From Owenia fusiformis (Eukaryota > Annelida > Polychaeta > Sabellida > Oweniidae): 64,000 nt of DNA. A program made the position numbers and the translations under genes. The DNA is taken from the NCBI GenBank assembly GCA_903813345.2, contig CAIIXF020000009.1:31563259-31627258 (forward strand), given 5' to 3'. Below the pieces are notes generated by a model that searched no databases, was not told the DNA's origin, and saw nothing but the letters and a program-made list of their open reading frames with translations. Below, in pieces: positions 1 through 64,000 of this stretch (position 1 is the stretch's first letter; every line of letters starts with the position of its first letter).

Positions 1-170
1 CATTATTTCAATTTGTAACTTTATAATTGTAACTCTCTAGTGATTAGAGGTAAATAAATATACAATACAATACAATAGACCTGGGAGTATGAATAAAGCC
101 AGCAGAAAGAATAAATATGTTTTGGAAAGTTGTGACGTAAACAAACTTGCCCCGCCATTTTGTTGTTTCG

Positions 171-184
171 GTTGCTATAGCAAC
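171..184. promoter_or_regulatory. RFX X-box-like palindrome
   Basis: The 14 bp sequence gttgctatagcaac is a perfect palindrome that fits the RFX X-box form (GTTRCC/AT-N0-RGYAAC type). A CRE-like tgacgtaa lies about 40 bp upstream at 133-140. No transcription start is visible next to it, so function is inferred only from the motif. Confidence 0.3.
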
Positions 185-388
185 CACAACTCTGGCCAAT
201 CAAATAGAAGACGCTTTAAATTCACAGAATAAAGGTAAATAGGTTTGGGCTACAAACTCTGAAAATTTCATCAAGATTGGTGCAATATTAAGAAAGTTAC
301 AATATCTTTCACCTTATTTATTGGACACCCTGTATATCTTAATATTAGGAAGTTGGGTTAGGTCAGAAAAGAACTCAGAAGTTTAGCC

Positions 389-998
389 TTAAAGGAATAT
401 TCCTTGCCAAACCATCTCTCTCCTCATATGGTAGCTATAACCATATATATGCTTGCCATGTTTAGCAAAACACGCAAAAATGTTTTGATACGGTCAAATT
501 TGATCACTTAGAAATGTGATGCTCAATTCCAGTAAGCTGCCATCTTTTAAAATTTCACACAGGAAGTGATGTCATCGACTCTCAACTTTGCATATAGCAT
601 TAGGTGAGGAGCTATTAAGAATTACAAAACCAGCTAAATATTCTTTTTCAACTTTGTATCTTATTTAATCCTTCTGAAAATCTCTTCTTTTATTCTAAGT
701 TGACAAGCCCTGAAAATATTTTTGCACAGAAAGTAATGATCACTTGTCTAGAAGTGATTTTGTGCTACTTTCCTATACTGTTATGGGCAAGGTTATAGAA
801 GTTGAGAGTTGATGACATCACTTCTTGCAAGAAATCTTAAAAGATGGCAGCTCACTGGAAATAAGCACTAGATTTTTAAATGATCAATATTGACCATATT
901 AAAACATTTTCCCATGTTTTGCTAAATATGGAAACTATATATATGATTATAGCTACCATATCAAGAGAGAAAGGGTCTGGCAAGGAATATTCCTTTAA
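389..998. mobile_element. Foldback/MITE element with ~220 bp inverted arms
   Basis: The left arm begins ttaaaggaatattccttgcc at 389 and the right arm ends with its complement at 998. Similarity continues inward for about 200 bp on each side (389-612 against 790-998), including the blocks with ggtagctataaccatatata and gatgacatcact. TTAA occurs at both ends and could be the target site or part of the symmetric ends. No coding sequence is present. It is a non-autonomous DNA element by structure; the superfamily is not assigned. Confidence 0.7.
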
Positions 999-1451
999 AT
1001 CAATGACACTGTATAATATTACATTAAGGGATATACAAAGCATACCTTTTTGTCGGTCACAATACAATATTCAGCTATTATATATATTGGATTAACATAT
1101 GTTAAGCAAGCATAATATAACATATCAACAAAAACCCTGAATTATCATAATTTCACCAAAAGCCTATCACATTATCCCATGTCATAAGTTTATTTTGAAT
1201 TTCAGTGTAATTTTTCACAAACTGATTTCAATAATAAACTTTGACAATAGTTTTTTTTTAATTACGTTGGGATCTCCATTTTTTCCTCAAGTAAGTCGAT
1301 GGATCATCCTCCAATAGATTGGGATGTGTAACCTCTGATCCAAAAATCACATATTTATTCAAGAAAAATGTCAAGAGAAATCTTCAATAAATTTCTGTTT
1401 CAAAAACAATATGTTAAATTAGCAGTATATTTTCTTTATATCTATCTAATA

Positions 1452-1596
1452 TTATATTGAAGAAACCTAAAAATTATGTATTATATTGTAGAAACCTAAA
1501 AACTATGTATTATATTGTAGAAACCTAAAAACTATGTATTATATTGTAGAAACCTAAAAATTATGTATTATATTGTAGAAACCTAAAAACTATGTG
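1452..1596. repeat. 29 bp minisatellite, 5 copies
   Basis: Five consecutive near-identical copies of a 29 bp unit starting ttatattgtagaaacctaaa. They differ only at a few positions (gaa/gta, att/act). The array lies in the presumed EXOC7 intron after exon 5. Read on the gene (minus) strand each unit contains a tttttag that looks like a weak acceptor, but no exon follows it. Confidence 0.9.
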
Positions 1597-1713
1597 CTAT
1601 GATAATCATAATACTAAATGGAAATGGACACAATAATGATGTATTTTGATGACAGAATTTCGGAAACAAAACCATTTAAATATTTATAATTCATTATTGC
1701 TCATTATACATAC

Positions 1714-3858
1714 CTTCCGTCTCTGATAGTTTATTCAAGAGAGCGATGGCTGGTACAGGCTTACTGTACTGTTGAAGAATGTCTTTGAATTCTCGCTCCA
1801 GTGAATCTTTCCCCGCTTCAAATAATGTGGTCTGAAAACAAAATGTTATTTCCTTATACCACTGTATCAGTCACTTTGCAGGTCCACAAAAGTGATTTAT
1901 CCAAGAGACACTTTTCATTGGATAGATAGAACATTATTTGGGATGTTGGAACTTATGACTGATTCTACTCGTCAATGTTCCCTTTCTATCTGTGTATTGA
2001 TTATTTCAGTTTTTATCACCTGGCTTAGAACATTTATAACACTGGTAAATATTAAATCCAGAATAAATACACTCTACCCTAGCCTAACCACAATGACAAC
2101 AACATTTGGAGATTTAGAGTTGGAACAAAATATCATCACAATTCATACCGCAGTTGACATTTCAGGACTCGCTGGGTTGTTGATTTTGAAGTAATCCATG
2201 GCTCCCTGTAGCTTCTCCATACATTCAAGGTAGTGCTCGAGTCCAGCACTGGGTCTAGGTGGAATAAAACAAAATACATGTTATAATTCTCTACTATTGC
2301 ATAATACGATGCAAAGATACTAAAATTTTGAAACAAATGTTGTGCTCTTATTTTTAAATATAAACTGAAGTTATCATCTCAAATGCAATCACATACATGG
2401 TGAACCAGTGCTTATGACACATCCTGATTATTATAGGAGAGATCTAGCTTCGGAAATTCTCATCATTTTGAGAAAATAGACTCTTAAAATATGTATCTTG
2501 GCCATTACAAACAATTATTACATTTGAAATGAACATTTTTATATTCATTTGTATTACTTACCCCTCTCGTATGTCATTGTCCACCTCTCTGGCAATATGA
2601 TAGAAATTTATAGCATTATCCAGTGATTGAAGGGTCTTTTCCACATCTGTGATTGGTTAAGGCTAAATCTTTAGGTAGAGAGTAGGGGAAACAAAAATTG
2701 ACAACAATAAGTAACTTACATAATTCTTTTTTACACAGAGCAGTTTTATCAATAATTAATTAAATAATCAACTTTTCCAATGACAAGATTTAGAGAGGTT
2801 CGTATTTTGAGGGTGCTACCAGAAGGTCATGACTTTGAATAACTTTACCATCATCAGATCCGCAAATTTCAAGTTCAAGTCATCCTGCCCAGCTTTAATT
2901 AAAATGCACAAAACTATGTGCATATATGTATGTTCCTTTGCTACTGAGCATATGTGGTTCTATATTCTAAAATGAAATAATGCAAAACAATAATGTCATA
3001 TACATGTGCATGATAACAGGCCATATTGCAATGAGGATACTTTCTTGACGTCTTTGTAAGTTGCCAGTTTCATTGTATACTGGTACAATTGTGTCTTCGA
3101 GTTTGCGTAGTCTTCCATCAAAGTTACTTAGAATTGTCAACATGTTTTCCGTCATCTGATTACTCTTCATGAGAGATGCCTTAAGGTTGGACAGATTTCT
3201 CATCTCCTGTAACAATGCATACATGTTAACGTTCTTGTTCTTGTGCTATATGATGTCCAGAAGTAGGAAAAACCAGGAAATTGTTTAACAGTGTGACAAG
3301 TACAAGTCCTTAATTGTACAATAATGTGAATAACAGTATCGTGATTTATTATTTAAGCTATTGACGGACAATGGATACATTATAATCTAAATCACTTTTC
3401 TTGTGTATCAATCAAACCTAAAAAATAAGCAAATGAAGGATCAATTATCACGAATACGTAATATTGTACGTGCAAAACTTTTGCATCAGTTCTATATCTA
3501 GTAAATCTGTGGCCTCTTTCATGAGCTTTCAACGCAATCACTCCAAGCTATACTACAGACATATGATATTGCACAGTGGCCTATTAATTGCTAATATTTC
3601 TTGATTTGATTGATTGATTGATCATTTATGATGCACAGATAAATAATAATAATAATAATAGCTTCTAAGAGACCAAATTGTCACATTTCATCTCCACCTT
3701 GATGAAATAGAGCTTGAGAACTCATTTTCATTTACATTTAAATGATTCTTACTGTCGAAACATATCGACAATTGAATCAGGAAATAATAAAATAAATAAA
3801 AATTTACCCGCTGAAGTTTCTCATCAATATCTGCCTTATTGACGATTGATTCGTCCAT
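1714..3858 (-). CDS. EXOC7: EXOC7/Exo70 exocyst subunit, 5' part (exons 1-5), partial
   Basis: Five minus-strand coding exons with matching phases: 3858-3808, 3206-3041, 2646-2562, 2254-2149 and 1831-1714, about 175 codons of an expected 650-700. Exon 1 begins MDESIVNKADIDEKLQR. Exon 2 carries the coiled-coil start with KSNQMTENMLTILSNFDGRL and LRKLEDTIVPVYNETGNLQR. Exon 3 reads VEKTLQSLDNAINFYHIARE. Exon 4 reads PSAGLEHYLECMEKLQGAMD. Exon 5 contains LFEAGKDSLEREFKDILQQY. These align in order with the N-terminal rod of vertebrate Exo70. Exo70 is the exocyst subunit that tethers secretory vesicles to the plasma membrane through phosphoinositides and Rho GTPases, but the lipid-binding C-terminus is outside the window. 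All internal junctions are GT-AG and the reading frame is continuous across them. The start is the first in-frame ATG, and intron sequence bounds the other exons. Confidence 0.9.
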
Positions 3859-4501
3859 TTTTACAATTCGTATGGAACCCTTCTATAATATTTTAAACAT
3901 GGTTTATATGAATGCGAGTCCTATCGTGTCAATACATGAGATACAAGGCAATGATTGAAGAAAATTTTGCAAAAATTAAAAACGGAAATGCGTCTTTTGG
4001 ATGGCAGTATGTCGTAAATTCGCACTAGTTTTGCGAACGATCAAAAGATTTGTTTGTAGATCACGAACGGATCATAAGCTCATTGAGACTGGGCCAATAA
4101 ATGAATAAGTTCAAAGTGAAAGTGTCGGCTAACACAATAAGATTCCACAAAATAAACTTTCACAATCAAGCAAACAATCGATCAATCAACCATCATTTGG
4201 ATAATCGAACTGCAATGACGCACAATCCGAAGGGGATTAGCAATGGTTAGCACAATCATCACAGCCGAAAATAAACATAATCAATCCTGAATTCCATGTA
4301 CTATACTAGGAGGTTCTGAACAAAACAATGAACACAATAAAATAAATTATGAAAAGATGGATCTATCTCGGGTTCAGTTTGGAATTGCGTTGCTCTGGCA
4401 CAATCAAATAACGGATTGTACAAATCACTTGATGTGAAACATTTGATGGGTTAATAAAATAATTCAGAAAAATCATTATGCAGACCGTAATAAAAACAAT
4501 G

Positions 4502-4520
4502 CCCCCCCCCCCCCTCCCCC
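4502..4520. repeat. Poly-C tract
   Basis: An almost uninterrupted run of C (with one T) on the plus strand, upstream of EXOC7. A similar tract occurs at 33181-33193 in a separate dispersed repeat. Confidence 0.9.
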
Positions 4521-5321
4521 GACACAACTAGAACATAAACTACCTGTGTAGTATCTTGACTACTGAGAGTTTCTCTCTCTCCCATCATGCCGTTTTCAAA
4601 ACTCTATTCCCCCAAGCTTCAGTCATTTTGAGTTGCCGTCTTAACTTTTGAATAATTATTATGTCACCACCATAAGTGTTATAGTCTCCAAGTCCAACAT
4701 CACTAGGCCTATGGCCGGTCATGGGACGTTGTCCTGCCTGTTCGGCGATTGGCATTTGTAACAAATTCTTTCGGAGTCAGGTACTGTTTAGACTGACTTC
4801 AAATTTTCACTGTCAAGATGTATTATAAAATATAGTTTCACGGTGTTCATATATTATGAGTTCTACTGACAAATCTGTGTCAATATCTGTTACCCGTGCA
4901 ACATATTGAAGGTCGAAAAAGGTCAAAACCACTACTTGCAATTGGTGACCTTTATCAGTTTAACGCCTTGTATTTTTCTTATAAAACTCACAAGGCGGCC
5001 ATCAGAACTCACCATTGGTCCGGATTCCAATGGTCCGAATCCCAATTATCCGAAATCCAATCGACCGAAACCCAGAATGGTCCGAATCCCAATTACACTG
5101 GTGTTAAACGTAGCTTGGACATACTGCTCCGTAACGTTAAGATCATGATACATGTATATCTGTGGGGGTTTCAAAAATTCTCTAGATCGCTTATTTGATA
5201 TATATGTTTCAACCACAAATGGTGTGAGTGAGCTTTTGTTCATATATATGGAAGCACGAAGATCGGTAAAATATAATATTAGAAAGGTTTGTTAAAAGAT
5301 TTCAGATTTGTCAAATTGTTT

Positions 5322-6450
5322 AACTTTGATGAGGCCATTTACAGTATCTCCTTGTTAAGTTTTTATCTCATTAATATTTATCAAAACCAATAGAAACCCA
5401 AGTGTGAGTACAGTAAAACCTTTGAATTACATTATTTAATTCAAAAGAGTTTGCTTGCCCGAATACCATTAGTGGTCCAAATCCTTATGTTCCGAATCCC
5501 ATATAATTGGTCCGAAACCCAATCGTCCGAGTCCCAACAGTCCGAATTAAATCCAATTAGTTGCCATTGGTCCGAATCCCATTGGTCATTTTAACATCTA
5601 AATTAGTTGTTGTGAGCGTTCTTGAAGAATTTACAAATTTACGCTATTCTGTTGTTGAACCCAAATCAAGTTTTCAAATGATGTCTTCGATTAATGTAAA
5701 GCTGAAATGGTACAAAATAATCGCAGTAGAAATGGTTTCGCATGTTGCAACGTATATGTAACGCAGCACGACACAACAGAACACGGCAATTTTTGAACAA
5801 AATCTTTTTACACTTTACGCAGCATTTGTACGAGTAATTGTTTCAGACTTTATCACAGTGTTTATGGAAACCCTGTATAATTCGATAACTGATCATAGTA
5901 CGTACATGGCTTCAGAGATATAAATAAACTATTTGTTAAATTTATTGAAATGCGTTTTACGGTTACAACCTCTTATCAAGACGTCCAAAAAGTCATCCTC
6001 ATAATAGTCAAAATGGCGGGTTTTATCTCAAGTATTTGCTTCAATGGGCGTTTCATTCAAACAAGGAATTCATAAGGTCATTGGGTGTCACGCATCAATA
6101 TGATGTTTTATTTCACGTTCACACTTTTCTTACATCCTTATCTTGACATAAAAATAAATCGGGCCGTCAGATCTAGGCGGAATTCGGACCAATGTTATTC
6201 GAATAACGTTAGGACCAATGTTATTCGAATTGGGATTCGGACGATTGGGTTTCGGACCAATGGAATTCGGAACTTAGGATTTGGACCACTCATGGTATTC
6301 GGGCCAAGCAAACTCATTTGAATTTAAACAATGCAATTCAAAGGTTTTACTAGTACTCACACTTGGGTTTTCTATTTCTATTGATTTTGATAAATAATGA
6401 AATAAAAAAACAAGGAGATACTGTAAATAGCCCCATCAAACGTTATCTGA
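5322..6450. mobile_element. Foldback element with arms carrying GTCCGAATCCCA repeats
   Basis: The left arm (about 5322-5570) and right arm (about 6180-6450) are inverted copies of one another. Shared blocks include tacagtatctccttgtt, cccaagtgtgagta, aaaacctttgaatt and gagtttgcttg. The inner part of each arm is a degenerate tandem of a 12-14 bp motif, gtccgaatccca on the left and its complement on the right. The 600 bp centre shows no coding similarity. A further patch of the same motif lies at 5020-5095, outside the arms. Structure suggests a non-autonomous foldback transposon. Confidence 0.7.
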
Positions 6451-6868
6451 CGATAAAAATTAGCAAGTGAAACCTTCTTATGGACTTTGGTGTACATCTA
6501 CTGTACGTGCAGTGTTCATTTTGGTCCATTTGAGCGATTCTTTGTTGTAATAACACAACAACAATTTTATAATATCACAACTATATATTGTATCATTATC
6601 ATAAACACATTCAAGTTATGTGTAAAACATATACTGCACAAATATCTTAAAAAATAAACAACTGTATGCATGTAAAAAACACTGCTCTAATTATTGGTTT
6701 CAGAGACTTAATGTCATGTATTAAGATGGAGCGGTGTTAAATGTGGTATAAATCTTATTTTTAAAATCCAATCACAACATTTAGTTGTCTCATATGTAAA
6801 TATGTATATACACATTTATACATTAAAGTAACATAAACTAAATGTTTTAAATAGTCAAATATCCAAAT

Positions 6869-7042
6869 ACGTAAAACCCGTGTGAGTGGAACACCATTGG
6901 GACCACAAAAAAGTGTTCCACTTGGGAGGTGTTCCACTTAGAGAGGTTCATTAATATGGAGAAGATAGGTCATGGGACTTTAAAACATTGTTCCACTTGT
7001 GAGGTGTTCCACTTACAGAGGTGTTTAACCTAGCAGGTTCTA
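6869..7042. mobile_element. Short MITE, GTTCCACTT family (copy 1)
   Basis: A sequence of about 174 bp starting acgtaaaacccgtgtgag and ending near aacctagcaggttctac. Inside are repeated gtgttccact(t/g)ggaggtgttccactt blocks. Related copies occur at 17022-17195 and 36330-36500. The end style (cagtaaaacctg) recalls Tc1/mariner-pogo MITEs, which is inference only. Confidence 0.5.
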
Positions 7043-7699
7043 CAACTGTGCTGTATATACATGAGATAGCTTATACATAATTTTGTACAATAAAAAGTAA
7101 ATACTGTTCCTGTTACTACATGTACTAAAAATTCTTTTTTAATCAAGACTTGTATCATATTATACATATATAAATAAATACTATAATAGTACATCTAAAG
7201 GTATATAAATGTATAAAATATACATAAATTATTTTCATTTCCTTTAAAAATTCCAAACTAGACCAATAATATTTTGTCTAGATAGATTTTGTCTATAGAC
7301 ATCAAATACAATGTATATGTAAAATGTCATTATACATTAGTATATGTAAAACCTCACAATCTATGTAAATCTGTACATACGAGACCTTTACAATATATAT
7401 AAAAATACATATTTTTGGTTGTTTCTATCACATTTTGGCAAAAAATACCTTATTCAATTCAGGGAATAATTTCCTTCCCTCCTAACTTTACTTCAAGGAA
7501 TACAGTATTATACGATATTAAATAATTGTGTTTTAATACCTGGAGCTAATGTACAACAAAAAAAAGATGATATCCCCCACCCCTGAAGTTGAAAATGTTG
7601 CTGTGTCTATCACTTAAATTTCCAAAAATCAACTTTCTTCATGATCCTAAATTACCCACCATCAAAAACCATCAAATTACAAGATAACCCATATAACAT

Positions 7700-10600
7700 T
7701 TAATCTTCAAGAGACAAGTCCTTTGCAGTCTGTTGTATAATTTCTAACATAAGGTCTTGAGGTAAGTTGCAAAATGCTCGAGATTTAGTAACGGCTGCAA
7801 AATTGTAGCTGATAAAGTCTAGACACATGGAACGCACATCATCTGAAATATAACATCGGCAACCATTTTTATAGCAATCGATATATGCACTGACTAACGC
7901 TTGCTGCATACATTATTCAAAAGTAATACCATTGACTGTCAACTCTTGAAAGCCCATGATAATACCTGGACTGCATCATCAAATAACATACCTTTTTATT
8001 ATGTAGTCACTTCTCAGAAATTATATATTTTAATAGCCTGCTAAATCTACAAAAAATTCTTTACATACCTAGGATTGGGAGCTTTTCAGTGGCTTCTCTG
8101 TAAATATCTACCACATTTTTAACCTTCATTTTACCATTTAGGTAGAATATCGCAAGATGACGTAAAGTCTCCATATTCAGTCGGTCACCAGCTGAAATAA
8201 GAATAGTCATTCTATATAAATTATGTACCACAGTAAATAACCAATAAATGTGATGTTCATAAAGCATCTCCCATATACCTAGCTACTGCAGATACAGTAG
8301 TCTTATGGATCCCAACTCTTCTGTAAAGTGCCCTAAAGTGAACAAGTTAATGAAAACATAGAATGAAATCTTAAAGTGAACTCCCCGAATCTGAGCATTT
8401 TTATCCATTATTGTAACACGAATTAAATGGTAAATATTTATATTTCAATGTTGCCCCTTGCATTTTCTGATGATTATAAATGTATACATGTTGTTACGTA
8501 CGAAAATAACAGAAAGTAAAAACAGCAATTAAAATATGATAACAATATATTTATATTTTGAAAACTAAATAATATGACAATAATATAAAGGAGGTTTAAT
8601 ACTTAAGTGATGTCCAATCAATGATACGGCTTATTCTTATGTCGATAAATGTCGTTGACGATCCTTGAGAATGTTCCAGATCACGAAAGTTTCAATAATC
8701 GTTAATAGTTCTCCAATGTTTGTAATAATTCAATAATGTTCGTCGTAATCCTATAATGTTCGTATCCAATAATGTTTGATGATAATCCACAAATGTTTAT
8801 GATAATCCACGAATGTATATGATAATCCGTATATAGTGTGTGTTGTAATATATGTCCATATAAACTCCTCAGGTTGTGTGTTTATAGTGTTATAAATGTT
8901 CCCAAAGTAGGTGTCTGTAATATTCTGCTAAGAAGATGTCTTTTGATCAACTTTGAAATTCTGCTAACAGCCCAAATCAGCTCTCTCATTATATAGTGCA
9001 AAGGCAAAGTCCAGATGTTTCAAGAAGTTACAATTTCTGGAAATCAACACTGATTGGACATCTTAAGTCACATGATTCAATCTTGATTTAATGATTATAG
9101 TTCCAGTACTTTCTAGAAGGCCAATGGTTAATGAGTCATTCAGTTCAGTTATGTTTACAAGATATAATGTCATTGTGACCTTGACCTAAGATCTCTAATG
9201 AAGATCAGTTACAGTATATGCATATTGATAAACTAAACTTAATGTGAATATAATAGAATATAATACTGTAACACCTCCCTCCTTAAAAGAAAAGTTTTGA
9301 ATACAATGAAAAACTTTTACAATAATATCTGGTGTAGCGAGGGTTACATTTTTTTTAAAGATGAGGTTGAGACTTACATAACATTTGTTTACAATAGTCA
9401 AATACAATAATATTTATAAAGTTACAGACTGAGTAAAACCCGAAAACATATTATACAATAATATTATCAAATCACACTCTAAGTACAATCTTTTATTATA
9501 TCAACACATAGCCTTAGGCAAATGCAGTATAAATAGAATAACCTCTTAAAAATAGAGACATTACACTCTTGAAAGAGTGTCAGCAATCAAATTATCCTTG
9601 CCTTTGATGTGTCTTATGTCAAGATTGTACTCTGACAATAACAGACTCCACCTCAACAATCTACGATTCTTGTTCTTCATTCTATGAAGGAATGTCAGCG
9701 GATTGTGATCAGTAAATACAGTAACCACATGAACTGGTGCACTAACATATACTTCAAAATGTTGTAATGACAGAAGTAATGCTAGACATTCCTTTTCTAT
9801 GGTGGAGTAGTTTTTCTGATGTTTATCAAATTTCTTTGAATAATAACACACTGGATGATCAATACCATCCCTTTCTTGTAATAGAACAGCTCCCATTCCT
9901 ACATCAGAAGCATCTACTTGAATCTTGAATGGCTTGCTAAAATCAGGTGCAACAAGCACTGGTTCTTCACTTAGTATGGCCTTGATTTTATCAAAGGCTG
10001 TATGACATTGCTCAGACCACACATATTTGATGTTTTTCCCAAGTAAATTGGTCAATGGAAGAGCAATTGAAGAGAAATTTGGACAAAACTTCCTATAAAA
10101 GCCAGCCATTCCAAGACTTCTCATTAATTCTTTCTTGTTAGTAGGAGCTGGAAGTTGTGTAATTGATTCCACTTTGGCACTCACTGGTTTGACCTGTCCT
10201 TGACCTACCACATGGCCCAGATATTCAACTGTGGCTTTACAAAATTCACTCTTAGCCAAATTGATGGTTAAATTGGCCAGAGAGATTCTTTCAAACAACT
10301 TACGCAGCAAACACATGTGTTCATCAAAAGTGTCAGAATAGACAATTACATCATCGATGTAAACACCAGTGTTTTTGAGATCTGCTAATAAGCCATTCAT
10401 CATTCTTTGAAATGTGGCAGGTGCATTTTTCATACCAAATGGCATAACTTTAAATTGGTACAAACCATCAGGAGTAACAAAGGCAGATACCTGTTTTGCT
10501 CTTTCAGTTAATGGAACCCCTAGGAATCCTTTGAGGAGATCAAATTTACTGACATATTTAGCAGTTCCAATTTTGTCAATACAGTCGTCAATTCGTGGTA

Positions 10601-13600
10601 TGGGATAAGAATCAGTCTTTGTTACTCGATTCACCTTGATATAATTAACTACTAGCCTACGTCCACCATTTGATTTTGGTACAATGAAAGCAGGTGAACT
10701 CCATGGGCTATTGCTCTTTTCAATTATGTCATTTTCTAACATATAATTGACCTCAGCTCTCAAATCTTCAGATTTTGATGGATTTACTCTATAAGCATGT
10801 TGCTTAATAGGGTTTACATCTTGGACTTCAACATCATGATAAGCTATAGATGTCTTAGTCGGTACATCAGAGAAGATATCAGTGAACTCATGAATTAATT
10901 CTGTGACTTGCTGTTTTTGATCATTTGTCACATGATGCAATTTATGATCTAGATTTGATAATACTTCAGAGTTCTTTAACCTAGACAAACCTTTGATATC
11001 TTCATAGTCTAAATCAGTACAATTGATATCATCTGAATCTTGTAGATCAGTTTCAGTTATAAGGACAGGTGCCAACGTGACCACAGGTTTAATTGAGCCA
11101 TGCTCTTTGTCTGGCTCAAAGTACCTTTTCATCATATTGATGTGACACAATTGTGTTTCTTTGCGCCTATCTGGAGTTTTGACAATATAATTGAGGTCAT
11201 TGACCTTGGAATCCACTACATAAGGACCATAGAATTTTGCTTGTAGCGGATTTGTCTGAAGCGGCAGTAATATAAGAACTTTGTCACCAGGCTGGAATGA
11301 TCTTTCTTTGACTTTTCTGTCATACCAAGTTTTCATTTTACATTGGCTATTTAGCAAATTCTCTTTGGCTATTTCACAAGCCTTTGATAGGCGCTCTTTA
11401 AACCCAGTGACATAGTTCAACAAATTAAACTTTTCAGTTTCTGAAAGCCACTTTTCCTTGAGCAATTTAAGTGGACCACGCACAGAATGACCAAATACTA
11501 GCTCAAATGGACTGAACCCTAATGATTCTTGCTTAGCCTCCCTGGTAGCAAACAGAAGCAAGGGTATGCCCTCATCCCAGTCTTTCTCATATTCAAAACA
11601 GAAAGCTCTAATCATGGTCTTAAGCGTCTGATGGTAACGCTCAAGAGCTCCTTGAGACTCTGGGTGATAGGCACTTGACTTACACTGTTTGATACCCAAG
11701 GTATCCATGACTTGTTGGAATAAGCCTGACATAAAATTTGAGCCCTGATCAGACTGAAGATCTTTTGGTAGTCCAACTAAGGTGAAAAATTTGATGAGTG
11801 ATTTCACTATGTTTTTGGCTTTGATATTTCTAAGTGGAATCGCTTCTGGAAACCGTGTGGCCATACAAAGAATAGTGAGTAAATATTGATTACCAGATTT
11901 TGTTTTTGGTAATGGACCAACACAGTCAATAAGAACCTTACTAAATGGTTCATCAAATGCAGGTATAGGGTGTAAAGGAGCAATTGGAATTTTCTGGTTA
12001 GGTTTCCCTAACATTTGACATGTATGACAAGACCTACAATACTCTTGGACATCTTGTTTTAATTTGGGCCAATAGAAATGATTGAGTATTTTATGGTATG
12101 TTTTAGTTACTCCTAAATGACCTGCCATGGGAGAATCATGAGCTAGACTCAAGATTTCCTTATGATATGATTTTGGGACAACAATTTGATGCACAATTGC
12201 CCAATCATCTTCAGGGGAAGCTTCAGGAGGTCTCCACTTTCGCATTAATATGCCATCCTTTTTGTAGAAACAAACAGGGACCTTGTCAGCTTCATCAATA
12301 GTAAGACATCTTTTATGAAGATCAATGAGTGATAGATCATGCTCTTGTTCATAAATTAACATGTGTTTAGAATGAGGATCATTTTTCAAAGAATCACTAT
12401 CAGAAATAGAGGATGAAACCTCAGAACTAGAAGAGGATGAAACCTCAGAACAAGGAGGGGATGAAACCTCATGAACACTAGCAGAAGAAGATGAAACTTC
12501 ATCAGGACTAGCAAGAGCGGGCGAAACCGCATTAAAATAGTGATCCTGCTCAGAAGGTGAATCACCCCTGGCAATAGGCTTTTTCAATGAAGAATATGCC
12601 TCAATAGATGACTGCTTGGCTCGAACAGAAGGCTGTTTCAATGAAGAATTTGCCTTTAAAATAGGATAAGGATCATCTTTAACAAGTGGTGAGTGACATT
12701 CATCATCAAACAAGGAGCTTAAAAAACCACTATCAAAGTCATCTCCCACAGACGAATCCCCGCTATCAGCTAACCTTTTAGCCATAGCCCTAGTAACAGC
12801 ACAAGCAGGATATATATCAGAGTCCTCTTGGACAGAATCCTCAATAGAACAAGGCTGATCAGAAACAATGGGGTCTAATGATACCTTACCCCCAGCTAAA
12901 TCATTGCCTAAAAGCAATGCGACTCCTTCAACAGGAAGTTGTGGCCTAACACCAACAATAACTGGCCCTTTGACTAACTCTGATGTGATATGAATACGAT
13001 GGAGGGGAACTTTAGTAAAACCTAATTCAATGCCTTGCATCAAAATATGGGTACCTGTGAATGACTCCTCAGATAAAGGAAGGACACCTTCTAATAACAA
13101 AGTCTGAGATGCACCCGTGTCTCTAAGAATCTTAATTGGCTTTGAATTGGTACCATCACTTGACAATGACACAGATCCTTCCGACATGAAAGGCTTATAA
13201 TCCTCCATAATATCACTATGAGTTGATTTCTCAGTATGAGTATATGAATCCCAAACAATGGGCTTTCTTAAAATGGGAACTGTAGCACAACCATTTGAAT
13301 GAGCAGAACCAGACATCTCTCTTCTATTCTTAATCCTATAGCATTCAGAAATAAGATGACCAGGCTTTTTACAATAGTTACAGGTGACGTTTGATTTTGG
13401 ACCTGAAGAATTTGATTGATCTGATTTTGAGCTAGAATTCTGTGATGAATTAGACTGGTCTTTTGCTTTGTTTGATGCATTTGATGATGAGGACTGATTT
13501 GATTTAGAGTCATATGAAGGTTTGTTACCTTGATAACCTCTAAAGTTAGAATTACCTTTGATAAAACTACCCTTATGAGTAAGAGCATAATCATCAGACA

Positions 13601-16600
13601 GGGTGGCAGCTTGACTTAAAGTTTCTACCTTGTGTTCATCTAAGTAAGTTCTAATGTGATATTGAACACAGTTTTTAAATTGTTCTATTAGCATAAGCTC
13701 TCTGAGCTTTTTAAATTCTTCAGATACATCCTTAGAGACAAGCCACCTGTCAAAAAGCTGCTCTTGCTCTCGAGCAAACTCAACATGGGTTTGGTCACTC
13801 TGTTTGTGGGCATTTCTAAATTTCTGTCTGTAAGCTTCTGGCACTAGTTCATAAGCTTTAAGAATTGCATTTTCAATTAGGTCATAATCAGAGCATACTT
13901 CTGCTGAGAGAGAGGCAAATATTTCACTTGCTTTACCAATAAAAACACTCTGAAGCATAACTGGCCATGCAGATTTGGGCCAGTCTAGGCTCTGAGCGAC
14001 TTTTTCAAAATGTGTAAAGTATTTATCAACATTTTTCTCTTGAAATTTAGGTACAAATTTGAGAAATTTTGAAGCGTCAAACCTATTTTCAAAATGTTGA
14101 TGCATAGTAGCATGTTCATCAGTTATTGATTTGGCTTCTATTTCAAGACGTTTTAATTCAATTTCTTGTTGCCTTTTTTCTCTTTCATTTTGCATTTCTA
14201 ATTCTTTTTCTCTCAATTCTCTAATTTCTCTCTCTTTTTGAATTTCTAACTCTTTCTCTCTTATTTCAAGCTCTTTGAGCTTAATAGGATCAACAGGGTC
14301 AACATGTTGGGCTGGCTGCTCAGGCAGAAGTGATTCTGCAACCAAATATTGAAGTACAAAGTTTTTAATTGTTTCCTTTTTGTATGAGCTTTTGACTGAC
14401 AGGCCAACATGTTTTGCAATTGCCAGAAGTTCAGTTTTCTTTAAATCGTCAAATTCCTCCAAAGAGGGCGCTTCTAAAAATGTCTCAACCTCAAAACTCA
14501 TTTTCAATTAATTGCTGTCTTCACAGTTAAAATTTACAAGTTTGGGATTTTGAGTTTTGGATTTTGAAATATTTGAATTTTAGCTTGTTGTAGTTGTATC
14601 CCGGACGAGCCCCCAATTTCTGTTACGTACGAAAATAACAGAAAGTAAAAACAGCAATTAAAATATGATAACAATATATTTATATTTTGAAAACTAAATA
14701 ATATGACAATAATATAAAGGAGGTTTAATACTTAAGTGATGTCCAATCAATGATACGGCTTATTCTTATGTCGATAAATGTCGTTGACGATCCTTGAGAA
14801 TGTTCCAGATCACGAAAGTTTCAATAATCGTTAATAGTTCTCCAATGTTTGTAATAATTCAATAATGTTCGTCGTAATCCTATAATGTTCGTATCCAATA
14901 ATGTTTGATGATAATCCACAAATGTTTATGATAATCCACGAATGTATATGATAATCCGTATATAGTGTGTGTTGTAATATATGTCCATATAAACTCCTCA
15001 GGTTGTGTGTTTATAGTGTTATAAATGTTCCCAAAGTAGGTGTCTGTAATATTCTGCTAAGAAGATGTCTTTTGATCAACTTTGAAATTCTGCTAACAGC
15101 CCAAATCAGCTCTCTCATTATATAGTGCAAAGGCAAAGTCCAGATGTTTCAAGAAGTTACAATTTCTGGAAATCAACACTGATTGGACATCTTAAGTCAC
15201 ATGATTCAATCTTGATTTAATGATTATAGTTCCAGTACTTTCTAGAAGGCCAATGGTTAATGAGTCATTCAGTTCAGTTATGTTTACAAGATATAATGTC
15301 ATTGTGACCTTGACCTAAGATCTCTAATGAAGATCAGTTACAGTATATGCATATTGATAAACTAAACTTAATGTGAATATAATAGAATATAATACTGTAA
15401 CAATGTAATAACATTATGATTTACCTCTAAGGAGTTCCACCAGTACAAATGGATGGAGATCTTGCTTCAAATTGTTGGTATAGAGATATGACAGTATACC
15501 CATAAAAGCATTATAGCTTATCTCAGGTAATGGAATTGCTTTCTGAAAAAATACAAAATGTAATATATGAGCTCTACATTATACATGTATATAGATGTAT
15601 ATTTATAAAGTGTGGTTAATCACAGGAACTTATTGAAAAAAAGAGTCCAAGTTAAAAGCAAAATAAAATGCATCGAAGCTGCTGTTGACTTGTTATATAA
15701 AGGACCATGGCAAAATTTCAATGTTAACCCACAAAATTATAATTACATTTCCTAAATGTAATTGAATATTTATTAATTGTTTTCAAATAAGATTCACTTC
15801 CTTTTAAAAATTGGTCTAAAATGTAACACACTTTTAGCCCTCTCCCATATTTAAATATGCCACATATACATATTTTGACTTTGTTCAATTGTCCCTTACA
15901 ACAAATCATTTTCAAATGATTCACATAAATATCATATTCATGGAAAAGTCTTAACAAGAAGTAACATGATATGAATTAATACCAACAATATTGTAACTGA
16001 CATTAGAGGTGCCCACCACTTTAAAAATGCCCTTCTCACTTTCACATGAACAAATGTGGAGGAAAACCAAATATAAAAATATTTAAGAAATTTAGTAAAA
16101 CCTCTGGAAGGTATTTTTGAATTTTGTGATTGACCCAGGCACCTAATATATCAATAGGCTTATATTCTTTAGGAAAATACATATTAAGTTCATATTAGTA
16201 CATTTACTAGATGTCTAATTGTCTATACTAGATTTATAAGCTGTCACCTCCACCCTTTAACCTACTCCCGAACCAAAGAACAAATCAAGGTCAAGATCCA
16301 AGATGGAAATGTCAAGTTTCTTTTAGCTATTAATTATCAATCAAGTCTTGAGCTGTGATAGTTATTATATTCAATAAAATCACAAAAGAAAGAATATACA
16401 ATTGATCATGCACATTTATGAAAATTATAAAAATAATCTTTTTGTGGAACTTGAAGTGAACATAAATTGGATTTATTGAATTGGGTGAATAGTGTAAATT
16501 ATAAAAATGTATGTGATGCAAAATATTATACCATCAAACTGCACACAAAACATCTAGGGAAGAATCTAACTTGGATCAATAATAAAACCAAAATCTGATC

Positions 16601-19600
16601 CAAATATAATAGCACCATAATAAAAAGAAAAAAGAACTACCTGAATTGGAAGTATATGTACATAATGGAGAAACTACATACATGTCACTGTCTATTAATT
16701 AGAACTATTTGGCTTCAATCAAATATTTATAAAGCTTTTTGGTTTGTTCAATATATTGGAACAAATTGACAAATATCTATTATTTTGGCGAACACAATTA
16801 TGTGAACTTAGATTTTATTCTATGCATGTCAAAGATCTGAATGTTTGTATAACGATAATACAATTTTTGGTTAGAAGTGAATATATTCATCTTTTAGGGA
16901 GAATATACAATTCAAAATGGAATTAATGTTGTGCTTTGACATGCAATTGTAATTTGGTGGGATATCTACATGTAAAATGCATAAAATCAATTTTAATTGA
17001 GTTTGCCTAAAGATAATACAGTACAGTACAACCTGTCCAATCCAAACGCCATCGGGACTGGCTAAAAGTGTTCAGGTTAGCAGGTGTTCACATTTCAAGG
17101 TTTCAATATGTGAGTCAATGGGAGATGACAAATTTGGTGTTCACATTGAGAGGTGTTCAGATTAGAGGGTGTTGGGATATACAGGTTTTACTGTATGTGA
17201 TCCTGGGATGTGGTATAAGAATGGCTTTGATATTTAGAAAAGACCATAGTTATGTGACCTACATACATGAAATCTACACTAATCAGATTAAGTACATGTA
17301 TTACTCATACCATTTCATCAGGCTAAAAAGTAATAAATAAATCACATGCAAAATGTTAATAAAAATATTACATAAAATACATAAATCATGCAATCCTTTA
17401 AACGATCACTTTTAAGTAATGTATGAAATACACCCATGTTATATAAAAGTACTAATAAACATAAGAAATGGAATTATCAGTTATCATATGTTAGACACTT
17501 CACTCACACTAGTATAACTAACTACAATTCAACTATTCAAATACAATTGATGTTTCAATCAGAGAGCATGTAATATTGGGCATATAACGAATTGAAATAA
17601 GAGAAAGACCTTTCAAAGTAACACAAATATAATTAAATACATGATCATGCAGCATTTTAAACCCATGATTTGATTGGTTTGTACCTTTACAAATGGGCCT
17701 CTGTATTGTCCACTAGATTCCTTCATTCCATCACAGAACATTGCGCGGAAATATTCACTCCTTGCAGCTAGGATCGCACGATGTGCACAAACTTTGTGGC
17801 CGTCAATATCAAATATGACATCACAGAAGAGATCACTGTTTATGAGAGTGGCAAGATCTACTGCCATTGTGCCAAGCTCAGATGGGGGATCTTTAATAAT
17901 TAAAAAAAATCTATTTGATTTATTTATTTAAAATGAAGAATGCATCTTGGACTTGCAAGATTGACAAATACTGTAATACATGTACATGTAAAGATGCATT
18001 GGTTGAAGATGAAAAATTTAAATGATAGTAAGTTATTAATAATATTTCTTCTTTGATATCAAGTTAAAAAAACAAAGAACAGCACCATGTGTACAAAAGG
18101 GCAAGCATCACCCACTGAAGAGCATTGAAAGGTACAATGCATGTATATATTTCTTTAGAAGCCTGGCATACCTATTCTATGTTCTCTGCCATACATTTCT
18201 ACAGCATCAATTTCACACCAACTGTTAGCTGCACTGCAGTCAATGTCCAACCTGAGGCTATCTGTCTTGAAGTCAGTTTTCTTAAATAAAATGAGGAAGA
18301 CGGGAGATAATACTTTATGATTGATTGTAACCTTGAAACTATCCTTGACCTTGAATTGACCTTTGCATTGTGACATCACCTGATTTAATTGCGTATCTGT
18401 AGATGAAGTCTAACATACAGATAGAAGTATGTAATATCTTGTAAAACAATTAAGCAAACCAAAAACACTTTAATTAAAAAAATATCAAACAGTTGAAAGA
18501 TCTAAAAGAGCTGCATTGTTTGGACTTTGAGCTGTTAGGTGACTCCTGCTGGACAACATTACATGTACATTGTATCTGATCTTGAAAGGTTGGTTCCAAT
18601 TTGAGATAAATGACCTTTCATTGTGATCTCAACCTTATTTGACATTGAGCTAATTGGAGATTTCAGCAGGACAACAGTGGATACAATGAGGTATCAGAAT
18701 AAAAAGAAGCAACTACTGTTGTTAAGAAAGTATAAACTACCTTCAGGGGAGGCGCAAATATTCTGCTATTGTCAATAACTTCTGGTGCATCCTTATGCCA
18801 GAGTGTTACCCAGTTACCCTTGGGACTCAATGCTGATACTAACATGACTCCACCTGAGTTGTATGTCTCGTATATATCTATTCTCTTCACATACAGTTTC
18901 TTTTTGTATTGTATCTGAAATAAATATATAGATATGGTTGGTGGCAGGCAAGACCATATATGCTACAGTTAGTACTGACCATCAGCCTCCTGAATGTGGG
19001 GACTTATAGCCCAAGGTTTTCTTACCCACATATAAGGTGTAATATAAACTTTTTGAAAATCCAATAGGATAGTTTCTAAATAGCAGAAAAATCAATGAAA
19101 TCTCGTGCTGCCATCTTTTATTCAGCTTTTAACTCTGGCTAGAGCTCTATTCACTTACATGCTAAAATCTTGGAAAAGTGGCTTAATTTCATGATTTATC
19201 AAAGTGTGTTTGTTGAATCTGTATAAAACTTGAATGATATACCACATGATGACCCTGTTTATGAACATGTTGTGATTAAACATGCTAATGTTGATTGACA
19301 TACAAATAATCCACGATTTTAAAGAATTTTAGCATTGCATCTATGGACATTTGGCCCAACTTTTTTTAAATTGTCATAGAAAATTATTCCAATTACATAA
19401 CTGTGTAAATCAAAGCTATTTTAGGAGAAAACATTCCACTGAATTCAAATATACCATTTAAAAGAAGGTAATGTAAGTCATTAGAGGTCTAATATGCAAG
19501 TCTCTTAAAATCTCACGAAAAACGAGATTTAGCGTGATTTCAAAAGCTATATGGAAACTATACTATTAACTGGATTTGAATTACATGTACATTGTATTTG

Positions 19601-22600
19601 AAACAGGGCTTCCATGTATCAAGCATCGACGGAGGTAAACAAAAAAGATATTGACAGACATCTTTAAACATTTTAGAGTTTTGAAATCTGTAGGCATCTA
19701 TTCTATTAAATGTACACATGGAGATAATTGTAGGACTTGATCATGTCACTTTATCATCTTTCTGTATGTAGCAATGATTTTTGAATATGAGCTTACCTCT
19801 ATGAATTGAGCAGCATCAATTTCATCTGAGGCCCATGCTCCTCCAATATCTCCATACTGTGGATAAACCCTGGGCGGTCCAAGAACACTGTTTGCTGACC
19901 ATCTGGATAAAAGAGAAGCTTATAAGAGTATTCTTAACGAAAAGCTGTCAAGCTGGATATAACTACTTAGAGGGAAATGAACATTTCTGAAAACAACAAC
20001 TCAGTATGCCATGGAGCTTACAATACAGAAATGGCTTTGAAATACTAGTCAACACATGTAAAGAGCGTCTAAATAAACATTCAATTACATAGATGTACAA
20101 CATATATCTTTTCATTTGGTAACCAAAGCAGTTTGGCCCAGTTATTTACTCCTGACGTCGTAGATCCACAACGTCGGGAGTAGATAACTGGGCCAGACGG
20201 GTCTGGTTATTCATTAGGCTACATGTACAGTATCTATTTTTGTATCTTTATTACAACAGTGTCAAGATATAGGGAAAAGAAAACTTTTCTTTCCCCCATA
20301 AATTGTCTTCGAATTGTGTGTTGTAAAAGAGACGAAAAAAAGGTAACTTTCAAAATGCCAATATTTTCTGTCCCTACATGTAACTTATATCATGACATAC
20401 AGTAGATTCTATAGTAGGCTTTCTCAAATTGACTACAAGTAACAAGAAATTGATATTTTTATCAGATAATAAAGACATAAACCAGACTTGCCAACCTAAA
20501 ATGAAAATTTTTCGGGAGATTTAAAAAAAATTGCGGTACTTTTACGGGAGTTTTTTTTAAAATCCGGTAGTTTTTGCGGGAGTTTTTTGAAAAAAGCGGG
20601 AGTTTTTACGGGAGATATTTGAAAAAAACGGTAGTTTTTACGGGAGATTTTAAAAAAACAGGAGATTTTGCGGTAAATTTTGAAAAAAACGGGAGATTTT
20701 GAAAAAACGGGAGTTTTTACGGGAGATTTTTTAAAAAAGGTATTGTTCGCGGTAAATTTTAAAAAACGTGACTTTCTTACGGAAGGTTTCAGAAAAAACG
20801 GGAGTTTTTGCGGTAGGTTCTGAAAAAACGGGAGTTTTTACGGTAGGTTTTGAAAGAACGGGAGTTTTTGCGGTAGATTATAAAAAAAACGGGAGTTTTT
20901 ACGGTAGATTTCTGAAAAAACGGGAGTTTTACGGTAGATTCTGAAAAAAACGGGAGTTTTTACGGTAGATTTCGGAAAAAACTGGAGTTTTTGCGGTAGA
21001 TTTCTGAAAAAACTGGAGTTTTTACGGTAGGTTTTGAAAAAACGGGAGTTTTACGGTAGATTTCTGAAAAACTGGAGTTTTTGCTTTAGATTTTGAAAAA
21101 ACGGGAGTTTTTACGGTAGCTTTTGAAAGAACGGGAGTTCTTACGGTAGATTTCGGAAAAAACGGGAGTTCTTACGGTAGGTTTCTGAAAAAACTGGAGT
21201 TTTTACGGTAGATTTTGAAAAAAACGGGAGTTTTTATTACTTTGGAAACGAATTGATCAAAGCTAAGTAAAATGTATTTGTGGCGTTCACTGTATGCTAA
21301 GGCACTGGTGATCCACTCGATTACGCTGGTTACCGAAACGGTTCGTTTTGGTAACAAAATGTCGGAATGTCGAAGGTACGATTATTCTTTTTTCCTTATT
21401 TCACGTGTTGTAGGGTAGAATCCCCACGACGTTTTTTCTCACAAACGTGTATCAGTATCATATGTTTTAGAAAAAGCGAAAAAATAGCTCAGAAGACAAC
21501 AGAATCGTTGATTTAATTCCTCACTGAAGTTACATAAACGATTTGGGTTAAAAGTGCAGATCTTAACTGTTTTTCGAAAAACCGTTTATGTAACTTAAGT
21601 GAAGAGTTAAATCGACGATTCTGTTGTCTTCTGAACTATTTGTTCGCACATATGTACATTTTCTTAAACATATGATACTGATACACGTTTGTGTTAAAAA
21701 ATGTCGTGGGAATTCTGCCTACAACGTGTGAAATAAGGAAAGGAGAAAAATCGTACCTTCGACGTTCCGACATCTCCCGACAGAAGTATGACAGAATATG
21801 AACTGGCCCCCGTTTGTGGATATTTGGTGCGCAAACTTATACCGAACTGATCGCAGAAAAGCAATTTGAATCATGGGAATGAAGTACTTTTAAGTTATTT
21901 ATGAAAGTATTGATAGTGAACCATCATCCTCCTAAGCAGGTATCCAGAATCCGTACCTCCTTCTTCCCTCTGCTATAACCAATTTGGAAGCGCCCGATTA
22001 AACTGAATCACGTGATCTAATTATGCGCAATGACTAATACATGATTTCTGTCGCAGTGTTGCGACAGCCAATCAGATTTCGAGTTCTTAATCGGGGAAAC
22101 GCTAACTGCTTATCACAGGGGGTAAAAAGAAAGAATATATTCTGGATTTTGAAGCCCTGTGATCGGAGGATGGTGAACCATGGGAGCCAATCCTTCTTGG
22201 AGTAAAAGAAAGAAGCGTGCCTGCAATAATCAAGGTCACAAATTTGTCAAATTCCTTTTAAATACGGTAGATTTCGACAGCAAAAAACGGAGATTTTACG
22301 GGAGTTATACCAAGAATACGGGAGCTTTTACGGGAGTTATACCAGAAAACGGGAGATTTTACGGGAGTTATACCAAGAATACGGGAGATTTTACGGGAGT
22401 TATACCAGAATACGGGAGATTTTACGGGAGATTTCAAAAAAAATACGGGAGATTTTACGGCCTTTTTTTTAAAAAAAATTACGGGAGATTTTAGTAGAAA
22501 TACGCTACGGGAGTTTAAGGGAGTTTTTACGGGAGAAAACGGTACGGGAGTTTGGTATTTTTTACGGAAAAACAAAAAATTACGGGAGATTCCCGTAAAA

Positions 22601-22930
22601 AAACGGGAGGTTGGCAAGTCTGTAAACACAGATTCTGTTCCAGGATGATTCCACACTTTTATTACCCACGGAGCACCTGTGTCCCGTGTCCTGTCAAGTG
22701 AAACCCTTTGACTCGAGAAGTTGAGAATCTCAAGTCAGAAACTGAGAACTGGCGTTGTCATATACATGGTGTCTGAAGGTAACTTACGATGTGTTATTAT
22801 ACTGTGATGAAAACCGTAGAATCTTCAATCCCCACTGTCTAGTGCAGGTGTCATCTAAAGGCTTGTCAAATAATGATTCGTTGATTTTATTATCGAAATC
22901 TTTTGATTTAGGAGCACCTGCAGTCGCCAT
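7700..22930 (-). CDS. FBXL4-like discoidin-type + BTB + BACK-like protein, 8 exons, 392 aa
   Basis: Minus-strand exons: 22930-22788, 19902-19797, 18914-18741, 18280-18172, 17890-17685, 15542-15425, 8191-8069 and 7899-7700. All junctions are GT-AG and all phases match, giving 1,179 nt. Residues about 38-175 (FSSQYNN, then WSANSVLGPPRVYPQYGDIG, VKRIDIYETYNSGG, FAPPLK, CEIDAVEMYG) resemble the discoidin-like N-terminal region of F-box protein FBXL4. Residues about 186-300 are a BTB/POZ domain (LFCDVIFDIDGHKVCAHRAI, LAARSEYFRAMF). Residues about 300-392 look like a BACK tail and end in LSLED. BTB-BACK proteins usually dimerise and often act as Cullin-3 substrate adaptors, so a ubiquitin-ligase role is a family-level inference. 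No F-box or LRRs are present. Intron 1 holds a 2.1 kb DNA element and intron 6 a whole LTR retrotransposon. The ATG lies 231 bp from the divergent SLC25A16 ATG. Confidence 0.88.
8488..8491. repeat. 4 bp target site duplication (left) of the LTR element
   Basis: atgt immediately precedes the left LTR and is repeated immediately after the right LTR at 15403-15406. This is the expected footprint of integrase-mediated insertion and shows that the two LTRs belong to a single insertion. Confidence 0.8.
8492..9273 (-). repeat. 3' LTR (782 bp)
   Basis: Begins tgttacgtacg and ends actgtaaca, the TG...CA boundaries of an LTR. By eye it is identical to 14621-15402. In element orientation this is the downstream LTR and should carry the polyadenylation function. 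Because host gene and element share orientation, that signal could end host transcripts prematurely (inference). Confidence 0.93.
9274..9284 (-). promoter_or_regulatory. Polypurine tract
   Basis: On the minus strand the sequence aaggagggagg directly abuts the 3' LTR. This is the expected plus-strand DNA primer site of an LTR retrotransposon. Confidence 0.85.
9561..14507 (-). CDS. gag-pol: Gag-pol polyprotein, Gmr1-type, 1,648 aa, single frame
   Basis: Residues about 70-125 form a charged E/K/R-rich coiled coil. Residues about 200-310 resemble a SCAN-type capsid C-terminal domain (LRELMLIEQF...). A CCHC zinc knuckle lies at 376-389 (CNYCKKPGHLISEC). The aspartic protease has DTG at 463-465. 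Integrase has an HHCC zinc region (H790, H797, C827, C830), catalytic D861, D920 and E956 (D-x35-E), and a GPY module at 1094-1096. Reverse transcriptase follows, with FDL near 1322-1324 and YIDD at 1383-1386, then RNase H with D1532, an E near 1573 and D1600. There is no frameshift or stop between gag and pol, so all domains come from one polyprotein. A Ser-rich linker (about 660-705) separates protease from integrase. All key catalytic residues I could check are present. The start is the first ATG after the primer site. Confidence 0.95.
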   Translation of the reverse strand: MKMSFEVETFLEAPSLEEFDDLKKTELLAIAKHVGLSVKSSYKKETIKNFVLQYLVAESLLPEQPAQHVDPVDPIKLKELEIREKELEIQKEREIRELREKELEMQNEREKRQQEIELKRLEIEAKSITDEHATMHQHFENRFDASKFLKFVPKFQEKNVDKYFTHFEKVAQSLDWPKSAWPVMLQSVFIGKASEIFASLSAEVCSDYDLIENAILKAYELVPEAYRQKFRNAHKQSDQTHVEFAREQEQLFDRWLVSKDVSEEFKKLRELMLIEQFKNCVQYHIRTYLDEHKVETLSQAATLSDDYALTHKGSFIKGNSNFRGYQGNKPSYDSKSNQSSSSNASNKAKDQSNSSQNSSSKSDQSNSSGPKSNVTCNYCKKPGHLISECYRIKNRREMSGSAHSNGCATVPILRKPIVWDSYTHTEKSTHSDIMEDYKPFMSEGSVSLSSDGTNSKPIKILRDTGASQTLLLEGVLPLSEESFTGTHILMQGIELGFTKVPLHRIHITSELVKGPVIVGVRPQLPVEGVALLLGNDLAGGKVSLDPIVSDQPCSIEDSVQEDSDIYPACAVTRAMAKRLADSGDSSVGDDFDSGFLSSLFDDECHSPLVKDDPYPILKANSSLKQPSVRAKQSSIEAYSSLKKPIARGDSPSEQDHYFNAVSPALASPDEVSSSSASVHEVSSPPCSEVSSSSSSEVSSSISDSDSLKNDPHSKHMLIYEQEHDLSLIDLHKRCLTIDEADKVPVCFYKKDGILMRKWRPPEASPEDDWAIVHQIVVPKSYHKEILSLAHDSPMAGHLGVTKTYHKILNHFYWPKLKQDVQEYCRSCHTCQMLGKPNQKIPIAPLHPIPAFDEPFSKVLIDCVGPLPKTKSGNQYLLTILCMATRFPEAIPLRNIKAKNIVKSLIKFFTLVGLPKDLQSDQGSNFMSGLFQQVMDTLGIKQCKSSAYHPESQGALERYHQTLKTMIRAFCFEYEKDWDEGIPLLLFATREAKQESLGFSPFELVFGHSVRGPLKLLKEKWLSETEKFNLLNYVTGFKERLSKACEIAKENLLNSQCKMKTWYDRKVKERSFQPGDKVLILLPLQTNPLQAKFYGPYVVDSKVNDLNYIVKTPDRRKETQLCHINMMKRYFEPDKEHGSIKPVVTLAPVLITETDLQDSDDINCTDLDYEDIKGLSRLKNSEVLSNLDHKLHHVTNDQKQQVTELIHEFTDIFSDVPTKTSIAYHDVEVQDVNPIKQHAYRVNPSKSEDLRAEVNYMLENDIIEKSNSPWSSPAFIVPKSNGGRRLVVNYIKVNRVTKTDSYPIPRIDDCIDKIGTAKYVSKFDLLKGFLGVPLTERAKQVSAFVTPDGLYQFKVMPFGMKNAPATFQRMMNGLLADLKNTGVYIDDVIVYSDTFDEHMCLLRKLFERISLANLTINLAKSEFCKATVEYLGHVVGQGQVKPVSAKVESITQLPAPTNKKELMRSLGMAGFYRKFCPNFSSIALPLTNLLGKNIKYVWSEQCHTAFDKIKAILSEEPVLVAPDFSKPFKIQVDASDVGMGAVLLQERDGIDHPVCYYSKKFDKHQKNYSTIEKECLALLLSLQHFEVYVSAPVHVVTVFTDHNPLTFLHRMKNKNRRLLRWSLLLSEYNLDIRHIKGKDNLIADTLSRV
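14598..14615 (-). promoter_or_regulatory. Primer binding site, tRNA-Pro type
   Basis: The minus-strand sequence tgggggctcgtccgggat begins 5 nt inside the 5' LTR. It is the 18 nt complement of a tRNA-Pro 3' end, the primer site best known from gammaretroviruses. It fixes the element's orientation. Confidence 0.9.
14621..15402 (-). repeat. 5' LTR (782 bp)
   Basis: The upstream LTR in element orientation, with TG...CA ends. It is followed on the plus strand by atgt, the matching target duplication. It ends 22 bp from the exon 6 donor of the BTB gene (exon end at 15425). Confidence 0.93.
17022..17195. mobile_element. Short MITE, GTGTTCA family (copy 2), clear TIRs
   Basis: The ends are tacagtacaacctgt (17022-17036) and acaggttttactgta (17181-17195), near-perfect inverted repeats with TA at the outer edge. 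The interior has repeats of gtgttca(g/c)(a/g)tt(a/g)g. It lies in intron 5 of the BTB gene. The TA target and the TIR style suggest a Tc1/mariner-pogo derivative (inference). Confidence 0.7.
20134..20195. repeat. 62 bp near-perfect palindrome
   Basis: The arms tggcccagttat(t/c)tactcc and its complement flank a centre of about 12 nt near gtagatccac. The whole would fold as a hairpin. It lies in intron 1 of the BTB gene and resembles a very short MITE. Confidence 0.7.
20483..22622. mobile_element. 2.1 kb TIR element with terminal CGGGAGTTTT arrays and central hairpin
   Basis: The ends are cagacttgccaacct (20483-20497) and its exact complement (22608-22622). A 5 bp duplication taaac flanks both ends (20478-20482 and 22623-22627). 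Inside each end is an array of a degenerate 28-35 bp unit built on cgggagtttttacggtagat, at 20510-21240 and 22260-22615. The centre contains a long hairpin (21359-21773). No transposase was recognised, so it is a non-autonomous DNA transposon of unassigned superfamily. It occupies BTB gene intron 1. A degenerate relative may lie at about 26085-26240. Confidence 0.8.
21359..21773. repeat. Long hairpin, ~190 bp arms
   Basis: The left arm starts atgtcggaatgtcgaaggta and the right arm ends with the near-complement. The arms match almost throughout, including gaagacaacagaatcg, ttacataaacg and gtatcagtatcatatg. The loop is only about 40 nt near 21545-21585. Transcription through it would give a long double-stranded RNA stem. 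Confidence 0.85.
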
Positions 22931-23161
22931 TGTTGTTTACTCTGGATACCGTACGTGTTCAACCGCTCAACGAAACTGTTACTTTAACTTTAATTAATTA
23001 CAGCCATTTACATATAACTATGACAAATTAAAATAGATTATTTACATAAACATTATATTACGTTTATTTTGCAAGTATAAAACTGTATTTCATCAAAAAT
23101 GATTTATTGATTTCGCTGACGGTGAATATGAACAAGTTTATCATGTAAACAAAAATTAGAA
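22931..23161. promoter_or_regulatory. Probable bidirectional promoter (BTB gene / SLC25A16)
   Basis: Only 231 bp separate the ATG of the minus-strand BTB gene (22930) from the ATG of the plus-strand SLC25A16-like gene (23162). Both 5' UTRs and promoters must either fit here or use upstream non-coding exons. The interval is AT-rich with no clear TATA box. It holds a forkhead-like gtaaaca near 23146. Confidence 0.5.
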
Positions 23162-26100
23162 ATGTCAGAAAAAGATGTTCGAAAATCAACAGAAACAATC
23201 GTGAAAACGTTCGTTGCTGGAGGTAAGCTGTATGATATTTTATGAATATTCTTACACATGAATACCATTTTGATTATTTGCTAGAGTTTGGTGCTTATCA
23301 GTTGTTCATTACATACACAATTCATATATAAAAACTGATAAAAATGAAGAAATTAATTTTTTAGAAAAGTTTATCTACATCACTGATGATTTCTGATGAA
23401 AGTGGAAGTGACTCACTCAGTGATAAAAGTTCGTCTACATCTACATCTAGATGTAGATGTACATCTACATCATATATTATCAATAAATTACTGTGCTTCT
23501 TTGTAAATGAGAGGGTATTCCTCATGCTGATACCAAGGAAGTCCCCCCTCTATACAAGAGGGATGGTTGGACGGAGGGGGTGACTACTCGGCTGTCCTGA
23601 TGCTTGGTCTTGGAATCTAGATCTAATCTAGACGCTGCTGATCTGTTAGGCTACATGGACTAGGCCTTGGAGTAGTAGTAAACTTAGTATATCAAGAGAT
23701 ATTAACTACATCTACATCGTTATACTTTTCCCTTCATGTAGGCAGTTACATGTATTACATGTACTTCCTGCAAAAGCTATGTGGATTTTGATATAATAGC
23801 TTTCTTACGGCGCACTTGGACAGCTGAATAATAGTGACCTTTCAAACATGATTAATGAGATCTTGGGCTTACTTTTGGTCTCTAACTGTCTTACATCAGT
23901 ATCATCAATCCATGCAAGTACATGTATTGGAGCGCTGAAATACTTCTTTTTCGATCAAGACTTGTAAATTGTTCATTGAGCGAATGTTTTTCGACCCATT
24001 TCATCGTCACATCATCAGTATTAAGACTAGTTGGTTATTCCAGTTATTAGTCTCATTTGTTCAAACATAGTTTAGATCTGAGTGTTGATACACCCAGTGT
24101 CTGTCCAGAGCTGTCTTGAAGACATCCAGATTTTCTGCCTGTGCCACTTCTGTAGGGAGACTGTTCCAATCATTAATGATGCGTTGACTGAATGTGTTTT
24201 TCCTTACATCTAGTCTGGACCTTTGTTTATAAAGTTTATCCCTGTGTCCTCTGGTTGCACTGTCATATTTGGTGAAGAATAATCCACTGTCAAGATTTTC
24301 TAAATTGTTCAGTATTTTATACACTTGGATCATATCTCCGTGTTCCCTTCTATATGCCAGGGAATAGAGTTTGAGACTACTTAGCCTTTCTTCATATGTA
24401 GATCTTGTAAACCATTGATTAACTTGGTCGCTCTACGTTGAACTTTCTCTAGTTTGCTTATATCTGCTTGATACCTTAGACACCAGATTACATTATTATA
24501 TTCCAGGATCTTTTCCATTAATCTTTTGTGTGGCACTGAATCAAAACATTTCGAAAAATCAAAATATATTACGTCTAGTGGCTCCCCGTCATCTATTAGT
24601 TTTGTCCACTGTTCCATGACCGTCAGGAGTTGAGTGCAGCATGATCTCCCAGGTGTAAACCCGTGCTGTTGGTCAGTTAGTAGGTCATTTTCCATTAGGT
24701 GTCAATATGGCGTTTGCTAGGAGTGAGATACGCAAAAAACGAAATGAATTTTGAGAATGAGTTAGGTTCGGACAACCTCAGGAGATTTACGAAAATGTCC
24801 GAGCAGAAAACGCCATCTTGGAATTTGGCAGAAAAAACATTCACTTGACTAACAATTACAAGCCTTGATCCAAAAGGAAGTACTTCAGCGCTCCAATACT
24901 TGCGCGGAAGGATGATAATGATGTATGACATAGTTAGAGAACAAAAGTAAGCCGCTGATCAACTTAATTCGTGTTTCAAAGGTCACCATTATTCAGCTGT
25001 CCATTTCTCCATTGGAGAGCCATAAGTTTCAAAATCTAACATGGCTCTCGGAGTAAGGCAGTTACAGTTACAGTTCACTAGCGGATCTAGGGGGTGGCTA
25101 GTCAAACAACATTAGACCTAGCCTGGGGCCTCGTTTCTTATCTGACTTGTCTCATGGCCCCAGCTAGCAATGTACGGCTATCTAAGAAAAATCAGAATTG
25201 ATAAAGAAGACCATACATTGAGTTCTACTTGTAGAACTAGGGGGTGGTGCCAGGGGCACGCGCCCCTCAAACATTTTTCAAAAAAATAATGCTTTTCAAA
25301 AATCCGATAAAATACCCATTTCTGGGATATATAAGTGCCTCCTCTAGAAAAAATCCTTGATCCTTGTGTGCAGTATATGTATCATCTATAGTGTGAGGAC
25401 CACTAAGGAGTCAAGGACCACAGTGCAATATTACATGTACAGTGTATATGGAAAAACACAGTCCTATTTCAGATACCACAATTTTGTTCATATCAGATAA
25501 ATTAGTTTCATATGCAGTAAACCTTCAGTCTTTTATGATTTAGGGTGTCTATCTTCCAAAATGAAAAGCAACAAATACAAAAGGCCATACATATATTTGT
25601 TGTCAAAACCACAAGATATCCAAAATAACATATTATAATTATATTTAACATGAATATTGTACTATGGTCCTTTGAGTGCTTATTTCTAGTAAATGTACAG
25701 TAGAAAGTTGCACAGTATTCCAGTAAACTTCCTTCATTATACAAGGTAGCTAGTTAGGTGATATAACCCTGTATGTGTATACTTTGTCATTTCAGGACTT
25801 GCAGGAATATGTGCTAAAACGACAGTTGCACCATTTGATCGTGTGAAAATCCTACTCCAGGCCCACAATCAACACTATAAACATTTGGGTTAGTGAACAG
25901 TTCAATATAAATGCCTTTGGTGTATAAATGTACAAAACCCCCAATGGACATGTACCTAAACTACATGTAGGAAAAAATATACGGTTATCCCCTCAAAATT
26001 AACAAAATCCAACTGACTTGTTCAAAACATGTAATATTAGATAGATATTTTAAAAACTGTTTTTCTGGTATACATGTACACTGTAGGTTCTAAAATGGGG

Positions 26101-29100
26101 TAGTTTTTATGAGGTAGGTTTTATAATATTGGTAGACATTATGGTATGTTTTATGGAAAAAAACAGAATGGTTAGTTTACACATTTTTGCAGAAAAATAA
26201 AAAATAAATTCACATAAAAAAGTGGTAGGATTGCAGGTCTTGATAAGGCCCTTTTAAGAATGTGTATCAGATGGCAAGTCATTATTAATATTAACTGTGT
26301 TTGTATTACATACATACATGGCCCATAACATATAAACAGCATGTTAATATTTAATTAAGATCAACTGACAAATTGTCATAATGTCATTTCAATAGAGGAA
26401 AATTTTGAGCAATCAGATTTATTAAGTTAACAAATATTAAAGGTTGGGCTTTAACATGAGTGATTTATATTTTCATTTTATAGTTAAATTCAATTTAACT
26501 GTCCTTATATAATTTAGTTTTGGTTATTTGAAACAGTATATCGAACTTATTTTTAGTGGGTATAAATGCAGTGGGAAGAACAGTAGGTTCAAAAATTCTT
26601 ATCTGCTCTTAATCATTTTATTGATGATGTACTTTCTCAATGTGATCTAAAATGTAAATGTTATCATCAATAAATTAATACCAAATATTGTGATTTCTGC
26701 TTTTACTCTCTTTACAATAGCAGTAAGATGAAACAATGTTCTTTCTAGGATTTTTTCTTCACTTTGTGCAAAATTCTCATGTATTTTGCCCAAGTTTCTA
26801 AGGCTGGGCAAAATATCCCCAATTCTTGATTTTCCAAAATCTCAAATGCACTGGGGGGTATCGTGATGCAACAACACCGTGTTGTTGCATCAAGATGGCC
26901 AGACTTCCGGTGATAGATTTTCGTACGATGTTTTGTTTTCCCAATTTACACCCATTTCTAGGACGAGTTGCTCAATAATCATACACATGCAGTTAGCACA
27001 TGATCTATATTTTAAAAAACTGTCATTGGTATACATGTAGCATCATTAAGAAGCGATAAATTCGTGGTTTTAATTCCTCACTATTGATGCAACAACACCA
27101 CTCTGTTTCTTATCGATGATGCAACAACACCAATGTGCTGATGCAAAAACGCCAATATAATGTATCATTGAACAACAAGAGAAACTGTTTTATGTTCTGT
27201 TTACAGGTGTAGGTCGGGACATGAATAAAACGCGTGAGTCAGTGGTCCATGAACGAAACGTATTTTGTTTGGTTTCTTTGTCTATATCAAAGTTAAAAGG
27301 ATATACAAGGCAAACTAAATAAAGTACAGAATCCCCGGGAGGCAATCTCATTGATATTGTATCTGAAAAATAAAGATTGTACATTTTCTAAATTAAATGC
27401 CCTTGATTTACCGTATGGAAATTGCTTACAAATAACTAATATAATTTTGGAAAGACAACAGATATCAGTCATTTTGTGTTGTTAGTACCTCAATTGAAAT
27501 ACTCAATTCTGATTGGTTGATGAGCGGGCAACAAAATGTATTGTTAGTACCTCAACTGAAATACTCGATTCTGATTGGGTGATTAGCGGTCAAAATTATG
27601 TATTATTATATACCTCAAATGTATTCTAGATGCTCATTGGCTTATTCATGGTCACATAACATGGAATAGATGAACTAATTCCCTGGAAAGTCCTAAATCC
27701 CTGCTTTCAGGGAAGATGAATTACTCAGATGCGAGTAGGTAGTTACCAGTTTCGCCACCAGGTGGCTGAGTCGGGGGAAATAACATGGCAGGGTATTACA
27801 AAATTCCCTTAAACTTGAATATTCATCAGTTTTAGTGGTTCACTTTTCATATTACCCCTTTGTATCTGATAGTTATACAAATTCAAATATGCCCAGTAAA
27901 AGAAAATATTGTCTGCCCAACACAAGAAAAGATATTTCACTTTTTGTGATTTTACAATATGGGCTCTATGGGGAATCCCCCCGACCTAGAAGTCCCATTT
28001 TCCAAGAAAATTAAATTTCCAAAGTTGATTAACTCTTTTCAAAACCACATTTCTAGATGTAATTCTACATGTAGATTTCAAATATGACATCAGTTTGACT
28101 GAATTTTGAATTTTTGATGACGTAAATCAAGATTATTTCTACTCGCATCTAGTCTATTGTACTAATCACCAGTTAGGTCATGTGACCAGTCAATAGTACA
28201 TTTTATCTTCCCCCAAATCTGAGATTATAGGAGTTGAAAGGTAAAATGCCTTTAAATGCCAATAAGAACCTGTGAACAATTGATATTGAAATGAAAAGAC
28301 TTCTCATTTTGTTTTTTTGTTTACAGAGTACTTATCAGGTATATAATAAAACAAATAGTGACTGCCACATTTTCGGGAAATAGTGTAAAAATTTTCCTCT
28401 CGGGGATATCCTGTCCACTGACTTGTTCCCTCGGCCTGCAGCCTCGGGAACATGTCAGAGGACAGGATATTCCCTTGAGGAAAATATTTTGCACTATTTC
28501 CCTCAATGGCAGTCACTATTTGTACACTGTTGACCGCTACTAGGTACTGTTGACCGCTACTTCTGAAAAAAAGTTTCATGACGTCACAAAAACACATGGA
28601 AGACGGACATTTTGTAAATGTTGATGAAAATGAGTTTACTAGGCGACGAGTATAGCAAAAAAACAAAGAGAAACTTAAAATTAACAGTAATTCACTAACG
28701 AGTACGCCGTGATGTGCCAAATACAGAGTTAAGCTTCTTGCACTGTCTCCATATTTTCTAAAAAAATATTGCTAACGTGGTTCGGAGAAAAGGTTGTGAA
28801 ATGAAGCCATGCCGATTGATGATCGTCGTCTATATGTGTATTATTAGTTTACTCGGACTAACAAAACAATTGTAGACCTCTCCATTCGATCAACCGTCAA
28901 AATCATATACCTCGACTGTAAACCTTGAAACTACTGTTGACCTCGACCTTCGGTCTTTGTCAACAGTATTTTTCGGTTTACAGTCTCGGTATACAATTTT
29001 ACCGGTTGGCCCCTGGGGAGGTCAACAATTGTAAACTGTTGACCACTACTAGGTACTGTTGACCCCTATTTTTGAAAAATTGTTTTTTTAATGTTGAAAT

Positions 29101-32100
29101 TTTTTTAATTTTGAAAAAATAAGTTGTGTAAAAAATTACAAGTATTCGACGGTTTGGGGATTTTTTGCTAAAATATGAGACCTTTACTTATCAAATATGT
29201 TCACGTGATATTCGATTATATATTCGTCCAATTATTATATTATTTGGACTAACAGAACAATTGTTAACCTCTCTTTTCGGTCAACTGGCAAAAGTGTCCT
29301 CGACCTCTGGTCTTGATCAACAGTACTTTCAAGGTTTACAATATCGGTATACAATTTTGCCAGTTGACCTCAAGAGGGGTCTACACTTGTATATTGTATA
29401 TCCTTTGTTATCCCACCCAAAGTATGATGTCATATATCAAGTTGAAGAGTTGTATACGCTGCTCGGGAGTTTACGCTATCCAGGAGTTGTACATCGTTCT
29501 CAAGAGTTGTATAGGATGAGTGTTGGTTTAATGATATTGCAGTTATACAATGCTATTATATAAAAGTTATTTACTGAGAGGGATTCAATATTGGTTTTAT
29601 TTCGAGAGACAATATGATATTTCCCGAGGGCCGGGGATATCTGGGATAACTGTACCCCTATCAATTTACCTTTTTGGGCCCTAAATCTTATCACTTTTGT
29701 TTACCTTTTTACTCAGTCGGAGAGAAGGAATCCAAAGAGAGCAATAATTCTACATGTGCGTCGTGCAAGATTTCCTAAAACGTGTAACTTAACGGCCTCT
29801 CTAATAAAGTCAATAAGACGTTTTTACACGTTGGCTCTCCAAATTGTAGGAAATAAAGAATCATGTCATATTATATCATAGATGAAGCAATCATCCCATC
29901 AACATAAGCTCACGAATGTCACAGTTAAACTGTTTTAGTTATAATTTGATAAACAGTGGTAACGTACATCTACTAGTTTATCACTGTTCCACAGATGGAT
30001 GACAGATAATATCATACTAATATCCAATAGCTCATCATGTTTACCGAGAACGAAAGATGTTTGTCCACCATTTTGAATGATACTAACTGGAGTCGGGGTC
30101 ATCAAGCTATGGAACAGAGGTTTATGAAAATAGATTGGGTTACTAAAGCTTGCCATGTTAAAGGCGATTGAACTATGTTATAGAATAACGTCCAGTACAT
30201 TATAATAATGTAAAAGTATAAATTTTTGAAAATACATATAAAGGATCTTCGCCCGAGGGCGTGTATTTTGAATGCCTTGAGAAGAACGCAAATATGGGTA
30301 GGCTAATTGGTAGCGGTATTGCAATAGTAGCATTTAAAAATCTGTTCCTCTCGAGATTTATGGTCTTCTGAAATTATACTATTAATTGGTGTTGCTGCAT
30401 CATTGCTCAAATCTAGAGGAGTGTTGTTGCATCTTCGGTTTGGTGTTGTTGCATCAATAGTGAGGAACTAAAACCGTGAACTTATTGCTTCTTGGTGATG
30501 GTACATATATACTAATGACAGTTTCTTTAAATATAGATCATGCGCTAACTGCACGTGTATGGTTGTTGACCAACTCGACCTAGAAATGGGTTTAATTGGG
30601 GAAACAAAATATCGTACGAAAATTTTTCACCGGAAGTCTGGCCATCTTGATGCAACAACACAGTGTTGTTGCATCACGATACTCCCCAGTGAAATGGATA
30701 TCCAGTGCCAGAAGGATCACTGATTACTGTACACTATGTTACAAATAAAATCAATTAAATCTTGTTTTAGGTGTGCTATCTACAATAAAGGGAGTTTCTG
30801 TAAAGGAAGGTTTAGTAGGGCTCTACAAAGGCAATGGAGCTCAGATGGTTAGGATATTCCCCTATGCTGCAATACAGTTCATGACATATGAGCAATATAA
30901 AAAGGTTTGACTTTTGTTAAAGTGGCCCAGTCTATAACTCTAATCTTGAAATAAGCAATGATGTGTCTTGTACTTGTAGAAGCAATTCCCTAATATCATT
31001 GTTCTAAATGTCAGTTTCATTGCATAATCGTACATAAATGTTTAAATAAACCAATGTTTTGGTCATATCATCGATGTTTTCCCTTTCACATGCATGTGAC
31101 TCACTGTGTTCAAAAATAAAATACTAACATTAAATCAGAATGTTTAAAATGCTCACATATTACATTATTATTTGCCATTCACATTATTGAGATGTTTATT
31201 TTCTCATTGCAGATTTTAAAAGAACGCTATAAGTTTACCAAGCGTCCTCACCTCCCCAATCTCATAGCAGGATCATGTGGAGGTACACAAGTAATTAGAA
31301 GGGATAGAGACAAGAGAGTGTCAAATGCTAGAAGCAATCTTTGCAAAGATTTTGAATGTTTAAAAGATGCAGAAATATCCCAATATTAGAAGATATCTTA
31401 ATTTTCATTTCCAGATTACTTTAGAAATCAAAGGATTAAAAATAAGTCAGAACTGTAAAATTGTAAAACTTGTTTTGAACTTACTCTCAACTTGTTGCTA
31501 TCCCAGCTAGTCTCTTTAACATTTCTCTTTGTATGATGCATGGTGAGCATCAATATTCACATTAAAAATAATACTCTGTCATCCAAAATATGGGGCTACA
31601 TGTAAATACTCATACCATATTCAGGCCCCTAGCCAGGGGGGTTCGGGGTTTCCCGTGGCCCAAAATTCTTTCCAAAATATGCAGTTTTTCACCATTCTGA
31701 AATTTTGGCTATTTTTTGGAATTTTTTAAAAAGTGAACTTCTGGCCTGATATTCTCTCTTATAAGTGCACAGTTCTTATGAGCGTACATGTGACTTTCAT
31801 GTTGAACATGGTCTCAAGAAACCATTAGGTTTGATGCATTAGTTTTGATTATTTACCCAACAAGATATCCATTGATTATATTTAATGCAGAGAAAGAAAT
31901 ACAGTAGCTGAAGAGTATGTAAACCTTAGTGCTCATAACTAACAGTATTTTTTTCTAAATTTTTTGTGACGTTCTTTCATTCGAATCTCTCAATATCTTA
32001 CCCTTTTAAATTTAAATTTGGAAACTGCACTGTGCACTTATTAGAGAATACAGTATTAACGTTTCTCTTACATATTTTTCCAGGTATGACAGCAGTACTG

Positions 32101-35100
32101 ATAACCTACCCACTAGATATAATACGGGCCAGACTAGCATTCCAAGTTACAGGGGAACACATGTATGTGGGTATCATACATGCTGCAAAGACTATATTCA
32201 CATGTGAGGGTGGCTTGAGGGCCCTGTACAAGGGTATATGGCCCACGATGCTTGGCATGGCTTTATATGCAGGTGTGTCTTAAAGTAGTATGTTTTATTA
32301 TGCACCTCATTAAAATACTCGAATCTGATTGGTTAAGATCTGCAAGGTCTATTGCCATACGTGGCAGCAAGATCTCGTTCTATCCAGTATTGAAGCAACA
32401 AGATCTTCAACCATCCCGTATGCCAGAATACCTATACTCAAAAAAATACTAGGCTCGGCTTCTGTTTTAGTAGACCCATTCTTTAAAATAAAGTATTTCT
32501 TGACAATTTAACAGCATCTTTTATTTATCTTCAGTAAATTAATGGTAGGAATATGATATTAACCAAGGGAGGTGCATAATAATGGTGCATCACCTCGCCT
32601 AGTATTTTTTTCCCTCGGATAGGTATTCTGGCATATCCACCTCATGGTCATCCAGTATTTGTTTAATAACAGTTTTAATATAAGGTAGAAAGCTGTTTGT
32701 TTACTGTTTGATCAAGTAGATGCTCAGTAGGAATGTGGTTGTTGATGTATGTATAACTTACATGTTCTGTGGCACTAGATACTAAAAGTATTCGTAATAA
32801 TTGGGTTAATTTTCTGATGAATTTGTCATTATTTAAAAAAATTTAATGAATAAATTGGCTCACATCCCTACATACTTGCTGTAGTAACTGCTCCTTCTTT
32901 TGCCTTGTTTTGGAGAAATCTGCCTTTTTCACCATGTGAGTCCATTGAATGGTGCTATTTTTGAGATACAGTAGTCAGACCTTTTTTGTTCAAGTTCATT
33001 CTCATTGAAAAACCTATGAGTCTTCCTGTACATAAGACATGCACAGGCTTGTAGCCAAGGGATTCATGGGGTTGAGTCCCCCCCCTCCACAGGCCAAAAA
33101 ATGTTTTCAAAATCATGTCATTTTTCACCATTTTGAGCCAAAAATGTCAAATTTGAACCACCTGGAATTCTTTAAAACTGACCCCCCCCCCCCACCCCGG
33201 AATCCATCATACAATACATTATTTCTTCTCTTCAGGACCTTCGTTTTATGGCTTTGATACACTGAAGAGTATATGCCTTGAGAGGTTTCCTGAGACATGT
33301 GGCACAACAACTGCAGGTCACAATGGACCAATTCACCTGACTGTACCTGCTAAAGTGCTTTGCGGGGGTTTTGCTGGGGCATTTGCCCAAACTATAGCGT
33401 AAGAGCCATTTTTGTTGAAGCCCATTTCTTATTTTTCTAATATCTTTATTTTTCTCTGGGTGATTTCTTGTGAAATTATTACTTGTGAATTTGTCTATAT
33501 ACAATATACACTTTGTGAAATGGGAAAAACTCATGACATATTCAAAGTTTTGTTATTCATTTCTATCAGCTAGTCCGACATATACATGGACTTGAAAAAC
33601 AAACAGGAATGTCTGTCCATACTTCATAATATAATTCATAATTATTCTAAATTACAACTTGCTACTCTGACTACAAAACAGCAACTCGGTGCCTTTGATG
33701 AGTTTCAAAATACTCTTGTGTAGTACAAGGGTACATTCAGCCAAAAATGTCTCTAAAATCTGTAATATTTAATATTTTCATATGACATTATATACACACA
33801 TATAAAATATGTTGTTCTATTTATCATATGTTTTTTTGATTCTACCATGGGTAGTAGATACCCCCTTGCTGTAGTTCTATTTATCATATGTTTTTGATTC
33901 TACCATGGGTAGTAGATACCCCCTTGATGTAGTTCTATTTATCATATGTTTTTGATTCTACCATGGGTAGTAGATACCCCCTTGATGTAGTTCTATTTAT
34001 CATATGTTTTTGATTCTACCATGGGTAGTAGATACCCCCTTGATGTAGTTCTATTTATCATATGTTTTTGATTCTACCATGGGTAGTAGATACCCCCTTG
34101 ATGTAGTTCTATTTATCATATGTTTATGATTCTACAATAGGTAGTAGATACCCCCTTGATGTAGTTCTATTTATCATATGTTTTTGATTCTACAATAGGT
34201 AGTAGATACCCCCTTGATGTAGTTCTATTTATCATATGTTTATGATTCTACAATAGGTAGTAGATACCCCCTTGATGTAGTTCTATTTATCATATGTTTT
34301 TGATTCTACAATAGGTAGTAGATACCCCCTTGATGTAGTTCTATTTATCATATGTTTTTGATTCTACAATAGGTAGTAGATACCCCCTTGATGTAGTTCT
34401 ATTTATCATATGTTTATGATTCTACCATAGGTACCCCTTAGATGTAGTTCTATTTATCATATGTTTTTGATTCTACCATGGGTAGTAGATACCCCCTTGA
34501 TGAAGTTCTATTTATCATATGTTTTTGATTCTACAATAGGTAGTAGATACCCCTTGATGTAGTTCTATTTATCATATGTTTTTGATTCTACCATAGGTAC
34601 CCCTTAGATGTAGTTCTATTTATCATATGTTTTTGATTCTACCATAGGTACCCCTTAGATGTAGTTCTATTTATCATATGTTTTTGATTCTACAATAGGT
34701 AGTAGATACCCCCTTGATGTAGTTCTATTTATCATATGTTTATGATTCTACAATAGGTAGTAGATACCCCCTTGATGAAGTTCTATTTATCATATGTTTA
34801 TGATTCTACCATAGGTACCCCTTAGATGTAGTTCTATTTATCATATGTTTTTGATTCTACCATAGGTACCCCTTAGATGTAGTTCTATTTATCATATGTT
34901 TTTGATTCTACAATAGGTAGTAGATACCCCCTTGATGTAGTTCTATTTATCATATGTTTATGATTCTACAATAGGTAGTAGATACCCCCTTAATGAAGTT
35001 CTATTTATCATATGTTTATGATTCTACAATAGGTAGTAGATACCCCCTTGATGTAGTTCTATTTATCATATGTTTATGATTCTACCATAGGTAGTAGATA

Positions 35101-36967
35101 CCCCCTTAATGAAGTTCTATTTATCATATGTTTTTGATTCTACCATAGGTAGTAGATACCCCCTTAATGAAGTTCTATTTATCATATGTTTTTGATTCTA
35201 CCATAGGTAGTAGATACCCCCTTGATGTAGTTCTATTTATCATATGTTTTTGATTCTACCATAGGTAGTAGATACCCCCTTGATGTAGTTCTATTTATCA
35301 TATGTTTTTGATTCTACCATAGGTAGTAGATACCCCCTTAGATGTAGTTCTATTTATCATATGTTTATGATTCTACCATGGGTAGTAGATACCCCCTTAA
35401 TGAAGTTCTATTTATCATATGTTTATGATTCTACCATGGGTAGTAGATACCCCCTTGATGTAGTTCTATTTATCATATGTTTTTGATTCTACCATAGGTA
35501 CCCCTTAGATGTAGTTCTATTTATCATATGTTTTTGATTCTACAATAGGTAGTAGATACCCCCTTGATGTAGTTCTATTTATCATATGTTTTTGATTCTA
35601 CCATGGGTAGTAGATACCCCCTTGATGTTGTTCTATTTATCATATGTTTATGATTCTACCATAGGTACCCCTTAGATGTAGTTCTATTTATCATATGTTT
35701 TTGATTCTACCATAGGTAGTAGATACCCCCTTAATGAAGTTCTACTTATCATATGTTTTTGATTCTACCATGGGTAGTAGATACCCCCTTGATGTAGTTC
35801 TATTTATCATATGTTTTTGATTCTACCATAGGTACCCCTTAGATGTAGTTCTATTTATCATATGTTTTTGATTCTACCATAGGTAGTAGATACCCCCTTA
35901 ATGAAGTTCTACTTATCATATGTTTTTGATTCTACCATGGGTAGTAGATACCCCCTTGATGTAGTTCTATTTATCATATGTTTTTGATTCTACCATAGGT
36001 ACCCCTTAGATGTAGTTCTATTTATCATATGTTTTTGATTCTACCATGGGTAGTAGATACCCCCTTAATGAAGTTCTATTTATCATATGTTTTTGATTCT
36101 ACCATGGTTAGTAGATACCCCCTTGATGTAGTTCTATTTATCATATGTTTTTGATTCTACCATGGGTAGTAGATACCCCCTTGATGTAGTTCTATTTATC
36201 ATATGTTTTTGATTCTACCATAGGTACCCCTTAGATGTAGTCAGAAGGAGGATGCAACTTGCAATAATGCTACCAGATGCACATAAATTCAGGTAGGGGC
36301 AGAGATGAAGTAGGTGCCGCTTTCATATACAGTAAAACCTGTCTAAGTGAAACACCTTTGGTACCTCTTAAAAGTGTTCCACTTGGGAGGGGTTCCACAT
36401 ATAGAAGTTTATTTTAAGGGAATCTGAAGTGTTCAACTAATAGAGGTGTTCCACTTCTAGAGGTGTTCTACTAATGTTACAATGTAGGTTTTGCCAAACT
36501 GGTTGATGTTCACAAAGGAAACATCTGTTTAGAACTCAATATTTTAACTCTCGAATGAGTCAATATTTATCTATTCGTTCGGTTAGGCATATAGAGAAGT
36601 GGTCTATCTATTCGTTAGTGTGTCAGGGCAATAACTCATACAGAATCAGATTTGGTCCAAATTTTATATTCAATTAGGGACAATGCATGTTTTATATTTC
36701 CTTTGATTATTGCTTATACAATAAAATGTATAATTGGAGTTTAACTTATTGCTTTGAAAATGAAATATGAACATTCACTTGTATTATTTCAGGACCATGC
36801 ATGAAACATTGACAATAGTTCTTAAAGAACATGGAATAAGACGTGGCCTATATCGAGGACTAAGTGTCAACTACATCAGGGTTATACCTATGGTATCAAT
36901 GTCATTCACATCTTATGAGTTATTCAAACAAATATTTGGACTCGAGACTGGATTGGAGGGCAGCTGA
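23162..36967 (+). CDS. SLC25A16: SLC25A16-like mitochondrial carrier, 8 exons, 317 aa
   Basis: Exons: 23162-23222, 25796-25888, 30771-30904, 31213-31282, 32084-32272, 33236-33398, 36224-36292 and 36793-36967. All junctions are GT-AG and the phases sum to 954 nt. The protein has the three carrier repeats with signature motifs PFDRVK (exon 2), YPLDIIRARL (exon 5) and YPLDVVRRRM (exon 7). Close matches to human SLC25A16 include CAKTTVAPFDRVKILLQAHN, GLYKGNGAQMVRIFPYAAIQ, FQVTGEHMYVGIIHA and RRGLYRGLSVNYIR. SLC25A16 is an inner-membrane carrier linked to coenzyme A or its precursors in mitochondria. The length is close to the human 332 residues. The start is the only ATG placed correctly before the exon 1 donor. 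Oddities: exon 7 is only 69 nt and its acceptor is the last unit of a 43-copy minisatellite. Introns 1, 2 and 5 carry inverted-repeat elements. Confidence 0.93.
23431..23470. repeat. TCTACA/TGTAGA palindromic microsatellite
   Basis: Repeats of tctaca run into atctagatgtagatgt, then back to acatctacatc, making a hairpin-forming microsatellite. It lies in intron 1 of the carrier gene. Confidence 0.7.
23817..25003. mobile_element. Inverted-repeat structure enclosing a reverse-transcriptase fragment
   Basis: The left arm begins tggacagctgaataatagtg at 23817 and the right arm ends with the near-complement at 25003. Similarity extends about 150-180 bp inward, including ggagcgctgaa(a/g)tacttc and the gatcaag(a/g)cttgtaatt block. 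Between the arms, at about 24050-24700, lies a non-LTR retrotransposon fragment on the minus strand. Either a foldback element was hit by the retrotransposon, or the two halves are opposed copies of one 5' region. Confidence 0.65.
24061..24695 (-). pseudogene. Non-LTR retrotransposon RT remnant, internally deleted
   Basis: The minus-strand frames 24695-24381 and 24333-24061 encode pieces of a LINE-type reverse transcriptase. The first reads QQHGFTPGRSCCTQLLTVME and DVIYFDFSKCFDSVPHKRL (RT palm start, first catalytic Asp). It then jumps directly to C-terminal sequence KLEKVQRRATKLI. The second reads MIQVYKILNNLENLDSGLFF and QRIINDWNSLP, the conserved tail after RT. The palm core with the YADD-type box and the thumb are missing, and a stop or frame change separates the two pieces. 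It is a dead copy in SLC25A16 intron 1. Confidence 0.85.
27480..27665. repeat. ~62 bp tandem repeat, 2-3 copies
   Basis: Two good copies of a unit starting tgttagtacctcaa(t/c)tgaaatactc and continuing attctgattgg, then a weaker third. A related sequence (cctcattaaaatactcgaatctgattggtt) opens the MITE at 32296. Confidence 0.6.
28351..28523. repeat. 173 bp palindrome (hairpin)
   Basis: The arms acaaatagtgactgcca and tggcagtcactatttgt bound an almost continuous inverted repeat with its centre near ggcctgcagcc (about 28434). Open frames on both strands here are by-products of the palindrome. Confidence 0.85.
28866..29033. repeat. Imperfect palindrome built on TGTTGACC/GGTCAACA
   Basis: acaattgtagacctctcc at the left is complemented by ggaggtcaacaattgt at the right. 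Inner blocks gtaaacc, actgttgacctcgacc and their complements also pair. A related palindrome occurs at about 29250-29395, and tandem copies of tgttgaccgctactaggtac lie at 28531-28560. Confidence 0.6.
32296..32582. mobile_element. MITE with TTATTATGCACCTC ends
   Basis: The left end ttattatgcacctc (32296-32309) and right end gaggtgcataataa (32569-32582) are perfect inverted repeats. Further inverted pairing (ccagaatacctat with ataggtattctgg) extends beyond, to about 32636. It lies in SLC25A16 intron 5 just after the exon 5 donor. Confidence 0.65.
33045..33194. repeat. Dispersed C-rich repeat (copy), related to 31620-31740
   Basis: Both places read gtagccaggg/aagg...ggggtt(c/g)gg..., then accattttga/accattctga, and are C-rich. 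They appear to be diverged copies of one dispersed repeat, in introns 4 and 5 of the carrier gene. This copy ends in a run of 13 C just 40 bp before exon 6. Confidence 0.45.
33814..36240 (+). repeat. 43-unit minisatellite made of the exon 7 splice acceptor of SLC25A16
   Basis: I counted 43 consecutive units starting gttctatttatcatatg. Two lengths occur: 58 bp, with ggtagtagatacccccttga, and 51 bp, with ccataggtaccccttagatg. The 51 bp form (about ten copies including the last) is an exact copy of the true junction: tract, ccatag acceptor, then the first 17 nt of exon 7 (gtaccccttagatgtag). The last unit (from 36189) contains the real acceptor at 36222-36223 and runs straight into unique exon sequence. 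The array fills most of intron 6. Many 58 bp units have ccatggg, which removes the AG at the equivalent place. The array most simply arose by tandem duplication of a segment straddling the intron/exon border. Confidence 0.95.
36330..36500. mobile_element. Short MITE, GTTCCACTT family (copy 3)
   Basis: Begins acagtaaaacctgtctaagt and ends near aatgtaggttttgcc, an imperfect inverted repeat. The interior repeats gtgttccactt(g/c)(g/t)aggggttcca. It is the same family as 6869-7042 and lies in SLC25A16 intron 7. Confidence 0.6.
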
Positions 36968-37793
36968 TGAAGGCTTCAGTATAGGGAATAAACCGGCTAA
37001 ATTCAATTATTTATGCGGATAACTATTTATTTGTGCAAATATGGAGCTTTGTGAGAAGAACTAAATGTAAAATGGGAGATCATGTTCCCCAAAGAGACTG
37101 GATATCTTATTCTCCAGGGATATCATGTTCTCAGGAGATATTGTATTCAGCAGGGATATTGTAGTCTGTATATTATTCTTCATGGAGAAATTGTATCCTC
37201 TTGAGAAATTGTATTCTTCTGAGAGATATTGTTTTCATCGTGGAGATATTGTATTCTCCAGATATATTGTATTCTCAGATATATTTTGTTATTTAGGGAT
37301 ATTGTGTTATGAGGGAAAATTGTGTTCTCAGGGGATATTGTATTCTTCAGAATTATTCTATTCTCTCAGGATATTGCATTCTCTTGGCATATTGTAATCT
37401 TCCCTCTCAGAATAACATGAGTATACATATCAAGTAACAGAACTAAAACAATCATGGTTTTTCATATATATTCATATTGTAATATTTGCAATAATCCTTT
37501 GTGAAATATAAAAGAAACTCCCTCAATAGTGAATGGGAGGAGGTGCAGTGTAGGCATTGAATGTATTAAGCCCATGACTTCTGTTTGTGTATGTTGGAAT
37601 TGTGTTACACATGATAACATGAGCTGCATATAATCTGTTACACTCAGGTTATTATTGTTGGATAAATGCGTTTTATTGTTCCATTATAATAATGTATGGT
37701 GCCAGGTCTATACAGCAAGTTCATGTTGGTTTCTTGCTGGGCTATTGCGAATTCTTTTTAGCCAACTGTCCTGTAATTTTTAATCCCCATTCC

Positions 37794-37887
37794 CACACCC
37801 CATTCTCAACAAGTCATACAAATGGTACTGGACGTCAAAAGAACGTCTTCCAGTTCCATTTGTGCGATGTGTTGAGAATGGGGTGTG
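37794..37887. repeat. 94 bp hairpin
   Basis: The arms cacaccccattctcaaca and tgttgagaatggggtgtg pair, with inner pairing of tacaaatgg(t/a)actgg and acgtc. The loop near 37838 is a few bases. The open frame across it is an artefact. Confidence 0.7.
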
Positions 37888-38897
37888 ATTCCAGGATTCA
37901 TTCTTTTTGTAGAAGAATATTATTAACTAGATCTGACAAGTTTTAGTCACCCATGATATCTTGCCATTTTAGTGCCAACTCTATCACTGTGTCTTGTTTT
38001 GGTTAGAGTTTTATTTCATTGATTGACTTTGGCGTATCATTTTAGTCATTAATAATGACAGATCTGTCACAGTCATTTTCACTAATGCATGAGAAGTGCA
38101 CGCAAATTGTGTAATTCAGTATATGCAATAACCTATGTGTATTATCATATACATGTATTATTAGAAGTTTATTGTAAACACAAATTGAGATTTAAATGAA
38201 TTGAGTTTTAAAGGTAAAATAAAATACATTTTAATGATTTTGTAAGTTGAGTTGTTTTTAAGATAATGCACTATTAATTTAAAAGTGAGCATTTTTTCAA
38301 TGTGCCTTAATTAAAGATGATAAGATTAGTATATGTTTTATCAGATACACGTGCTGTACTTTTTATGTTCATATTGCCTTGCAGAAATATTTTAGTAGTT
38401 AGCTCAGGTTAGGCTGACAATAAAAGAAATATTAATTATGATATATGGCCATAGAATATATGTATGCATTGTGCCATATGTATTATTATTGTACACTTAA
38501 AATCCTTTGCACAGTTTAACAATAGCATTACAAATAATATTGCAGCATTACATGAATAGCAAGCACATTTGGAGCTTAAAATGATCACAGGTGTTCACTG
38601 GGCATTGGCATACACTAGGTTCAGTTGTACATTAGGGCAGGTACTCACTAGATTCAGGTGAACACTAGATTCAGGTGTACTCTTGGGTCAGGTGTTCACT
38701 AAGGTCTGCCTTAAGCCACAGCATATCAGTATGTTATCCTTAACCCGCAGACTGACAGCATACTTTTACATTTATTCTTATATTACGAGTTTTGCTTTGG
38801 AGTCTAATGATCTTGTATACCCGGATAATCGCACAATATTATAATATTGTATCTCCTTCATATAAAGGGCAATAAATATATACATACATACACATAA

Positions 38898-39175
38898 GTT
38901 ATTGAATGATTTGAAGTGCAATACAGGATATATTCTGCTCGAGAATTCCGTATTGATCCTCGGTATTGCTACTGACAATGTCCCCTCTGTACCAAAATTT
39001 CTGTATTGCGACGGATATGATCAATGGGGACAATCTCAGTTGCAAAACAGATCGGTACTGCACAAGAACTGACCAATCGGAAGGTTTCATTTTACAGATC
39101 ATACGATAATATGAGTTATTGAATGATTTGAAGTGCAATGCAGGATATATTCTGCTCGAGATATTCTGTATTGGA
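38898..39175. repeat. Direct repeat, ~60 bp copies 218 bp apart
   Basis: gttattgaatgatttgaagtgcaata(g)caggatatattctgctcgaga occurs at 38898 and again at about 39116 with few changes. The interval between contains inverted blocks (atcctcggtattg..., gacggatatgatcaatgg). It may be a partial tandem duplication. Confidence 0.6.
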
Positions 39176-40171
39176 CCGAGACAAAAGTAAAATCACCAAT
39201 TTAATTGGAGTGAATATATTGTGTTAAGCAGATTTTAAATATATTTTGAATAATTATTAACAATGCAATTATAATTATCATGTTAACATGGCAATGTATT
39301 TAGAATCTGATTACAGGGTATTCTCCTATTGCCAGGGAGCTAAAATATGGCATCTCAAAATAAAGTGTTACATAAATTGTCATGTGTATTGATTATGTTT
39401 AGAATCCTGAATAAATGGCATCCATTCCATGTTTAAAATATTTCCCTTCTGATGTTTGATCAGCCAAAGTGTAAGAACTCGCATCTTTAGTTCCTTTGGC
39501 AATTGATAATGTGCATGCGCATGTGATACTGGGTTGATGGTTTTATTGTTTGATAAATGTAATCTTTTAGATATCTCTCACAAAAGGGTTATTGTAAAAC
39601 GGTGGCACCAGACGTATATTATCAGGTTTTTAATTGAATTGTGGCAAATTAATAAAATTATGTCATGTTGTTGGAACATTTTATATCAAAATATAAGATA
39701 TTTATTATGAAGATTATGGTTTATGTTTTTGCTTAGTTAAGTGGGTTTTTAAATGTTTTTATTTGCTCCAATGACTATAAAGTCATTTATAAAACTTGTT
39801 AATCTCCTTTTAAATCTGATAAAAAAATACTGAACCTATTTAACCATTTCTTGTTTCTATCTATGAGGCAATAAGAAAATAATAATCTTGAAACATTGAT
39901 GATGTATAACATTAACCATGTACCATGAAATTAATAAAATATTAAGTGACCGATTTACACATTATACTACTGATGCCAATATTTATGTGTTAGTATTGGT
40001 CGATATTGTTATATAATCCATCGTTAAGAATGGATTACTGAAATCTGGCAATTCAACAAGTAAACCGTACTCAATATTTGAACAATCACAAGATTAGTCT
40101 ACGTTTCTTTAGAGTCCCTGGACAAACATGAACATATTCTCCATTTTATATCTACAACAACAAATGATAAT

Positions 40172-43100
40172 ATGAAGAGATTGTGGACAATTGTTTACAT
40201 AACAGGAGCAATGTTTTCAGTTGGTGAGTAAAGTTGGTAATAATGGGTTTCTAGGAAAGCTAAGAGTACGCTTTATGCGTTTCTTGATTGTTATAATCAT
40301 AATTTAAACTACAGATACTTAATACATATAACGACCGAAATAATATGAAGACTTAGTTGAACAATATGCCAACTCGTCACTCAAAGGAATTATTTCAAGA
40401 ATTTTTAATGTTATTGTAATCATTCTCTGCTACTACACGCCTACCCATCGACAGGGTACAGTGACAAAATATACCGTAGTACACTTTAGATGTACGATGT
40501 CACTATTTAAACGATTTGAAGCAAAGACAATGATGTAGGTTTGATGTAGGTTTTAAAAAATAATCTGAGGAATGCATTAAAGGCCTCATGTAAAGTTTAA
40601 ACCACTTTGGCTTATATTGTAGTCTTACTCAATGTTATCAAAGTGTGATATGTGAAACTTTTTTTTTAAATTTCAAAAAGTGGTTTTTGATAGACTTTTT
40701 GTTCCAAAATTTGTGAATTTATTTAAAACCAACTTTTAGAAGTCACTCATATCTTCTAATTAGCCACAATTCATACCAATGCATAGCATTCATCCTCCCA
40801 TGTTTTTTGCCGAAAAGATTAAGAAAATCGGTTGATAAACAAGCGAGAAATGAACTTATCAGTGCATGAAAATGGTTCTGAGAAAAATGCATTTCAAAAT
40901 TTTAGTTCTCATAGAAACCAATGGTACAATGATATCTAAAACATAACTTATTCTTCCTCTTAACCTGGTTCAACAATCAACATTGTTTTTTATGAAAGTC
41001 TAGCATATTTAGAAAAGATTGACATCGAAAAAAAAATTCAATTTTTTTCAAAAAGTTTTTGGTACCTTAGTGACATCACTAAATGTTTCAAAATATTTTT
41101 GATAAGCTAAAACATTGAAGTGGCCCATTAAATATGACATTTTATTATTGAAATAGTGTGTCTTTTGTTCAATCTTTGCATTGGTGTTAAAAAGATAATC
41201 TTTTTTGAAATGCATTCAGAAATATTTGATGCCCGGGGGGTTCACTGTATATAAACCTTGACGGGGATCCTCGGCGCACATGGGGTACCTTTTTTGACAT
41301 TTGGTGGACTCAACTTTTAGGATGTGGTATGAGAATGCCCCCACATTATGACTTTTGAGGGATGGAAATGGTCAGATTTTTCAACTTTCTGGTATGAGAA
41401 TGGTCATAGAAAATATGTTAGATTATCTCACAATTATGGTATGGAATTGGTCTAGTAGTTACACATATCCTAATATGAGGTTGTTTTGGTTCGTTTTCCT
41501 CAAAGATTGCCTTCTTGTTGGGACCGTCTTCAGTTTAAATAAATAGTTTTTTTCCCAGGAAATATTCTACTTTGGACCAGCCATGGCATTGGTATGGCAT
41601 TGGTCCTATCTTTTTACATTTGGTATGGCATTGGTTTCATATTTGGGCATTTGGTATAGTTTTTGGGCACTATATCGGTTGGTATGGGAACACATCCAAA
41701 TTTGACATTTTGGTATGGGAATATATTGATATCTGAGGGTTCAGCCTAGGACCCCTGCCAAATGTTGTATACAGTGAACCCCTCGGGATTTGATGATTAA
41801 GAAATTTCAATATTTGAGAAATGAAATGCTCACAACTTTTTTTTCAAAATTTTTTTTTTGTTCAAAAATCTCTAAAATCACTTTTTAAGTCCTGACAAAT
41901 AGTAAATGAATGATAAAAAAATATTTTCAAACTTTAGACCGGGACTTTAAGGATTTCATGTTTGATTTTTTGTGTATTCGTTTAGAAACACATTTAACTT
42001 TCTAATGACATTAAACGATTTTCGAACAGTTCTCGATTTTTTTCGTAGTCATTCTACCCATATAATTGGTCGGTTGGAAAATGTTGTGTATTTACACATT
42101 TCCTTTGATCATTTCCTCCCCTGTCGTCTAAGAGTGTCGAAGATTTTTATGAGAATATGTTTTTGAAACAGCACAATTAAGGTCTGTTGAAGATTTAATA
42201 AGTATTAACATTTCGGCTATAATTTAAAAAAATCATAAGTGTATGTTGTCAACTCGAATGTACGTTGTCCCATTGAACTTACTCAATTCACAGTTAACCC
42301 TAATGCAGACAACGTATTTTTCATAACACTAACAGACAGGTACAGTCAGATGCATTTAAAATTGAAACAGAACGATTACAGAATTACTTTAATTTGGTTG
42401 AACTATTAAAACTTTCCAGATATATCATAAACGGGCTTTAAAAAGTCATACTAGTATTCAATAAGCTAGTATAGATCAGTAGATCTATCTATCAATGTAA
42501 CTGACAAAACGTAAGCTACAGACGCCAAATAATCAAACAGCTTTACCTGTGTTTACTTACAGCCAGTGCCACCACATGTTACCGTTGCATATTAGAGCTT
42601 TACCTGTGTTTACTTACAGCAATTGCCACCACATGTTACTATTAGATATTAGAGCTTCACATGTGTTTACTTACAGCAATTGCCACCACATGTTACCATT
42701 GCATATTAGAGCTTTACCTTTGTTAACTTACAGCTAGTGCCACCGCATGTTACCATTTCATATTAGAGCCTTGCCTGTGTTTACTTACAGCCAGTGCCAC
42801 CACATGTTACCGTTGCATATTAGAGCTTTACCTGTGTTTACTTACAGCCAGTGCCACCACATGTTACCGTTGCATATTAGAGCTTCATCTGTGTTAACTT
42901 ACAGCTAATGCCACCACATGTTACCATTGCATATTAGAGCTTTACCTCTGTTTACTTACAGCTAGTGCCACCACATGTTACCATTACATATTAGAGCTTT
43001 ACCTGTGTTTACTTACAGCAAGTGCCACCACATGTTACCATTGCATATTAAAGCTTTACCTGTGTTTACTTACAGTCAGTGCCACCACATGTTATCATTG

Positions 43101-46100
43101 CATATTAGAGCTTTACCTGTGTTTACTTACAGTTAGTGCCACCAGATGTTACAATTGCATATTAGAGCTTACCATTGTTCACTTACAGCTAGTGCCACCA
43201 CATGTTACCATTACATATTAGAGCCTTACCTGTGTTTACTTACAGTTAGTGCCACCACATGTTACCTTTGTATATTAGAGCTTTACCTGTGTTCACTTAC
43301 AGCTAGTGCTACCACATGTTACCATTACATATTTGAGCCTTACCTGTGTTTACTTACAGTTATTGCTACCACATGTTACCATTACATATTAGAGCCTTAC
43401 CTGTGTTTACTTACAGTTAGTGCCACCACATGTTACAATTGCATATTAGAGCTTATCTGTGTTTACTTACAGCTAGTGCCACCACATGTTACCATTGCAT
43501 ATTAGAGCTTCATCTGTGTTTACTTACAGTCAGTGCCACCACGTGTTACCATTGCATATTGGAGCTTCATCTGTGTTAACTTACAGCTAATGCCACCACA
43601 TGTTACCATTGCATATTAGAGCTTTACCTGTGTTCACTTACAGCTAGTGCTACCAGATGGTACAATTGCATATTAGAGCTTCATCTGTGTTCACGTACAG
43701 CTAATGCCACCACATGTTACCATTGCATATTAGAGCTTTACCTGTGTTCACTTACAGCTAATGCCACCACATGTTACCATTGCATATTAGAGCTTTACCT
43801 GTGTTCACTTACAGCTAGTGCCACCACATGTTACCATTGCATATTAGAGCTTTACCTGTGTTCACTTACAGCTAGTGCTACCAGATGTTACAATTGCATA
43901 TCAGAGCTTATTTGTGTTTACTTACAGCTAGTGCTACCAGATGTTACAATTGCATATAAGAGCTTATCTGTGTTTACTTACAGCTAATGCCACCACATGT
44001 TACCATTGCATATTAGAGCTTTACCTGTGTTCACTTACAGCTAGTGCTACCAGATGTTACAATTGCATATTAGAGCTTATCTGTGTTTACTTACAGCTAA
44101 TGCCACCACATGTTACCATTGCATATTAGAGCTTTACCTGTGTTCACTTACAGCTAGTGCTACCAGATGTTACAATTGCATATTAGAGCTTATTTGTGTT
44201 TACTTACAGTTAGTGCCACCACATGTTACCATTGCATATTAGAGCTTTACCTGTGTTCACTTACAGCTAGTGCTACCAGATGTTACAATTGCATATTAGA
44301 GCTTATTTGTGTTTACTTACAGTTAGTGCCACCACATGTTACCATTGCATATTAGAGCTTTACCTGTGTTCACTTACAGCTAGTGCTACCAGATGTTACC
44401 ATTGCATATTAGAGCTTTACCTGTGTTCACTTACAGCTAGTGCCACCACATGTTACCATTGCATATTAGAGCTTTACCTGTGTTCACTTACAGCTAGTGC
44501 TACCAGATGTTACAATTGCATATTAGAGCTTATCTGTGTTTACTTACAGCAAATGCCACCACATGTTACCATTGCATATTAGAGCTTTACCTGTGTTTAC
44601 TTACAGCTAGTGCTACCACATGTTACCATTGCGTATTAGAGCTTTACCTGTGTTCACTTACAGCTAGTGCTACCACATGTTACCAATACATATTAGAGCC
44701 TTACCTGTGTTTACTTACAGTTAGTGCCACCACATGTTACCATTACATATTAGAGCCTTACCTGTGTTTACTTACAGTTAGTGCTACCACATGTTACCAT
44801 TATATATTAGAGCCTTACCTGTGTTTACTTACAGTTAGTGCCACCACATGTTACAATTGCATATTAGAGCTTATCTGTGTTTACTTACAACAAGTGCCAC
44901 CATGTGTTACCATTGCATATTAGAGCTTCATCTGTGTTCACTTACAGCTAATGCCACCACCACATGTTACCATTGCATATTAGAGCTTTACCTGTATGTT
45001 ACTGTTACATATTAGAGCTTTACCTGTGTTTACTTACAGCTAGTGCCACCACATGTTATCATTGCATATTAGAGCTTTACCTGTGTTTACTTACAGCTAG
45101 TGCCACCACATGTTACCTTTGTATATTAGAGCTTCACCTGTGTTTACTTACAGCTAGTGCCACCGCATGTTACCGTTGCATATTAGAGCTTTACCTGTGT
45201 TTACTTACAGCTAGTGCCACCGCATGTTACCGTTGCATATAAGAGCTTCACCTGTGTTTACTTACAGCAATTGCCACCACATGTTACCATTGCATATTAG
45301 AGCTTTACCTGTGTTCACTTACAGCCAATGCCACTACATGTTACCGTTGCATATTAGAGCTTTACCTCTGTTTACTTACAGCAATAGCCACCACATGTTA
45401 CCGTTACATATTAGAGCTTTACCTGTGTTTACTTACAGCTTGTGCCACCGCATGTTACCATTGCATATTAGAGCTTTACCTGTGTTTACTTACAGCAAGT
45501 GCCACCATGTGTTACCATTGCATATTAGAGCTTTACCACACGTTACCACTGCATATTAGAGCTTTGCCTGTGTTTACTTACAGCTAGTGCCACCACATGT
45601 TACCATTGTATATTAGAGCTTTACCTGTGTTTACTTACAGCTAGTGCCACCACATGTTACCATTTTATATTAGAGCTTTACCTGTGTTTACTTACAGCAA
45701 GTGCCACCACATGTTACCATTGCATATTAGAGCTTCACCTGTGTTTACTTACAGCTAGTGCCACCACATGTTACCATTGCATATTAGAGCTTTACCTGTG
45801 TTTACTTACAGCTAGTGCCACCACATGTTACCATTGCATATTAGAGCTTTACCTGTGTTTACTTGCAGCCAGTGCCACCACATGTTACAGCTGTAATGGC
45901 GAAAATAACTTCAGGGACTACGAAAAATGCAAGGACGCATTTTCTGGCCTGGCAGACGTAAAGTATTGCAGTACACAATGCTTCAAGAAGAAATTTGAGC
46001 ACAAGCTTTTTGGAAGTAAGTCTACTCGGATAATCTCCTTTAGGAAATGGACAGGTTTTTATTCAAGAACATGATTTATAGGGGTTTTATTGATAGAAAG

Positions 46101-46534
46101 CCAGAGCCCAACACAATTGGCCTTTTCAAATTTTTTATTAATTTTAACCGATACTAGTATACATGTATACTGTATATAAAATAATAATATTCAGATATAA
46201 TTTTTGATATACTATATGCATGACGTTTATTGATAGTTTGTTGGCATTGAGATTTGTTCCTCGTGCTAGTTAATAGCCTCATTTTTACCATGGTTTTGTA
46301 TTCCCCTTTTCAGATTCTTGGTACAGAGTGGAGAGAGGATGTGCAAGTATATTTGACCAGAATGAGGAGGAATGGTGTACCACAACTGGACAATTCATAT
46401 ACGGCTCTGGAACTAAAATCACAACGTGTTATTATAAGGATGATTTGTGTAATACAGGAACACTCATCACAACACCAGCGTTGGCCATGATTACCTCTAT
46501 ATTAGCCACAACCATAGGTTTTGGCATAGTTTGA
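40172..46534 (+). CDS. Ly6/uPAR three-finger protein, predicted GPI-anchored, 139 aa
   Basis: Exons: 40172-40223, 45869-46015 and 46314-46534, with matching phases (52+147+221 = 420 nt). Residues 1-18 (MKRLWTIVYITGAMFSV + A) are a signal peptide. The mature part begins SATTCYSCNG, with cysteines at 23, 26, 38, 51, 55, 76, 88, 105 and 112 and the Ly6 hallmark CN at 112-113. The hydrophobic tail (about 121-139, ALAMITSILATTIGFGIV) ends the protein, as expected for a GPI-anchor signal. The cysteine count is nine, so one pairs atypically or is free. Ly6 proteins act at the cell surface as receptors or modulators; the ligand is unknown here. Another ATG at 40164 opens a four-codon upstream frame that ends inside the main start. 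Intron 1 (5.6 kb) is mostly a minisatellite copying the exon 2 acceptor. Confidence 0.88.
41232..41787. mobile_element. 556 bp TIR element with 8 bp target duplication
   Basis: The left end cccggggggttcactgtata and right end tatacagtgaacccctcggg are inverted copies. The 8 bp duplication atttgatg flanks both ends (41224-41231 and 41788-41795). The interior repeats tggtatgg(a/c)attggtc. The 8 bp duplication fits hAT or another 8 bp group; no transposase is present. It lies in intron 1 of the Ly6 gene. Confidence 0.85.
42541..45888 (+). repeat. ~58-unit minisatellite made of the exon 2 splice acceptor of the Ly6 gene
   Basis: Tandem units of mostly 57 bp (some 56) read tttacctgtgtttacttacag, then ctagtgccaccacatgttac, then cattgcatattagagc. 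Each contains a good acceptor (pyrimidine-rich tract, ttacag) and the first 20 nt of exon 2. The real acceptor is tttacttgcag, ending at 45868, and exon 2 starts ccagtgccaccacatgttac. The copy number of about 58 is span divided by unit length. Nearly all units keep the cag. The last five upstream acceptors end at 45583, 45640, 45697, 45754 and 45811, exactly 57 bp apart, and are in frame with exon 2. Confidence 0.95.
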
Positions 46535-47139
46535 AGAAGTGGGAAGTTGAGGTCTTGGTGTTGATGTCAATTTCATGATATTTCTTAACAGCCTATGGTG
46601 CGTTTGAGCGCCATGAGTTAGGTCAGGGTATAAATGGCGTAGCCTTTTCCTGTTTGATAGAGGAATCTGGTGCGGCAGTCACTCGCACAAATGCTAAAGT
46701 GCTGGTGTGAAAATCTTATGGTGCCAAAGAGATTTGGTCTCCCTGCTATAAATGGCCCATAAATGCCCCTCTTAAGTGTGAACTCATAAGAGTGAGAATT
46801 CACTATAAATCAAAGGTGGTGGAACCGTTTTTGGACAGAGCCAAAATTACATTAACACCAGGGATATCATTCGACTGTACGATGCATGTAATGGGATGCG
46901 ACTTGTAAGACCATCATCTTATAATATACTGATTTGATACTCCCAGGCATTTGTCTGACATGAATGTCCAATTTGTAAATGCTTTTGTCACTTGAATATA
47001 CATCCGCCTGATGTGAATTTCATCATACCACTTGTAAATGTGTTCGTCTGACGTTGATATCATCAATTTATACTGATCAATGCAATATTTGTTAAGCCAT
47101 TCATCTAAAGGCTATCACTTAAAGGGACATTTTCCATAT

Positions 47140-47620
47140 GTGGATGTCACTTGTAAAGGAATTTGTCTGATGTAGATGTCACATGTAGAAATTTGCCTGA
47201 TGTATGTCAATTGTAAAGACATTCGTGTAGATGTCACTTGTCTTTGATGGATGTCATTTGAAAAGGCATATGGCTGATGTTGCTGTCACATGTAGACAAT
47301 AGACACTTACCTGATGGATCTCACTTGTAAAAACATTCACGTAATGTGGATGTCACTTGTAAAGTCATATGCCTGGTGTTCATGTCACATGTAGGCAATA
47401 GACATTTACCTGATGGATCTCACTCGTAAAAACATTCACGTAATGTGGATGTCACTTGTAAAGTCATATGCCTGGTGTTCATGTCACATGTAGGCAATAG
47501 ACATTTACCTGATGGATCTCACTCGTAAAAACATTCACGTAATGTGGATGTCACTTGTAATGATGGCTCTCAATTGTAAAGGCATTCGTCAGATAGATGT
47601 CACTTGTAAAGGCATTTGTC
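47140..47620. repeat. GATGTCACTTGTAAAG repeats with a 99 bp higher-order unit
   Basis: Degenerate copies of gatgtcacttgtaaaggcat recur every 30-40 bp. Within them a 99 bp unit starting gacatttacctgatggatct repeats about 2.5 times (47302, 47401, 47500), the last two nearly identical. It probably lies in the Ly6 3' UTR. Confidence 0.75.
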
Positions 47621-48181
47621 TGATGTTGATGTCTTTTGTGAATATGCACTTATCAAGGAATCAATGCCAATCTTGAAAGCCATCATTTGCTTCAGTATTA
47701 TTGTTTAAAATGATTGAACAAATACATATTTTTATTTTTCTATCTAAAAGCAGCTTTATTCTGTTTCGTAAAATATATTGGATTTCGAATTATTCTGATA
47801 ATGTTACATACTTCTTGTGTTTGTTACCCTTGTTTGTTCCATTTGTTTTTTATAAGATTTATCAAAGATTTGAAAACAAGGAAAGATCAGCTGTAGATGT
47901 AAACATTGCACATTATGTTCATCAGTTTACCCTCCACCACGTTACCGTTTGCCAAGATGGCCGTTCTAATTTGAAAGCAAACTAACTAGATACACTTAGA
48001 GCCTGCCAAGTGTAAAGATCTGAGTCTTCACTATGAGTATAAGTTCCAGTTGAAAAATAAAATTCTGAAATGATTTCTTTTAAATTCTGAAGATATAACA
48101 GAAGAATAATTTTTTATGATTTCGAAAGTATATACATATATCATTGTACATTTCAATTATTTTGGTCGTATTTTCAATTTC

Positions 48182-48572
48182 AAAGGACGATTCTCGGTTT
48201 GGAGAACGAAGTTCATCAATCTAAATGAGCATCATCCCTGCTTCGGACAAATTTGATTTTTTACATAATATAGATTTGAATGTCTTCTTTTGAATAGTCA
48301 TAATTAAATTTGGGTAATATTTCTAGATTTTTCGCTAAAAAATATTAGCGCAGTACACTGATGAACTTCTTTCCCCAAATCGAGACTTGTATCTTATTGA
48401 ATCGGTCTATTTGAGCATTATCCCTGCTTCAGACCAATTTGTTATTTTTACATCTTGTAGATTTAATTGTCCTCTTTTGAATATTCATAGTTTAATTTGG
48501 GTAATATTTCTATATTTTTCATGAAAAAAATTTTAGCCCAGGAGGCTGTTCTCCAACCGAGAATCGTCCTTT
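48182..48572. repeat. Inverted repeat enclosing a ~140 bp direct repeat
   Basis: The outer ends aaaggacgattctcggtttggaga and ctccaaccgagaatcgtcctttt are inverted. Inside, 48224-48350 and 48406-48545 are direct copies (gagcat(c/t)atccctgcttc, aatttgggtaatatttct). It looks like a composite or dimeric MITE. Confidence 0.7.
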
Positions 48573-51500
48573 TAAATATAAGTTAAATTACAATTTTGCA
48601 ATTTCTCACATTGTACAATACATAAATTTTACGGTGTACAATTAACTATTTCACTATATCTTATGTATTGTAAGTGCGTTGCACCAAATATACTTATAAT
48701 TTTTGACGAAACAATCACTTCAACATTTAATCTAAAACACATCTTAAAACCATCATATTCCTAACATTGTACAGCTATTCATTTATCCATATAATAGATT
48801 GACGTATTTCCCATCACCGCTTTTTCGTATGTCTAGCTTTTTGACAAGGGTGTAACCGGGAGTGTAGCCAGGATCCGGATTTCTTAATTAGACCAAGGGA
48901 AAAATCAATACCCGGTGATTTCAGCGGGAAGTGGCGTTTCATTCAGTGGATGAGCGCAGAGGGCGCTATCACAAACATGCACTGCACGAACCGATTAATT
49001 CCCGGGCATTGTAACGCCCTTGATTAGACCAGGAAGATCAAACCTACTAGGGAGTTTTACAATTTCCAATAGGTTGTTGTTGTTGTTGTTTTTTATTATC
49101 ATAGTAATTTTTTTTACAAAGATTTTCCAATAGGTTCTCTACAACTTCAATTTAAAAACATCTTTGTAATTTTTTTGTAAATGGATACTGAGGCATTTGC
49201 CTCGCCTGCCTCATGCCTGGCCACATCCCTGTACGATAACCGCCATTATTGCCACCAAATATGGTGTAAGTGTCTTACAAGAATGCGAGAGAACTAAAGA
49301 AATCAGTGTATGATATTCCCTGGAGATTATTTTGTAATAACATTTGATTCAACGTGGACGTGATATTTCAGAGTATACAGAGAACACTTTTATCATTTGA
49401 TACTACCGTTACGTTATTAAATAACTGAGACAACACAGCGGCGGTTACCTATTTTAGAGTAATTGACTTTATTAGATTAGATGCAACCATCTTTGATATG
49501 GCTGCTCGTGATATGTTATGCATATACTTGCATGGAATTAAGTAAGTGTGTAGTGTGATTTCGAAAAAATAAATTAAAATCATAATAAATTGATAAAATG
49601 TAAAATTCTTTGTGAGTCGGGTTCAACGTTAACAGTGAAACGGTAGTATAAAATGATTATGATGTACAAATGAACCAGTTGATACACTGACGTAAAGTAA
49701 TAGTAATATATGTAAATAAGGAACATGTGAACATATTTACTTGAAAATAATCGATAGATACCCTATGTGAGTCACATTTCAAGCAAAGAGGACAGTTACT
49801 CAATTATCCATTGTATAGGGTGACATAAATGCATGTTTAAATTCATGAGCAACATTTGTGATCGAGAACAATCATTAGTAATTACATTCAGATTGAAATC
49901 ATGTCTATTAGTTAAGAGCTCGAGCACAAGGTACCGAATGTTTCAAATATGTTGGAGCGGGTGTAAGTATGTAATGTCATTACTTGATATCATTAAAAGT
50001 CATAACAGATAACATGGATTTATTTATATAAAAAGGAGGGGTATTTGTCAGCTCGAGCTCCGAACTTACCAATGATAATGAAGACAAAGACGGTAATTAT
50101 ATATTATACGCACAAAAATGTTCTTGGCATAGAGCACTCGAACATTACTTCCTCAATACATAAATGATATACATCCTTACATTAGTCTGAGACAAACATA
50201 AAATATTTTATGTTAGTCTCAGCATGGTGAACTTCCCATCTCAAACAAAAATATGGGTATTTAAGGTAGCCCATATCAGTGCATAAATTCACTACAAAAT
50301 ATATTAGACATTTTGCAATTGATAGAAAGAATAGATATTAGCTACATTGATAGATTGAACAATTTGCAGACAAGAACATTGATGTTATATTCAGGACCAA
50401 ATAATAGGATGCCATACCATTAGTTGGATGTAGTTACCTTTTGGCGTGTTAGTCTTATTATATAAGAGCTTAAACTACCAATTAAATGTTGGATTGATCA
50501 TAAACCTTCGCTGAAATATCGTACTTAAAGGAATGCTCCATATAAAGGTAGAATCAGATATTAACAGCAACTTTCCATATATTGTCTCAGTTTTAGAATG
50601 TTTTGAGATTATATCATTCCTTCTCAAGTGACTCCTTCCTCATTTCAGGTAAAATCATGGATTTGAAAATTTGTATTCCCTTCCCTTCTTAAGAATGGCA
50701 GTCGTAAGTCTTTATTTGATTGAGTGTTTCAGCCTGTTATGTTTGAATCTTTAATTTGTTCCTCAGTACACAAGCTCAGAAATTTATAACTTTGGTTCAC
50801 AATTCTAAATCACAAAATCCAAACAGGATTTATCACGCGATCAAGGAGGGGACTTACAGTTTTCAAACTTATAGAGGGGGTGTAAATGTTGGTTACAGTT
50901 TTGTCAGACGGCCTTTATCGCTTGCTCATTTTTTTATCTACTTACATAGTAGATGGAATGTTTATAAATATGATCTAAAAATGTGACTTAAAGGAGCGAC
51001 TAATTCGATGTGTAGCAACTCTTGTACCAACATCCGTGATCAATTCAAAGATGGCTGCCATATAAAACTTGACATCAATTGTAACTGGTGCGAACCTTGT
51101 CATACTGTTAATGTAGTAAATAATCGATTGACATTATTCTTTATCTTGTTTTCTACACACACTTCCTTGTATCTATCTGAGATATGTAATGATTCTGTTT
51201 TCAAATGATGTGTAACAAAAAATACAATAAACCCACTTAGTCACTCAATTCCAGTTCAACACTATTATTTGCTAGCGGTCTTTATGCCGACCGTTGTGAC
51301 CGTCAATGAACACAATCTTAGAATACATTTTCAAAAAATCATTAAAATTACAAAAAGTGATACACAAAATCAAGTTGAATTTCCTCATATAATATGACTA
51401 AATTTATCAATTAATCATTTTGTAACCTTCATTGTGGCCGATCTTTGAAGCCATTCTTTCTCATATGTCGTTAAATAATTTGTAAAATTCCTGAGGAATT

Positions 51501-51729
51501 TGATTAAAACAGTCTCTTATACTCGTATATAGATTTCGAGAGACTCATTTTCGCCTCTCTCTCAGTTTCATACTCGTATACACCCTCCCTTTCTAGTAAC
51601 TATAACATCTATGGAATCCCCAACTATTACCAATTTTCTAAAATATATTAACTTTCTCATCAGCCAAGAAGGACGTGCCTCTATTCGGTTGATTTCTATA
51701 TATTTATGGTGACGACTGACGACCGTTAT

Positions 51730-58903
<7,174 letters not shown>

Positions 58904-59344
58904 CTGAAAAATAGCAGTTAAAGAATTTTTCAAATATGTTTCAAATTGCATTTTTTTGTTTTTACGTTTCGTTCTCTATGCTCACACTAACCCACATGCT
59001 TATACCATGCTAATGGCGTGCATTGTATTGTATCTTGGTTACCGCCATATTTGGCGAGCAATGGCTCATTGGTATATTCCTTATTTTACGTAATATACAC
59101 TCGAAGACAAAGCCAGAAACCCCTCCTTGAAGAACCACTGTGTTCTTTTTTGTGCACGGGTACATCATCATGATATACCATGACATCTCATTTCTTCTCA
59201 GCCCTGAGATGTTTGAGGTGAAACAGAAATACGCTATGAGTATCAGAATGGGGTACATAGACATACAAGTACGCACCATAGCCTTTTATACGAGTTGTGA
59301 ACCACTCAGTCAAACTCCCAGAATTACATAACGCACAAACAAAC

Positions 59345-59400
59345 TTGTCTGAACCGGGAATCGAACCCGGGGCCAAGCTATAGTGGTAATCTTGATTGCG
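59345..59400 (-). other. tRNA-like fragment (B-box, possible SINE)
   Basis: On the minus strand, gccccgggttcgattcccgg is a perfect T-arm with a B-box (ggttcgattcc). No matching acceptor stem, D-arm or A-box is seen at the right distance. It is therefore a tRNA-derived repeat or relic rather than a tRNA gene. Confidence 0.45.
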
Positions 59401-60235
59401 GATGGAATAAGTTAAGTTGATTATAGCTGATTGTATTTGCATCAAATGGTCACTATGACTACATGTGTTTAAATGTGATTTTTAAGCTAAGATCTATGTT
59501 AGGCAATGAACGTAATTAACTAGCCGTTACGAATGCTGATCATTAATGCGTATGATCATTAATTTGTAAACAGATGCCGGATTTGAAACCCATTCCTAGT
59601 TAGTTATAAATCACGGTATATTTCTATAAGGAGTAACAAAAATCAAAAGAAGGGCATCGATCGTCAACTAGATTATAATTAAATGAGATTTCATTCGGAA
59701 CTATTTACTTTTTCTTGATCACCTTCCGTTTGACGTCTTTGTTGCTATGGTGATAACTTAAAATAATTTTTGTATAAAACACTTGTTGCATCGGATCAAT
59801 ACTTTATATTCAGGGAATCGTAATTGCGATAAATATGTGTTTTAGGGATCGAGTCATACATTTCGAATTCAGACATGAATTTTGCTTAATTTTAGTAGCT
59901 TAAAATGTAGCTTTGTTGATTTGTACGATCCCAAAAAACGTATATGTAACCTGAGACTAACATAACTAAAATTGTGCAATTAGTTACGTTTGTTGGCTCT
60001 CACAGGGATGAGATATGACTCGTAAATGAAAGTATGTGCCAGGTATATTCAGGTGAGCATCCATGTGCGCCTATACCTTAGAGATATGCCGCAGAAAACA
60101 CTATTGAGCAACGTCAGCATATCATTTTACAATCAAGGGAATTTGTCGTCATAACATAAGCGGTTTAAATAACAACTTTTGAATTGTGTTGATAAACGTA
60201 TTGTGCGAAATACAAAATACAATAGCACCAGCGAA

Positions 60236-60285
60236 GAGAGAGAACAGAGAGAGAGAGAGAGAGAGAGAGACCGAAAGAGAGAGCT
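60236..60285. repeat. GA microsatellite
   Basis: A run of agagag with two interruptions (agaacaga and gaccgaaa). An open frame on the minus strand is low-complexity only. Confidence 0.9.
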
Positions 60286-60599
60286 CCGTGTTCTAAAATA
60301 ACATAAGAATAATTGATATCCTTGACTCTTAGCCTATAATTTGAGTACATAACGGTTTAATACCTGTTGTTAGCCTGTGAAACATCATACTAAGATTTAT
60401 GATTTGATAAATTAAGCAATCAAACGTTTCCGATGATAAATCAATTAATTGTTTCACTGAGGTCTAGATTTTCTTGAAAATTCAATTACCTAGATCAATT
60501 GCTGATGGTGTGAGGATGATCGGATTTTTAACAATATAACCTTGATCTACATATACTTTTAGGCGAGTAGGCCAAGCCTCAGAAGTCCATAAATAAAGG

Positions 60600-62150
60600 A
60601 GTTTTATAGTCGGCTGACCCTATGGGATATTTTGGTATCGTTGGAAAGCTGAGATATTGACCTGTAATATGTGATAGATACCTACTTTGAAAACAGGTGA
60701 CGTTACCATGGAAACGGGCATTGAACAATAGTTATACTTAATAAGAACTAAATACCCATTTCAGGTTTATGTGCACCAAATGATAAAAATATTTTCCTTT
60801 TTAATGCGTAAATGGCGAGAATTCAATAGAGATAGGTAAATCTTGAACATTTGTGACTAAATTTGTAGTATAAAACAGTTCTAATTTACATTGTGACATC
60901 ACAATTGTGAAATTCAAATAGAAAACTGTTTATTTCATTTGGTCTCCTTTAATCCAATTCATCGTGTAATTCTAATTTAGTTAAAATATCACCTTCATGT
61001 ATATCAAATGAAAGCTGCTTTTCTTACAAATACGTTGGTATACGAAACAAAAGGATTGGACAATCACCCACTGAGATATAGCATATTTTGCTCTGATGAA
61101 GCAATGGCCAGAACTACTGAAATCTACTATAATTGCACAGGTTTAGCACACAGTTTGTGAATTTCAATACCAAAACACATTTTAATTGTCTTATAACTTT
61201 AAATATCTGTGGACCTTTGGATTAGTTTTGGTCTCATTTCAATAAAGAGGTATATATCTAAAATGTATGATATTGACTCATTTGAAAAGCATGTATTGTT
61301 ACCATGGAAACAGGTGTTGAATAGGAGATTTCATTATTAAGAATAATGCATTTATATTCATTATTAGTTGGTGATCTAGTGAATGAATACAAATGAAGTG
61401 ATCCTATGTGGATCCTATGGATAAAATTGGTATGTTCGAACAGTTACCACTTTGTTCTTGTAGACATAGGGATAGATTTGGATTATAACTGAAATGGGGT
61501 TTGTTGCTATGGAAACGCTTGTCAAACAATATATGTCCTTGATATGAGTAAAATATATAAAACAATTTGTTCGCATAGTTAATATTATGAATGTGTATTC
61601 TTTCAGTGCCTGATGTGAGGATATTGGTGGATTTGATTTATATTGACCATTAGTGGCTAATTAGGTTCAGTTAGTTTAAGTGTATATATGCTATGTAATG
61701 TCACAAAGGTGAATTTTGATTAAGATAATTGAAAATCAAAATTAATTACTGCAATTCATTGTGAAATTTCAATTTTATTGGAATGTGACCGTGTTATATA
61801 TCATATTAAAGCTACTGGTCTATTGATTTCAGTGATATATAAAAGTAATATGATCAGTTTGATATATGTGGATATAACCCTTATTTCTTTCTGGTGTATC
61901 AGTACTGGCTACAATGGCTAAATTGACCTGTTTTGGCACAAACAGATTCACGAACAAAATGTTTGTTATTACTGAATTATTTAAACTATTGATAAGAATG
62001 TGCAGAAAACTATTATTTGAATTTTCTCTGCATGTATATCAAATGAAAGCTTATTTTTTCAGAAAAAACATCCATATATTTTATTTTGCAATAACCTTTT
62101 TGTGACTCATGTCACAGATGGGCCACTAGATATGGTTAATGGTTCACAAC
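60600..62150. repeat. Diverged repeats with GTTACCATGGAAAC motif
   Basis: gttaccatggaaac occurs at 60702-60715 and 61298-61311, and gttgctatggaaac at 61503-61516, each with related flanks (aaaacaggtga / aaagcatgta; cattgaacaatag / gttgaatagg). catgtatatcaaatgaaagct recurs at about 60996 and 62031. These look like old duplications of a segment of roughly 0.6-1 kb. Confidence 0.45.
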
Positions 62151-63339
62151 TGTATTTGAAATCATGATTGTCTAATTTGACATACACTGGCATTCAGCGC
62201 ATTGCCCAATATGAAACTTGTTTTGCCAAAGTTATTACCATTTGCCAGAAAAATAAATTGTTGTAAAATCTTTAGATTTTCCTGAAATAAAGTATACACT
62301 CTGGCAATTTTAGAAAATAGACACTACAAGGAATGATATCAAAAATATTCTAAAATAGAAACAATTTTTGCTAAGCTTACTCGCTAGATCTGATTGGCCA
62401 AAGAAATTATAATATTCGTATTCTATCACAATCATCAATTACCTATGTATTCCATATTTTTTATTTTATTTATTTTCATGTTTTTTATGTCATCGCCCGA
62501 TTATAGTGACCAAAACTGATGCAATTTGATTTTCAACTACTAACAAGTCTTAAAATGGAACGAAAACGTAAAAATCAAGAGAAATCTCAAGGAATAGCTC
62601 TGATACTGGATCTGATACTAAACTTTGGCTAATATGGGATATAGTATGGGATCTGATATTGAATTTTGACTGATAAGTAGTTGCTGTATTTGCAACTTAT
62701 GTACTGTGAAGATTTCAAAGCTCTTGGAATTTCAGTTTTCGATGTTTACTTTAAATTGGCAAAAAGTAGACTTTTTCCATTTTCAAGGAACTTTGTCATG
62801 TATAAGGTCAATTACTAAGTAACCAACTCATATCATTTGGACAAAAAAAGAAGTTTTTCTGTACAAAGTTATACCTTTCCAAACATAATGTGGTTACAAT
62901 TCACTGTGAACACAGGGCCGAAGGTCCTTAATTCTAGTACACGGTGGTTGCTTAACAATGAAAATGATAAGTTTCAGTGATTTTTCAATTTATTAAAGAG
63001 ACTCTATGCCATAGGTTAGCGTAATCAAGATACATTCATGTATGAATCAAAGAACATATCAAAATCAAGATAAAAATAAGATTAATATAATTATCATTAG
63101 TCTATATATAGGATTCCAATTCCAAACATGGAAAATGAGTGATAGTGTTAATACAAGTTTCTCTCTGAAACTAAATGCAGTTACTTTATTTATATTTTAA
63201 TGATCTTTCTTTCAGGTGACCTAATTTCAAGAATACCCCTTCTTCACTTGAGATTTATTCTATCCAGGTATAACATCGAAATATAGGTAACAGTACTAAA
63301 ACAACTAGAAAAACAGCTCCACGGAGTAGCAAATCCCAC

Positions 63340-64000
63340 CGAACAAAACATGTTTTGGTAAATAGCGGCCATATAAAATTTGAGCCAAATCCATCCACTG
63401 GTATTTGAATTATCAAAGATTGTGTTTTTATGATACATGGTTGCCAATTCAGCTGTCATCTTTAGATTTCTTTAGAGCTCCTATGTCCCAAGGCATCAGC
63501 ATATACAATTTAATCCAAATTCGTCAACTGGTACTTGAGTTATCAAGGATTACATGTTTAATGAAAAATTGTGGAGATTTCGATAAACAGCAGCCACCTT
63601 GAATATTTCTTCTCAAGCAGAGCTCCTTTATCTCTAGGCATCAGTATATACAATTTGAAGTAAATACGTCCAATGATATTTGAGTTATCAAGATTACCTT
63701 TTTTATGAAAAATGGCAGCCATTTTGAAATTCAGCTGACGCCTTTGAAATTTCTTCTGAAGCAGATCTCCTATTTCCCTAAACATCAGGATATAAAATTG
63801 AAACCAAATCCATCCACTGGTATTTGAGTTATCAATGATTATGTTTTTTTACGAAAAATAGCAGCCATTTTGAAATTCAGTGTCCATTTTGAAAATGTCT
63901 TCTTGAGCTAAACTTCTTTGTCTCCTAGGCATCAGCATATAGAACAATTTGAACCAAATCAATCAACTGGTATTTGAGTTATCAAAGGTTACATTCTTTT
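63340..64000. repeat. 130-150 bp tandem repeat, five copies, running off the edge
   Basis: The landmark gg/gtatttgagttatcaa recurs at about 63401, 63531, 63676, 63820 and 63970. Each copy is preceded by ggcatcagcatataca-like and aaccaaatccatccactg blocks and followed by atgaaaaatggcagccattt. Identity between copies is moderate. The array probably continues past 64000. Confidence 0.8.

Follow-up and report, generated by a model that had tools for sequence, protein, structure and literature searches.

A 57-bp minisatellite spanning the 3′ splice site of intron 1 in a Ly6-like gene of an annelid, and its likeness to the mirages of amphioxus

Introduction

How does an intron come to carry nearly sixty close copies of its own 3′ end, and which of these acceptors is joined to the preceding exon? 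The question is raised by a Ly6-like gene of the annelid Owenia fusiformis, located in a stretch of 64,000 nucleotides with a GC content of 34% (hereafter the window). A minisatellite in front of exon 2 of this gene was described in the original prediction, which read each unit as a splice acceptor followed by the first 20 nt of the exon. Both points are borne out by the array defined here with TRF, which holds 57 decoy acceptors ahead of the true one (Table 1).

The Host Gene and Its Array

The three exons of the putative host gene, the last two of which are separated by an intron of 298 nt, join in frame to give a predicted protein of 139 amino acids. In Pfam this protein is matched to QVR (E 2e-4; 22.7 bits against a curated cut-off of 27.3) and to uPAR/Ly-6 (UPAR_LY6, E 5e-3; 17.7 bits against a curated cut-off of 24.8), and a signal peptide in exon 1, the Ly6/uPAR cysteine pattern and a hydrophobic tail can be recognised by eye. 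With both Pfam scores under the cut-offs, these features are suggestive of a three-exon gene of the Ly6/uPAR type, and its exon 2 looks like a real exon, to judge from frame and splice signals.

Table 1. Features of the Ly6-like locus and of other arrays at splice sites. Positions are those of the window or, where a piece is named, of that 10-kb piece of the genome sample.
Feature	Position	Strand	Basis or remark
Exon 1, coding part	40172-40223	+	Phase and donor (GTGAGT at 40224) fit exon 2
Intron 1 (5645 nt), of which the array makes up more than half	40224-45868	+	Frame and splice signals
Left array breakpoint, ACAGCT	42537-42542	+	Same 6 nt at 45887-45892
57-bp minisatellite before exon 2	42539-45888	+	TRF, abutting or overlapping rows, 89-95% matches
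Array part within intron 1: 57 decoy acceptors, mostly 57-bp units	42539-45868	+	
Last five units; no others have acceptors that read into exon 2 in frame and free of stops	45584-45868	+	
Exon 2	45869-46015	+	Frame and splice signals (acceptor TTGCAG, donor GTAAGT)
Right array breakpoint inside exon 2, ACAGCT	45887-45892	+	Same 6 nt at the left edge
Exon 3, coding part to stop at 46534	46314-46534	+	Frame and splice signals
SLC25A16-like acceptor array; true exon 36224-36292	33809-36241	+	Mito_carr, E 8e-24
Acceptor mirage, BICC1 KH exon	L015, 9448-9837	minus	Pfam, E 4e-6
Array of GTGAG units at donor (GT at 8721), homeobox exon	L014, 8720-9196		E 2e-8
Donor-side mirage, zinc-finger exon	L022, 4718-5762	minus	zf-C2H2, E 4e-6
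Acceptor-spanning array, chitin-binding exon	L025, 3357-3598	minus	CBM_14, E 8e-6

When the array is cut at the acceptor, 58 acceptors are obtained, namely 57 within the array and exon 2's own immediately before position 45869. The 57 acceptor-to-acceptor intervals are mostly of 57 bp (46 intervals), with nine of 56 bp and single ones of 88 and 92 bp. Each unit opens with a copy of the first 20 nt of exon 2, continues with a 13-nt filler and closes with 24 nt taken from the intron end as far as CAG. Only one of the 57 decoy acceptors lacks AG, the other 56 retaining it, and the exon copy is mostly imperfect: it shows no mismatch in three units, one to four in 53, and eight in a single unit that carries an insertion. 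Over positions −20 to +20 the 57 decoys match the true acceptor at a mean of 36.0 of 40 positions (range 28 to 39), so that sequence hardly separates decoys from the true site, except for the G at −4 of the true acceptor, which occurs in none of the decoys.

The units differ from one another, with a mean pairwise identity of 0.90 among 55 of the 57 (the 88- and 92-bp units being left out), and local structure is weak, since neighbouring units are identical at 0.906 and units at distance two at 0.913 of positions in the same set. Long tandem arrays are hard to assemble and the copy number may be wrong, but a false join would not yield 57 diverged units, and an assembly artefact is therefore highly improbable as the source of the array.

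A further reading is that a dispersed satellite or a transposon fragment was inserted before exon 2, and tandem repeats are indeed common in this genome. The unit, however, holds the first 20 nt of exon 2 itself, and a 960-base query taken from the array, when searched against the species' own genome of 498 Mb in 525 contigs, gave five matches, all five inside the Ly6 array. This search, in which very frequent words are passed over and scoring is confined to the top candidates, matched no copy away from exon 2. Within these limits the insertion of a dispersed element is largely refuted, and we regard it as scarcely credible.

The claim that the sequence shares nothing with the array of an SLC25A16-like gene in the same window also stands: local similarity between units of the two arrays is no better than that obtained with shuffled sequences (457 of 500 shuffles score as high). 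The SLC25A16-like array has 43 acceptor-like sites including the true one, of which 29 have kept AG and 14 have lost it, and the exact match between its two edges is only 4 nt, ATGT. AG/GT is read at 29 of these 43 sites, and each of them could therefore act as a zero-length recursive splice point.

Reading Frame and Conservation of the Decoys

In the normal phase, a stop is met inside the array from decoy acceptors 1 to 52, while the frame stays open into exon 2 from acceptors 53 to 57. Splicing to a distal decoy should therefore yield a broken mRNA, and splicing to a near one would add 19 to 95 residues to the protein after the signal peptide. A coding variable-number repeat was considered and rejected, as the exon frame can be read through the common 57-bp unit, yet only the last five units keep this frame without stops; the frame is broken by the 56-bp and odd-sized units.

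Across 55 of the 57 units, mean conservation is 0.93 for the exon copy, 0.94 for the middle and 0.94 for the intron part, whose last 11 nt reach 0.96. The decoy splice sites are thus not clearly better kept than the rest of the unit, and selection on them was rejected as a candidate, there being no clear excess of conservation. The slightly higher value of the last 11 nt, and the G at −4 that is private to the true site, could be functional rather than due to chance.

These observations bear on the idea that the array is functional, with many acceptors used on purpose to make Ly6 isoforms of varied length or to tune splicing. Such a role would accord with the near-complete retention of AG and with the open, in-frame state of the last five units, but it is hard to reconcile with the stops met by 52 of the 57 decoys, with the interruption of the frame and with a splice-site part hardly better kept than its surroundings; it is considered very unlikely. 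A near-neutral array is the more probable reading, in which the five nearest acceptors would be used at a low level at most.

Origin of the Array

The two edges of the array have the hexamer ACAGCT in common, in register, one copy being intronic and the other lying 19 nt into exon 2. A run of at least six nucleotides shared across a random pair of positions has a probability of about 0.0025 (200,000 random pairs), and the common edge suggests that the first duplication took place between short direct repeats. The filler, CATTGCATATTAG, occurs in neither flank; on both strands of the window it has no copy outside the array at zero or one mismatch, and five such copies at two mismatches. Simple slippage fails to explain this filler, and so does duplication between direct repeats. 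Inverted repeats amount to ten pairs. In one, of 17 nt and 82% complementarity, the arms lie some way off on either side of the array; in another, of 14 nt, the right arm stops at the array's left edge. These two pairs are short and are taken as chance.

The array most likely arose as follows. A tandem duplication would by chance have taken in the boundary between intron 1 and exon 2 of the Ly6-like gene, presumably seeded between the ACAGCT direct repeats, and the filler would have joined the unit early. By slippage or unequal exchange the array would subsequently have grown, lengthening intron 1 and leaving unaltered the last copy, which is the sole one continuous with the full exon 2 and its donor. 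In the original prediction, emphasis was placed on an array lying upstream only, with the true exon last. This is accurate as a description, but it does not amount to a separate finding, because a tandem duplication across an acceptor must leave the true exon last, just as one across a donor places it first, as at the zinc-finger exon described below.

Splice-Site Choice

The last acceptor is most likely the one used, since the splice sites of an exon that lies between long introns are recognised together; the acceptor nearest to the donor across the exon would win, and the decoys would be largely ignored. As stated in PMC9225289, the site nearest across the intron wins where introns are short and the site nearest across the exon where they are long. 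With the two introns of the Ly6-like gene, this rule predicts the last acceptor. The limit for long introns in that work is 250 nt, which intron 2 barely exceeds, and its minigene tests concerned 5′ sites. The classical rule of Reed and Maniatis, which is centred on the intron and is cited in PMC9225289, would instead choose the first acceptor. A single intron with so many similar acceptors, from which one has to be selected, directly tests pairing across the exon, in which the last wins, against pairing across the intron, in which the first wins.

Taken as a whole, the Ly6 array is likely to be a 'mirage' like those of amphioxus compared below, near-neutral, seeded by duplication and with its last acceptor chosen by exon definition.

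Splice-anchored Arrays Elsewhere in the Genome

A sample of 18 arbitrary 10-kb pieces at round coordinates, 180 kb in all, contains 25 arrays covering 15.5% (about 16%) of its length under one threshold set. More than half of this coverage comes from two pieces. One of them, L008, carries 145-bp tandem units at 1-4568 and 8308-9853 that by eye look like tandem tRNA genes on the minus strand, and the other, L017, is a GC-rich piece (0.515) consisting almost entirely of a 70-bp tandem repeat (168-9969). A 144-bp array occupies 63474-64000 of the window and runs to its end, and a 103-bp array is found at 775-1102 of L019, the 4 kb that directly follow the window.

Four of the 25 sampled arrays sit on splice sites of exons that can be recognised, two of them on acceptors and two on donors, and so do two of the eight arrays within the window. 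First, the array at the BICC1 KH exon has two decoys and the true acceptor, with units of 128 and 133 bp that include 43 nt of exon. Second, at the chitin-binding exon there are about 3.5 units of 70 bp; TGTAG is read at two of three acceptor-like sites, and the precise position of the true acceptor is ambiguous. Third, behind the zinc-finger exon stand eight copies of 119 bp, in each of which about 86 nt of exon precede the donor CAAAA/GTAAGTC, so that nine donors are found at an exact spacing of 119 bp with the true one first. Fourth, the array at the homeobox exon, HLX-like by eye, starts at the donor within 1 nt and has almost no exon in its unit.

Splice-anchored arrays thus look genome-wide. 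Scaled to the genome, four per 180 kb corresponds to about 11,000 (95% range 3,000-28,000). ORFs beside arrays were inspected first in the sample, and the count of four is therefore not blind. In an array-blind scan of ORFs covering 16 of the 18 pieces (L008 and L017 being left out), exon-like ORFs free of an adjoining array were found among the 130 of 212 segments listed, including four in L007 that are stathmin-like by eye.

A more general cause would be a mutational process biased towards splice sites, for example through transcription, R-loops or splicing itself, which would make such arrays throughout the genome, the Ly6 array being one of thousands. The proportions of splice-anchored arrays in the sample and in the window are in its favour, as is the Poisson probability of at least four such arrays under random placement, which is 0.004, 0.02 or 0.08 for an assumed 60, 100 or 150 splice sites (calculated with 26 arrays, the exact count being 25, and an assumed target of 75 nt per site). 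On the other side, the order of inspection favours cases of this kind, the homeobox case offers a donor with almost no exon, and the acceptor of the chitin-binding case is ambiguous. Since the probability depends on how many splice sites the sample contains, a figure that is itself assumed, a bias is possible rather than shown; and since arrays fill about 16% of the sample, chance hits at splice sites are to be expected and the bias is not proven. It seems doubtful that tandem duplication prefers splice sites, with the result that splice-boundary minisatellites are found in thousands of introns, at acceptors as well as donors.

If the sample rate holds, there would be thousands of natural tests of the kind offered by the Ly6 array, at donors too, far beyond the few genes known from amphioxus, and they would show the ease with which introns can lengthen by incorporating copies of their ends. 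If splice-biased duplication is true, competition between splice sites would be put to a natural experiment across the whole genome, which would also have a continuing supply of intron growth and of new introns.

Comparison with Known Arrays

Ordinary minisatellites that arise between short direct repeats have such a repeat at both breakpoints and expand later. The Ly6 array differs from them in that the segment apparently seeded contains a 3′ splice site, to which the 13-nt filler is added.

Closer relatives are described in amphioxus, where 'mirages' are splice-boundary minisatellites in the globin genes BflGb6 and BflGb9 and in Adh3 (PMC3087553), to which TnC and PGBD5 are added in PMC3902484. 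Their units, which like that of the Ly6 array span an intron-exon boundary with a splice site and an exon end, are found at acceptors and at donors and measure 10 to about 160 bp (PMC3087553), a range that includes the 57 bp of the Ly6 unit. Length polymorphism, even somatic, is among the traits reported. BflGb6 has six and three units in two haplotypes, as against 57 decoys in the Ly6 array. The amphioxus data, obtained by RT-PCR, suggest that regular splicing is undisturbed (PMC3087553). The name was given in cephalochordates, and the host group is no defining trait of the structure; the Ly6 array belongs to an annelid, and thus to another phylum.

In human genes within segmental duplications, internal tandem repeats at exon-intron boundaries are reported in PMC2812944. 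They share with the Ly6 array the expansion of a minisatellite across the boundary; their mean unit is 30 bp, they have about four copies on average and belong to recent primate duplications, and new introns or alternative splicing can result from them (PMC2812944).

Among the titles and abstract openings listed in a search of one literature library, no title dealt with such arrays in an annelid. Splice-boundary minisatellites are already published for amphioxus and human genes, and the novelty implied by the original prediction is therefore unsupported. The Ly6 array belongs to this known type, of which it is a very long representative from another phylum.
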